Shown: positions 1 to 43,069 of the stretch, in pieces
Layout: the number at the start of each line of letters is the position of its first letter
Numbering within the stretch: position 1 is the first letter of the stretch
From: a virus
Reading direction: 5' to 3' (one strand)
Virus record (IMG/VR): IMGVR_UViG_3300009034_000086
Span: 1 to 43,069 of that record
DNA: 43,069 nt
The notes under the pieces: generated by a model
The model's database searches: none
Told to the model about the DNA's origin: nothing
The model's input: only the letters and a program-made list of their open reading frames with translations
Translations under genes and position numbers: made by a program

Positions 1-312
1 CTCCTCATGCCCCCCCCTAGTTATCATTAAAACCCTATCCTTAATGGGCGTTAAGAGCGTTCTTAACTGGACATAGGCATCATCGGGGCGGATTAAATCA
101 TCGAATAGTTCAGGTGTGCTATCCTTCGTAGCGCAATTCATTAAATCGCCATTCAGGATAGTATAGGCATTATCTCGTGAGGCAATCCAATCTAAATACC
201 CCCTGATAATATCAACCGCACAAGCCCTAGCCCCAATGTGAAAATCAGCCAATGGAACTGCATAGAACTGACTGAAGGGTATTTCCCTTTCTACTATTAT
301 TGTTGTTTCCAA
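1..312 (-). CDS. Calcineurin-like metallophosphoesterase, C-terminus cut off by the window edge
   Basis: About 104 residues are readable on the minus strand before the sequence ends. The order of motifs fits the metallophosphoesterase superfamily, two-metal hydrolases acting on phosphate esters: PLADFHIGAR (D-x-H metal motif), then TILNGDLMN (the GD motif), then ITRGGHEE where the family has GNHE/D. The Asn is replaced by Gly, inside a run of eight G. Only the N-terminal metal half is present. The start is placed at TTG 312 because an in-frame TAA lies four codons upstream and no ATG occurs before the first motif. Phage homologues are usually thought to act in nucleic acid metabolism; the substrate here is unknown. 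It is the last visible gene of the leftward run. Confidence 0.75.
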   Translation of the reverse strand, partial: METTIIVEREIPFSQFYAVPLADFHIGARACAVDIIRGYLDWIASRDNAYTILNGDLMNCATKDSTPELFDDLIRPDDAYVQLRTLLTPIKDRVLMITRGGHEE

Positions 313-399
313 AATTTTCTTTTAAGGCGGGGGATTCCATAATGAATAATCAAATGTATCCCCTCTCAACACACTATACAAATGGCTATCTCCCACCAG

Positions 400-579
400 C
401 TAATCATTCTTCTCTACGCAAAAGCCCTCAGCTATCGCTTGGCTATCTTCGTGTATATCTTCTAATATAGTCGGCAATAAGTGGTCGTGGTCTGTCATAG
501 AAGGATTACAAAGCATAAGATAAATCTCACATCTATTTTTAATAGCTTTGATTAATTCAGCTACTTCTTTTTTATCCAT
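400..579 (-). CDS. Small hypothetical protein, 59 aa
   Basis: The frame runs from ATG 579 to TAG 400. It starts MDKKEVAELIKAIKNRCEIY and ends AEGFCVEKND. A GAGGTAAC stretch a few bases before the ATG can act as a ribosome binding site. It is acidic and probably all-helical, with two Cys but no metal-binding pair. No family recognised. It shares strand and spacing with its neighbours, so it is likely part of the same leftward transcript. Confidence 0.6.
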   Translation of the reverse strand: MDKKEVAELIKAIKNRCEIYLMLCNPSMTDHDHLLPTILEDIHEDSQAIAEGFCVEKND

Positions 580-591
580 TTGTTACCTCAA

Positions 592-639
592 TTAGGTAAT
601 AAAAATTGCGATGAAACTTACTAGAAAAGGAATTATCAT
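592..639 (-). CDS. Possible 15-aa hydrophobic peptide
   Basis: The ATG overlaps the stop of the upstream gene as ATGA. The peptide MIIPFLVSFIAIFIT is almost wholly hydrophobic and could insert in a membrane. ATGA overlaps are used repeatedly for coupling in this genome. The frame is so short that chance is a serious alternative. Confidence 0.25.
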   Translation of the reverse strand: MIIPFLVSFIAIFIT

Positions 640-818
640 CGCCTGAAATACAAGGGGCTTGGTGGAAGTGCGACAACCACTGTACCGGCCCCTGGAATAG
701 CAAAAACCGCCCTGATGGACGGCTTCAGTACTCCTTCCACACGTGGTAGATGAGCTATTTGGGCGTGGAAATTCCCACTGATGTCAATTATAGCATATCC
801 TACGCTATGTCCGCTCAA
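636..818 (-). CDS. Small hypothetical protein, 60 aa
   Basis: It begins at an ATGA overlap with the stop of the HTH gene, which argues for translational coupling. The middle (VFAIPGAGTVVVALPP) is hydrophobic and proline/glycine-rich and the end is basic (YFRR). No family recognised. It has no ribosome binding site of its own, so the call rests mainly on the overlap and the lack of any competing gene. Confidence 0.45.
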   Translation of the reverse strand: MSGHSVGYAIIDISGNFHAQIAHLPRVEGVLKPSIRAVFAIPGAGTVVVALPPSPLYFRR

Positions 819-1105
819 GCTAACTCCCCGTCTTTAAAATTCCGCTCACAAAGCTGCGATATTTTTCTGTATCTCTCCAATATACGCCGTATATGTCTTT
901 CACCAAGGTTAAACCTCTCCGATAACTCTTTATTAGTTTTTTTAGCGGACATCTTCACGATTAAGTTGTCTCGCTCTATCCTTGCTAGCCATTTAGGTTT
1001 TTTCTTCTTGCGGTCAAATATATAGATACAATCAGGATAAGGGCAGTTCTCACATATCTCACCTCCACCCGTTATTCCATGCCCTTTTATTAGTTCACAT
1101 TCCAT
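815..1105 (-). CDS. Helix-turn-helix protein with N-terminal Cys cluster
   Basis: Ninety-six residues. The N-terminal third has C-x2-C-x4-C (CENCPYPDC, about residues 19-27), which may bind zinc. Residues about 57-78 (TNKELSERFNLGERHIRRIL) read as a helix-turn-helix like those of Mor-type or resolvase-type DNA-binding domains: NKELSERF as helix 1, a turn at NLG, then ERHIRRIL as recognition helix. It probably binds DNA and may regulate phage transcription. The start is the ATG just after the TAA of the upstream gene. The target is unknown. Confidence 0.65.
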   Translation of the reverse strand: MECELIKGHGITGGGEICENCPYPDCIYIFDRKKKKPKWLARIERDNLIVKMSAKKTNKELSERFNLGERHIRRILERYRKISQLCERNFKDGELA

Positions 1106-1309
1106 TTAAAATCTATTAATGTTCATGGCATTATGAATCGCCGTTATTAAATCCTGTCCTTTAACAGTGATTCGCCTCTTACCTACCACAAGAATTATCC
1201 ACTCATCGTGATTCCAATGTGATTCTACATTGATATTTTTAGTTACACCTATGGGAATTGACTCACCATTTTCTTCGTAGATTTCTACTTTTTGTTTAAC
1301 TTCTATCAT
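1106..1309 (-). CDS. Hypothetical protein, 67 aa
   Basis: Starts at ATG 1309 behind a strong AAGGAGGGATAA ribosome binding site. The sequence is mostly short beta strands (GVTKNINVESHWNHDEWIIL, then KRRITVKGQDL) followed by a helix with Asn/Ala, consistent with a small beta-rich fold. No family recognised. It sits directly upstream of the HTH gene, with stop and start nearly touching. Confidence 0.65.
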   Translation of the reverse strand: MIEVKQKVEIYEENGESIPIGVTKNINVESHWNHDEWIILVVGKRRITVKGQDLITAIHNAMNINRF

Positions 1310-1319
1310 TTATCCCTCC

Positions 1320-1742
1320 TTATTTCCGATAATGCCTTTTCCATTTCTGAAACGAGAGGACTTTTCTATCTTTCCCCTTGATATACATGAGAGCGTGCCA
1401 AGCATCGTCATCTATTGTCTCTAATGTCTCCCCCGCCTTCGCTTGAGCATATAAGAGTTTGCCTTCGTGAAAAGAACTGAGTGAGGTTGGAGTTGTCCCC
1501 AGTCTTTTCTCTACTTCAGCTATTATAATTGCAGGCTTTACAAAGTAACCTTCTTCATTAAGCTGTCCTGTCTTTGGTTCTTCAAAAGGACTGTATTGTG
1601 GAGGCCACTTGCCAGTATGGAGAGTATCGGCGTTTGCCAGAACCCAAAGACACTGGAATGGGCAAAATCTGAGATGGGCAAAGAGGTATCCATCTCTGCC
1701 TATGCAGGTTCGCCAGTCTTTACATTCCCTACATTCGTTCAT
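1320..1742 (-). CDS. Hypothetical protein with N-terminal Cys motif, 140 aa
   Basis: The N-terminus MNECRECKDWRTC and a later RFCPFQC give five to six Cys in the first 33 residues, suggesting a zinc-bound knuckle. The rest is mixed (ETIDDDAWHALMYIKGKDRK). The start codon overlaps the stop of the upstream 53-aa gene, an ATGA junction. No characterised family recognised. It may be a small DNA-associated phage protein, but nothing in the sequence shows its role. Confidence 0.65.
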   Translation of the reverse strand: MNECRECKDWRTCIGRDGYLFAHLRFCPFQCLWVLANADTLHTGKWPPQYSPFEEPKTGQLNEEGYFVKPAIIIAEVEKRLGTTPTSLSSFHEGKLLYAQAKAGETLETIDDDAWHALMYIKGKDRKVLSFQKWKRHYRK

Positions 1743-1900
1743 TTAATCTTTACTTCACACTCAATACCACGCTTGTCCTTTTTGGTTGGCTCTGGTGGGA
1801 TAAAGTTCTTGCCATATCGCTTCTTATAGCGTTTAGCCCACTCTTCTCTTTTCTCCTTAGATAAGAGGAAATATAATTTGTCCCATATCTTAGCCATCAT
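1739..1900 (-). CDS. Small basic protein, 53 aa
   Basis: Runs from ATG 1900 (or the adjacent ATG 1897) to a TGA that overlaps the next start. Sequence pieces: MMAKIWDKLYFLLSKEKREE, WAKRYKKRYGKNFIPPEP. It is Lys/Arg-rich and probably helical. No ribosome binding site is clear. The start lies right after the 10-bp closing helix of the structured block upstream, so translation may respond to how that RNA folds. Confidence 0.55.
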   Translation of the reverse strand: MMAKIWDKLYFLLSKEKREEWAKRYKKRYGKNFIPPEPTKKDKRGIECEVKIK

Positions 1901-2271
1901 ATTTATTTGTTAGGGTGAGGGCTGGCTACTACACTTTGGCTGTAGTCATTTACCCCTTCATTGGCACCCTCACCCTTGCCTGAGCCTACTACATTTCCCT
2001 TCCCATCTTCGCGCACCCCAGTTAGCTTATAGGGCTAATTACTCCTCGGCTCAGACTTGCCAGCCAGTAGCCCTTGTGTTGCCACTCTAAACTACTCTGA
2101 TTACCCGCACCTTTCAGTGGCTTTCGGGTGGTTGGCAATCTCTAAACTTGCTGGCTCATTTTCACCACAGGTCGCTTCCTCCGCATCTCTAAGTCCGCAG
2201 GAATTAAGGGGAGTCAGTCTAGTTTCCTAGCTGCTGCTGCCTGTGTAACCAGCAATGCTTAGATTCTATTG
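1901..2271 (-). ncRNA. Candidate large structured RNA between the HNH gene and a 53-aa gene
   Basis: This 371-nt gap has no credible gene and is richer in G+C than its neighbours. Read on the minus strand it holds these helices (plus-strand coordinates): 2240-2245 with 2166-2171; 2199-2203 with 2176-2180; 2133-2138 with 2079-2084; 2125-2129 with 2103-2107, enclosing CACT-GAAA-GGTG, a GNRA-type tetraloop; 2048-2054 with 1980-1986 (7 bp, extendable to 9 with one wobble), enclosing 2034-2038 with 2022-2026; and 1967-1976 with 1912-1921 (10 bp, perfect), enclosing 1941-1946 with 1928-1933. A TTAGAG motif occurs three times. The layout resembles a large multi-domain RNA. I do not recognise a known class, and strand and ends are inferred. 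Confidence 0.55.
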
Positions 2272-2652
2272 TTATAGTTTCTTAATCTGCTCCTTCAAAT
2301 AAATTTCGATTAGTTTATAGTCATTCGCCGAATTCCGAGTTAATATCTCGGCTTCTATGTTTAGCTTCTCAAAGTCGCCGTCAAGTAATCTTTTAAAGAA
2401 ATCAATTTTCCCTTGAGGGTGAGAGTCCAGATAGAAATGACAACCACCGCATAATCCGACAGCGTTAAGCTCGTGCCAACGAACCGAATATTTCTTCCGG
2501 GAATGATAGTGGGCACAATCTAGCTCCTTCCAGTCTCGCTTAAAAGTTCCACAGCGTTGACAGCCTTTAGCAAGTTTCATCGCCCGCTTGCGGATAAGCT
2601 CGCTAAAGAGTCTGTCCAGCCTCTTAATTGTCTTTTGGCGTTCTGTTTTCAT
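2272..2652 (-). CDS. HNH / NinG-like nuclease
   Basis: 126 residues. The N-terminus TIKRLDRLFSELIRKR resembles NinG/Rap-type phage recombination proteins. A zinc-stabilised HNH core follows: CQRCG, then the catalytic-like CAHYHSR, then GLCGGCHFYLDSHP (C-x2-C plus HNH His/Asn-like positions), then DFFKRLL. HNH proteins of this group cut DNA, often at branched structures, and help phage recombination. AAAGG lies before the ATG. The gene is upstream of the structured RNA block on the same strand. A free-standing homing-type HNH is the main alternative. Confidence 0.75.
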   Translation of the reverse strand: MKTERQKTIKRLDRLFSELIRKRAMKLAKGCQRCGTFKRDWKELDCAHYHSRKKYSVRWHELNAVGLCGGCHFYLDSHPQGKIDFFKRLLDGDFEKLNIEAEILTRNSANDYKLIEIYLKEQIKKL

Positions 2653-2709
2653 AAACCTTTGTTTGCCAGGGATAATTTGTTCTCCAATTACCTGCCATAT
2701 ATATCTTTT

Positions 2710-2949
2710 TCATAACTCAACCTTCTTAAAGCCTATATTAAATAATGTCTCCACATAATCTTTAGTTGCCCGACATTCATTTGGAAGATAAAAAGCGGGT
2801 AATTCAGGCAAGCTCTGGTCATCTGCTAACCGTATATAGTTAGCCTGCTCCTTCAAGAAATCTAGTATTTGTTTCCCGCCATCTAATACCGTTCCTTCAT
2901 AATCAACAATGATTCGTGCTATTCCATCTATTATTTCCTCTTCTGTCAT
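2710..2949 (-). CDS. Hypothetical protein, 79 aa
   Basis: Starts at ATG 2949, overlapping the upstream stop as ATGA, with GGAGGTGCTGAA just before it. Acidic N-terminal helix (MTEEEIIDGIARIIVDYEGT) and a second half with NECRATKDYVETLFNIGF. No family recognised. Coupled to the 109-aa gene upstream. Confidence 0.65.
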   Translation of the reverse strand: MTEEEIIDGIARIIVDYEGTVLDGGKQILDFLKEQANYIRLADDQSLPELPAFYLPNECRATKDYVETLFNIGFKKVEL

Positions 2950-3272
2950 TTCAGCACCTCCAATAGCCTATCCTTGGAATCTTTTAGTTGGGATTGAGCT
3001 ACTTGGCATCTCCCAGTTAAATATCCAGCTTGAGCTAGGCTGCCATCCTCATTGAATGTTGCTACTTGTGATGCATCTAGTATCTCCTCATCCTCTATCA
3101 CTTCCAGCGCCTCTATTTTCTCTTTGAACCAGTCCTTGAAAAGAGTGAGGATTTGGTCTGTTGCTTGATTGTAAGTAATCGGATTCACTTCAAACTCGCC
3201 CAACGTATAGCTATCCCAATTAGCACCTAACAATCTCAGGTATTTCTCTATCTTCTCTCTTAATTCATCCAT
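2946..3272 (-). CDS. Hypothetical helical protein, 108 aa
   Basis: The start at ATG 3272 is preferred over an upstream ATG at 3317 because AAGGAGG (3279-3285) lies at proper distance before it and the upstream residues overlap another gene. Product MDELREKIEKYLRLLGANWD and onward is acidic and helical with little internal repetition. It has the feel of the Asp/Glu-rich small helical proteins common in phage early regions. Function unknown. Confidence 0.65.
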   Translation of the reverse strand: MDELREKIEKYLRLLGANWDSYTLGEFEVNPITYNQATDQILTLFKDWFKEKIEALEVIEDEEILDASQVATFNEDGSLAQAGYLTGRCQVAQSQLKDSKDRLLEVLK

Positions 3273-3283
3273 GTTAAGCCTCC

Positions 3284-3466
3284 TTATGATACTAAGCCTG
3301 TCTCGCAGCATGAACACCTATAAGTATAAATTGTTTCATTAAATGGGCAGCGTGGCTTGTAAAACCCAACCAATTTGAACTTACCCTTGCACCCTAAGAG
3401 GTGATAAAGCCGTTGCCCCTTCTTGATTTCCACTTGGTATTCATGTCCATTTACTATTTCAGTCAT
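3284..3466 (-). CDS. Small Cys-containing protein, 60 aa
   Basis: ATG 3466 follows AAAGGAGGAGAG. The C-terminal half carries C-P-x-x then YRCSCCETG, enough Cys to bind a metal, though spacing is irregular. A beta-rich N-terminus (EIVNGHEYQVEIKKGQRLYH) precedes it. No family recognised. It lies between two other small genes of the same leftward operon. Confidence 0.6.
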   Translation of the reverse strand: MTEIVNGHEYQVEIKKGQRLYHLLGCKGKFKLVGFYKPRCPFNETIYTYRCSCCETGLVS

Positions 3467-3477
3467 TCTCTCCTCCT

Positions 3478-3711
3478 TTACTCAATGCCCTTACTTTTCT
3501 TGAAGGCTTGCCAGTCAGTCTTTAATTTTTCGCCACTCCATCCACAATTTTGGCAAGTATGTGTTCTTGTTCCATTTAAATTTTGCGGGATATAACTACC
3601 ACAATTCGGGCAATGCTTAATCATTCCCCACATAAAGTGTATTTCTTCCACCACTTCCTTTATCCCTGCCTTGAAGCCATCTCGATAACCCATCTCATAA
3701 GTTAATGCCAT
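3478..3711 (-). CDS. Zinc-ribbon protein, 77 aa
   Basis: Two Cys pairs, CPNCGSYIP and CQNCGW, form a typical zinc ribbon at about residues 34-57. A short amphipathic helix (YRDGFKAGIKEVVEEIHFMW) precedes it and a basic tail follows. GGAGATAAGA before ATG 3711 is a good ribosome binding site. Such ribbons bind nucleic acid or protein partners; the partner here is unknown. Confidence 0.7.
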   Translation of the reverse strand: MALTYEMGYRDGFKAGIKEVVEEIHFMWGMIKHCPNCGSYIPQNLNGTRTHTCQNCGWSGEKLKTDWQAFKKSKGIE

Positions 3712-4108
3712 TCTTATCTCCTTCCTTCTCAGGTTTACTTAGATATTTGGATTTGAATTCATCCCAGATAACTTTCTCTATCTTAATGCCATAATACGAG
3801 CCGAAATGAGTATCGGAAATCATCTCTATATAGCCTATCATCTCCCGCATTACCTCTTCCTTTATAGAAGCAACTATACCCCTCAATTCGATATTGCCAG
3901 CTTGTAAACCATCTAGTATTTCCTCTTTAGCTTCCTGTTTTGCATGCTGGATTAGAGGCTCATAATAAGCTACATCGGCATCTCGCTGGGCTTGCAACAA
4001 TCCTTCTATATTCCAATCTTCAGCCTCATCATATCCACCTGGCGCTGATAAATCTATACAGAATTCTTGTCTTTGTTTTTCACTTAATACATCTGGCTTC
4101 TCTTTCAT
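3695..4108 (-). CDS. Hypothetical protein, 137 aa
   Basis: Starts at ATG 4108 behind GGAGTAAAGGAA. The protein is acidic; the centre (IQHAKQEAKEEILDGLQAG, then ASIKEEVMREM) reads as long helices that may coil together. No catalytic motif or family recognised. Its end overlaps the start of the zinc-ribbon gene by 17 bases. Confidence 0.65.
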   Translation of the reverse strand: MKEKPDVLSEKQRQEFCIDLSAPGGYDEAEDWNIEGLLQAQRDADVAYYEPLIQHAKQEAKEEILDGLQAGNIELRGIVASIKEEVMREMIGYIEMISDTHFGSYYGIKIEKVIWDEFKSKYLSKPEKEGDKNGINL

Positions 4109-4140
4109 TTCCTTTACTCCTTTTTACTGTGGCTTACCTC

Positions 4141-5004
4141 TTAAACTGTAGTTTCTTGTATATTCACAAATTTACAACCGCCCACTAGCTTAAATGACCA
4201 TGCGAGTCCATTAGGATTCTTTTCAGGATTTATCCAATTCTTCGCTTTCACAATTTCTAAGTACCCATTATCAATCGCAAGATATAAACGAGCTTTCTCT
4301 AATGAAGATTCCGCACCACGCCCTAATTTAAATTGGACACCTCGTTTCTTTTGAAGGCATATTACAGCTATCCCCCTGTTGAGCTTTTCCCAAATCGCCT
4401 TAATCTCCCCTGCTACAAGGTAAAAGTTATCCGTTATCTCCAAGTAATCCACTATGTTTATCTTGTCTGGACGAATTACGTCGGCAAAGTTAGAGGAGCG
4501 TTCCCTTGATTCAAATTTCCAATCATCTAGTTTGAGGGAATCAAAATTGCTTAATCTCAACTTGAGTTCCAATTCCCCCATCTCACTAGAGAAGTAGACA
4601 ATAGAATATTTATTCATATTCCTTCTTATGAAATCAAAACAGAATCCTGTCTTTCCAGCATCAGGAGCACCAGCTATTACAATTATGTTTTTCGGCAAAA
4701 TCCTCACATACTCTTGTAATTTAAAAGGCCAAATTAAGTTAATTGTCTGGCTTTCATCGGCTTTCCGCCAAGGAATTTCAGGAGCATCATCCCGTGCTAC
4801 TCGATATGTTCCTTCTTTACTTGTGGCTTTAACAAGAATTCCATCTTTCTTTAATAAGCTGATTACTACCCTTCTAGTATTTTTCTCCTGCTCTGTTCTA
4901 ATACCCAAATCCCTGTCTAACTGCTCATAAGTAAATACTCCCTCAGTCTCATTAATCCATTCCTTGATTCTCCTAGAGAGTTTATCTTGCCTTATATCTG
5001 CCAT
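4141..5004 (-). CDS. Winged-helix / RecA-DnaB-type ATPase
   Basis: 287 residues. Residues about 8-70 look like a winged helix (FTYEQLDRDLGI, then RRVVISLLKKDGILV and a strand-turn wing TSKEGTYRVA). Residues about 105-285 are a RecA-fold ATPase: Walker A GAPDAGKTG at 112-120, IVYFSSEMG at about 135-143 (the ssE motif of DnaB/RadA-type enzymes), and IAVICLQKKRG as the probable Walker B and sensor strand. The family unwinds or loads onto DNA. It lacks the DnaB N-terminal domain and is shorter than a full helicase, so a loader or repair ATPase is possible. A TTAATGS repeat array lies immediately upstream. Confidence 0.75.
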   Translation of the reverse strand: MADIRQDKLSRRIKEWINETEGVFTYEQLDRDLGIRTEQEKNTRRVVISLLKKDGILVKATSKEGTYRVARDDAPEIPWRKADESQTINLIWPFKLQEYVRILPKNIIVIAGAPDAGKTGFCFDFIRRNMNKYSIVYFSSEMGELELKLRLSNFDSLKLDDWKFESRERSSNFADVIRPDKINIVDYLEITDNFYLVAGEIKAIWEKLNRGIAVICLQKKRGVQFKLGRGAESSLEKARLYLAIDNGYLEIVKAKNWINPEKNPNGLAWSFKLVGGCKFVNIQETTV

Positions 5005-5006
5005 TT

Positions 5007-5139
5007 TTAATGCCTAAATACCAGCATTAATACTTTTTTAATGCTAATAGCTTTACCATTAAAGATTTATAATGGTTCTTAATGGTAAATTTACGCCTTT
5101 TTAACGACCTCATAGCTAAACCTTAATGCCTTTAATGCT
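5007..5139. repeat. TTAATGS repeat array, candidate origin or operator
   Basis: Within 133 AT-rich bases the heptamer TTAATG(C/G) occurs seven times: direct at 5007, 5038, 5079, 5123 and 5132, inverted at 5024-5030 and 5056-5062. Two of these form a perfect 11-bp inverted repeat, 5052-5062 (TTTACCATTAA) and 5079-5089. The array lies just upstream of the ATPase gene. Iteron-like repeats next to a helicase-type gene fit a replication origin; binding sites for that protein's own winged helix are equally possible. A 28-codon basic frame (5027-5113, minus) also crosses it. Confidence 0.5.
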
Positions 5140-5178
5140 TTCACGTTTAACATTTTAATTTTCTATAAAGAGTTAGAG

Positions 5179-5445
5179 TTACTCTCCCCTCCACCCCTCC
5201 TTATACCTCCCCTCTCCTAATAGTTTATGGACTTCTTTATGTATATGCTTTATTTCACCTATTAGTTGTTGTACTATATCCCACTGACTCTTACTCCAGG
5301 GCTTATCAGGTTGTTTTATATCTTCCTGGGATTCTTCTTCCTTTGGTGTCATCGCTGAGCCTGGCAACGAGTTCTCAAGGAATGAAATACGGTTTTCATG
5401 GTCGGCTAGTATATCTCTCTCCATCTCGCTATGCGTTTCGGTCAT
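5179..5445 (-). CDS. Hypothetical acidic coiled-coil-like protein, 88 aa
   Basis: MTETHSEMERDILADHENRI begins a heptad-like helix. The centre is Glu/Lys/Pro-rich (PKEEESQEDIKQPDKPW) and a second helix follows (WDIVQQLIGEIKHIHKEVHK). Its ATG directly follows the stop of the upstream gene. No family recognised; probably a linker or oligomerising protein. Confidence 0.6.
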   Translation of the reverse strand: MTETHSEMERDILADHENRISFLENSLPGSAMTPKEEESQEDIKQPDKPWSKSQWDIVQQLIGEIKHIHKEVHKLLGEGRYKEGWRGE

Positions 5446-5679
5446 TTAACCATGTAGAGGCAATGTAGAGTCTATTTTCTCAAGAATCTCTAAGAAATAT
5501 CCATTAGAATCACAGTGAGCCAGAAATCCATGCTTTAGCATTGCCTCCGCAATTAAAGGAGTTGGCACAATCAGAAAATCCGCTAAACCCGTATTCCTTG
5601 ATGAGAAGGTAATAGTGCCATTGCCATTAACTTTCTCAACCTCCCATGCTGGACTCTTTATTTTAATTTGATATGCCAT
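5446..5679 (-). CDS. Hypothetical beta-rich protein, 77 aa
   Basis: Start chosen at ATG 5679 (MAYQIKIKSPAWEVEKVNGN) because GGAGGCAATCA sits just before it; an upstream ATG at 5733 has no such site. Residues GTITFSSRNTGLADFLIVP suggest short strands, and the C-terminus has ILEKIDSTLPLHG. No family recognised. Confidence 0.65.
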   Translation of the reverse strand: MAYQIKIKSPAWEVEKVNGNGTITFSSRNTGLADFLIVPTPLIAEAMLKHGFLAHCDSNGYFLEILEKIDSTLPLHG

Positions 5680-5756
5680 TGATTGCCTCCTATTCATTCT
5701 TTGCAGAGAATGTCTATCATTTCCCTCCCTCATGCGGGAAGTAAGTCATAGTTTCT

Positions 5757-5897
5757 CTAGCCCCCATGCTTTATAGATTGCCCAGAATGGTGAATATGCC
5801 TTGCTACTTCGTGTCCACATTCGCATTTGTAGAATCGCCAAGTTTCATCAACCGTACCTAGAAACTTCATTTTTGTTTTACACTTGGGGCATTTCAT
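5757..5897 (-). CDS. Zinc-ribbon mini-protein, 46 aa
   Basis: Runs ATG 5897 to TAG 5757. CPKCKTKMKF and CECGHEVARHIHH give one C-x2-C and one C-x-C pair with His nearby, a minimal zinc ribbon. AGGAGAATGAG precedes the ATG. The ATG also overlaps the stop of the 34-codon frame upstream as ATGA. Confidence 0.65.
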   Translation of the reverse strand: MKCPKCKTKMKFLGTVDETWRFYKCECGHEVARHIHHSGQSIKHGG

Positions 5898-5998
5898 CTC
5901 ATTCTCCTAAAGGTCGGCAAATGGGCTTGATAGCCCACACCAAGCCCATCGCCAACAAAACAACAAGAAAGGAGGTGAGAAGTAGGTAGTAGTCTCAT
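5894..5998 (-). CDS. Coupled 34-codon frame hiding a possible frameshifted membrane peptide
   Basis: An ORF from ATG 5998 to TGA 5894 joins both neighbours by ATGA overlaps (MRLLPTSHLLSCCF onward). Shifted by +1, the same DNA from 5994 to 5899 is open for 31 codons and reads as a clear transmembrane segment, YYLLLTSFLVVLLAMGLVWA, followed by basic residues. That second frame is also in phase with the upstream gene, just past its TGA. Either a one-base change has broken a membrane-peptide gene, or recoding is used. An inverted repeat (ATGGGCTTG/CAAGCCCAT) lies inside. Confidence 0.4.
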   Translation of the reverse strand: MRLLPTSHLLSCCFVGDGLGVGYQAHLPTFRRMR

Positions 5999-6414
5999 TT
6001 ATCTTCCTTCTTGGGTCGCAATAATAGTAAACCTGCATGAATCTCCCTTGTCGCTTGGAGCACTCGATTTATAGCCTTATCAAGGTTGCCTTCTGGTATA
6101 ATGTGATGTGTTTCAAGCTCAATCGCTCCCTTAAAGGCTACACTTAAAAGGATGTCGTCATCGTTCTTAGAGGGCTTCCATGTTGGTTTAGCCTTCTCAG
6201 TAGGCTTAGTTTCTTGTGCGGTATCCCTTCGCTTGTAATACCATTTCCCCTTTTCAGGCTTAACTACCTCTACGTCATAAGGGTATTCGTCGCCGATATT
6301 ACAAGAGGGCGTTCCACCCCTTTCAGTTAAGGTAAGTTTCTTCTCCTCGAAAGAGAATACCCAACGGGGTGCTCCGTCTGCTCCAGGCATTTCTTCTATG
6401 TTTGTTACTTTCAC
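5995..6414 (-). CDS. Hypothetical protein, OB-like N-terminus, 139 aa
   Basis: Starts at GTG 6414 behind a purine-rich GGGGGATTAAA. Residues 1-62 are strand-rich (WVFSFEEKKLTLTERGG, then YPYDVEVVKPEKGKWYYKRR), reminiscent of an OB-type fold, followed by a Lys/Pro linker and a C-terminal helical part (LDKAINRVLQATREIHAG). This layout occurs in phage nucleic-acid-binding proteins, but no family is certain. A hydrophobic frame continues in phase beyond its TGA. Confidence 0.6.
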   Translation of the reverse strand: MKVTNIEEMPGADGAPRWVFSFEEKKLTLTERGGTPSCNIGDEYPYDVEVVKPEKGKWYYKRRDTAQETKPTEKAKPTWKPSKNDDDILLSVAFKGAIELETHHIIPEGNLDKAINRVLQATREIHAGLLLLRPKKEDK

Positions 6415-6415
6415 T

Positions 6416-6616
6416 TTAATCCCCCTTTTGGATTAGGTCTGCTATTATCATTTGCGAATGTTCTTCATTATCTACACAGACGCACCATTTCCCACCATGT
6501 GCCAAAAGAGACACGCAACCACTTATCTCACCAATATACCTGCATCCACCATTGCCACGAGACAACCATAAAACTACATCCCCCCATTCAAAATCTATTT
6601 CGGCCAGTATCTTCAT
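6416..6616 (-). CDS. Hypothetical protein, 66 aa
   Basis: ATG 6616 overlaps the stop of the upstream gene (ATGA) and has AGAGGGGGTGAA before it. Strand-rich, with DVVLWLSRGNGGCRYIGEIS and a Cys-x-Cys (KWCVCVDNEE). No family recognised. Confidence 0.6.
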   Translation of the reverse strand: MKILAEIDFEWGDVVLWLSRGNGGCRYIGEISGCVSLLAHGGKWCVCVDNEEHSQMIIADLIQKGD

Positions 6617-6774
6617 TTCACCCCCTCTTTATATTTGGCATATTTATCAACAAAGTCAGGACAGTTAAATCTAGTAGCTTCCTCACTGTATTTATCTTTC
6701 TCAAATGGATATTTTCGGCAGTTCCCCTTCCACTGTTGTGTCGTAAACCAGTACTCACAATCCCGACAGTTCAT
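6613..6774 (-). CDS. Cys-motif mini-protein, 53 aa
   Basis: ATG 6774 follows GAGGAGAA. Four Cys spaced C-x2-C ... C ... C (NCRDCEYWF, GNCRKYP, FNCPDFV) suggest one zinc site. The tail is charged (KYAKYKEGVK). Similar compact Cys proteins follow upstream (6771-7417), so this is part of a cluster of likely metal-binding mini-proteins. Confidence 0.6.
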   Translation of the reverse strand: MNCRDCEYWFTTQQWKGNCRKYPFEKDKYSEEATRFNCPDFVDKYAKYKEGVK

Positions 6775-6944
6775 TTCTCCTCACTTGGTTCGGGGAATAC
6801 ATCTTCATAGATACATACGGTTTGCCAATTCGATAGTTGTGGTAATCTCCCGAAATATAGGCATTTCCTACATTCTTCTTTTGTCACTGTCCCCTTATCT
6901 GGGCAAGAGGTTATTCCTTCTGTGTCAAATTTCAGTTCGGTCAT
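6771..6944 (-). CDS. Cys-motif mini-protein, paralogue A
   Basis: Start at ATG 6944 (MTELKFDTEGITSCPDKG), with AAGGA six bases upstream, is chosen because the identical start exists in the adjacent paralogue. Cys pattern C ... C-x2-C ... C (EECRKCLYFG, TVCIYEDVF). Its first 17 residues repeat those of paralogue B through a 71-bp duplication, after which the sequences diverge. Function unknown; zinc binding likely. Confidence 0.6.
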   Translation of the reverse strand: MTELKFDTEGITSCPDKGTVTKEECRKCLYFGRLPQLSNWQTVCIYEDVFPEPSEEK

Positions 6945-7129
6945 TTTTTTCCTTAATGGGTTCTGGGAATACATTTTCATAGGTACAAAAATGTTTGAGA
7001 TTATCACTGTCAACCGCATGATGATTACATGCCCAACATTCCCACTTCGTAGCCGTTTCCTTATCTGGGCAAGAGGTTATTCCTTCTGTGTCAAATTTCA
7101 GTTCGGTCATTTTTTTCCTTAATGGGTTC
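6893..7129. repeat. 71-bp perfect direct repeat across gene junctions
   Basis: 6893-6963 and 7059-7129 are identical, 166 bp apart. Each copy contains the 3' tail of one gene (coding PIKEKNDRTEI in the second copy's frame) and the overlapping 5' start of the next (MTELKFDTEGITS). A unit of about one small gene has duplicated in tandem. Confidence 0.9.
6925..7110 (-). CDS. Cys-motif mini-protein, paralogue B
   Basis: Starts at ATG 7110 with the same AAGGA and the same first residues as paralogue A. It carries CPDK, ECWACNHHAVD (C-x2-C with two His) and FCTYENVF. Its last 20 bases overlap the start of paralogue A in another frame, just as the upstream gene overlaps this one. An A7 run precedes each ATG at the overlap. 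Coupled reinitiation is the simple explanation. Confidence 0.6.
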   Translation of the reverse strand: MTELKFDTEGITSCPDKETATKWECWACNHHAVDSDNLKHFCTYENVFPEPIKEKNDRTEI

Positions 7130-7417
7130 ACAAACCATCTTAGAGGTGCATTTGAATTTAGTTCCACAGACTATGCAATAATATTCCCACCAAGTATCCT
7201 GAGTATCTGGTTCTACAATGGAGGTATTTAAGCAAATTCCGCTATATTGAAAATCCCACACCCGTTCTGCTTTCTGTATGGTATTGTGCTTACATTCGGG
7301 GCAATACCGCATGACGGTTTCATGCCCTTTAATTTTTAAGGCAAGTATCTCACTATCCAATCTATTTACATAGTCTTTTAACTTTGCAATTTCCCCTCTT
7401 GCATATCCGTCTTTCAT
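7091..7417 (-). CDS. Zinc-ribbon protein, 108 aa
   Basis: N-terminal helix (AKLKDYVNRLDSEILALKI), then a ribbon: YCPECKHNT and YYCIVCGTKFKC, about 40 residues apart, as in transcription-factor-like zinc ribbons. The C-terminal 12 residues (EPIKEKNDRTEI) derive from the 71-bp duplicated DNA. ATG 7417 overlaps the upstream stop (ATGA). It probably binds nucleic acid or a host protein; no named family. Confidence 0.65.
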   Translation of the reverse strand: MKDGYARGEIAKLKDYVNRLDSEILALKIKGHETVMRYCPECKHNTIQKAERVWDFQYSGICLNTSIVEPDTQDTWWEYYCIVCGTKFKCTSKMVCEPIKEKNDRTEI

Positions 7418-7596
7418 TGCTTCCTATACTCCTCCAATCTCTTTCTATCTTCAGGGCCAAGTGCTTCTATCACAGCATTCCAAATATCGTAAAGTGCGCC
7501 TGTGCGAGTAATCGGATGGGCACGATGCGATTGTGCGGTGGCTAGTGTCTCCATATCAACTTCGACATTCTCGGCGATTAAGACTTCGTTTTTCAT
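7414..7596 (-). CDS. Hypothetical protein, 60 aa
   Basis: ATG 7596 lies one base after the upstream gene and the stop overlaps the next start. MKNEVLIAENVEVDMETLAT then RTGALYDIWNAVIEALGPED: likely helical. No family recognised. Confidence 0.6.
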   Translation of the reverse strand: MKNEVLIAENVEVDMETLATAQSHRAHPITRTGALYDIWNAVIEALGPEDRKRLEEYRKQ

Positions 7597-7597
7597 T

Positions 7598-7864
7598 TCA
7601 ATTATTCTTTAGGGGTATTTTCCATACAAATAACAATGCAGAATCACCATTGGGAATACAACGGTTTTTTATTCGATATTGAATACCCCGTTTCTGCCTA
7701 AGTGAACCCTGTATTGAAACCCCCAACTTCTTACCCCTCTCCTTATTAGGGACAATAAATTTTATTGCCTTATCGAAAGGTAAGGGGTCGAATAAAGCTT
7801 TCCATTTCCCCCATTGTTGAGGTGCCTCAGACTTGTCTATAATTTCGTACTTGTAATCATTCAT
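7598..7864 (-). CDS. Hypothetical protein, 88 aa
   Basis: Good site GGAGGGTAAATAAAA before ATG 7864. Basic protein with AIKFIVPNKERGKKLGVSIQ and a strand-like end (SALLFVWKIPLKNN). The sense of an alternating strand/turn fold is weak. No family recognised. Confidence 0.6.
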   Translation of the reverse strand: MNDYKYEIIDKSEAPQQWGKWKALFDPLPFDKAIKFIVPNKERGKKLGVSIQGSLRQKRGIQYRIKNRCIPNGDSALLFVWKIPLKNN

Positions 7865-7882
7865 TTTTATTTACCCTCCTTC

Positions 7883-8122
7883 CTAATTAAGCTCTGCATT
7901 CCTAGCCATTATTTCCCAAGCGTAGGCTTCACTCCGCCGAGCAAATTCTCTACAATTTAAACCCATAAGACATCTTCGGTCTTGACAATCTCGGCAAATA
8001 TCCGCCTCCGCCTTTTCCTGAGCCTGTGGCATCACTCTCTCTAATGCCTTTCGTTCTATCAACTCGATAGTGATAACATTTTCCCTGTCTTTCCTTTTGA
8101 AACGGTGTAAAAACCTAATCAT
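7883..8122 (-). CDS. Basic Cys-containing protein, 79 aa
   Basis: ATG 8122 follows GGAGGCAAAA and overlaps the upstream stop. Arg/Lys-rich N-terminus (MIRFLHRFKRKDREN), central helix, then ICRDCQDRRCLMGLNC, four Cys in 16 residues, and a helical end. Probably a small zinc-bound nucleic-acid or protein adaptor. No named family. Confidence 0.6.
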   Translation of the reverse strand: MIRFLHRFKRKDRENVITIELIERKALERVMPQAQEKAEADICRDCQDRRCLMGLNCREFARRSEAYAWEIMARNAELN

Positions 8123-8541
8123 TTTTGCCTCCTTTTCTTTCCGCCTGTCTTTTTACCCACAAAAACCAAGTTATCCTTTTCCTTAGCTACAACTCGGCGT
8201 GGTTTAACTTTTTGCTCAGCTATAACTCGACCATCTTTTTCATCAATCCACCTTCTTTCTGCCAGATGTGATTTTTCTAAAGGTTGGTCGGGGTTTATTC
8301 CTTCTATGCCTTTGCGGACGTGTCTAATAGCCTGAAGCATTTCCGCCGTAAAGTATTTATCGTTAGGGACTGATTTAATCTTGGCTATTCTCTTTTGTTT
8401 TCTAATCCAGTCTAAGTTTTGGAAATCTCTTCGGGTACAAATTTCCTCATCAACATACCAGCTTCGATGTTCAAGAAATTCATCCATTGGACAAAGCATG
8501 GCACCACAATTATTGAATCTTGGGCATTTAGGTGATGTCAT
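8119..8541 (-). CDS. Hypothetical protein with Cys cluster and basic tail, 140 aa
   Basis: Start at ATG 8541 (MTSPKCPRFNNCGAMLCPMD) is preferred over an upstream in-frame start at 8649, which would lie deep in the YopX gene. The first 20 residues have three Cys and CTRRDF follows. The C-terminal 35 residues are strongly basic (PRRVVAKEKDNLVFVGKKTG). Similar Cys-start proteins occur in phage accessory regions without a known role. Confidence 0.6.
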   Translation of the reverse strand: MTSPKCPRFNNCGAMLCPMDEFLEHRSWYVDEEICTRRDFQNLDWIRKQKRIAKIKSVPNDKYFTAEMLQAIRHVRKGIEGINPDQPLEKSHLAERRWIDEKDGRVIAEQKVKPRRVVAKEKDNLVFVGKKTGGKKRRQK

Positions 8542-8986
8542 TATTCTCCAAAAGCTTAGGATTCTCCCAGATGTTTCCAATGACCTCCCAATCCCCCCAA
8601 GCAAATGACCTACATAGTTCAAAAGAAGGAGTTCTATCAATATGTCCATACTTGGTTTGAATATTTTTTATATCGTTCCAATCAAAGTAGGCTCGTTCTT
8701 CATCCCAATAAACTATGCTTTGTATTACTCTTTGTATTACTCGTTTAAGAGATTCCAATTCAACTTGCCATTGAACTATATCCCCCTCATAGATTTCCTT
8801 GCCGTTCTTATCTTTGAATCCTGTCCACTCTCCTACAGTTTTAGGGTCAAGTATGCCAATTTGTACCCAATACCAAAAGAGAGAAAGGGGTACAAGATAA
8901 TCATACGTATAGAAAATATCTGAAGAACCACAAATCCAATTACCTGTTTCTGTGTGTTTTGCTCTGAATTTAATCTCTCTTGGCAT
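8528..8986 (-). CDS. yopX: YopX family protein
   Basis: 152 residues with the family signature throughout: start REIKFRAKHTETG, centre GEWTGFKDKNGKEIYEGDIV and end WEVIGNIWENPKLL. YopX proteins form oligomeric beta-rich assemblies and are widespread in phages of Gram-positive and related bacteria; their role is not known. ATG 8986 is chosen because the family begins M-(x)-REIKFRA; a TTG at 9004 would add six residues. It is the first gene after the regulatory gap at 9000-9150. Confidence 0.85.
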   Translation of the reverse strand: MPREIKFRAKHTETGNWICGSSDIFYTYDYLVPLSLFWYWVQIGILDPKTVGEWTGFKDKNGKEIYEGDIVQWQVELESLKRVIQRVIQSIVYWDEERAYFDWNDIKNIQTKYGHIDRTPSFELCRSFAWGDWEVIGNIWENPKLLENNDIT

Positions 8987-9010
8987 CTTCAAATATTCTC
9001 CCAATACGAA

Positions 9011-9035
9011 AGTATATTTAGCTATTGTTAAATAT
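9011..9035 (-). promoter_or_regulatory. Possible operator and -10 box ahead of yopX
   Basis: A perfect 7-bp inverted repeat ATATTTA/TAAATAT (9014-9020, 9029-9035) overlaps a TATACT box read on the minus strand (9016-9011), about 25 bases before the yopX start. No good -35 is seen, so activation or repression by a bound protein is plausible. Confidence 0.35.
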
Positions 9036-9085
9036 TCTCAGAGGGTATACTATTCCTTATACTCATTTACACTAATCAAATATAA

Positions 9086-9133
9086 TTAAACATACCCAAA
9101 AATACATAAAAAAATCCCCAACGGCTCAATCAT
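9086..9133 (-). CDS. Possible 15-aa hydrophobic peptide
   Basis: ATG 9133 follows a strong AAGGAGAAGGGA site placed directly after the zinc-ribbon gene's stop. The peptide MIEPLGIFLCIFGYV is hydrophobic. The good ribosome binding site is the main support; the frame itself is too short to judge. Confidence 0.35.
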   Translation of the reverse strand: MIEPLGIFLCIFGYV

Positions 9134-9144
9134 TCCCTTCTCCT

Positions 9145-9285
9145 TCATTTTTGCTCTACCAATACCTTATTTAATGCCCATACGTGTCCACATACAGTAC
9201 ATTGATAGCGTTGTAATTTGCCGTTTGTAGTAACTTTGAACCCAGCCTTGATAACCCTTCTCGACCGACACTTCCTGCATCGCAT
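9145..9285 (-). CDS. Leaderless zinc-ribbon mini-protein, 46 aa
   Basis: ATG 9285 to TGA 9145. Two Cys pairs, CRKCRSRR and CTVCGHVW, about 24 residues apart, with basic residues between (RRVIKAGFKVTTNGKLQRYQ), match the compact zinc ribbons found in transposase-like and transcription-related mini-proteins. A consensus promoter ends 7 nt before the ATG, so the mRNA should begin at or within a base or two of the start codon. No ribosome binding site can fit. A regulator made early in infection is an attractive guess only. Confidence 0.7.
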   Translation of the reverse strand: MRCRKCRSRRVIKAGFKVTTNGKLQRYQCTVCGHVWALNKVLVEQK

Positions 9286-9321
9286 GATAGGTAGTATAAC
9301 ACCTACTTTATACCTTGTCAA
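9286..9321 (-). promoter_or_regulatory. Consensus sigma-70 type promoter, leftward
   Basis: On the minus strand TTGACA (9321-9316), 17-bp spacer, TATACT (9298-9293): a full -35 and a 5/6 -10. Expected start of transcription is about 9286-9285, the A of the next ATG. It is the best promoter in the window and can drive the leftward genes below 9285. Confidence 0.8.
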
Positions 9322-9379
9322 GCCCCCTTTTCGTATCTATTTTATATCCAAAAGTCATCTTTTTAGGGAAATTATTTTG

Positions 9380-9395
9380 TGATAGAATAAGGCAA
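9380..9395 (+). promoter_or_regulatory. Extended -10 promoter, rightward
   Basis: TGa-TAGAAT (9380-9388) with no good -35, followed by 7 nt and then ATG. Extended -10 elements can work without a -35 box. The spacing again predicts a leaderless message. Confidence 0.5.
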
Positions 9396-9488
9396 ATGCC
9401 TTTCATTATCTTTGGGATTGTTGTTCTTATTATAACACTGATTTATGGCTTACGCCATGATGACCTTGATGATTGGAGAGGGCATTAA
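9396..9488 (+). CDS. Single-pass membrane micro-protein, 30 aa
   Basis: MPFIIFGIVVLIITLIYGLR is one transmembrane helix, followed by an acidic tail DDLDDWRGH. It runs against the flanking leftward genes and has its own promoter-like element. AAGG four bases before the ATG is a weak ribosome binding site. The type resembles phage-encoded membrane modulators (lysis control, superinfection exclusion), but no family is recognised. Confidence 0.5.
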   Translation: MPFIIFGIVVLIITLIYGLRHDDLDDWRGH

Positions 9489-9489
9489 A

Positions 9490-9521
9490 ATAAAAAAATA
9501 CTCCGAGCCGTTAAGCTCGGA
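9490..9521 (-). terminator. Intrinsic terminator of the virion operon
   Basis: Read leftward: stem TCCGAGC/GCTCGGA (7 bp; 9521-9515 with 9508-9502), 6-nt loop, then TATTTTTTTA. A classic hairpin plus U-run just after the holin-like gene, ending transcription arriving from the late genes. Confidence 0.85.
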
Positions 9522-9549
9522 ATAAAGAATAATTTATTTTAATTCTATT

Positions 9550-9753
9550 TTAACCAAAGACTTGAAGGAGTGTAAGCACAATCGCAATAATTCCAACTCC
9601 CCCCACGATGTACCAGCGAAGATTGCCTATATCCCTAAAAATGAATTCGATTGCCCCCCAGATACTATTAAGATGATTATCTATAATATCGTCCACCTTG
9701 CTTTCGAGTCTCTTAAAATCTTTCATCTTTACATATTCTTCATCTTCGCTCAT
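9550..9753 (-). CDS. Holin-like protein (XhlA-type layout), 67 aa
   Basis: A charged heptad-like helix (DFKRLESKVDDIIDNHLNS) leads to one C-terminal transmembrane segment, WYIVGGVGIIAIVLTLLQVF. This matches the layout of haemolysin XhlA and related single-pass holins, and the gene sits at the end of the late operon, where lysis genes often lie. AAGGAGACTAAAC precedes the ATG. No endolysin is recognisable nearby, so a structural membrane role is the alternative. Confidence 0.55.
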   Translation of the reverse strand: MSEDEEYVKMKDFKRLESKVDDIIDNHLNSIWGAIEFIFRDIGNLRWYIVGGVGIIAIVLTLLQVFG

Positions 9754-9764
9754 GTTTAGTCTCC

Positions 9765-10751
9765 TTATATTCTAAAATGTGTAGGGAAAGGGCCTATTCC
9801 AGAACCCCAGAAATTATTGTTTAATACAAACCTAGATAATGGTGTGTTACCTGAAGTTACCCATTGAGAAAGATAAACATAGGTTCCATCGCTGGTTAGT
9901 TCATTTATACTATCGGAGGTTTCTAAGCCCTGAAGATTATTATATCTTACCAAGCTACAAGCTGGCATTGATAGTATCCAGATGTAGTTATTGTCTGCAT
10001 CGAGGACAAGTAGCCTATCATTAGTACCATCATTGACCTTAAAGCACCCATAAGATTTTCCCATTCCTATACCAGTAGCTAATGAGCTTACAGTGAGGTC
10101 GCTTAATGTAAATCTTTCGATTCCAGATGTAGCAGATTCCCTAGACAGATAAGCATACGTTCCATCTATTGCCATATCATCAGCACAAACATAGGATACT
10201 GCACTTGATGAGCTATTTAGTGACAAATCTAATTTAGCAATCTTTTGCAGCTTCTTGTCTAATTGATTGAACGCATAGATATAGTCCCCATACTGAGCAA
10301 TAGCATGAAAGGACTCATTAGCCTCTATAGTGTTATAAGCTGTTTCTGTGCAATCGGAAATCTGAACCTTTGCAATATCTCCCCATCCTCCTACATAGAT
10401 ATAGGTTGCGTCAGCACATAATGAGCCATCAGCATCGCTAACGGCTATTGATAACTCTAGTGTATCTGAAACAGTAAATGTGCTTGGGTCTATCTTATAC
10501 ATCCAATCGGCAGAATCAACAGTCCAAAGATAACCACCTGCCTGTATAATTTCCATTAAATGAGTAGCATCTGTGCTATTATGCTGAGGGGTAAGAGTAC
10601 TATAAGATGAGAGATTAGAAGCAGAAGCCTTAAATATTACACTCGTACTTTCTCTTGATACCCCATATATATAACCGTTATAGTATGTCAAACCGTGACA
10701 TCTAGTAAATCCTGATACTGTAGATGTATCTTGGGCATATGCTTTAGCCAT
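9765..10751 (-). CDS. Beta-propeller virion protein
   Basis: 328 residues built of repeated blades of about 40-50 residues: GLTYYNGYIYGVSRESTSVI, GGYLWTVDSADWMYKIDP, DATYIYVGGWGDIAKVQI, YGDYIYAFNQLDKKLQKIA, DGTYAYLSRES, DGTYVYLSQW. The repeated -G-x-Y-x-Y- with a polar loop is typical of NHL/YVTN-type propellers. No signal peptide. Lying with fibre genes, it is probably a tail or surface adhesin that contacts the host. A named family cannot be given. Confidence 0.6.
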   Translation of the reverse strand: MAKAYAQDTSTVSGFTRCHGLTYYNGYIYGVSRESTSVIFKASASNLSSYSTLTPQHNSTDATHLMEIIQAGGYLWTVDSADWMYKIDPSTFTVSDTLELSIAVSDADGSLCADATYIYVGGWGDIAKVQISDCTETAYNTIEANESFHAIAQYGDYIYAFNQLDKKLQKIAKLDLSLNSSSSAVSYVCADDMAIDGTYAYLSRESATSGIERFTLSDLTVSSLATGIGMGKSYGCFKVNDGTNDRLLVLDADNNYIWILSMPACSLVRYNNLQGLETSDSINELTSDGTYVYLSQWVTSGNTPLSRFVLNNNFWGSGIGPFPTHFRI

Positions 10752-10789
10752 TTAATACCTTCTTCTTATATAATATTTCCTTAACCAAT

Positions 10790-12205
10790 CTAAATCCTAT
10801 CCTCTATAATCCCCTTCAGCCTTTGCCCCACAGCCTTAAATGAATGGTACTTCTCAGCCCATTTCCTTGTTGCTATTTTCTTCTCAAGTATTTGCTCCTC
10901 ATTCCAAACCATTATTTCATTTACTCTTTGCCTTAATTCACTTTCGGTATTAGCTACTATAAGTTCGCACTCACCATACTGCCTTCTATATTCTTCCAAG
11001 CCACGAAAGGTTGTAATGACTATCTTACCCAATGCTGCTGCTTCTAATGCTGTTAATCCCCATTCATGTTCACATAATTGCTCTATGTAAATATCACACT
11101 TTGAAATTCGCTCTAAGTTAGCCTGATGGGGAATTATCTCTTCGCTGTAATCTATATTGGGTAAAACTCTCAAAATAATCTCAGAGCCTTTAATCTTAGG
11201 GTGTCGGGGATAATGAGCAAATAGTTTATTGTGATATGTATAATCGGGTTCAATGCTTAAATCAACAGGAGGCAATAACCAATAAGGATTTTTTGCTCCT
11301 TTATTTATAAAGTCCCAATGTTGAACTATTGAACTGGTGACAACAGGATTGAAGAATTTGTTTATCTTCTCATAATTTTGTCTATAGATACTGCCACCAT
11401 GAAAGACAAATAACTTCTTATTATTGCATATGTTCCATTCGGCCGACCAAGGCCTCCATGTAGAGTGCATCGCCACGATAATGTTGGCACTCGCCCCATA
11501 TTCTTCATAGGATTTCGCCATACATATTTCTGCGGATTCCGTATATCCGAAAGGGTGTTTATGAAATGTGATAGCCCTTGCATCCACACCGACGGATTGT
11601 AGCGATTTAGCTAAGAGATACCCCATGTTTGCCCAGTCATAGTCCGAGATGAACAAAACTGTCTTACTGTACCAAACTGCTAATGCTTGCTGCCCGTGAA
11701 TCTTTAGTTCGTGTGGATTGTATGACTTGATTTTATCCAACGTCCATGTAGAACGGTGTATTTCAAATTCGTTATCAAATTCTTTACCTTGAGGTCGAAT
11801 GCCAAGGGGAACAGAGACTATAAGACTTGTTGCCCAATGCCTTAACCTTTGCATTACTGCCGAAACCCTCTCCTCTGGTATATGCTCCAATACATCACAG
11901 GCAATAATCAGGTCATACTCTTCTAGCAGGATTTCCTGTATGTCTCCAATGAAGATATTATCGTAGATTATCTTGTGCCACGGCTGAATATACTGAGGGA
12001 AGATTTCAACTGCATCTATCCTTGTTTGCCATTTGTCTTTATAATAATTGCCATCCCATACATCAAGATACTCTCTTGCCAAGAAACCCCATTTGCCGAA
12101 TCCACAACCAACATCGAGAATACTTTTTGGCTTAATTTTACGCAGGGCATATATAATATCTGGTATATTATCCCATCTGCTACTGGGCAAGTTTCCCCCT
12201 TGCAA
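10790..12205 (-). CDS. Fused SAM methyltransferase and GT-B glycosyltransferase
   Basis: 471 residues. Residues about 20-175 are a class I methyltransferase: ILDVGCGFGKWG (29-40, SAM-binding motif I), IDAVEIF, then DLIIACDVLEHIPEERV (motif IV region) and SLIVSVPLG. Residues about 180-471 are a GT-B glycosyltransferase: KTVLFISDYDWANMGYLLA at the acceptor-domain start, LFVFHGGS, and CDIYIEQLCEHEWGLTALEA at 370-389, the E-x7-E region that binds the sugar nucleotide in GT4-type enzymes. It likely transfers a sugar and methylates a sugar or carrier. The TTG start overlaps the GT2 gene; TTG 12190 is an alternative. Confidence 0.75.
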   Translation of the reverse strand: MQGGNLPSSRWDNIPDIIYALRKIKPKSILDVGCGFGKWGFLAREYLDVWDGNYYKDKWQTRIDAVEIFPQYIQPWHKIIYDNIFIGDIQEILLEEYDLIIACDVLEHIPEERVSAVMQRLRHWATSLIVSVPLGIRPQGKEFDNEFEIHRSTWTLDKIKSYNPHELKIHGQQALAVWYSKTVLFISDYDWANMGYLLAKSLQSVGVDARAITFHKHPFGYTESAEICMAKSYEEYGASANIIVAMHSTWRPWSAEWNICNNKKLFVFHGGSIYRQNYEKINKFFNPVVTSSIVQHWDFINKGAKNPYWLLPPVDLSIEPDYTYHNKLFAHYPRHPKIKGSEIILRVLPNIDYSEEIIPHQANLERISKCDIYIEQLCEHEWGLTALEAAALGKIVITTFRGLEEYRRQYGECELIVANTESELRQRVNEIMVWNEEQILEKKIATRKWAEKYHSFKAVGQRLKGIIEDRI

Positions 12206-13277
12206 ATTCCCTATTCTTCTTAACTCGTTCTATCTCCCTTTCTGGCAACTTGCCATTAGATAAAAGTTCATCGCATAATTCTTCTGACTCTTTAAATTTA
12301 CCCACTTTATACGCTGAAACGGCTAATTCATCAGCCATTCTCCATTCTTCTATATCTCGATGAATAAATAATACATCTTTTGTTGGTGGTATCTCATATC
12401 CTGCTTTGGCAAATATATATGCTAAGTGATACTGTTTTTTGACAAGCCTATAATGCCTAGCTACTTCATAAATTGCTTCACTTCTTGTTGGTCTATAGTC
12501 ATAGGCGTTGAGAAAATCTTCAGTGGGGAAAACATTATTAGATTTCCATTTGCAGGCTGCAAGTTGGAATAAGGCATAATAAACTTCTTGTGCCCAACCA
12601 CCCATCTTAGTTCTCTTAAGATAGTTTTCATATGCTCTCTTGTAATCCCCTGCATCTCTATAGGATTGGGCTAGGTAAAACCTGCTCCTTGCATCATTGG
12701 GGTTTCTTTTTAGTTCTTGTTCTAACAAGGTAGCATCATTCAGGAATTTCTCTTTTGATGAAACTCCACTAGATTTACCTCCTCCACCTTTATGGGACAC
12801 GATAAAAACACCTTCTAGCGTTTCCTGAACATTAGCCCCAACAAGATAATTATGGACAGCCCCTTTCCAGTGCCAATCAACCTTCTTTATATTCAATAGA
12901 GCAGGGAGTTTATAAGAGAAAGAACCAATCCTTCTCTCTATGTAATAAGCATCTGCTGTGAGATTGTCGAAAGCCGATTTATCCTCTACTTTGAGTTCTT
13001 CATCAGCGTCTATGATTAGGCAATAGTCAATATCAGGATATTTGTATGCCTCTTGTAGTATCTTTTCTCTGTTATAACCGAAATTCACCCAGTCGTGAAA
13101 AACAATTTCGCCTGGTACTCCATCCATAACCTTTCGAATAATTTCTGGGGTATTATCCGTAGAGCCAGTATCAGATATTAAATAATAATCAATGTAGGGC
13201 TTTACAGAATTGAGGCATCGTTCAATATCGGAAGCCTCATTTTTGACAATCATGTTGAGGCAGATTTTTGGTTTCAT
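12180..13277 (-). CDS. Family 2 glycosyltransferase with TPR tail
   Basis: 365 residues. GT2 catalytic domain at about 1-165: ICLNMIVKNEASDIERCLNS, SDTGSTDNTPEII (35-47, nucleotide-sugar binding), DYCLIIDADEEL (84-95, the D-x-D metal motif) and WHWKGAVHNYL (135-145). A helical TPR-like array follows from about 178 (RFYLAQSYRDAGDYKRAYEN and later repeats), common in this GT2-TPR group. GAGGGTAAT lies before the ATG. It shares an operon with the methyltransferase-GT fusion and the Thr-rich collagen-like fibre, a plausible substrate. Confidence 0.85.
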   Translation of the reverse strand: MKPKICLNMIVKNEASDIERCLNSVKPYIDYYLISDTGSTDNTPEIIRKVMDGVPGEIVFHDWVNFGYNREKILQEAYKYPDIDYCLIIDADEELKVEDKSAFDNLTADAYYIERRIGSFSYKLPALLNIKKVDWHWKGAVHNYLVGANVQETLEGVFIVSHKGGGGKSSGVSSKEKFLNDATLLEQELKRNPNDARSRFYLAQSYRDAGDYKRAYENYLKRTKMGGWAQEVYYALFQLAACKWKSNNVFPTEDFLNAYDYRPTRSEAIYEVARHYRLVKKQYHLAYIFAKAGYEIPPTKDVLFIHRDIEEWRMADELAVSAYKVGKFKESEELCDELLSNGKLPEREIERVKKNREFARGKLAQ

Positions 13278-13298
13278 ATTACCCTCTTTTTAATTATA

Positions 13299-14261
13299 TC
13301 ATACTATCCCTGGGTCTTGGAAATTTACAAAGCCATAACGAGGAGTTACTCCTGTTTCTTCGCTACCAAAAGCAAAGGAAGGTTCTGTAGCTGCCCACTT
13401 GCGGACTATGAAATCATCTATCCAGGTATCTTGGCCAGCCGTAGTTCCAGCGTTGGAAAATGTGATTTTATTGGACATACTAGCAGAAGCATATGTATCT
13501 GCATCATTTTGTATCTTTGCATCATTCCACCATATATCGTACTTGGGTGTTCCATGATTGATGTCATTGATTTCCACAAGTTCCCATTCGTCAGGTGCTC
13601 CATTACTCCCCGTGTCATTATAAGCACCATTGTAATAGTGTATATCTTCAGCATTATCAAATCGCCAATATATTCTTTCTGTTCCGTCTCCATGAGTATT
13701 TAAGAAAACGGTAGCAGTCTCTTTGTAAATCCTAAATCTATAGGCATAATCTGCCCCTGCTGTTTTGGCGATAGACGCATAAGGATTGGCAGCACCGCCA
13801 ACAAGCTTCATAGACCTAGTTCCAGAAAAGGCCTGAGCTGTGGAAATTTCGACTGTGCCACCCTCTTCAGTCCAGTCTCCTCCTATTTCATCACCATCAT
13901 TACCTCGCTCAAAATCGTCGAAGATGACAAAGGTAGCTGCACCATTACTAACTGCTGTTTCAGTACCGCTATAATACATATAGAGTGTAGTATCGGGCGT
14001 GGCATTATTCTGCACCCACACAGTAGCAAGTCCATTAGGAGTAGTGCCTGTTATACTCTCAATCCAATAATCAAGTAATGTCGTTCCATCAGCAGCAGTG
14101 AAACGAAGGTCATCAAAGTCAGCAGCAACATGACCACCACAATCAACTTCTTCACCCGATGCCCCAGAGGATTCACCAACTAAAACCTTCGTTTGGTAGT
14201 CCGCATTGGCATTTGTTACTGTTACTTCTTTTCTATAAGTCCAACCTGTTAGCCATGCCAT
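13299..14261 (-). CDS. DUF2341 plus lectin-like virion protein
   Basis: 320 residues. The N-terminus WLTGWTYRKEVTVTNANADY and later TVWVQNNATPDTTLYMYYSG match DUF2341, a beta-sandwich common in phage and cell-surface proteins. From about residue 110 (FVIFDDFERG) a jelly-roll of concanavalin/LamG kind follows (AYRFRIYKETATVF, WELVEINDINHGTPKYDIWW), ending near a short C-terminal extension. The start ATG overlaps the collagen-like gene's stop. Likely a receptor- or glycan-binding fibre part. Confidence 0.7.
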   Translation of the reverse strand: MAWLTGWTYRKEVTVTNANADYQTKVLVGESSGASGEEVDCGGHVAADFDDLRFTAADGTTLLDYWIESITGTTPNGLATVWVQNNATPDTTLYMYYSGTETAVSNGAATFVIFDDFERGNDGDEIGGDWTEEGGTVEISTAQAFSGTRSMKLVGGAANPYASIAKTAGADYAYRFRIYKETATVFLNTHGDGTERIYWRFDNAEDIHYYNGAYNDTGSNGAPDEWELVEINDINHGTPKYDIWWNDAKIQNDADTYASASMSNKITFSNAGTTAGQDTWIDDFIVRKWAATEPSFAFGSEETGVTPRYGFVNFQDPGIV

Positions 14262-15967
14262 TATGACCTCGTAAAAGTAACCATGATTCCAAGCAATAAT
14301 AGGTCACAAGCAAGGTTATCGCCTGATACATCTCTCATAGCTACGAACTCGACTAACTCACTGGCTGCGGGCCCCCCATTTAGTGTTACTGCAGAACAAG
14401 CAGCACTGATATGAACATCTCCAGCAGTAATCGCTGTGTCTGTAATTGCTTGAGCACCCGTCCTAATATCCTGGTCTATTGCATCACTGTCAGCATAAGA
14501 CCGACCTGAAAACTCAATTTCAATTGTTTCAGCAGCAGAACCTCCAGTCCCCCAAGTCCAGTATGCCCCTGCTGTTACCGTTCCGCCATCCCAATCGGAA
14601 GGCATAGCAACCATCCAACAGGCAAACTCATCGGAGTCTTTATCAAATGCCATGTGATAGATGTCCACATCATTAGTGCCATATTCTAACTTTGTTGGTT
14701 CAGCACACCCATTGGTTGTTCTAGGCCAGCCTCCAGCAGCAGATAGGAATATCTGTCCTGTTGGTGCAGAACCCGTACTCCCTGTTGCCCCTGTCGCACC
14801 CGTAGAGCCAGTTGCCCCTGTCGCACCAGTGCTACCAGTACTGCCTGTTGACCCAGTAGCACCTGTACTACCCGTTGCACCAGTTGTACCTGCCCCCGTA
14901 GAACCTGTTGCCCCAGTTGCACCTGTGGCACCTGTTGAGCCAGTGCTACCCGTAGCCCCTGTACTTCCTGTGGAGCCAGTACTTCCAGTTGCTCCTTTCT
15001 CTACAAGTAAATCCCAATAAGTTTCCCAACTTCCCCCCGTGCCTGGTTCACTGCCTGTAGCTCCTGTATGTCCTAAGATACATACATATCCGCTACCATC
15101 ATTTCCTACGCAATCATTAGCATCATATGCTACACCTGTTGCCCAAGCACCCTCCCAAGGATATTCTGTGCCAGTAGAACCCGTTGGCCCAGTGGCTCCT
15201 GTAGAACCAGTTGCACCTGTCGAACCCGTGCTTCCAGTCGCCCCTGTCGAACCTGTGGCTCCAGTGGCTCCTGTACTTCCAGTGCTTCCTGTTGCTCCAG
15301 TGGGGCCTGTGCTACCCGTTGCTCCTGTGCTACCAGAACCAGTAGGGCCTGTAGCACCAGTAGCACCCGTCGCCCCTGTTGCACCAGTAGCCCCTGTACT
15401 GCCCGTAGCACCACTGCCAGTAGGGCCAGTAGGGCCTGTACTCCCTGTCGCTCCAGTACTACCACTCCCCGTAGCACCTGTTGAACCCGTTGCACCTGTC
15501 GCTCCAGTACTACCTGTTGAACCCGTTGCACCTGTAGAACCACTCCCTGTTGCGCCCGTCGCTCCTGTAGACCCCGTGGCCCCCGTGGCCCCTGTTGCGC
15601 CTGTAGCTCCTTGGTCTCCAGATGTAAGGATATTTCCTGTAGTATTTACAACGGTAAAGGATTTACCATCTGTATGCAATGAATAACCCGAACCTAGTGA
15701 TAAATCTTTAGGTATAATACGCCTTGAATTTGTCCCATCATAAAAGAAAAGATTGCAGGCATTCGCACTAGCACCAGTATTTACTAGAGTAATAGTCGCT
15801 ACAACATCCGTAGAATCGGCGGTAAATAAATCACCCGTAGTATTTGGAAGTTGACCATTAGCTAATTCCGCCAGGGCATTATTGTCTAATCCGAATATGC
15901 AATAATCTACCTCACTGGCAGTTGCAGCATCTCCTCGTATTTTATCTCCGCTTTCTAATGCAATCAT
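14261..15967 (-). CDS. Collagen-like Gly-X-Thr tail fibre with embedded CBM-like domain
   Basis: 568 residues. An N-terminal head (1-118) probably anchors to the tail. Collagen-like runs occupy about 119-266 and 324-404, almost all GAT, GST or GPT triplets with a few GSG breaks. Between them, 267-323 is a Trp-rich module ([39 protein letters not shown]) like CBM5/12-type repeats of phage fibres. The C-terminal 160 residues look like a beta-rich tip. Thr in the Y position is the pattern glycosylated in Bacillus BclA. Its promoter is not visible; it follows a GGGTGATAAA site. Confidence 0.85.
14756..15613. repeat. Collagen-coding 9-bp tandem repeats
   Basis: Plus-strand units such as CCTGTAGCACC/CCAGTTGCA encode the Gly-X-Thr runs (15170-15613 and 14756-14998), with synonymous changes scattered through them. 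Codons vary, so length changes by slippage are possible but limited. It is a protein-coding repeat, not a CRISPR array. Confidence 0.85.
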
Positions 15968-15971
15968 TTTA

Positions 15972-16457
15972 TCACCCGAATACTATTGCCCATTTTATAG
16001 CCTCTGCTCCTACACCCATAGAATCCCTGGCGGTTTGTCCAGATTCCGTAATCCAATCCGTTCCATTCCCCACCATAAAATTCCCGTCTGAGGGAGTTAA
16101 GGCAGCTATATCATCTAAGTCATCATCCCATGCTTGGGCATCTGTACCGATTACTATTCCTAAATTTTCCCTTGCAGTAGCAGCATCACTAGCTCCTGTA
16201 CCGCCTTCCTCAATGGCGTTTATGTGTGAGAAAAACCAGCGTTCTTTTAACCCAGTTGTGGTTCCGCCCCACGTAACATGAAAACTAATGTCAGTGCCAA
16301 CGGGTAATTCAGAGAATGAGGCATTACCATACTCATCCATTGTAGTCTCCTCTACGAAAGTATGAGTATCTGTCCTATAAGCCCTTATTCTTGCACCGCT
16401 AGGTGTTCTTCCCCTATCATCTTTTAAATCTGGTGTAATTAAAGCTCTTGTTGTCAT
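15972..16457 (-). CDS. Tail-fibre protein with carboxypeptidase-like domain, 161 aa
   Basis: Start ATG 16457 ([20 protein letters not shown]) after AGAGAGGAGAAAACA; an upstream in-frame start at 16508 has no such site. Residues 1-60 are a small beta-sandwich ([36 protein letters not shown]). The next part, [23 protein letters not shown], is a common phage fibre repeat that trimerises near tips, and the end IKWAIVFG is beta-rich. Its first domain is nearly a copy of the C-terminal domain of the neighbour upstream. Confidence 0.65.
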
Positions 16458-17587
16458 TGTTTTCTCCTCTCTGCTGTAAATCGTCTTGGTGTTCTTCCTC
16501 CACCCCATGTAACATGAAAGACAAGGTCAGTCCCAATGGGTAAGCCACATATTTCTGCACTACCATTTTTATCTAGATGGTCTTCGGTTACAAATTCATG
16601 GGTATCTGTTCTATATACCCTAACTCTTGCCCCTCCTGGGGGTCTTCCCTTTTGGTCAAAAAGGTCTGGAATGGTATAACACCATGTCCCACTTAAAGTA
16701 GTAAAAGTTTTAGTGTTACTCTCTCTATAAGTTGAAGCATCAGTATATACTCTAACCCTATAGCTATAGAGTGTATCATTTGATAAACCAGTAAGGTTTT
16801 CACTCACATTATCAGCTACGGCTATATCCCGCTGAGCATCTGTTAATTGGTCTCTGGTATATCCTTCCCCCCAACTAAAGCAAATATAGGGATATGTAAT
16901 TACAGTCCCAGTGTATTCAATATCGAGAGCAGGATAGCCGACACCCCTATATAATCCATTCATAGTGGCGGTCGTATATGATACATTTGTTGCGTCTTGT
17001 GCAAGGGGATTTAAATTTAATTGGTCATTATCACACGCTAATACAAAATTATTCAATCCTGTTGGCGTTGCATCATTAATATCACCTGATACCCGTAAGC
17101 CTAATTGCGTATTGCCACTCTTATTAATCCAACTTCTGCCAGTCTCGTTGAATGTTAGTTTACATGGGTCATTTACATCATCGCTTATATCAGCGTAATC
17201 TAAAACACCACCAGATGTTGTACTATCACGCAAATCACCAAAATTGGAATGTGTGGCAGGAATAGTAAAATCGGCTTCCACAATATGTAGATTCGAAGCA
17301 TCAACATCTGTCTCTCTATAATTTTGAGAAATTATAAAAACCATCTTGGCTGATACGATTGTTCTTCCTGAAAGAGTGCTAGTATTCCATACCGCAGTAG
17401 AGCGCATCACATAATAACCATCATAAGCATCTTCATAACTGCCGATTCCCCCTATACCAGTAAATGCTATGTTGCAATATTGGGAAGTATCTGGGTCATG
17501 GGCTTCAGCCCATGTATCCGTGTAATATTCTTGCAGAAACATTGAATGTATACGTTTTAACACATAAGCTACTCTATTATTTGCCAT
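16454..17587 (-). CDS. Multi-domain tail-fibre or baseplate protein, 377 aa
   Basis: Order of domains: an N-terminal jelly-roll-like part (YYVMRSTAVWNTSTLSGRTI onward, DNRLRE-like), a strand-rich middle resembling fibronectin III (VSYTTATMNGLYRGV, LYSYRVRVYTDASTYRE), and a C-terminal domain PDLFDQKGRPPGGARVRVYR closely matching the start of the next gene. The last residues ([15 protein letters not shown]) leave that homology abruptly, as after a frameshift or truncation in a duplicated block. Its stop overlaps the next ATG. Confidence 0.6.
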   Translation of the reverse strand: MANNRVAYVLKRIHSMFLQEYYTDTWAEAHDPDTSQYCNIAFTGIGGIGSYEDAYDGYYVMRSTAVWNTSTLSGRTIVSAKMVFIISQNYRETDVDASNLHIVEADFTIPATHSNFGDLRDSTTSGGVLDYADISDDVNDPCKLTFNETGRSWINKSGNTQLGLRVSGDINDATPTGLNNFVLACDNDQLNLNPLAQDATNVSYTTATMNGLYRGVGYPALDIEYTGTVITYPYICFSWGEGYTRDQLTDAQRDIAVADNVSENLTGLSNDTLYSYRVRVYTDASTYRESNTKTFTTLSGTWCYTIPDLFDQKGRPPGGARVRVYRTDTHEFVTEDHLDKNGSAEICGLPIGTDLVFHVTWGGGRTPRRFTAERRKQ

Positions 17588-17929
17588 TTACCTCAACATC
17601 TCCTGCCCTTGTAGGGCAAGCTGCATGGTGTTTTTTATCTTGTCATCGGTTAGATTTTCCTCATGTAAGTCCACAACGGTATATCCTTGGTTCATTAATC
17701 TTTCCTTGCCGAATTCGTCCCTAGCGTTTGCTTCTGGGGTTCTATGCCAGTAAGTTCCCATTACTCTTAATACTAAATTGCTTTCTCCTAATATAAAATC
17801 AACAACCGCACTTCCTATTTCGCTCACGCCAAACATAGGTTGTTGGGTTGTGAACGGGATGTTGTTCTTGGTCAGCCAGTTATGAACTTTCTTTTCTAGC
17901 TCAGAGAGGAATTCACTATCACCGTTCAT
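17588..17929 (-). CDS. Vsr/DUF559-like nuclease fold, catalytic residues apparently lost
   Basis: 113 residues. NWLTKNNIPFTTQQPM, then VVDFILGESNLVLRVMGTYW and FGKERLMNQGYTVVDLHEEN, line up with the DUF559/Vsr type of PD-(D/E)XK fold (DFYL...IEVDG.YH...R...L...GY.VL). The D of VDF is kept, but the usual E-x-D/K position reads LRVMG, so activity is doubtful. Its place between two tail genes with overlapping ends suggests a structural or processing role, perhaps DNA binding at the portal end. Confidence 0.6.
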   Translation of the reverse strand: MNGDSEFLSELEKKVHNWLTKNNIPFTTQQPMFGVSEIGSAVVDFILGESNLVLRVMGTYWHRTPEANARDEFGKERLMNQGYTVVDLHEENLTDDKIKNTMQLALQGQEMLR

Positions 17930-19719
17930 CCCCTTAAAAGTTCCTCAACGGTAACTTGGACTAATCCTTCTTCTTGATTAGCGTCCCAAGTAACATTCTC
18001 AGGCAAGTTAGTTATTTCTACCCAATAACCGCCTGACGGTTCACTTGAATTTCCAGATGGATAAAATTTCAATAAAGTATCTTTGTCCTGCGAAGTATAA
18101 AGATTATCCAGTGTTTTACTGGCATTATGTCCTGAAACAATGACCTGAAATGTCCAACCCCGTATTCTTTTGGGTTTCGCATTATAATCAAGTTCCAGAG
18201 AACGCAGTACTGGTGTGCTGGTCTCTGTGTCACCTCTAGCTGCTTCTATTGCGAACTGTATAGATTTAAATTCCTCACCCTCACCAGCAGTAGTTCCAAA
18301 ATCTAAAGCTGTTGGGCTTGGCGAGCTTGTGAATGTACCTAATGCCGTACCCCAATTTGACCCTATGGCAGTCATGGTATTGGCATTTGTCCGATAATAA
18401 ACGGTGAACTTTTCATTAGCTGAGCATCCCTTTGTGTTCGCCCGCACACGGATTGCAGTTTTATTGAAAGCTGCTAGTGGCTCAAATATAGGGAAAACTA
18501 ACTTTCCGGAAGAAGTTACAAACTCATAACTTCCGACTTCAGTAACATCCGTGTTAAAGGTGGGCATCATGCAATATTTGACGCTCGTGCCTTCTCCCCA
18601 CCATAATCTTCCATTTGTGTACATATGGTCTGGTGAGTAATGAACACAAGTTATCGCAGTATTGGCTGCCGATGTTGAATAGATTTGCTGAATACCGCCG
18701 ACCGTTCCGTGTCTTTTGAAAATAGAGCTTTTATCAGATGAACCCTTGTTATGAACAGTGAATACCATCCAGCTACCGTCAGCAGCAGGACACATATCAT
18801 AAACATATCCCTGATAGCCTGAAGGGAGTCCATCATCTTGGTCTGGGCCAACATCAGTAACTAAACCACCAGCTATCTTTTTAATCCCTGGGCTTGTAGA
18901 AACCCAAATATAAGAGTTCCAGAACATTCCTGCTTTGCCTGCGTATTCATGTCCTGTTAGTCTTACATAAGGATATGCCTCCTGCACCCAAGGGTCTATC
19001 GTCCATAAGGCTTTGGTTGAATGCAGGCATAAAAGAGGTTCGTCACTATTTTGTGAACGAGCCGTAAATAACCCATGAACAGTCCCATAATTAGCCGTAA
19101 CATCACAAGTTGACCATGTGCCGTCTATATTTTTGGCGGGTGAGTAATTTAACGTTACTCCATAAAACCCGTATAGTTTGTTGTCGAAATATGCCAAATA
19201 TCCCTTACAACCAGTTAAAGTAGACCAGTCTTCCCCATTAGTAGTATATTTAGCAGTCGTGTTATTAGAAACCACAAGATATGTGTCTGTGGAGTCTGTT
19301 ACCACGATAGCATCTAGGGGGTCAGATATTCCAGTTTCCTTAGAGTCCCATGCTGGAGTTTCTGCATTCCATTTAGCGATTAAGTCGTCTCCAATAGCGT
19401 ATGTTCCGCCTTCAAAGTCAATTATCTTAACAGGGGCTTTACCAAAAGTCCCTGCTGTGTTGACTTTAGGGCCAAGAACAATCGTACTACGATGGGTAGC
19501 ATCTACCCCATCAGACCAATAACATTCTTCTTGACCATCTTCGTATTTATGTCCTATACCTCCTCTTAACCCTTGATATGCTTTTGCAGAACCCTGAGTA
19601 AAACTAGCATATCCAGGCATACCAGTCTCGAAACGAGCAGCTTTGGGATTGATATTCCTTCGCTGTATTGTCCCGTCTTTAACTTCATAATATTTCTCAT
19701 CTAGTAAAACCTTACTCAC
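17926..19719 (-). CDS. Large beta-rich tail nozzle-like protein, 597 aa
   Basis: Strand-rich throughout with propeller-like blades from about 100 to 380 (FEGGTYAIGDDLIAKWN, DTYLVVSNNTTAKYTTNGED, FDNKLYGFYGVTLNYSP, SYIWVSTSPGIKKIAGG), then beta-sandwich parts up to the C-terminus (GGYWVEITNLPENVTW). Podoviruses carry such a protein, below the connector, as tail nozzle (T7 gp12 or P22 gp10 type). Position downstream of the connector supports this. The exact family is not recognised. ATG 19719 overlaps the upstream gene's stop. Confidence 0.6.
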   Translation of the reverse strand: MSKVLLDEKYYEVKDGTIQRRNINPKAARFETGMPGYASFTQGSAKAYQGLRGGIGHKYEDGQEECYWSDGVDATHRSTIVLGPKVNTAGTFGKAPVKIIDFEGGTYAIGDDLIAKWNAETPAWDSKETGISDPLDAIVVTDSTDTYLVVSNNTTAKYTTNGEDWSTLTGCKGYLAYFDNKLYGFYGVTLNYSPAKNIDGTWSTCDVTANYGTVHGLFTARSQNSDEPLLCLHSTKALWTIDPWVQEAYPYVRLTGHEYAGKAGMFWNSYIWVSTSPGIKKIAGGLVTDVGPDQDDGLPSGYQGYVYDMCPAADGSWMVFTVHNKGSSDKSSIFKRHGTVGGIQQIYSTSAANTAITCVHYSPDHMYTNGRLWWGEGTSVKYCMMPTFNTDVTEVGSYEFVTSSGKLVFPIFEPLAAFNKTAIRVRANTKGCSANEKFTVYYRTNANTMTAIGSNWGTALGTFTSSPSPTALDFGTTAGEGEEFKSIQFAIEAARGDTETSTPVLRSLELDYNAKPKRIRGWTFQVIVSGHNASKTLDNLYTSQDKDTLLKFYPSGNSSEPSGGYWVEITNLPENVTWDANQEEGLVQVTVEELLRG

Positions 19720-20834
19720 ACGACTACTCTCCTAGAATTAGCATAAGGATGTCTGGGTGGACGAACCTCAATTCTTTCCCTTGTTTTTAGGCATTGGTTG
19801 AATTTAGCAGTTAGATTGGTGCTTTCTATCTTAGAGAAGGGAAGGAATGTAGCAGCCACTTCGCAAAACTCAGCAGGGTTAATGAAGATAGTGTCTGTAT
19901 CTAAATCACATTCATCTTGAATTCCCTGTCCCTCTAATCTTAACCTTAAATCCTCTACAACGATGTATTGGTTCTCGTCAAGTTTTAGTGTTGGCGTAGA
20001 GGATGAACGGTTGATTATTCTCCAGTCTCTAGGATCAACAAGATTCTCTTCCGGGAACTTGCCGTCCCCTGACACTTCGGTTCTATCAATTTCCGATATA
20101 GAGGTAACGGTTTCTGTACTTACCCCCGTGATAGTGTCATCCGTTGTAAATGTTCCACTTTCCTCTCGGATTCGGATATAGCCATCAGTAGCACTTGTGT
20201 AGCTCACTAATCCTGTAGCTCCTGAAGAATCACCTGTCGCTACCTCTCCCAGAGTAAGGTCATCGGATAATGTGCCTGTTATCTTGACTCCAGCTACGTT
20301 ATCTTCAGTAGTTATCCTGTGAAGATACCAGAAGGTAGTCGGCATCGTGTATTCATAAGTGTAAATATAAGAATCCGAAACATCGTTTCTTTCTGTCCTG
20401 GTAAGGGAAATCGTGGTTTCATCTTTTAAGTCAATAAAGCCCTTATGGGCATAGAAGTTAATCGCTTGATTGATAGCGTCCAGAAGCTCGTTACTGTAAA
20501 ACATCTTATGGAGTTCTAGTTTGGATGTAGTGTCATAATTTGAAGCACCGCCAGGTGAAACAGTTAATACATGGGCAGCAGTCCAATCGGTTGCCACAGA
20601 TGAGTTACCGATATTCGTTCCGTAGTATGTATAAGCCTCATATTCCTGGTTATTATAATAATCGGCGGCTTTGTTGTAATAAATGCCTGGTGTCATTGTG
20701 GCTAAAGTAATCGCAGTTTGAGTTCCCGATGTTACCGTAGCCAGAATATTATCATCAAACATCCCAGCTAATCGTTGGCGTATTACATATAGATAATTAC
20801 TAAACGTTCCTTCACTTGTTACGGTTTTTGCCAT
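19716..20834 (-). CDS. Head-tail connector or adaptor-like protein, 372 aa
   Basis: The N-terminal helix SNYLYVIRQRLAGMFDD, a central helix HKMFYSNELLDAINQAINFY and the C-terminal PAEFCEVAATFLPFSKIEST look like adaptor proteins of short-tailed phages that sit under the portal. A strand-rich insertion (GVKITGTLSDDLTLGEVATG...) lies in between. Conclusion rests on gene order (between capsid module and nozzle) plus pattern; a minor tail protein is the alternative. GAGGTAAAT precedes the ATG. Confidence 0.5.
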   Translation of the reverse strand: MAKTVTSEGTFSNYLYVIRQRLAGMFDDNILATVTSGTQTAITLATMTPGIYYNKAADYYNNQEYEAYTYYGTNIGNSSVATDWTAAHVLTVSPGGASNYDTTSKLELHKMFYSNELLDAINQAINFYAHKGFIDLKDETTISLTRTERNDVSDSYIYTYEYTMPTTFWYLHRITTEDNVAGVKITGTLSDDLTLGEVATGDSSGATGLVSYTSATDGYIRIREESGTFTTDDTITGVSTETVTSISEIDRTEVSGDGKFPEENLVDPRDWRIINRSSSTPTLKLDENQYIVVEDLRLRLEGQGIQDECDLDTDTIFINPAEFCEVAATFLPFSKIESTNLTAKFNQCLKTRERIEVRPPRHPYANSRRVVV

Positions 20835-20852
20835 ATTTACCTCGTATCATAC

Positions 20853-20888
20853 TTGAATTAATTTTATAAAGATGATATTGTTTAATTA
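20853..20888 (+). promoter_or_regulatory. Putative rightward promoter in the virion operon
   Basis: TTGAAT (20853-20858), 17-bp spacer, TATTGT (20876-20881), then 7 nt to the ATG. Each box matches the sigma-70 consensus at 4 of 6 positions. The spacing to the ATG equals that of the 9285 and 9396 genes. Confidence 0.45.
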
Positions 20889-21044
20889 ATGAATTCACTG
20901 TTTTTACAATTAGTGTGCCTGTGGGGTAGCGTAATGCTTCTATCATTTACATTGAAAATCTTTGGACGTGATAGATGGTCATTTCGTTTATTCTGGACAG
21001 CTCAAGCCATAATTCCATTTGAAGTATTAGTCTTACTTGGCTGA
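20889..21044 (+). CDS. Two-pass membrane protein, 51 aa, opposite strand
   Basis: MNSLFLQLVCLWGSVMLLSF and FWTAQAIIPFEVLVLLG are two likely transmembrane segments joined by a basic loop (TLKIFGRDRWSFRL). It fills the gap between the connector gene and a leftward 70-aa gene but runs the other way. No ribosome binding site is seen; the promoter placement predicts a leaderless message. Possibly a moron such as an exclusion or lysis-timing factor. Confidence 0.55.
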   Translation: MNSLFLQLVCLWGSVMLLSFTLKIFGRDRWSFRLFWTAQAIIPFEVLVLLG

Positions 21045-21060
21045 GTGCTAAAGAGGGTCA

Positions 21061-21273
21061 TTATGCTTTCATCTCCGCACCAATATCTTCTAATGCCATC
21101 TCAAAATATCTTTTACATTTTGGCTTGCTACCGTTTTCCCACAAATCTTCAAAGAAACTATTTTCGTCTATTTCTTCAATCGTGTACCATTCTCCATCAT
21201 CGAGCCTAGTTGCCATCTGGAACATAACGTTGTTTTCCCACACTATTCTGATTGTTCTTGTTTTCTGTGCCAT
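21061..21273 (-). CDS. Hypothetical protein, 70 aa
   Basis: MAQKTRTIRIVWENNVMFQM then an acidic stretch (EWYTIEEIDENSFFEDLWEN) and a Cys-containing helix. GTGAGGTAAAT precedes ATG 21273, the same leader as the connector gene. No family recognised. Its position between head and tail genes suggests a small structural or assembly factor. Confidence 0.6.
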   Translation of the reverse strand: MAQKTRTIRIVWENNVMFQMATRLDDGEWYTIEEIDENSFFEDLWENGSKPKCKRYFEMALEDIGAEMKA

Positions 21274-21280
21274 ATTTACC

Positions 21281-21424
21281 TCACACTTTTGTATAAATTC
21301 GAAATGCAGGTGTAGATATAAGCCTTTTCATTTCACGCCCACATTTGCATAAAACCCTGTCTTTAGGGTTGAGAATTTCCTTTTTAATCCTGCACTTGGG
21401 GCAGATGAACTCATATAAGGGCAT
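21281..21424 (-). CDS. FmdB-like zinc ribbon, 47 aa
   Basis: Starts MPLYEFICPKCRIKKEIL; the MP-x-YE-(F/Y)-x-C-x2-C beginning and the second pair VLCKCGREMKRL identify the FmdB/CxxC_CxxC_SSSS zinc ribbon. It is a short copy; longer ones follow at 22254 and 24508. These ribbons recur beside phage capsid genes, with unknown role. GGAGATAATA lies before the ATG. Confidence 0.75.
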   Translation of the reverse strand: MPLYEFICPKCRIKKEILNPKDRVLCKCGREMKRLISTPAFRIYTKV

Positions 21425-21444
21425 TATTATCTCCAATTAAGTTA

Positions 21445-21466
21445 GAGGGGGTTTTTAAGCCCCCTC
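21445..21466 (-). terminator. GC-rich hairpin after the 223-aa gene
   Basis: Perfect 7-bp stem GAGGGGG/CCCCCTC with an 8-nt loop, between the stop of the 223-aa gene and the FmdB-like gene. No U-run follows in either direction, so it may attenuate transcription or protect a 3' end rather than terminate fully. Confidence 0.4.
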
Positions 21467-21472
21467 ATATCC

Positions 21473-22144
21473 TTATACAGTTAGCTCAATCCATCTGAGC
21501 AAGCCATAGCCAGTTACATCGGCTGTAGCAGCCCCAAAATGGAGTAGCATTGAAGCTGGCCCCTCTACGTAAGGTGGACATACATCATCATAAATGAAGC
21601 ATTTTTCGTCACCACTCGTTGTGGCAATGGCATCCTCCGTAATGACCATTCTAGCTACCTCAATAGAACCGCTTGAAGTCTTTGCGGAGGCAGTAACACC
21701 AGCCTCAGTACCAGTGTTTACATATGCTGTGCAGCCTGATGCAGCAGATGAACCAGTGTGTAGATTTAGTGGCGTGAAAGCCGTACCCCCAGTGCTATAT
21801 CGCACCTTGCCATTATCTACCTCAAGCATAGCGTTAACCAATGTGGCTGTAGTAAACGTGGCAACATGACACTCAGCCCTAATTGGAATAGCGATGTATC
21901 CACTTGGGACATCAACTAAAGCCCAAACTGTTACATCATCAATACTTGTGGTTGAGTTAATAGGAGCATCCTCTGTTCCTAATTGAATCTGATATACCTT
22001 GCCCTCCATAACCTTCAGCATCCGCCAATCTATAGCACCTAATGTCCCATCCTTGAATGCCCTAGCATCTACGGGAAAACCATTTGCTGCATTTGCCACA
22101 TTGGCATCTATCGCAGCCCTTCCTCTAATTTCTGTTGAACTCAT
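21473..22144 (-). CDS. Putative minor structural protein, 223 aa
   Basis: Strand-rich, with small residues and Thr/Ser abundance (INSTTSIDDVTVWALVDVPS, NLHTGSSAASGCTAYVNTGT, GSIEVARMVITEDAIATTSG). The pattern fits capsid decoration or tail-fibre subunits, and the gene lies between the capsid-linked beta-helix genes and the connector. No family recognised. Good spacing to an AGGAGGTTTTAC site. Confidence 0.5.
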   Translation of the reverse strand: MSSTEIRGRAAIDANVANAANGFPVDARAFKDGTLGAIDWRMLKVMEGKVYQIQLGTEDAPINSTTSIDDVTVWALVDVPSGYIAIPIRAECHVATFTTATLVNAMLEVDNGKVRYSTGGTAFTPLNLHTGSSAASGCTAYVNTGTEAGVTASAKTSSGSIEVARMVITEDAIATTSGDEKCFIYDDVCPPYVEGPASMLLHFGAATADVTGYGLLRWIELTV

Positions 22145-22229
22145 GTAAAACCTCCTAATTAGTTATTTGTTAAGGGCTTTATTTTAACGTGGTGGCCCTT
22201 CAAAACCACTTTAACTAAGGGGGATGATT

Positions 22230-22254
22230 AAAGGCTCACCCCCACAAAGCCTTT
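22230..22254 (-). terminator. Hairpin just after the 98-aa FmdB-like gene
   Basis: 7-bp stem AAAGGCT/AGCCTTT around an 11-nt loop begins at the stop codon. Only a short T-run follows on the minus strand. A further inverted pair (AAGGGC/GCCCTT) lies 35 bases downstream. Possible partial terminator or mRNA-stabilising fold. Confidence 0.35.
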
Positions 22255-22550
22255 TAGCCGAACCCTCTACCGATTGTCGGCTTGGGTGGGTCTAATCCCT
22301 TAGAGTATGCCTGTTCATAGCGTGCTCTGTGCATATCACCGCCAGGAAAGTCTACAGCACCCTCTTCTTGATTGAGAGTAGCCAAGACTCTATCCCTTCC
22401 AGTTTGAGGTATAGTAAAACTGATAGGTGAGAATACCCGCCTCATAAGCAATCCGCAGGAGCACTTTTCCTCTTGCCCTGCTTCGCTCATAGGGTGTTCT
22501 ACTTCCCTAACAACTTTGCATTTATCACACGCAAACTCATAGATTGGCAT
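22254..22550 (-). CDS. FmdB-family zinc-ribbon protein, 98 aa
   Basis: MPIYEFACDKCKVVREVEHP and EEKCSCGLLMRRVFSP carry the two Cys pairs of the FmdB ribbon. The C-terminal part (FPGGDMHRARYEQAYSKGLD) is polar and Gly/Pro-rich, usual for phage versions. Neighbours are a structural protein and a beta-helix protein. Sequence type is secure; role in the virion or in regulation is unknown. Confidence 0.75.
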   Translation of the reverse strand: MPIYEFACDKCKVVREVEHPMSEAGQEEKCSCGLLMRRVFSPISFTIPQTGRDRVLATLNQEEGAVDFPGGDMHRARYEQAYSKGLDPPKPTIGRGFG

Positions 22551-22561
22551 AATCCTCCTAC

Positions 22562-23479
22562 TTAATCATCATCACTATCGCCAGGGTTAGCGTAAGCATT
22601 GCCTACTACATTTCCAGCCCAGGCATTCGTTAGGGTGTCTTGGTCAGCAGTTGATAGGTCAAGATAAGGGCCATCTCCTGCATTTGTTCCACACTCAGAG
22701 GCATAGTTGCCCATAATCATGCCACTTGAGCAACCTATAAGATAAATTCCCCATCCTATTGCCTCATTCCCTGCGGCTAGTGTAGAGAAGCAGTTACCGA
22801 GAATTGTTGGGCCAGAATTAGACCCTGCACGGATATATATGCAGCTTCCGCTACCACTGTGATGGAACACATTATGATTGATGTGAGTCCAGGCCACATT
22901 ACCAATATCTATAGAGTGGCTGGTAATATCGTCACTGAAGAAATTGTGGTCAATCATCCAGCTTTGCGTATGGTAGGCTGCTGGGCAATAGATTCCAGTT
23001 GTGGATGCTAAGAAGTGACCGAAGGCGTTGTGATGAATGTGGTTAAACCACGCATCGGAAGTTACTTCAATCCCATAGGAAGATGCAGAACCTAGCCTGA
23101 AACCAGCAAGTTCAAAACTTCCACCAGTACTACCAAGCTGAAAACAAGAACTACCCTGTCCATCATACACAGCACGACTTCCTAGTTGGTTCCCTTCACT
23201 CATTCCGATACAGTGGACATTACGAATATCCACTATCGTTGGGGCTTCGTCGTCTTGGTAGATGTCCTGGCAGAAGATATAGTCATGCCTACGCTGCGTA
23301 CATAGAGCTAATGCAGCATCTAAAGTAAGTAATGGGTATTGTGGGTCTGTGCCTTCGTTGCTGTCAGAGCCAAGATGTGCGTCTAGCTGGCTGACGTAGA
23401 AACATTTGCCACCACTGGCAGACATCCCTCTAGGTGCATCCCAAGGCATCATTATTGGACTACCTAATGAATCAAACAT
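22562..23479 (-). CDS. Right-handed beta-helix virion protein 1
   Basis: 305 residues. Start CFYVSQLDAHLGSDSNEGTD-PQYPLLTLDAAL is the typical N-terminal cap of DUF1565/pectate-lyase-like repeats, followed by helical-coil repeats with aligned Asn (HIHHNAFGHF, MIDHNFFSDD, HINHNVFHHS, ILGNCFSTL, IMGNYASEC). Such folds bind or cut polysaccharides. It is a paralogue of the gene directly upstream. Acidic tail DPGDSDDD-like. A capsid or tail-associated glycan binder is the likely role. Confidence 0.7.
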   Translation of the reverse strand: MFDSLGSPIMMPWDAPRGMSASGGKCFYVSQLDAHLGSDSNEGTDPQYPLLTLDAALALCTQRRHDYIFCQDIYQDDEAPTIVDIRNVHCIGMSEGNQLGSRAVYDGQGSSCFQLGSTGGSFELAGFRLGSASSYGIEVTSDAWFNHIHHNAFGHFLASTTGIYCPAAYHTQSWMIDHNFFSDDITSHSIDIGNVAWTHINHNVFHHSGSGSCIYIRAGSNSGPTILGNCFSTLAAGNEAIGWGIYLIGCSSGMIMGNYASECGTNAGDGPYLDLSTADQDTLTNAWAGNVVGNAYANPGDSDDD

Positions 23480-23503
23480 TTGTTTTTCTTCTCCTTTTTA
23501 TTC

Positions 23504-24457
23504 TTATACACCTACAGGTTCAATTACTTCATTGCCTCTGTAGTTCATCGACCATGCGTTGTAGGTATTTGTGTTTAAGTCTCGGTATGGATTGTAGGTA
23601 TAGCCAGTGTTCAACATACCGTTTGCTGCCCTATTGCCTGCTATAATGCAACCTCCACAGGCATACGTAGAGAGCAAGTTGATAGCCTCACCACTAGCTG
23701 CATCTGGAGTCATAAAGGTGTTATCAAGTATTTGAACTCCACCAGCCCCACAAAGGCGGATAGCTCCAGCGTCAGACGCACCCGTGATGCCCATAAAGAC
23801 ATTGTTGCGGATGATACTGTTCACGAATCCAGCACTTGCTCCTGTGTAATTTTGGTAAATAGCGTTACTGGTTATCGTTCCCTTGCCTGTTGCTTGGTCG
23901 CCAAAGAAGATATTATCCTCAATTAACGCCAAGGAGGGGTTTTGGTTTAGAACATACATTCCGTATAGTGGTGTGTCGCTGGCATATTCATGCCCAAACG
24001 CATTGTTGTGTATCCATATTCCAGTACAGTTCACCATGTTAATACCTGATTTGGTACTGCCTCCGCCCATGTTAAATCCTGCTATTTCCACCATGTTGCC
24101 TGTTGCCCCAAGTGTAAAAATATCGAGGTCGGTGGCAACATTGAGGCAAGCCCAAGGTGCTTGCGGTGAACCCATGCCGATTATGTGAACACAGGTCTTA
24201 TCGACCGTTATCGTAGCTCCTTCCTGCCAGCAATCAATAGCAAAAATATAGTCATTATTATCGGCAGTACAAGAGCCTAATGCTGAGTCAAAGGTCGCTT
24301 TGGGATAATTGGGGTCAAGTCCGTCATACCCGTCTGCACCATCAATCGTGTCCACGTAATAGACATTGCCCCCAAAGTATTCCCTGTTAGATGGGAAGCC
24401 AACCTTGGTTGCTCCAGTAATATCTATTTTTCTTGTTACTCTTAATTGTTGTGTCAT
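23504..24457 (-). CDS. Right-handed beta-helix virion protein 2
   Basis: 317 residues. VYYVDTIDGADGYDGLDPNY matches the paralogue's opening and is followed by the same coil repeats (WIHNNAFGHEY, LIEDNIFFGDQ, IIRNNVFMGI, ILDNTFMTP, IIAGNRAANG). A distinct N-terminal 20 residues (MTQQLRVTRKIDITGATKVG) may attach it to the particle. Lies directly downstream of the capsid and FmdB genes, unusual for a tail spike, so it may decorate the head. AGGAGAAAAAT precedes the ATG. Confidence 0.7.
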   Translation of the reverse strand: MTQQLRVTRKIDITGATKVGFPSNREYFGGNVYYVDTIDGADGYDGLDPNYPKATFDSALGSCTADNNDYIFAIDCWQEGATITVDKTCVHIIGMGSPQAPWACLNVATDLDIFTLGATGNMVEIAGFNMGGGSTKSGINMVNCTGIWIHNNAFGHEYASDTPLYGMYVLNQNPSLALIEDNIFFGDQATGKGTITSNAIYQNYTGASAGFVNSIIRNNVFMGITGASDAGAIRLCGAGGVQILDNTFMTPDAASGEAINLLSTYACGGCIIAGNRAANGMLNTGYTYNPYRDLNTNTYNAWSMNYRGNEVIEPVGV

Positions 24458-24507
24458 ATTTTTCTCCTTTCACATTTATTTTTAGACGCTTCGGAGTAGT
24501 GCTTCCC

Positions 24508-24816
24508 CTACGTCTTATGGCTTAATTCATCCTTCTTTTTCTGTCTTTTCCTAGCATCACTACTTAACCAGTTTGGTTTTGAAGGGTCGGAATCAAGCCA
24601 TGTTTTTGTTGTCCTACTTGTGTAAGGTGCAGTTCCCTTTACTTGCTTTCTACGGGAGGGATAGCCACCCTCGCCTTTCATTTTCACCATAGCTGGGAAT
24701 GTCGGCATTTTTTCCATTAATGTCCCACACTCAGGGCAAAGAGTGGCATTCTCCCCAATTTTTTGAACTTTCTCTAGTTTAAGCCCACACCCACACTCGT
24801 AGGCATAGATTGGCAT
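24508..24816 (-). CDS. FmdB-family zinc-ribbon protein next to capsid
   Basis: 102 residues: MPIYAYECGCGLKLEKVQKI and LCPECGTLMEKMP form the ribbon, and a basic tail follows (PSRRKQVKGTAPY, ARKRQKKKDEL). The start overlaps the capsid gene's stop by one base. In many phages an FmdB ribbon directly follows the capsid gene; the function is not known. Confidence 0.75.
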   Translation of the reverse strand: MPIYAYECGCGLKLEKVQKIGENATLCPECGTLMEKMPTFPAMVKMKGEGGYPSRRKQVKGTAPYTSRTTKTWLDSDPSKPNWLSSDARKRQKKKDELSHKT

Positions 24817-25679
24817 TAGCTCTTCCTTGTATAGAACGGTATGCCAAAGGTATCCCTTAACTCACCGTAGCCATAGATTATCTTCACCTGGAAGATTATG
24901 CGGTGGTATTTAGGGTCATTTATCTTCTGGGAGTAAGGGTTTGCCTGTACTATTGATGCTAGAGCATCACGGTGCATCATTACGCCGTAATGACCAGTTG
25001 TAGCAGCCGTTAGATTATTGGTAATCTTTACTTCCATATTGTAGATGTCACCGAATTTACCAGTGGGGACTACGGGATTTCTCACATAATCATTCCTGAC
25101 AAACTTATCTATCTTCAAAAGGTCAGCCTTTGAAGATGGGTCGGTGATGATGCAACGGTCATCTTCAGGAACATCACTCTCATCCAATGTTTCCATTAGA
25201 TAGATTATGATGTCATCTGTAAGAGTCTGCCCGTCAGTGCCATAAGCTGAAGTAGTATATCCACCAAGGCTCGAAAAACAAGCACCTAAATGTGTGTCAA
25301 GCTGTTTTGCAATAGCATAGGCACATGATTGAGCAGCCTTGCTTAGATAATTGATAGGGTCTTGGATATTTGCCATCTCGGATATTTCAGCCTTTGACCC
25401 ATACCACTTGTCAACTGTCAGGCTTTTACCAGTGGTTGTAACATCACTTGCTGTCAAGGCGGTTCCGGGCGTAACCTCGGCTGCCGTAGCCTCAGTTGTA
25501 ACAGGTATATAAACAGTAGACCCAACCTTTAAGTCCCTTTGATACTCAGTATTAACGGATTCTGCAACCACGAGTTTACTCTTGGTGTGGTCAACTACGT
25601 TTTTACTGTATATCGAAGGCACCCAATATCTTGAGATTAATTCCGCAAGGGTTGGGTCAGTTCCTTCATTGTAAGCCAT
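24816..25679 (-). CDS. Major capsid protein
   Basis: 287 residues. The overall pattern fits HK97-fold capsids of the P22/phage-coat type: N-arm helix LAELISRYWVPSIYSKNVVD, a strand-rich E-loop region (VYIPVTTEATAAEVTPGT), a spine helix (INYLSKAAQSCAYAIAKQLD), the A domain (DVPEDDRCIITDPSSKADLL) and MMHRDALASIVQANPYSQ. It directly follows the scaffold gene, the normal order. GGAGGTAAGC lies before the ATG. Confidence 0.85.
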   Translation of the reverse strand: MAYNEGTDPTLAELISRYWVPSIYSKNVVDHTKSKLVVAESVNTEYQRDLKVGSTVYIPVTTEATAAEVTPGTALTASDVTTTGKSLTVDKWYGSKAEISEMANIQDPINYLSKAAQSCAYAIAKQLDTHLGACFSSLGGYTTSAYGTDGQTLTDDIIIYLMETLDESDVPEDDRCIITDPSSKADLLKIDKFVRNDYVRNPVVPTGKFGDIYNMEVKITNNLTAATTGHYGVMMHRDALASIVQANPYSQKINDPKYHRIIFQVKIIYGYGELRDTFGIPFYTRKS

Positions 25680-25697
25680 CGCTTACCTCCTATTTAG

Positions 25698-26369
25698 TCA
25701 TTTGATGCGTCCCTCCCTCTGAGCCTTTTCGATTTCAGGTTTAAGTTTCCTGTATTCTTCAATAGACATATTGTCTATATCTCGCTGAGTGAAGGAACGC
25801 CGTCCACCCACATCAGAGGTTCCACTATCAGGCGTGAAACTTGAAGTTGTGGTTTCAGGAGTTTGCCCCTTCGCCCGCTCCGCAATTTTAAGCTGAGCTA
25901 GAAGTTCCATTTCTCTGGGACTTTCAGCCTTCATCAATTCACGAGCATCTGCGAGACTGAGATTATGTTGAGTGGCCAAATCTATGGCTTGGTCATACTT
26001 TCTTTGCACCGCTCCCTCTTCTTTTGTTTTTTGTTCCTGGAGACTAAATAATTCGTCTTCGATTTGGTGTTTGCGCCTGACCTTGGCCTGTTCGTCTGGC
26101 TCACCCTCTAAATCTGTAATCTCCTTCTGTCGTCTTTCTAAACGCTGTTGCTCTCTTTCTTTGCGAAGTTGTTGAAGTTCGCTTTCGACAGATTTGACAG
26201 AAGCCTCTGCCCTGTCTTTCATGCTTTGTAGCTTCCGCCATTCTGCTTCCGAGTAAGTTCTCTCCGAAGTTTTCTTATCTTCAGTGGGAGTTACCTGTGG
26301 AGTTTCCTTAGAAGTCTCCTCCTTTGGCTGCTCCATAGTCGCTCCTTCTTGATTCAATTCTTGCTCCAT
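25698..26369 (-). CDS. Scaffolding protein
   Basis: 223 residues, highly charged, Glu/Lys/Arg/Gln-rich with a long coiled coil at about 45-125 (RAEASVKSVESELQQLRKER, ELFSLQEQKTKEEGAVQRKY) and a basic C-terminal helix (IDNMSIEEYRKLKPEIEKAQ). That layout and its place immediately upstream of the capsid gene identify it. It would guide capsid assembly and leave or be cut from the procapsid. AAAGGAGGAATTCA precedes the ATG. Confidence 0.85.
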   Translation of the reverse strand: MEQELNQEGATMEQPKEETSKETPQVTPTEDKKTSERTYSEAEWRKLQSMKDRAEASVKSVESELQQLRKEREQQRLERRQKEITDLEGEPDEQAKVRRKHQIEDELFSLQEQKTKEEGAVQRKYDQAIDLATQHNLSLADARELMKAESPREMELLAQLKIAERAKGQTPETTTSSFTPDSGTSDVGGRRSFTQRDIDNMSIEEYRKLKPEIEKAQREGRIK

Positions 26370-26522
26370 TGAATTCCTCCTTTTATTGCTTTTTATATCG
26401 GTAGCAATAAACCGCTCGACCTCTATTTTTATCCTCGGTTAATTTTTGAGGGCTTAAAAGCAAGCTAAGATAATTTTCAAAGTCCTTTAAGCACTCGTGG
26501 GAAATGAAATAACTTGGTTTTT

Positions 26523-26538
26523 AGGTGTTTAGACACCT
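26523..26538. promoter_or_regulatory. 16-bp palindrome ahead of a rightward promoter
   Basis: AGGTGT-TTAG-ACACCT, 32 bases upstream of the -35 box at 26570. No U-run follows on either strand, so it looks more like a protein-binding site than a terminator. Confidence 0.4.
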
Positions 26539-26569
26539 GTAAGAAAAATAAGGGCAAATCTCAAGGTTC

Positions 26570-26597
26570 TTGACAAAATCTCTGATAGTGATATTAT
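26570..26597 (+). promoter_or_regulatory. Sigma-70 type promoter, rightward
   Basis: TTGACA (26570-26575), 16-bp spacer, TATTAT (26592-26597). The expected start is about 26604, giving a short leader with a ribosome binding site before ATG 26621. Confidence 0.7.
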
Positions 26598-26620
26598 GTT
26601 AATAGGAGAGGGGGTGAAGT

Positions 26621-26833
26621 ATGTCTCGAACCTTACTTGTGTTTATTTGTATAGTCTTAGTTATATGTTTTGCTGTCGCTTATGGAGACCTGTATCATAA
26701 GTACCAAGAGGAAAGGCAAATAAGGATTCTTACAGAAGCTCTTGCCGAATCCCGTAAACAGGATAGCGAACACTATTGGCAGTTATATATTGATTGCCTG
26801 AATCAAGAAAGTCCTACAAATCGGTGGGAGTGA
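26621..26833 (+). CDS. Membrane-anchored coiled-coil protein, 70 aa, opposite strand
   Basis: Residues about 5-23 (LLVFICIVLVICFAVAYGD) form one N-terminal transmembrane helix, followed by a charged helix (YQEERQIRILTEALAESRKQ) that may coil; the topology resembles Rz-like spanins or small exclusion proteins. A full promoter and GGAGAGGGGGTGAAGT support expression against the virion operon. Its stop meets the giant gene's stop in a hairpin. No family recognised. Confidence 0.65.
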   Translation: MSRTLLVFICIVLVICFAVAYGDLYHKYQEERQIRILTEALAESRKQDSEHYWQLYIDCLNQESPTNRWE

Positions 26834-26853
26834 CATCGTTATTTTTACTCCCA
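26825..26853. terminator. Shared hairpin at convergent gene ends
   Basis: TGGGAGT (26825-26831) and ACTCCCA (26847-26853) pair around a T-rich 15-nt loop. Both convergent stop codons (rightward TGA 26831-26833 and leftward TAA) lie in or beside the stem. Both proteins end in NRWE. It could slow polymerases arriving from either side. Confidence 0.45.
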
Positions 26854-29800
26854 TCTGTTAGCAGATTGTTCTCCCCAAGATGACCCTTCTCCACCCCAAC
26901 GGTCTTCGACTGCTGCTCCTCTATAATCATCCCACCAAGTTTCATCCTCTATGCCTTGTAATCTCATTAGTTCAACCTGTTTAGCGTTTTCTGGTAAATC
27001 ATTAATCCACCTATTGAGATTAGCTCTCACATAGTCTTGTATTTTCTTAGAATATTTTAACAAGAATGTTTCACACTGCTTTTCTATTTCGTCCCAATCC
27101 CTAGGTAATTCTGCCTTTTTTATAAGTTCGGCTCTATATTCCTGATATACATCTAAAGCCTTGTCTTCTGGTTTTTGATTTTCCAATATCCATTCTTGTA
27201 TATCCTTAATAGCTTTAGGGTCTAAGCGGTCACGCAAGCCATAAATAGCACCCATAGCACCTGAATAATAAGCCCTAGCATAACCCCTTTCTTTATCGTA
27301 ATCATATTTGCTTATTGTCCCATTTAAAAGTAAAGTGGCAGCTTTTTCTAACGCATCATTGCGGTCTGTTGTAGATGTTTCAATTTGGTAATAAATACCT
27401 TGTTCCTTCTCATTTCCCCTTTCTGCTTGCTCTAATCTAGCCCTTTCCTCTAAGTCATCGAGGTCAGGGTGGTTATCCTTCAACTTGTCTATTTGTGCCC
27501 TGTTCAAGTCTTCATACTTCTTATTGAAGTCTTGCTTGGCATATTTGTCTCGGAGTTTCCCAACTTCATCCCATAATGGTTCGGGGTAAGCTCTCCATCC
27601 AAAGAACTCAGCTAACCCCCTTGCTGACCTACCACCAAGAGTTCCACCTTCTAATAGCGTAGATTGAACCCAGATTGGAAGTAAATTCCCGGCTATTACT
27701 TCCCTGCTGAAACTTAACAACCCATCTCTAGTCGGGTCTCCGATATAACTTCGTCCAGTAATTAAATCAATGGCAGACCCAACAGCAGGTGATAAGTTAC
27801 CCCTAGCAAACCGAAGAGCAGGGTTATCCATAGAGAACTCCAATAAATCATCTGGGTCTCTAGCCGATTGTGCAAAGAGTTTTATAAGACTTCTAACCTT
27901 AGAACCTGGCCCTATCTTTTGCCCTGCTATATCCCAAGTGAAGAAGTTTGAGGAATTAGGATTAAAGTGTTCTATGATTTCCTCTTCATCCTCTCCACGA
28001 AGTATTGAAAAAAGAAGTGCCATAATACTGAGAGCGGTGATACCTCTAGCAAGCGACCTTCTGGCTAGTTTTCCCCTGAGTCCTCCTCTGAACACACTCC
28101 AAATCAACCCTGCTATAGCCCGATTGTATTGTGGGGCTAATACAAGACCTCGCTCACGCTGACGCTCTATACCAGTAACACCAATGCGAGCCGCAGATGT
28201 CAGTCCCCTAAACTCGTTTATCCATTGGTCAAGGTCAGTTAACTCGGCTGGAGTTTTTGCCATATGCTCGTTCGCTAAAGCAAGGTAAATACCCGCTAAG
28301 TCTAAGGCTGATTCCATTCCTCTTTGAAATGGGGTTAGAAGTTTTGCCCCAACCTTTCCAAACGTTCTAGGCACGAGAAACCCAAATGTTTTTAGGTAGT
28401 TCTCCCCTTGCGGGAACAAAGTAACTTCCCCTGATAATAAGCCTCCCCTAGCCATAGCCTCAGTAAACTCAGTACGCCCTCGTATAGAGAGCATCATATT
28501 GGGATGCCTGTCTATAACATCCTTGAACTTGGCAATTTGTGAATCATGGAACTTGGTGTCGAATATAGAATGAATAGCTCCACCAAAAGCCTTGCTGTAT
28601 GCTTTGGGATTTTCTCCCGTCATAAATATAAGCTGAATAAAAGGGTAACTAATATCGCCAGCTAGCAAGAAATATCGAACTAAGGCGTTGAACTTATTTA
28701 TTTCCCCTAGAGCCGCACTAAACTTTGGACTAAAGGAATCCATTACTGTCCGTGTAATCTCTTTGGCATCTGGGCCAGTAAGTATCTTACCTGAAAACGC
28801 AGGGGCAGGGATTTGTGCCTCACCGTACTTCGGCGTTATAGCTGCTTCTCTAGCTCTTGCCCTAGCAGCAACGGCCTTTAGATGTAGCATTGTGTTAGTG
28901 TCAACCAAACCCTTTGCTACTCTGGTTAGATTTCTCACCTCTTTGGCAACTGGTTCGGCAGCTTGTAATCTTGGGATTAAATCTTTTAATGCCTGAGCTT
29001 GGTCAGGATATGAAGTGGCAATAGCTCGAATAGTAACATCAGGGACACGTTCTCCTCTAACTGCTCTATTTAACGCTGCTAAAAGCATCTGGCTATGTCT
29101 TTTCTTCAGATTGGCAGACTCAGCAGCAAGTATCAATTCTTCTGGAGCACCAGTAGTCCGCCATTCAATCTGTGTTAATAACCAATCGGCAGCCTTTTTG
29201 TCAGCTACTCTACGATAAGCTCCTGATGCCCTAAGATATAGAGCCTCTTCATAAGGGATACGGTGATAGCCAGCAGCTAAAGCTTCAGCATCGGTTCTGA
29301 ATGTTCGGTGCTTCTCTGTTGGGAGTTTAGCACCAGGTCGCCCTGGAAGAGCACCTACAAAGGCAATTTCTATTACCGTGCCATCATTTAGTTCCCTTGC
29401 ATATACCCTTGCGGTGGCAAATTGCCCACCTTCATCTAGTGAGACACGTCCCAATTTTATATCGTGCCTTTCTAGAAATTCAGTAATTGCCTGCTCTATC
29501 TTATTAGCTCGGTCGAGCCACAATCTTTGGTCAGGGGTTAATTTACCTTCCCATTTACCCCGTTGTCTGGCAATATCACCAACTGTTGTGCCTTTTAGTG
29601 GGCCAGCCTTAATAATAAAATTATCGTCTTGTTTCCCAAAAACTTCCTCCTGAGTGCCTACCTCTTGCAAATGGGCTATAACCCCTTGAGTTTTCTGTCC
29701 ACCTTCGTCTATTAAGGTAGCCTTAATAACTGCATATTTCTCTGATGGAGTGTTAGCTACAACATTGGGATATAGTATCTTGATTAGCTTTCTCAGGAAT

Positions 29801-32121
29801 GGTAGTTGGTTAACTAATCTTCTTGTCGCGTCGTTACGAAAGGCAATCTCGGCAACTATATTGGCATCCTGTAAGTCAGCCATAAAACCTCTCCACCCGT
29901 TATCGGTTCTCCCTAAGACTTGGCCTATAGGAGTTATAGGTGGAGGTGTAGTTGGTAATGTTTCTGGAATAGATAAAGCGTTAGGTTCAGTTGTGGGTTT
30001 AGTAGCTTCTAGGGCAAGTCTATCAGCAACAAGCCTATCTCTTGTAGTTGCTATTAAACCTTGTGTACGCTTTGCTTGCTCAATAAGCCCTTTTAGGTAC
30101 TCCCCAGCATCCATGCCAACTTGACGAGCAAGTGGTTCTAGGTTTAACTCTTGTGCTAATTCGTCAAGGGCATACTCCCATCTAACTCTTTTGCCATCGG
30201 GTGTTAAGATGTTAGCTTTTGGCTCTCTACCCCAAACCTTCCTGTATTGCCCTTTGGTAATATATGCAAGCTCTCCCTCAGCTAGTACCGCCTTTGGCAT
30301 TAACTTTGTGAGCTTTGCTATTCTGGGGTCTAATGAAGCCTCCAAACCCTCAAGGTTAGCTTCCCCCTCATCTATACGCCTAGCTATTCCCTCAGTAGAG
30401 GTCTCCCATTCTGCCTCCGCAACTGTTACAGCAGGCTTAGGGGAAATACTTTCCTCTGGGTGAAACACGGCTACCTGCTTACCAGTCTCAACAATGCCCT
30501 CTGCTATCACTACACCATCATGGCCTTCTACTTCAATCTGGGTTCTTAATTCTGTTTGAACCCAATCTTCAGTTCTCTCTTCTATGGCAGCTTGATGCCT
30601 TAAATCGTGAGTTCGGGCTGCAAAAGCATCCCATTCTGATTGCGTGTTGATAGCAAGTGGATTATTTAATTCTACGGTGGATTGTGTTACTGGCCCATAA
30701 GTGGCAGCATAAGCAGGGTCGGTTGTCCAATATTGTGCTTTGCCTACTAAGCCTTCGTCTGTGGGAACTGTTGTCTCCCCACGATAAACTGTGGCGGTGA
30801 ATGGTTGTCCAGACTCGGCAATAGTTGGTGTTATGGCAGTTTCTAATTCGGTCTCTATTCCTTGCTCAATTACATCGTATAGTGGGTGGGCTTCACCAAT
30901 CTCATTCTTGAGAGAATTCCTAACTTTCTGAATACCTTGAGCACTACTTACTGCAACCTGACCAGCCCCAGCCATTATGGTAGTCAAGAGAAATGTCTGT
31001 GGAGCAATCTCTTTAAATGCCTCGACCCAATTTATCCTCCCCTCTCTTAATCCAGCCTCTACCTCTATTGCACTTTGCCCCTTTTGAGTTATTGTCTCAG
31101 TTAATAGTTCCTCCCCATACATACCAGCTAGTTTGGTTATTATTTGAGTAGCTATTGGGCCACCAACCATTTTGCCTAAAGGCCCAAGCAAAAGTTGCCC
31201 AAATAACAAATTACTGATAGCCTCTGGTACTGCCTCCCAAAGTCCGTATTTAACCGCATCATTGTGGAAATCTTGCTTTAACTTGTTTTCTTCCTCTTGA
31301 GTTAGCCCTTTGCCTGTCTGTTCAATCTTCTCAGCATCCTTTAATTCAAGATATGTCTGCATAATTTGGTAAGTAGTCATTTGATATGCAACTGCTCCAG
31401 ACGCAGCAGTTCCCGCTGCCCAAGCTGCTGCCCTAGCTCCAGGAACAGGAATTAAGGATATTGGGATACCCGCAGCAGCACCAGCTCCCATAGAAGTAAC
31501 AGAGTAAGCCAAGTTGCGTGATAATTGGGATACTTCATATAAATGGTCTGAGGTGGGATACTGCTTCGCAATACTTTGGGTGAATTTATCTAAATCCTCA
31601 TTGGCCTCGGCAATAAATTTATCTGCCCAATCCCTATTGACTACGCTTGCTCCACCTTGCCCTTGAGTTGCCTGTAATACAGATGATGCAATCTGTTTAG
31701 GAAGGTATGTGAGGCTTTGCCCAAACACTTTGGCTTCATACTCAAATGGTACAATTTCCATGAATGGTATTTCCATTTGCTCATAGTATTCCTTGGCAAG
31801 GGGGCCAACTAAGGGAGTAGTTTTGGTACTTACTGTAGGAGTATAAATTGGTTTAAAAATAGTGGAAGTTATCTCAGGCTCTTCGGCTTTACCCTTCTGC
31901 GCAGCCTCAATAGAAGCCTCCATACCTATCGTAACTCCAAACGGAGAAATCCCAAATAACATGGGATATTCAGCTGTCGTTGGTGTTGTAGAAATAGGGG
32001 GTGGAAAAGTAGAAGGGGAAAGAGTAGGAGGTGTATACACTGCACTGGAGACTTCTCCTGTCCACCGATTTATATATTCGTCAACTTCATCTATCCATCG
32101 GTTTTTTATTGCCGTTACCAC
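26845..32121 (-). CDS. Giant internal virion (polyvalent) protein with ART-like domain
   Basis: 1758 residues. N-terminus Pro/Thr-rich; about 205-250 hydrophobic and Ala/Gly-rich (MGAGAAAGIPISLIPVPGAR); about 441-560 an ADP-ribosyltransferase-like fold: VYRG (445-448), YWTTDPAYAATYG (464-476), LNNPLAI, HDGVVI (534-539), FHPEESI (553-559), as in ART domains of phage polyvalent proteins. A helical middle follows; about 1160-1480 has membrane-like stretches (FNALVRYFLLAGDISYPFIQ, ALSIMALLFSILRGEDEEE), and the tail is Trp/charge-rich. Size and order after the portal suggest an ejected core protein. The ART activity is unproven. Confidence 0.7.
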   Translation of the reverse strand: MVTAIKNRWIDEVDEYINRWTGEVSSAVYTPPTLSPSTFPPPISTTPTTAEYPMLFGISPFGVTIGMEASIEAAQKGKAEEPEITSTIFKPIYTPTVSTKTTPLVGPLAKEYYEQMEIPFMEIVPFEYEAKVFGQSLTYLPKQIASSVLQATQGQGGASVVNRDWADKFIAEANEDLDKFTQSIAKQYPTSDHLYEVSQLSRNLAYSVTSMGAGAAAGIPISLIPVPGARAAAWAAGTAASGAVAYQMTTYQIMQTYLELKDAEKIEQTGKGLTQEEENKLKQDFHNDAVKYGLWEAVPEAISNLLFGQLLLGPLGKMVGGPIATQIITKLAGMYGEELLTETITQKGQSAIEVEAGLREGRINWVEAFKEIAPQTFLLTTIMAGAGQVAVSSAQGIQKVRNSLKNEIGEAHPLYDVIEQGIETELETAITPTIAESGQPFTATVYRGETTVPTDEGLVGKAQYWTTDPAYAATYGPVTQSTVELNNPLAINTQSEWDAFAARTHDLRHQAAIEERTEDWVQTELRTQIEVEGHDGVVIAEGIVETGKQVAVFHPEESISPKPAVTVAEAEWETSTEGIARRIDEGEANLEGLEASLDPRIAKLTKLMPKAVLAEGELAYITKGQYRKVWGREPKANILTPDGKRVRWEYALDELAQELNLEPLARQVGMDAGEYLKGLIEQAKRTQGLIATTRDRLVADRLALEATKPTTEPNALSIPETLPTTPPPITPIGQVLGRTDNGWRGFMADLQDANIVAEIAFRNDATRRLVNQLPFLRKLIKILYPNVVANTPSEKYAVIKATLIDEGGQKTQGVIAHLQEVGTQEEVFGKQDDNFIIKAGPLKGTTVGDIARQRGKWEGKLTPDQRLWLDRANKIEQAITEFLERHDIKLGRVSLDEGGQFATARVYARELNDGTVIEIAFVGALPGRPGAKLPTEKHRTFRTDAEALAAGYHRIPYEEALYLRASGAYRRVADKKAADWLLTQIEWRTTGAPEELILAAESANLKKRHSQMLLAALNRAVRGERVPDVTIRAIATSYPDQAQALKDLIPRLQAAEPVAKEVRNLTRVAKGLVDTNTMLHLKAVAARARAREAAITPKYGEAQIPAPAFSGKILTGPDAKEITRTVMDSFSPKFSAALGEINKFNALVRYFLLAGDISYPFIQLIFMTGENPKAYSKAFGGAIHSIFDTKFHDSQIAKFKDVIDRHPNMMLSIRGRTEFTEAMARGGLLSGEVTLFPQGENYLKTFGFLVPRTFGKVGAKLLTPFQRGMESALDLAGIYLALANEHMAKTPAELTDLDQWINEFRGLTSAARIGVTGIERQRERGLVLAPQYNRAIAGLIWSVFRGGLRGKLARRSLARGITALSIMALLFSILRGEDEEEIIEHFNPNSSNFFTWDIAGQKIGPGSKVRSLIKLFAQSARDPDDLLEFSMDNPALRFARGNLSPAVGSAIDLITGRSYIGDPTRDGLLSFSREVIAGNLLPIWVQSTLLEGGTLGGRSARGLAEFFGWRAYPEPLWDEVGKLRDKYAKQDFNKKYEDLNRAQIDKLKDNHPDLDDLEERARLEQAERGNEKEQGIYYQIETSTTDRNDALEKAATLLLNGTISKYDYDKERGYARAYYSGAMGAIYGLRDRLDPKAIKDIQEWILENQKPEDKALDVYQEYRAELIKKAELPRDWDEIEKQCETFLLKYSKKIQDYVRANLNRWINDLPENAKQVELMRLQGIEDETWWDDYRGAAVEDRWGGEGSSWGEQSANRWE

Positions 32122-33629
32122 ATTTGCCTCGTTACTGGAGCTTGCATAAAGTATCTTTCACCCCGTTGGGCAGGGCGTTGTGCATAATATTCTTCTTCAA
32201 CTCCAGAGATTTGTCTTGGTAGCCAAGCCTGAAAAGCCTGTTGCCTTCTTGCTGCCTCCGCTCTTGCCTCTTCTGGGGTAGCCGAACCTATAAGTGGCCC
32301 CACTTCAGCCTTGAATCTTGACTGTAGGCTAGGATATTTGCTTTCTATAAAACTGCTTAAGGCTCCTGAAAAATCCTGTTGCCTTTCCTTCCATTGAGCA
32401 AAAGCCCCACCATATTCAGGGGTTTCCTTATAACGCTCTCCTGCTGCGATTCGTGCTTCTTCATAGGATTCCTCTCTTCTCCTAGCAGCTTCTTCAGGCT
32501 CTAGGGCGTGTTCTATGATTTCTCGCTCTCTGGCGTACCGCTCCTCACGTCTCCTGGCAGCCTCTTCAGGAGTTAAGCCATATTCTATTTCTTCCCGTTC
32601 TCTAGTATATCTTTCCTCTCGCCTTCTGGCTGATTCTTCAGGGGTCAGCCCATACTCTATAACCTCCCGCTCCCTAGCGTATCTCTCTTCACGTCTCCTA
32701 GCTGCCTCTGAGGGGGGTAGAGCATATTCCTGTGCCAATGCCCACGCAGCATAGTATTCCTCGCTTCTATCAAACTTCTCTTTAGGAGTTAGAGAGTATT
32801 CTTCCTCTTCTAACTCTCTCGCCTTGTCTTCTTCATACAATAACTCCCATGCACCCAATTGTTCCTGTGCACGGTCATAATTAGCATAGAAATCCTGCTT
32901 ATCAATAGCGTACCAATCGTCAGGAACACCAAACTTAGACGCATACTTTTTATAGGTTTCAAATTCCCTATCCTGCTCCCTTTTTAGGGCATACCACTCT
33001 TCAGCATGGGCAAGGAAGTCCTCAAAATTTTTAGGAACAGGAAGACGACTACCTGCTGGCGTTTTGAGGTAATCCAAGTAATTCCTATAATCAGCTTCCT
33101 GCTCGGCTGTGGTCGTTGGCTTATCTTCTAGTTCCCTTAATGCCTCTTCATACCTCTGCATCAGAATATCCCTTGTGCGATTGTTTATCCCCTTTAATTG
33201 GTCGAGATACTCTTCAACAGTGAGGGATTCTCCTGTCTTTTCGTTATGTGCCGCTACCTGTTGGTCTAATCGTTCTTTTACTGTTTGTGCCACACTCACT
33301 TCAGGTGTTGCTGATGCAGTAGGTGAAGGAGCAGCAGGGGTAGGAGTTGTGGGAGTCGTTGGAGTAGGAGTAGTCGGAGTAGGCGTAGGTTTGGGCGTAG
33401 GTGCAGTAGGAGTAGGTTCTGCTGGAGTAGGGGTAGTTGGTTCAGTAGCAGTTTGTTTGGCAATCCATTCTTTAGCACTTACACCTGTTGGGGTGAATAC
33501 TGTATTCACAAAGCAATTATGACCCGCTTCACACCCTACTAAATCTGCTGCTGCTTGGGGGCTTTTGCATTCCTCTCCTGGGAAATAATACGTTTCACCC
33601 TTAAATCTAACCTTCCATACTTTAGCCAT
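32115..33629 (-). CDS. Internal virion protein with Thr-Pro linker and 24-aa repeats
   Basis: 504 residues. A compact N-terminus (VWKVRFKGETYYFPGEECKS, with C at 21, 33, 39) is followed by a Pro-Thr hinge at about 60-110, a helical part, and five 24-residue repeats at 277-396 (EYGLTPEESARRREERYTRE type), strongly helical and charged. The end (PRQISGVEEEYYAQRP) is polar. It lies between portal-side and giant internal genes, so it is probably an inner core or ejection protein. The start overlaps the 82-aa gene's end closely. Confidence 0.65.
   Translation of the reverse strand: MAKVWKVRFKGETYYFPGEECKSPQAAADLVGCEAGHNCFVNTVFTPTGVSAKEWIAKQTATEPTTPTPAEPTPTAPTPKPTPTPTTPTPTTPTTPTPAAPSPTASATPEVSVAQTVKERLDQQVAAHNEKTGESLTVEEYLDQLKGINNRTRDILMQRYEEALRELEDKPTTTAEQEADYRNYLDYLKTPAGSRLPVPKNFEDFLAHAEEWYALKREQDREFETYKKYASKFGVPDDWYAIDKQDFYANYDRAQEQLGAWELLYEEDKARELEEEEYSLTPKEKFDRSEEYYAAWALAQEYALPPSEAARRREERYAREREVIEYGLTPEESARRREERYTREREEIEYGLTPEEAARRREERYAREREIIEHALEPEEAARRREESYEEARIAAGERYKETPEYGGAFAQWKERQQDFSGALSSFIESKYPSLQSRFKAEVGPLIGSATPEEARAEAARRQQAFQAWLPRQISGVEEEYYAQRPAQRGERYFMQAPVTRQMW
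32442..32801. repeat. Five 72-bp repeats in the internal protein gene
   Basis: Each unit codes 24 residues. The copies at residues 277-300, 301-324, 325-348, 349-372 and 373-396 share E-(Y/H)-x-L-x-P and, in four, AARRREE. The first copy (EYSLTPKEKFDRSEEYYAAW) is degenerate. The middle three are nearly identical, pointing to recent expansion. Confidence 0.85.
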
Positions 33630-33878
33630 TTACAGCCAGCCTCCAAAAATATCTCTGGGTTTCTTTCTAAAAGGTTTATTCTCAGGGAGTCTCGTTTCGG
33701 ATTTAGAAGGTTGTCCTACTCTGTCATGTCGATCTTTAGTTCGAGGTAGATTAGACTGTGGCATCCTTGGCGTATTGTTAGCCGTAGGACTGATGATTCT
33801 TAAACCTTTAAGGGGCTTTCTAGCCCCCCTAAATCGTTCCGATAATCGTTCTCGCATATCTTCTATTGGGTTGTTCAT
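33630..33878 (-). CDS. Small basic protein, 82 aa
   Basis: MNNPIEDMRERLSERFRGAR and KPFRKKPRDIFGGWL; strongly basic and low in hydrophobic residues, likely unstructured or DNA-bound in the particle. Its ATG overlaps the portal gene's stop as ATGA and its stop touches the next gene's start, so the three are co-translated. No family recognised. Confidence 0.65.
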   Translation of the reverse strand: MNNPIEDMRERLSERFRGARKPLKGLRIISPTANNTPRMPQSNLPRTKDRHDRVGQPSKSETRLPENKPFRKKPRDIFGGWL

Positions 33879-35530
33879 GGTGCTCCTTGTGGCGGAGGAG
33901 TTCCAGTTGGTACTCCGCCTGGTGCTCCGCCTGGTGCTCCGCCTTGCATCATCCCTTGAAGCATTTGTTGTTTCTGTATCTCTAACATACCTAACTGCTC
34001 TTTCATCATTTCCGCTTCTTCAAACATTTCTAATTCCAGATAGGTCTTAATTAACTTCTTTAGTTTCATTTCGGGAATTTCAGCCTCGACTTCCTCCATG
34101 TCCATCTTTAATATCTCAGCAGGAACATCTGGCTCGTCCATCTCTTGTTCCATAACGCTTTCACGGCTCTTTAACCTGAGTTGCATGAGCATTTGTGCCC
34201 TTTGTAACCGGGCTTCCTCATCATAGACATCCTGCCTTATTAAAGTGGCGTTAACATAAAAGTCATTATCTAAGAGGTTGGGCTTCATGTCATAAGTTTG
34301 ATATTCCCCATTAACTACCGTTTGAACAGGGATAGTTAGTTTCTGGGAAACAATCTGCCTTTTAGAAGCTCGGCAAATTCGAGTAAACATCTTATTTAGT
34401 GAGTCTACTCTAGGGGTTTCGACATCCATCTTGTCTTGCCCTAGAATTCTAAGGGCTGCTCCAGAGTGGGCGGGTTTGTCAGGGCTTAATTCGGTATAAG
34501 TCGCCCTTTGAATACCTGTTGATATATCCCCCATCATGGTTAGAACGCTTTGGGGAATATCTTTTATCTCCATGCTTTTTAGTGTCACGGCATCTGTATG
34601 ATTAATGATGGCGTTTGGATAAAACGATAGTTCCTGCTCCTCTACTCTTTCGTCAGAACCTTCTCGCCGTATAGCTTCAATAGGAGCTTTTGCCAAAAGG
34701 TGAGCATGATGAGCCGTAATAGAACGCAACAGATTTAGATTCCTAAATGGGACTTTTACATGGTCGAATATGCTCTGTCCCCATGCGGTTACATCCGTAC
34801 CCTCGCTAGTGATAGCTTTCGGCCCCAGAGTTACAGGTTGTATGATTATCGGAGTTTCCCCGAAAGGATGCTTCCACGCTTTCCCTAACTGCTCCTTACC
34901 CTTGGTTAAATATCGGACATTGTGCTCTCTGTCCCAATAATCGGAAACTGAAACGCCCTTGCCTTCTAAATCTTCTGTAACTTCTTTGCCGTATTCAGCT
35001 TCTATACTTGCAGGACTACGAAATGTCTCATAACAAGCCCATGCTAAGCCTTCGCTATCAAAGCTGAAGGTCAAGAATCGTGGGTTTAGCGGAAGATAAT
35101 CCCAAATGAGTTTATCCCCTTTCCTGTAAACGCATACTCTAACTGCAATTCTCCCCAAAACTACTGCCTGCCATGTGGCACTCGAAAGTAACGAGGCATC
35201 CCCGATATTAGATAATCGTTCATCCGCCATCTCAAAGCCGTGATAATACATCCTCTCTTCCTGATTGGCGGTTGTTACCGCATCAGGGTTGGATAACGGA
35301 GTAGGCGGTAACACATGAACATCTAATCGGGAACGGTTTAATGAAGCCTGTACCCTAAGAGCCAGAGCGGTCATCTCCGTTCCTGTGATATTTATAGCCA
35401 TCTTGTGAGTGTCAAAGCTCTGCTCTTTGCCAGCCCACAAGTCGTAATTTTCTTCGTCTTTAGTAAATAACTCTTGTAGTTGTCTCTTTCGTTTTTCTAC
35501 TTTGTCATGTATCTTGTCTATGTCACGCAT
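33875..35530 (-). CDS. Portal protein
   Basis: 551 residues with the features of podovirus portals: N-terminal helix (DKIHDKVEKRKRQLQELFTK), KMAINITGTEMTALALRVQA, WQAVVLGRIAVRVCVYRKGD, WDYLPLNPRFLTFSFDSEGL and a long helical C-terminal part with MTMMGDISTGIQRATYT-like stem residues, ending in a Gly/Pro tail (GGAPGGAPGGVP). The portal forms the twelve-fold ring through which DNA is packaged and ejected. Located directly after the terminase block, as expected. No good ribosome binding site is obvious; ATG 35530 is the first in frame. Confidence 0.8.
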   Translation of the reverse strand: MRDIDKIHDKVEKRKRQLQELFTKDEENYDLWAGKEQSFDTHKMAINITGTEMTALALRVQASLNRSRLDVHVLPPTPLSNPDAVTTANQEERMYYHGFEMADERLSNIGDASLLSSATWQAVVLGRIAVRVCVYRKGDKLIWDYLPLNPRFLTFSFDSEGLAWACYETFRSPASIEAEYGKEVTEDLEGKGVSVSDYWDREHNVRYLTKGKEQLGKAWKHPFGETPIIIQPVTLGPKAITSEGTDVTAWGQSIFDHVKVPFRNLNLLRSITAHHAHLLAKAPIEAIRREGSDERVEEQELSFYPNAIINHTDAVTLKSMEIKDIPQSVLTMMGDISTGIQRATYTELSPDKPAHSGAALRILGQDKMDVETPRVDSLNKMFTRICRASKRQIVSQKLTIPVQTVVNGEYQTYDMKPNLLDNDFYVNATLIRQDVYDEEARLQRAQMLMQLRLKSRESVMEQEMDEPDVPAEILKMDMEEVEAEIPEMKLKKLIKTYLELEMFEEAEMMKEQLGMLEIQKQQMLQGMMQGGAPGGAPGGVPTGTPPPQGAP

Positions 35531-35547
35531 TTAATACCCCTTAGCCT

Positions 35548-35709
35548 TTAATGCTTTGAACGGTTAATTTCGAAAGCCACATATGATATTGATTGCACAT
35601 CGAAAGGTAAAAATGTGCCAATGGTATCAATAGGAAGGAATTTTGATTTCTTTATTTCCTCTCTTTTCAACCTTCGCTTGGCTCTTTGGCTTTTTCTACT
35701 TCTAGGCAT
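35548..35709 (-). CDS. Small basic protein, 53 aa
   Basis: ATG 35709 to TAA 35548: MPRSRKSQRAKRRLKREEIK then SKFLPIDTIGTFLPFDVQSI. The N-terminal half is strongly basic, the second half hydrophobic/polar. It lies between terminase and portal. No family recognised; DNA binding is possible. Confidence 0.5.
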   Translation of the reverse strand: MPRSRKSQRAKRRLKREEIKKSKFLPIDTIGTFLPFDVQSISYVAFEINRSKH

Positions 35710-35764
35710 AGTCCTATCCCGAATCAACTCTTAATGTTTCGAACGCTTGGAGGAGGTTAACTTT

Positions 35765-35791
35765 TTGAAAATCAATGTGTCTATATATAAT
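35765..35791 (+). promoter_or_regulatory. Rightward promoter with perfect TATAAT
   Basis: TTGAAA (35765-35770), 15-bp spacer, TATAAT (35786-35791), directly before a GAGGAGG ribosome binding site. The spacer is 1-2 bp short of ideal. Confidence 0.55.
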
Positions 35792-35803
35792 GAGGAGGTA
35801 TTT

Positions 35804-35941
35804 ATGAAACTTAAGAAAGTTAAAGTTAAATCTCTCGAAGGGAAAACAATTAAAAGGATTGTAGATTACCCCAAATTTATACTTTTTCACTTTACTGATG
35901 GCACATCCTATATCATTTTTCATGAAAGACTATTAGCTTAG
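35804..35941 (+). CDS. Small basic protein, 45 aa, opposite strand
   Basis: Starts MKLKKVKVKSLEGKTIKRIV at ATG 35804, behind GAGGAGG; an upstream TTG frame is less likely. Second half FILFHFTDGTSYIIFHE reads as strands. It ends by overlapping the terminase stop by three bases, tail to tail. Own promoter. No family recognised; moron-like placement. Confidence 0.6.
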   Translation: MKLKKVKVKSLEGKTIKRIVDYPKFILFHFTDGTSYIIFHERLLA

Positions 35942-37377
35942 CCTCGCCAACTTGGCGGATAACTTACTGTTATCTTCTGAGAATCACCTTTAAATTGAGT
36001 AAACCCGAAATTTGCCTTACACGCAGCCATAACCAAGTCGTCATGTGAGCCTTCGGCTGCCTGCATTTTGCCGTTTTCGTCTAACTGAAAGGCGAATAAT
36101 TCCTCGATTGCCGGCTTGTAATGTATCTTCAAGCCCTCTCTGATGGCTTTTTCGAGGCTTACAAGGTCGAAATCCCTTGTTTTTCGGCTCTCGATATAGC
36201 CTAACTTCTCTCTTTTCTTGTCAGAGCAGTAAATCTTGCCCCTGTCATACCCTAGAGAGAGAATAGCCTCTAAAAACATCAGTCCCCAAGGGTCTGCACC
36301 GCATATTATTCGGGGAACCCAGTATTCTTTGAGTAATTCGTGGCTCATAAAGGCAAAAGTGTCGGGTAAAATCATGTTTGAGTGGATAACGGCGATTAAT
36401 TCCCGCCTTAAACCGTCTCTTCCCTCTATCCAACAGACTGAATAGTCTCCTCCTCTGCCTTCTGCCATGTCCACACCCACTATATACTGGACTCCAACCT
36501 TCGGACGGTGGTATATATGGGTTACACCCTGTCTGATTTCTTCTTCTTTTAAGGCTTGGGTCTGTAGTTTCTGTAAAATCTCAGCGTCAAAGACAGTTCT
36601 ACCCGTTGTTGGGGATAACGCTTCCGCTTCCGTAGCGGGATAATCAGCATGAACCTGCCATTCTAAGTAATAATCTCTTTTAACACGCTCTAGCCACTCT
36701 TCATTTCGATTAGGAACTGCGTCCCAGGGAATGAAGATTGGATAGAAGTTGTTATTGCCAGCTTTTGCCTCTCTCCAGAGAACCTTAAAGTGAGAGTCTA
36801 ATTTAATAGGATTAGCGGTAGAGACGACAACCCCGTGTGCCCCAGCGTCTATTGTGGGTTTCAGGTGTGCCCAGTTTTCAGGAGCGTTAGGATGGAACTC
36901 ATTTTCGTCCCATATTACTAACGAAGCCGTTTCACCAACCCCTGCAAACTCCGTTGAGGGTAGAGTGTGTATCCTAGAATGCCTGCCAGGGAAGGAAATC
37001 GAGAACGCACTGTCCGCACCTGTTTTTAGTTGAAGGTGTTTCGGTAGTTGAGAATAGACAAACTTCGCCTTTCTTAATAGTTCTTTGGCTTCGTCCTCTC
37101 CTTTGGAAATCATAATGACGTTAGCACCAGTTTTCATGCACCAGAGGATAGAAAGTGCTGCTAAAGTCCACGAAACCCCTATCTGTTTACTTTTTAAAAC
37201 AATAACCTGCGGATGTTCGTAAATGGCTTTGATAAACTCTTCTAAATGTGGCCACATCTCGTATTTAATAATCTGATTCGTGGTCGCATCCAGAATCTTA
37301 ACGTGCTCAAAGAACTTTAAGGGGTCTTTTATGTCTATGTATTGACCGATTTGTTCAATTACTGAGAGTTCAGGCAT
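35938..37377 (-). CDS. terL: Terminase large subunit
   Basis: 479 residues. Packaging ATPase: Walker A VLKSKQIGVSWTL (60-72), Walker B SLVIWDENEF (152-161), coupling motif VVVSTANP. C-terminal nuclease with RNaseH-like metal residues: IVGVDMAEGRGGDYSV (299-314; D303 and D311) and SHDDLVMA near 450. It cuts concatemers and pumps DNA into the head through the portal. Full length for the family. Upstream sequences lack a clear ribosome binding site; the start ATG follows a TAA directly. Confidence 0.95.
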   Translation of the reverse strand: MPELSVIEQIGQYIDIKDPLKFFEHVKILDATTNQIIKYEMWPHLEEFIKAIYEHPQVIVLKSKQIGVSWTLAALSILWCMKTGANVIMISKGEDEAKELLRKAKFVYSQLPKHLQLKTGADSAFSISFPGRHSRIHTLPSTEFAGVGETASLVIWDENEFHPNAPENWAHLKPTIDAGAHGVVVSTANPIKLDSHFKVLWREAKAGNNNFYPIFIPWDAVPNRNEEWLERVKRDYYLEWQVHADYPATEAEALSPTTGRTVFDAEILQKLQTQALKEEEIRQGVTHIYHRPKVGVQYIVGVDMAEGRGGDYSVCWIEGRDGLRRELIAVIHSNMILPDTFAFMSHELLKEYWVPRIICGADPWGLMFLEAILSLGYDRGKIYCSDKKREKLGYIESRKTRDFDLVSLEKAIREGLKIHYKPAIEELFAFQLDENGKMQAAEGSHDDLVMAACKANFGFTQFKGDSQKITVSYPPSWRG

Positions 37378-37378
37378 A

Positions 37379-37612
37379 TTAATTAACGCTTGTATAAGTC
37401 CAATCTACGCCATCTATGGTTGTCCCGATTGTATCGGGACTAACGGCATATAAAGGTAATTCCTCAACCCTTTTAAGTTCACAGGTTATATCAACCCTTA
37501 ATGGTTTCGGGACAGTTTTATTACCATAGAAAAATCCCTCTTTATCCCAATGGTCTATTTCCTTCTTGAATTTACAGACATCTTGCTTTATACAATCTTC
37601 ACAGATTTTCAT
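37379..37612 (-). CDS. Hypothetical Cys-start protein, 77 aa
   Basis: MKICEDCIKQDVCKFKKEI gives C-x2-C-x5-C and later TCELKRVEEL, a possible zinc site. The remainder is polar with a loop rich in Asp and Gly (PDTIGTTIDGVDW) that contains a GTCCCGAT palindrome. AGGAGTGTAA before ATG 37612. It lies directly upstream of terL. Not a typical small terminase. No family recognised. Confidence 0.6.
   Translation of the reverse strand: MKICEDCIKQDVCKFKKEIDHWDKEGFFYGNKTVPKPLRVDITCELKRVEELPLYAVSPDTIGTTIDGVDWTYTSVN
37422..37440. repeat. Perfect 8-bp inverted repeat in coding sequence
   Basis: GTCCCGAT-TGT-ATCGGGAC within the 77-aa gene. Only one copy was found here. Sequences of this form occur as dispersed palindromes in some bacterial chromosomes, which I cannot check here. 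Confidence 0.6.
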
Positions 37613-37654
37613 TTACACTCCTAATTGTTAATAATAGCCTCTCAGGGCTTTAAT

Positions 37655-38062
37655 TTATTTTTTTAATGCTTCATTAACAGCCGCCGCAACCGCAGCAGCA
37701 ATCGCATCTTTGAAAATCGGTGTGTGTGAGACTAACTGTGCTACCTCGTCAACGTTCCACTGTCTGTCAATAGCTAAATCACTATGACGTACTGCCTGTT
37801 TCCCAACCATGTTAGCTGTCTCAACTGCGTTCTGGAGAGCTTGCGTTGATATACTCTGATTGTTATTAAAATGGCTCTGTGCATCACTTAGAATCTTCTG
37901 GACATATGATTGATTCTGCTCTATCCCCGTCAGCCCCGCCTGCTGGTATTCATCATATGTCCTCTTCATGTTGGCAAGTGTGAAATCAAATAACGCCTTC
38001 ATGTTGGCTGCCCATGATTCATCTTTGCCTGTTTCAAATTCTCTTTCGCCTTTTCCGTTCAT
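37655..38062 (-). CDS. Helical hypothetical protein, 135 aa
   Basis: Wholly helical pattern: WAANMKALFDFTLANMKRTY, QSYVQKILSDAQSHFNN, and an Ala-rich C-terminus (FKDAIAAAVAAAVNEALKK). AGGAGGATTATAT lies before the ATG. Similar proteins occur around phage terminase genes as structural or assembly parts. A small terminase is conceivable but the motifs are weaker than for the 39606-40001 gene. Confidence 0.6.
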   Translation of the reverse strand: MNGKGEREFETGKDESWAANMKALFDFTLANMKRTYDEYQQAGLTGIEQNQSYVQKILSDAQSHFNNNQSISTQALQNAVETANMVGKQAVRHSDLAIDRQWNVDEVAQLVSHTPIFKDAIAAAVAAAVNEALKK

Positions 38063-38074
38063 ATATAATCCTCC

Positions 38075-38245
38075 TTATTTCGCCCTGAGAGGCTTACTAT
38101 CTCTTCTCGCTATACTCCTTACATAGTAGTCAAGAGCATATTGCATTAACATAAACGATAACGTGGTGTCGGAAATCCCTAACTTCTCTTTGGCGTCCTT
38201 TATCATCCTCTGTATCCAACGGTGGAATTCGTCTATATTCTCCAT
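38075..38245 (-). CDS. Small helical protein, 56 aa
   Basis: MENIDEFHRWIQRMIKDAKE then LGISDTTLSFMLMQYALDYY, two helices with a turn; the ending is basic (SIARRDSKPLRAK). Start placed at ATG 38245; a TTG at 38260 would add five residues. Could be a ribbon- or helix-type DNA-binding protein. No family recognised. Confidence 0.55.
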   Translation of the reverse strand: MENIDEFHRWIQRMIKDAKEKLGISDTTLSFMLMQYALDYYVRSIARRDSKPLRAK

Positions 38246-38274
38246 AATAAGTAATTCCAATTCTAGAGTTAGTG

Positions 38275-38775
38275 TTATATATAGAAACCCTGTTGTAATT
38301 TACGTTCTACTGTACAAATTGTGTCGTTGTGGTCACTACCATGACAAACAAGTAGTATTTCAATGATTCTGAAACCTAGTTTCTTGCCAATACCAACTGA
38401 GTTCCAACCACAAGAAATAGAAACCCCTCCAGTTTTAACAAGTGGAGCTATCAGTGACTTATATTGCCCTCGTTTATAACCAAGCAAAGCATCGTCTTGT
38501 TCCATGTGTCTGCCAACCGAGTTATAAGATTCCTTGACTTGGCGTGGAGTATAAGGTGGGTCAAATAATACTCCCTGGTATTGTCCCTGTAGCATTTTCA
38601 GGAAATCAAGAGCATCCAGATGGTATGTTGTGGGCATTTCAGGATTAAGGTCATTAGTAAATTCGGCTGGTGAATACATTCCTGCAAATGGGTCAATCCA
38701 GCCCTTTCCATCACCCACATAACGAGCTACAAGTTCAGCAATCGGCGGTATCTTAAAAGTCCACTTATTGGGCAT
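38275..38775 (-). CDS. DNA adenine/N4-type methyltransferase, short
   Basis: About 166 residues. WTFKIPPIAELVARYVGDGK, GWIDPFAGMYSPAEFTND (D-P-F-A-G, the SAM-binding motif), HLDALDFLKML, GVLFDPPYTPRQVKESY (DPPY catalytic motif), then GGVSISCGWNS and FRIIEILLVCHGSDHND. The order fits amino-methyltransferases acting on DNA; phage forms guard the genome from restriction or mark it. ATG 38775 is preferred because the family begins close to the first motif; GTG 38799 would add eight residues. It has no recognisable target domain. Confidence 0.8.
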   Translation of the reverse strand: MPNKWTFKIPPIAELVARYVGDGKGWIDPFAGMYSPAEFTNDLNPEMPTTYHLDALDFLKMLQGQYQGVLFDPPYTPRQVKESYNSVGRHMEQDDALLGYKRGQYKSLIAPLVKTGGVSISCGWNSVGIGKKLGFRIIEILLVCHGSDHNDTICTVERKLQQGFYI

Positions 38776-38868
38776 CGCCCATACCCTATTAATAATCACA
38801 ACTTTACATAACTCCCTTTTCTAATTTCTAACTCAGCGTTATATATAGGCGGTTTCACACTATTCGCA

Positions 38869-38931
38869 TTGGTTGTTTTTATTGGTATGGGTATTGTTGT
38901 TATTGGTTGTTGATGTTAGTGTTGGTTAAGG
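38869..38931. repeat. TTG/GTT-rich low-complexity stretch
   Basis: A run of ATTGGT, TTGTTG and similar units; read leftward it is an AAC/CAA-rich, structure-free strip between the 39-aa membrane gene and the methyltransferase. Such A/C-rich leaders can keep mRNA open. No reliable gene in this gap. Confidence 0.5.
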
Positions 38932-38962
38932 AAGTCCAGGTCTGTGTCTATCTTGTATTTAT

Positions 38963-39082
38963 CTACTCCTTGCGAATCACAGAGGTAATGGCTATAATAA
39001 TCACTACCACCAGAATGAACATCAATATTCCCGCCCATGCTGGCCACTCTGAAATGTAAGCTAAAATATCTCCTACTGTCAT
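38963..39082 (-). CDS. Single-pass membrane protein, 39 aa
   Basis: ATG 39082 to TAG 38963. MTVGDILAYISEWPAWAGIL leads into the helix MFILVVVIIIAITSV and ends in basic RKE. AGGGGTAGAT before the ATG fits a ribosome binding site. Size and topology resemble small holins or phage membrane factors; no family recognised. Confidence 0.6.
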   Translation of the reverse strand: MTVGDILAYISEWPAWAGILMFILVVVIIIAITSVIRKE

Positions 39083-39090
39083 ATCTACCC

Positions 39091-39282
39091 CTATTCAACT
39101 GAGTATAGAGCTTGAATCCTCTACCGACTTCCGCTCCCCTTGCTTGCACCGGGCCCTCCTCGACCACCAAACCCTCCTGGCGGATAACTTCCCCCACTTG
39201 ACTTACCCCCACTTGACTTATCGCCACCACTCTTACTTCCACTATTCTTACTCATAATTTCCCTCCTATTCAACTGAGTATA
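39091..39282. repeat. 17-bp direct repeat before two small genes
   Basis: CTATTCAACTGAGTATA occurs at 39091-39107 and 39266-39282, each 10-15 bases upstream of a start codon on the minus strand, where it reads TATACTCAGTTGAATAG. It holds a TATACT box and could be a repeated promoter/leader element. Confidence 0.6.
39121..39255 (-). CDS. Gly/Ser-rich protein, 44 aa
   Basis: ATG 39255 to TAG 39121, preceded by TAGGAGGGAAAT. MSKNSGSKSGGDKSSGGKSS, then GGFGGRGGPGASKG: nearly all Gly, Ser and Lys. Likely unstructured; such peptides serve as linkers or nucleic-acid binders. Clear ribosome binding site makes it a real gene despite low complexity. Confidence 0.6.
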   Translation of the reverse strand: MSKNSGSKSGGDKSSGGKSSGGSYPPGGFGGRGGPGASKGSGSR

Positions 39283-39301
39283 ATCTGTCTTATACGCAAT
39301 C

Positions 39302-39643
39302 TTACGATGTAACCTCTAGTAAATCACCTATCGTTAACAGGTCTATCCCCCCTAATGTCACGTCTTTAGCATATTCGGGATGATGCGAGGACTGAAAAGA
39401 CTGGCATATTGCCTCTAATCTAGGCCTCCAGAACTTCTTATCAGTGAGCTTGTACAGGATGTCGGGATATGTCACGCCTTTTGTCAGGCCCATTTCCCCA
39501 GCATCTATCTCATCATAAAGCTCACCATGAGCGTCCACTCCCATTTCCTCTAGTGTTACGCCTTTTGTTACGCCTTTTCTTTCCCTGTAACGCCTCATGC
39601 GTTCCTTACTCGCTTCCCGTGCTTTCGCTTTGTTCTTGTACAT
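39302..39643 (-). CDS. Hypothetical basic N-terminal protein, 113 aa
   Basis: MYKNKAKAREASKERMRRYR then ERKGVTKGVTLEEMG, followed by a mixed region (YPDILYKLTDKKFWRPRLEA, ICQSFQSSHHPEYAKDVTLG). Basic starts of this kind occur on phage DNA-binding proteins. GGAGGGTAATA before ATG 39643. It overlaps the end of the probable small terminase gene. No family recognised. Confidence 0.6.
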   Translation of the reverse strand: MYKNKAKAREASKERMRRYRERKGVTKGVTLEEMGVDAHGELYDEIDAGEMGLTKGVTYPDILYKLTDKKFWRPRLEAICQSFQSSHHPEYAKDVTLGGIDLLTIGDLLEVTS

Positions 39644-40001
39644 TATTACCCTCCATTAATAATTTAATCTCAGGTTTGTATATCTCTACTATCTGAGGGA
39701 GATACCTATGTAATACCGTTTCTATCTGGTCTGCACTTAACTGAATAGTCTCAGTTATATCTACTTGAACCTGTTGAGGAACTCGTCCTCGTTTCCTATT
39801 AAGAAGCTCAAGGGCACTCTGTAAGGCTACTGTGTCTGCTGTGTAAGCTCCTGTATTCCTTAAACAATAAGGGCAGACAACTTCTTTACCCTTAGCCCAT
39901 GTTCTAAGACTGTCTATAATCTCGTAGTCGTCAATGCTCTCTATAGCGTCTTTAAATAAGCGTTTTGGGAGCTTTTTTCTACCAGAACCTATACCACCCA
40001 T
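39606..40001 (-). CDS. Probable terminase small subunit
   Basis: 131 residues. MGGIGSGRKKLPKRLFKDAI as a basic Gly-rich head, a CPYCLRNTG motif (C-x2-C at about 43-46), and LQSALELLNRKRGRVPQQVQ with VDITETIQLSADQIETVLHR, which resembles the C-terminal part of phage small terminases (ALELL..R.GRVPQ.V.V...). This subunit recognises phage DNA and brings TerL to it. Gene order (upstream of terL, same strand) agrees, but eight other small genes lie between. A plain DNA-binding protein is the alternative. Confidence 0.55.
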   Translation of the reverse strand: MGGIGSGRKKLPKRLFKDAIESIDDYEIIDSLRTWAKGKEVVCPYCLRNTGAYTADTVALQSALELLNRKRGRVPQQVQVDITETIQLSADQIETVLHRYLPQIVEIYKPEIKLLMEGNNVQEQSESTGSE

Positions 40002-40088
40002 TCACTTATACCTTCTAACACGATAAAAAGATTCATTAGCTTTAAGAAAGTTTATAAAATGATGCAAGGGACAGCTAATAACCTCCTT

Positions 40089-40328
40089 TTAGTTTATTAT
40101 TCCTCCCAGTACATATTTCTCTAATTTTTGGGCTACTTTTATTAAATCGTCGGTCGTTCGGTCAGTTGGATATTGTACTTTCCAATTAGTGCTTTTATCT
40201 TGCCTGGGTACTCTATCCTCCTCCCATTTTTGCCCACAATAAGGGTCAGATAGAACAGTTTGAAACGCCCACTCCCTCACCCCAACAATTAAGCGGTCTA
40301 CATCTGTTATATTTATAGTTTTATCCAT
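40089..40328 (-). CDS. Hypothetical protein, 79 aa
   Basis: MDKTINITDVDRLIVGVREW and DDLIKVAQKLEKYVLGGIIN, with a polar middle (KWEEDRVPRQDKSTNWKVQY). Helix at each end. No family or motif recognised. No strong ribosome binding site visible before ATG 40328. Confidence 0.5.
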   Translation of the reverse strand: MDKTINITDVDRLIVGVREWAFQTVLSDPYCGQKWEEDRVPRQDKSTNWKVQYPTDRTTDDLIKVAQKLEKYVLGGIIN

Positions 40329-40376
40329 ATTGATTTAACCGCCCTTGCATCCTGTAAGCTAACTATTTTGATTTAT

Positions 40377-40547
40377 TTAATCAGAGGTAGAGTATGTGCC
40401 ATTCTGCTTAGCCAGGGCGATTAGCTCCTGCTCCTCAGCCACTGTAAACTCAGGGTAATCATTCGTGCAGTCATCAATTATCCAGTATTGAATATCTAGC
40501 ACACCATTTGGATGTTCCTTAATTGTACCGACTCTTTTTACTTTCAT
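40377..40547 (-). CDS. Hypothetical acidic protein, 56 aa
   Basis: ATG 40547 to TAA 40377, with AGAGGTAATT before the ATG. MKVKRVGTIKEHPNGVLDIQ and YWIIDDCTNDYPEF then TVAEEQELIALAKQNGTYST. Strand-like first half, helical end. No family recognised. It sits five bases from the DUF3008-like gene's stop. Confidence 0.6.
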   Translation of the reverse strand: MKVKRVGTIKEHPNGVLDIQYWIIDDCTNDYPEFTVAEEQELIALAKQNGTYSTSD

Positions 40548-40549
40548 AA

Positions 40550-40702
40550 TTACCTCTTCTTCTTTGGCAGTCCTTTATGCTTAGTACCAGCGAATTCTCT
40601 TAACTGTTTTACAGACATACCTGTTTTGGTCTTCTTGCCGGCTCTTTTACGAGCTAGTTCAGCGCCCATAAATTGTTGTTGTTTCTTTGACTTAGCAGGC
40701 AT
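40550..40702 (-). CDS. DUF3008-like phage protein, 50 aa
   Basis: MPAKSKKQQQFMGAELARKR and MSVKQLREFAGTKHKGLPKK match the conserved start (MPAKSKAQQR-FMG) and end (LR-FA-TKHKGLP) of DUF3008, a short basic phage family with unknown role. The central 20 residues are shortened. ATG overlaps the upstream Arg-rich gene's stop by one base. Confidence 0.8.
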   Translation of the reverse strand: MPAKSKKQQQFMGAELARKRAGKKTKTGMSVKQLREFAGTKHKGLPKKKR

Positions 40703-40872
40703 TATCGTCTCTTTCTAGGTAAAGGCGGCCTCTTAGGAGCGAGAGTTAATTTTCTTCTTCTAATCTTCTGACCTCTCATTGTAATACCCTCTGTTTCTGG
40801 GCCTCTTGGGATATCAGGTCTATCAGGCATAACCGCTCCACCACGTCTTCTCTTAGGTTCTCTTCTTGCCAT
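40702..40872 (-). CDS. Arg/Lys/Pro-rich protein, 56 aa
   Basis: ATG 40872 to TAA 40702 behind AAGGAGGAAGT. MARREPKRRRGGAVMPDRPD then RPETEG-type and RRRKLTLAPKRPPLPRKRR: extremely basic and disordered, a typical small DNA- or RNA-binding phage product. It shares 97 bases with an acidic frame (40776-40955) in another phase. Confidence 0.6.
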   Translation of the reverse strand: MARREPKRRRGGAVMPDRPDIPRGPETEGITMRGQKIRRRKLTLAPKRPPLPRKRR

Positions 40873-40955
40873 ACTTCCTCCTTATATTTCTTTTCCTCTT
40901 CTATGCTTAATGTTGTATTTTCCTCAGTCCATGTAAAGTTATCGCCAAATTCCAT
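40776..40955 (-). CDS. Acidic overlapping ORF, 59 aa
   Basis: ATG 40955 to TGA 40776, with GGAGTAAAAAG just ahead of the ATG, overlapping the upstream stop. MEFGDNFTWTEENTTLSIEE then EEKKYKEEVWQEENL. The 97-base overlap with the Arg-rich gene would make two proteins of opposite charge from one stretch. Either frame could be the real one; the first 28 residues of this frame are free of overlap. Confidence 0.45.
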   Translation of the reverse strand: MEFGDNFTWTEENTTLSIEEEKKYKEEVWQEENLREDVVERLCLIDLISQEAQKQRVLQ

Positions 40956-40959
40956 CTTT

Positions 40960-41163
40960 TTACTCCGAAACTAGAACTAATCTGTCACCACACTGATTAC
41001 AATAAATAGGATTACTAGGGAATAACCCCGTGCCTTCACATTTAGGGCAATCTTCTTCTAATAATCCTTCACCGTACCAATCAGGCCATTCCGGGGTCGG
41101 AAATGTTGCAAGTACTATAACCTTGCCACTACCATCACACTTATCACATAATTCTATTTCCAT
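40960..41163 (-). CDS. DnaJ-type zinc-finger protein, 67 aa
   Basis: Start ATG 41163 with GGGGAAAATT before it; ATG 41175 would add four residues. Repeats CDKCDGSGKV and CPKCEGTGLF are the C-x2-C-x-G-x-G zinc-finger repeats of DnaJ, and YCNQCGDRL adds a third Cys pair. Phages carry such short DnaJ-like zinc fingers without a J domain. Possibly a chaperone-like or nucleic-acid contact. First gene of the leftward side of a divergent region. Confidence 0.7.
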   Translation of the reverse strand: MEIELCDKCDGSGKVIVLATFPTPEWPDWYGEGLLEEDCPKCEGTGLFPSNPIYCNQCGDRLVLVSE

Positions 41164-41206
41164 AATTTTCCCCATATCTAATTTTTCTTTTTCTGTTCGT
41201 AATCTT

Positions 41207-41249
41207 ACACGCTTCCGTGTTTGACAAAGATAACAGTATCCTGTAACTT
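41207..41249 (+). promoter_or_regulatory. Operator-like palindrome and promoter for the rightward operon
   Basis: ACACG-CTTC-CGTGT (41207-41220) touches TTGACA (41221-41226); a 17-bp spacer and TAACTT (41244-41249) follow. A repressor bound at the palindrome would block the -35 box. Divergent genes start on both sides, so a phage switch is possible. The leftward promoter is not clear. Confidence 0.6.
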
Positions 41250-41269
41250 ATAACTAAGATTTAATTCGC

Positions 41270-41612
41270 ACTTTAACAACTGAATATTTTGAGGTTGATT
41301 CCTGGGCTGGTAGGAAAGGAGCTATACACAATGAATAAGTGGAAAGTTGAACTTGAAAGCATTGTTGAGGCAGAGACAAGGGTAGAGGCATGGAAGATTG
41401 CGAGACAAATATTTGAACAGAAACTTGATTACATCGCCCAAGTCCATGCAGTAAGTACCAAACCAGTTCCTAAACCAGCGGAGTGGATTGCCATCAATGA
41501 ATACTCCAAGTGGAATAATCCTGATTTACTCACTAGAATAATAAAAGACTAAGCTAAACTTTACCAGCTCAGGCATCAGCTTCAAAGTATTAGTACTTTA
41601 ACAACTGAATAT
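41270..41612. repeat. 18-bp repeated leader element
   Basis: ACTTTAACAACTGAATAT at 41270-41287 and 41595-41612, each 30-45 bases before a start codon on the plus strand. It may be a transcription or translation signal shared by the rightward genes. The sequence partly resembles the TTCAACTGAGTATA repeat near 39100. Confidence 0.6.
41331..41552 (+). CDS. Hypothetical protein, 73 aa
   Basis: ATG 41331 is preferred over an ATG at 41289 because AAAGGA lies 10 bases before it and the upstream residues overlap the repeated leader. MNKWKVELESIVEAETRVEA and WKIARQIFEQKLDYIA (helical), then a Pro-rich turn. First gene of the rightward operon. No family recognised. Confidence 0.65.
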   Translation: MNKWKVELESIVEAETRVEAWKIARQIFEQKLDYIAQVHAVSTKPVPKPAEWIAINEYSKWNNPDLLTRIIKD

Positions 41613-41645
41613 GGCAAGGCAGGCAGGGTATAGAAAGGAGGAAAT

Positions 41646-41819
41646 ATGGCAGTATTTCAAGGCAACATTATTAGAATAGGTGATGAAAGCTGGACAGTTA
41701 TAGGCTTCACAATGACACATTACAAAGTTTATTCTGGTAGATTAGATGTTACAAAACTTATACCACGCCAAAAAGTTAACCGGTTAGAAAAAGGAGTTTA
41801 TCAATATATTGAAAATTAA
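41646..41819 (+). CDS. Hypothetical beta-rich protein, 57 aa
   Basis: ATG 41646 with GAAAGGAGGAAAT before it, to TAA 41819. MAVFQGNIIRIGDESWTVIG then HYKVYSGRLDVTKLIP: short strands with a basic end. The second copy of the 18-bp leader lies 34 bases upstream. No family recognised. Confidence 0.65.
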   Translation: MAVFQGNIIRIGDESWTVIGFTMTHYKVYSGRLDVTKLIPRQKVNRLEKGVYQYIEN

Positions 41820-41882
41820 CCCCCTAAGTCCTGACCTCGCCAGTTATATTGTTAAAGAAAATAAATAATAGGAGGTGAGATA

Positions 41883-42086
41883 ATGAAAAATCCATTAATA
41901 GGAACGACGAGGCGTTTAATTAGAGGGCCATATAAAGACGATACTTTCAAAGTTGTAAACTGGAAGCCTAAGCCACCCATAGGGCATTATTTTTTAACAT
42001 TGGCTGGCTATTATCGGATTCGCTTTAATGGTAAATTACAATGGCTTGAGGGTCAAGAAATGAGACAAATATCAGAGGAAATATAA
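41883..42086 (+). CDS. Hypothetical protein, 67 aa
   Basis: GGAGGTGAGATA precedes ATG 41883. Strand-rich and basic (TTRRLIRGPYKDDTFKVVNW, YFLTLAGYYRIRFNGKLQWL). Its stop overlaps the next ATG by one base (TAATG). No family recognised. Confidence 0.65.
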   Translation: MKNPLIGTTRRLIRGPYKDDTFKVVNWKPKPPIGHYFLTLAGYYRIRFNGKLQWLEGQEMRQISEEI

Positions 42087-42217
42087 TGAAAATCAAACTA
42101 CCTAAACTAAAATGTAATCAATGTGAATACGAATGGACTCCACGCCAAACCGATGTAAGGCGTTGTCCTAACTGTGGTTCTATTCGTTGGGATAAGCCTA
42201 AGAAGGAGGAGAAATGA
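42086..42217 (+). CDS. Zinc-ribbon mini-protein, 43 aa
   Basis: MKIKLPKLKCNQCEYEWTPR then RRCPNCGSIRW: C-x2-C pairs 17 residues apart, a small zinc ribbon, with a charged end. Coupled to both neighbours (TAATG start, ATGA end). Resembles ribbons in small phage/host regulators; target unknown. Confidence 0.7.
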   Translation: MKIKLPKLKCNQCEYEWTPRQTDVRRCPNCGSIRWDKPKKEEK

Positions 42218-42489
42218 AAAGACCATTGAAGCCACACAGGGACGGATATGAAGATGAGGAAGACTGTGAAGGTTACTATGACCCTGATGAGGCAGACAGA
42301 CGAGGATGTCACCAAGTTTGGAATAGGAGTCCTAATGACCCCTGTCGGATATGCTTTGAGGCTTGGAAGGCAAAGAATGATGCTAAACGCAAGGCGGAAT
42401 GGGATGCAAAGACCCCAGATGAGAAGGCAGCACACGAAGCATTGGTTAAAGGATTAAGAAAACTTTATAAGGAGGACAGCAATGGCTGA
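42214..42489 (+). CDS. Cys-containing protein, 91 aa
   Basis: An acidic N-terminus (DGYEDEEDCEGYYDPDEADR), RGCHQVWNRSPNDPCRICFE with a C-x2-C, and a Lys/Ala/Glu helix (EAWKAKNDAKRKAEWDAKTP). GAAGGAGGAG just before the ATG. Some phage helicase-loader or DnaT-like proteins share this pattern, but no family is certain. Confidence 0.6.
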   Translation: MKRPLKPHRDGYEDEEDCEGYYDPDEADRRGCHQVWNRSPNDPCRICFEAWKAKNDAKRKAEWDAKTPDEKAAHEALVKGLRKLYKEDSNG

Positions 42490-42523
42490 TTATACAAAAG
42501 GAGAGCTACAATGGAATATATAA
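42482..42523 (+). CDS. 13-codon ORF resembling the start of a longer phage family
   Basis: AAGGAGGACAGCA leads to ATG 42482, but the frame stops after MADYTKGELQWNI. That opening recalls longer phage proteins beginning MADYTKG-W. The next gene starts inside it. Probably a truncated relic, or a coupling peptide. Confidence 0.3.
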   Translation: MADYTKGELQWNI

Positions 42524-42756
42524 AAATATTCACCAACTGTGGATGCCAGATTGTAATTAGTGGCGAGTTACATGATGCCAAAATTCGTTATTGCCCTAGG
42601 CATAAGGCAGCCCCAAGTATGTATGAGGCATTACAACAAGCACTACTGCAAATAAACTATCTGCATGGGAAATTCAAGGAAACAGGTTCAGGCAATCAAG
42701 TAATCGCACGAATCCAACAGGCTTTAGCCAAAGCTGAAGGAACTAAACAAGACTAA
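42511..42756 (+). CDS. Hypothetical helical protein, 81 aa
   Basis: MEYIKIFTNCGCQIVISGEL and YCPRHKAAPSMYEALQQALL: C-x-C and C-x2-H-like residues, then a helical end (NYLHGKFKETGSG...IQQALAKAEG). The APSMYEALQQAL piece recurs in small phage proteins. AAAGGAGAGCTACA before the ATG. No named function. Confidence 0.65.
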   Translation: MEYIKIFTNCGCQIVISGELHDAKIRYCPRHKAAPSMYEALQQALLQINYLHGKFKETGSGNQVIARIQQALAKAEGTKQD

Positions 42757-42758
42757 CA

Positions 42759-42962
42759 ATGGAACTCAGTCAAATTAAAGTCGGCGTAGAAGTTAAAGAC
42801 GAATACGATAATAAATTTGTCGTTGTCAGTCGTTACATTAAGCCGTTTGGTAGGTTTGACCTTCTTTGCCTAGAGGGTGATATTAAAAACCGTTTGCTGC
42901 ACTGTCTTGATTGGGATGCTGGCGGATTTAAGGTATTACCCAAAGAGCCTGACCAGAACTGA
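42759..42962 (+). CDS. Hypothetical protein, 67 aa
   Basis: MELSQIKVGVEVKDEYDNKF, VVVSRYIKPFGRFDLLCLEG, HCLDWDAGGFKVLPKEPDQN: strand-rich with two Cys, SH3- or OB-like in pattern. Last of the rightward genes; it runs into a converging leftward gene. No family recognised. Confidence 0.6.
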   Translation: MELSQIKVGVEVKDEYDNKFVVVSRYIKPFGRFDLLCLEGDIKNRLLHCLDWDAGGFKVLPKEPDQN

Positions 42963-43069
42963 GGCTACTAGAATCCCCCAGATTATCCTTCCTAAGCCTA
43001 CACTGATCTTATAATAGTGCATCTCGCCCTCGATGTCTCTATCTTTAGGACAGTATTCCCGTATCCTTG
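42936..43069 (-). CDS. C-terminus of a leftward gene, 5' end missing, with a membrane helix
   Basis: In frame from the right edge to TAA 42936. Ends REYCPKDRDIEGEMHYYKI then SVGLGRIIWGILVASVLVRL, a hydrophobic segment near the C-terminus. Only about 43 residues remain. It overlaps the end of the rightward 67-aa gene tail to tail. Identity unknown; a membrane-anchored or holin-like protein is one possibility. Confidence 0.5.
   Translation of the reverse strand, partial: RIREYCPKDRDIEGEMHYYKISVGLGRIIWGILVASVLVRLFG

Follow-up and report, generated by a model that had tools for sequence, protein, structure and literature searches.

The ROOL and GOLLD RNAs are large structured RNAs of phages and prophages that are often found near tRNA islands and form cages, and many GOLLD members exceed 800 nt (PMC12286853). 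By description they are the nearest kind to the 371-nt block described here, which is likewise a candidate for a large, non-coding, multi-helix phage RNA whose function is not known, but the block cannot be called a member. It is shorter than many GOLLD RNAs and matches neither family model. ROOL and GOLLD often lie near tRNA genes, whereas a tRNA search of the window (the whole stretch of DNA analysed, 43,069 nucleotides) found none. They are also widespread, whereas the block has no homologues in the collections searched, and no sign of pseudoknots emerged for it.

Structured leaders and intercistronic hairpins of phages set the translation of the next gene. The block resembles them as a candidate structured RNA that lies immediately 5' of a short gene lacking a Shine-Dalgarno match, in a same-strand operon. 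It differs in being far longer than needed and in having no element that would sequester the start stably in every sequence context. Group I and group II introns offer a further comparison: the block falls in the size range of small introns, is structured and adjoins an HNH gene, and an earlier note on this DNA had allowed for an intron-like element. That option is disfavoured. The adjoining HNH protein belongs to the NinG family, both flanking genes are complete and uninterrupted, with ends that align with those of homologues, and no group I or group II intron model matched.

The block lies in virus record IMGVR_UViG_3300009034_000086 (approximately 43,070 bases), from an uncultivated phage. 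The features of the locus are as follows:

1901..2271, minus strand: non-coding block of 371 nt, candidate structured RNA, no ORF, z about -3.2
2272..2652, minus strand: upstream gene, NinG/Rap-type HNH endonuclease of 126 aa (phrog_5034, E 1.2e-16)
1739..1900, minus strand: downstream gene, basic protein of 53 aa, with homologues in the related phage loci L015 and L079
4141-5004: DnaB-like ATPase, like NinG a replication/recombination gene near the block
2141..2263, minus strand: domain 1, closed by a 7+9 bp stem that has a bulged A, and containing an inner 6-bp stem and a GAAA-capped hairpin
2057..2138, minus strand: domain 2, with a 6-bp closing stem UUGCCA/UGGCAA and an ambiguous interior with two folds
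1978..2056, minus strand: domain 3, with a 9-bp closing stem GUCUGAGCC/GGCUCAGGC (1978-1986/2048-2056, probability 1.0) and a poorly defined interior
1912..1976, minus strand: domain 4, with a 10-11-bp closing stem (1912-1921/1967-1976) and an inner 6-bp hairpin (1928-1933/1941-1946)
2296..2304, minus strand: 5' arm, within the final NinG codons, of a perfect 9-bp inverted repeat that would enclose the four domains
1901..1909, minus strand: 3' arm CAAATAAAT of the enclosing repeat, ending directly before the ATG of the small gene

The block fills exactly the interval from the stop codon of the NinG/HNH gene, which ends at 2272, to the ATG of the small basic gene, which starts at 1900. The earlier note had described a gap of raised G+C content with no usable ORF between these two genes of the same strand, and the description held in each part, with exact coordinates. 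On the minus strand, stop codons limit the open frames to 43 codons at most, as is usual for shuffled sequence, and the longest ORF on the plus strand (57 aa, TTG start) matched no Pfam or PHROG family. The G+C content is 49.9%, and that of the genome 41.9%; a value as high occurs in 2.7% of all 371-nt windows, none of them in the early region. An origin of the block as a template repeat or duplication was rejected, the only second match in the genome being 15 nt long, as was a pseudogene of the genes present at this position in relatives, for which there was no credible match.

The multi-helix RNA fold proposed in the earlier note is supported energetically on the coding strand. The minus-strand block has a minimum free energy of -126.1 kcal/mol, and none of 300 dinucleotide shuffles was as stable (z -3.1; ensemble z -3.3). 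Repeated, independent fold tests gave z scores of -3.1 to -3.3 for the minus strand and -1.5 to -1.95 for the plus strand; the minus strand is the right strand for an RNA from the block. Six confident helices of at least 6 bp were found, a number equalled in 9 of 300 shuffles, and the helices already named in that note (a 10-bp helix enclosing a 6-bp hairpin, a 7-9 bp helix and a GAAA-capped stem) are real and were recovered at their coordinates. Its emphasis on three TTAGAG motifs in non-helical positions was not borne out: a 6-mer present three times occurs in 72% of shuffles and a 9-mer present more than once in 32%, and one TTAGAG copy largely coincides with an arm of the domain-1 stem. 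The block ranks fourth among 144 fold windows across the phage, some coding windows of which reach z -4, and 12 of 160 other gaps of at least 170 nt in this and related phages have lower fold scores. The structure is above chance yet not unique, and the signal is only moderate because a few coding windows of the same phage score as low.

The fold consists of four abutting domains separated by linkers of 0-2 nt, and every closing stem has a mean probability of at least 0.92. The closing stem of domain 1, which the earlier note had not singled out, pairs 2141-2147 with 2257-2263 (7 bp) and 2148-2156 with 2247-2255 (9 bp), and the hairpin of this domain is CTAG-GAAA-CTAG at 2219-2230. Domain 1 adopts the same fold alone and within the block, with helix probabilities of 0.92-1.0, and the closing stem of domain 4 has a probability of 0.97. 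Because the domain bounds were taken from the fold itself, the scores of single domains are somewhat flattered; these are z -4.27 for domain 1 (0 of 200 shuffles), -2.0 for domain 2, -0.7 for domain 3, which is no better than chance, and -3.2 for domain 4. Domain 4 was rejected as an intrinsic terminator because no T-tract follows it, and none was detected at the block on the minus strand.

The earlier note had matched the block to no known class, and a covariance search of all Rfam families agrees. No family in Rfam 15 reached the gathering threshold anywhere in the window, and positions 1700-2500 gave only chance-level matches at E<=10. Annotated phage and plasmid records searched by blastn gave no homologue of the block. 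Back-translated patterns of the reading frames of the block matched nothing in IMG/VR or GTDB contigs, in scans that need near-identical stretches and could let distant homologues escape. A double GTTTAGAG pattern had one match, which was discarded because it falls within the coding sequence for a 978-aa protein and the similarity goes no further. Neither blastn nor two single-sequence covariance models, a kind of model whose empty answers show little, found a homologue in 64 sources comprising about 1 Mb of related loci, and none was found in about 50 loci that share a neighbouring gene. No homologue emerged when the DNA of 393 genomes from the host-like class was searched; two weak matches there were both within protein-coding genes and were rejected. 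The covariance models found none in these 393 genomes or in 400 genomes of the phylum (Chloroflexota), and 46 further genomes and 19 related phage records also yielded no homologue. The host may be a Dehalococcoidia bacterium, which is only a guess because the DnaB-like ATPase is shared with loci from MAGs labelled Dehalococcoidia or Chloroflexi and from others too.

Synteny was followed through TerL, the DnaB-like ATPase, gene 1320-1742 and the small gene to two phages that carry the small gene. Both lack the block and have spacers of 82-85 nt in front of the small-gene homologue. IMGVR_UViG_3300022542_000176 (L015-L017) resembles this phage in TerL (80%) and in many structural genes, which keep their order; its small-gene homologue (19423-19602 of L015) follows an 85-nt spacer with weak hairpins (z -2.4). 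IMGVR_UViG_3300035688_000024 (L079) has NinG (47%), the small gene (46%) and a homologue of gene 1320-1742 (44%) in the same order, with other genes intervening between NinG and the small gene. The 82-nt spacer of L079 (3354-3436, z -5.4) harbors a strong intrinsic terminator, GGCGAGTTC..GGACTCGCC-TTTTTT; upstream of the start codon of the small-gene homologue, its stem ends at 12 nt and its T-run at 6 nt. In L079, transcription of this gene may depend on antitermination. The terminator also means that at least one phage besides the present one has RNA-level signals in the spacer. The three spacers have no recognisable sequence in common. The block is thus an accessory feature, inserted at a spacer that in the relatives contains hairpins or a terminator instead. 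Structured gaps elsewhere were also read and none was recognised as a relative of the block; the lowest fold score seen (z -6.9) belongs to a 286-nt gap of a related phage (L041:3686-3971) with a long multi-helix structure.

Nearly all long genes between about 1 and 40 kb are on the minus strand. A near-consensus extended -10 promoter, TTGACA-17-TATACT, is located at 9321-9293, about 7 kb upstream of the block, and the block itself has no promoter-like or terminator-like site on the minus strand. The promoter is part of an A+T-rich structured gap (9293-9549, minus strand, z -5.3) that also contains a hairpin-plus-T terminator at 9524-9499 and is probably the boundary between the late and early operons. 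Elsewhere on the minus strand of the window, a 174-nt structured gap with 27% G+C (5005-5178, z -3.9) is found upstream of the gene for the DnaB-like ATPase, small Cys-rich genes in tandem are paralogous and share MTELKFDTEGITSCPDK (6613-7167), with a similar cluster in L015, and a probable tail or fibre protein contains a long collagen-like GAT/GST repeat (14261-15967).

The block is non-coding, folds above chance on the transcribed strand, abuts a gene start and is missing from two relatives. The best reading, a tentative one, is that it serves as an accessory structured intercistronic leader of the 53-aa gene, acting in cis on the early minus-strand transcript. Among the options of the earlier note, a leader switch agrees with this reading, and a phage ornate RNA is unconfirmed because the searches yielded no homologue. 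The block would be transcribed as one piece within the early operon from the promoter at 9321-9293. Its four domains would either draw the AU-rich start region into a closing helix or keep it out, or else would stabilise, pause or punctuate the transcript at the operon junction, and the small gene would be expressed differently from its neighbours. This reading is favoured by a fold that is significant on the coding strand, and for domains 1 and 4 also separately, by the orientation of the long genes together with the upstream promoter, and by the terminator and hairpins in the spacers of L079 and L015. It is also favoured because the small gene has no Shine-Dalgarno match within 22 nt upstream, while a match of at least 5 bases occurs for 25 of the 43 listed genes, and because the 9-bp helix between its start region and upstream sequence is the longest among the 43 genes tested. 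The lack of a homologue, and hence of covariation, counts against a leader, as do the dissimilar spacers, the chance-level domain 3 and the missing T-tract after domain 4.

A further point against a leader is that the pairing which would mask the start is predicted only in short transcripts. The enclosing 9-bp repeat has p about 0.002 when only the ends are shuffled, but the repeat was picked from a list of 15 and its true significance is weaker. In a transcript that starts at 2310 and stops at 1890 or 1880, the enclosing helix has a probability close to 0.95, and it is lost in one that extends to 1860 or 1850; it vanishes once 20-40 more nt of the small gene are included. The modelled helix is best regarded as a hint and not as a finding. 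Likewise counted against a leader, the start region of the small gene in L079 pairs no better than it does with shuffled upstream sequence.

It is equally likely that the block is an inert or decaying insert, in which case a variable spacer would have acquired G+C-richer DNA, possibly left over from a host or phage segment, with an incidental fold. Such an insert would agree with the absence of the block from syntenic relatives, with a composition that differs from the remaining early region and with the lack of a homologue wherever one was sought. Several coding windows have folds of equal strength, and related phages commonly contain structured gaps. However, on the coding strand none of the 300 shuffles matched the fold, domain 1 by itself is well below its shuffles (z -4.3), and no protein remnant is recognisable. 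Compact phage genomes also tend to shed inert DNA, which argues against a passive insert.

Less probable than either a leader or an inert insert is an orphan phage RNA acting in trans, as a regulator, decoy or scaffold, which would be cut from the early transcript, in the spirit of ROOL and GOLLD although smaller and unrelated in sequence. The self-contained domains with their short linkers, the stand-alone position between genes and the gain or loss of the block as a module among relatives are consistent with this unlikely alternative, whereas the lack of a promoter-like or terminator-like site of its own on the minus strand, of tRNA genes in the window, of an Rfam match and of a second copy or homologue speaks against it. 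A DNA-level site for replication origin, recombination or packaging, in which the many inverted repeats would matter as DNA and to which the nearby DnaB-like ATPase and NinG would be suited, is very improbable given a fold biased to one strand, no skew switch at the block, no iteron array (TTAGAG was rejected as an iteron, its repeat count being at chance level) and the absence of the block from close relatives.

It is possible, though less likely than not, that the block represents a new class with a single member, a four-domain phage RNA module gained at an operon junction and acting as RNA in cis or in trans during infection. If the RNA is not real, the block shows how far a fold z score near -3 should be discounted when homologues are lacking. 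If it is real, it would be one more sign that Rfam misses structured RNAs in phages of poorly cultured hosts, and the spacer of the small gene would be a site of fast turnover of RNA signals, with a terminator, short hairpins and a 371-nt fold in three phages.
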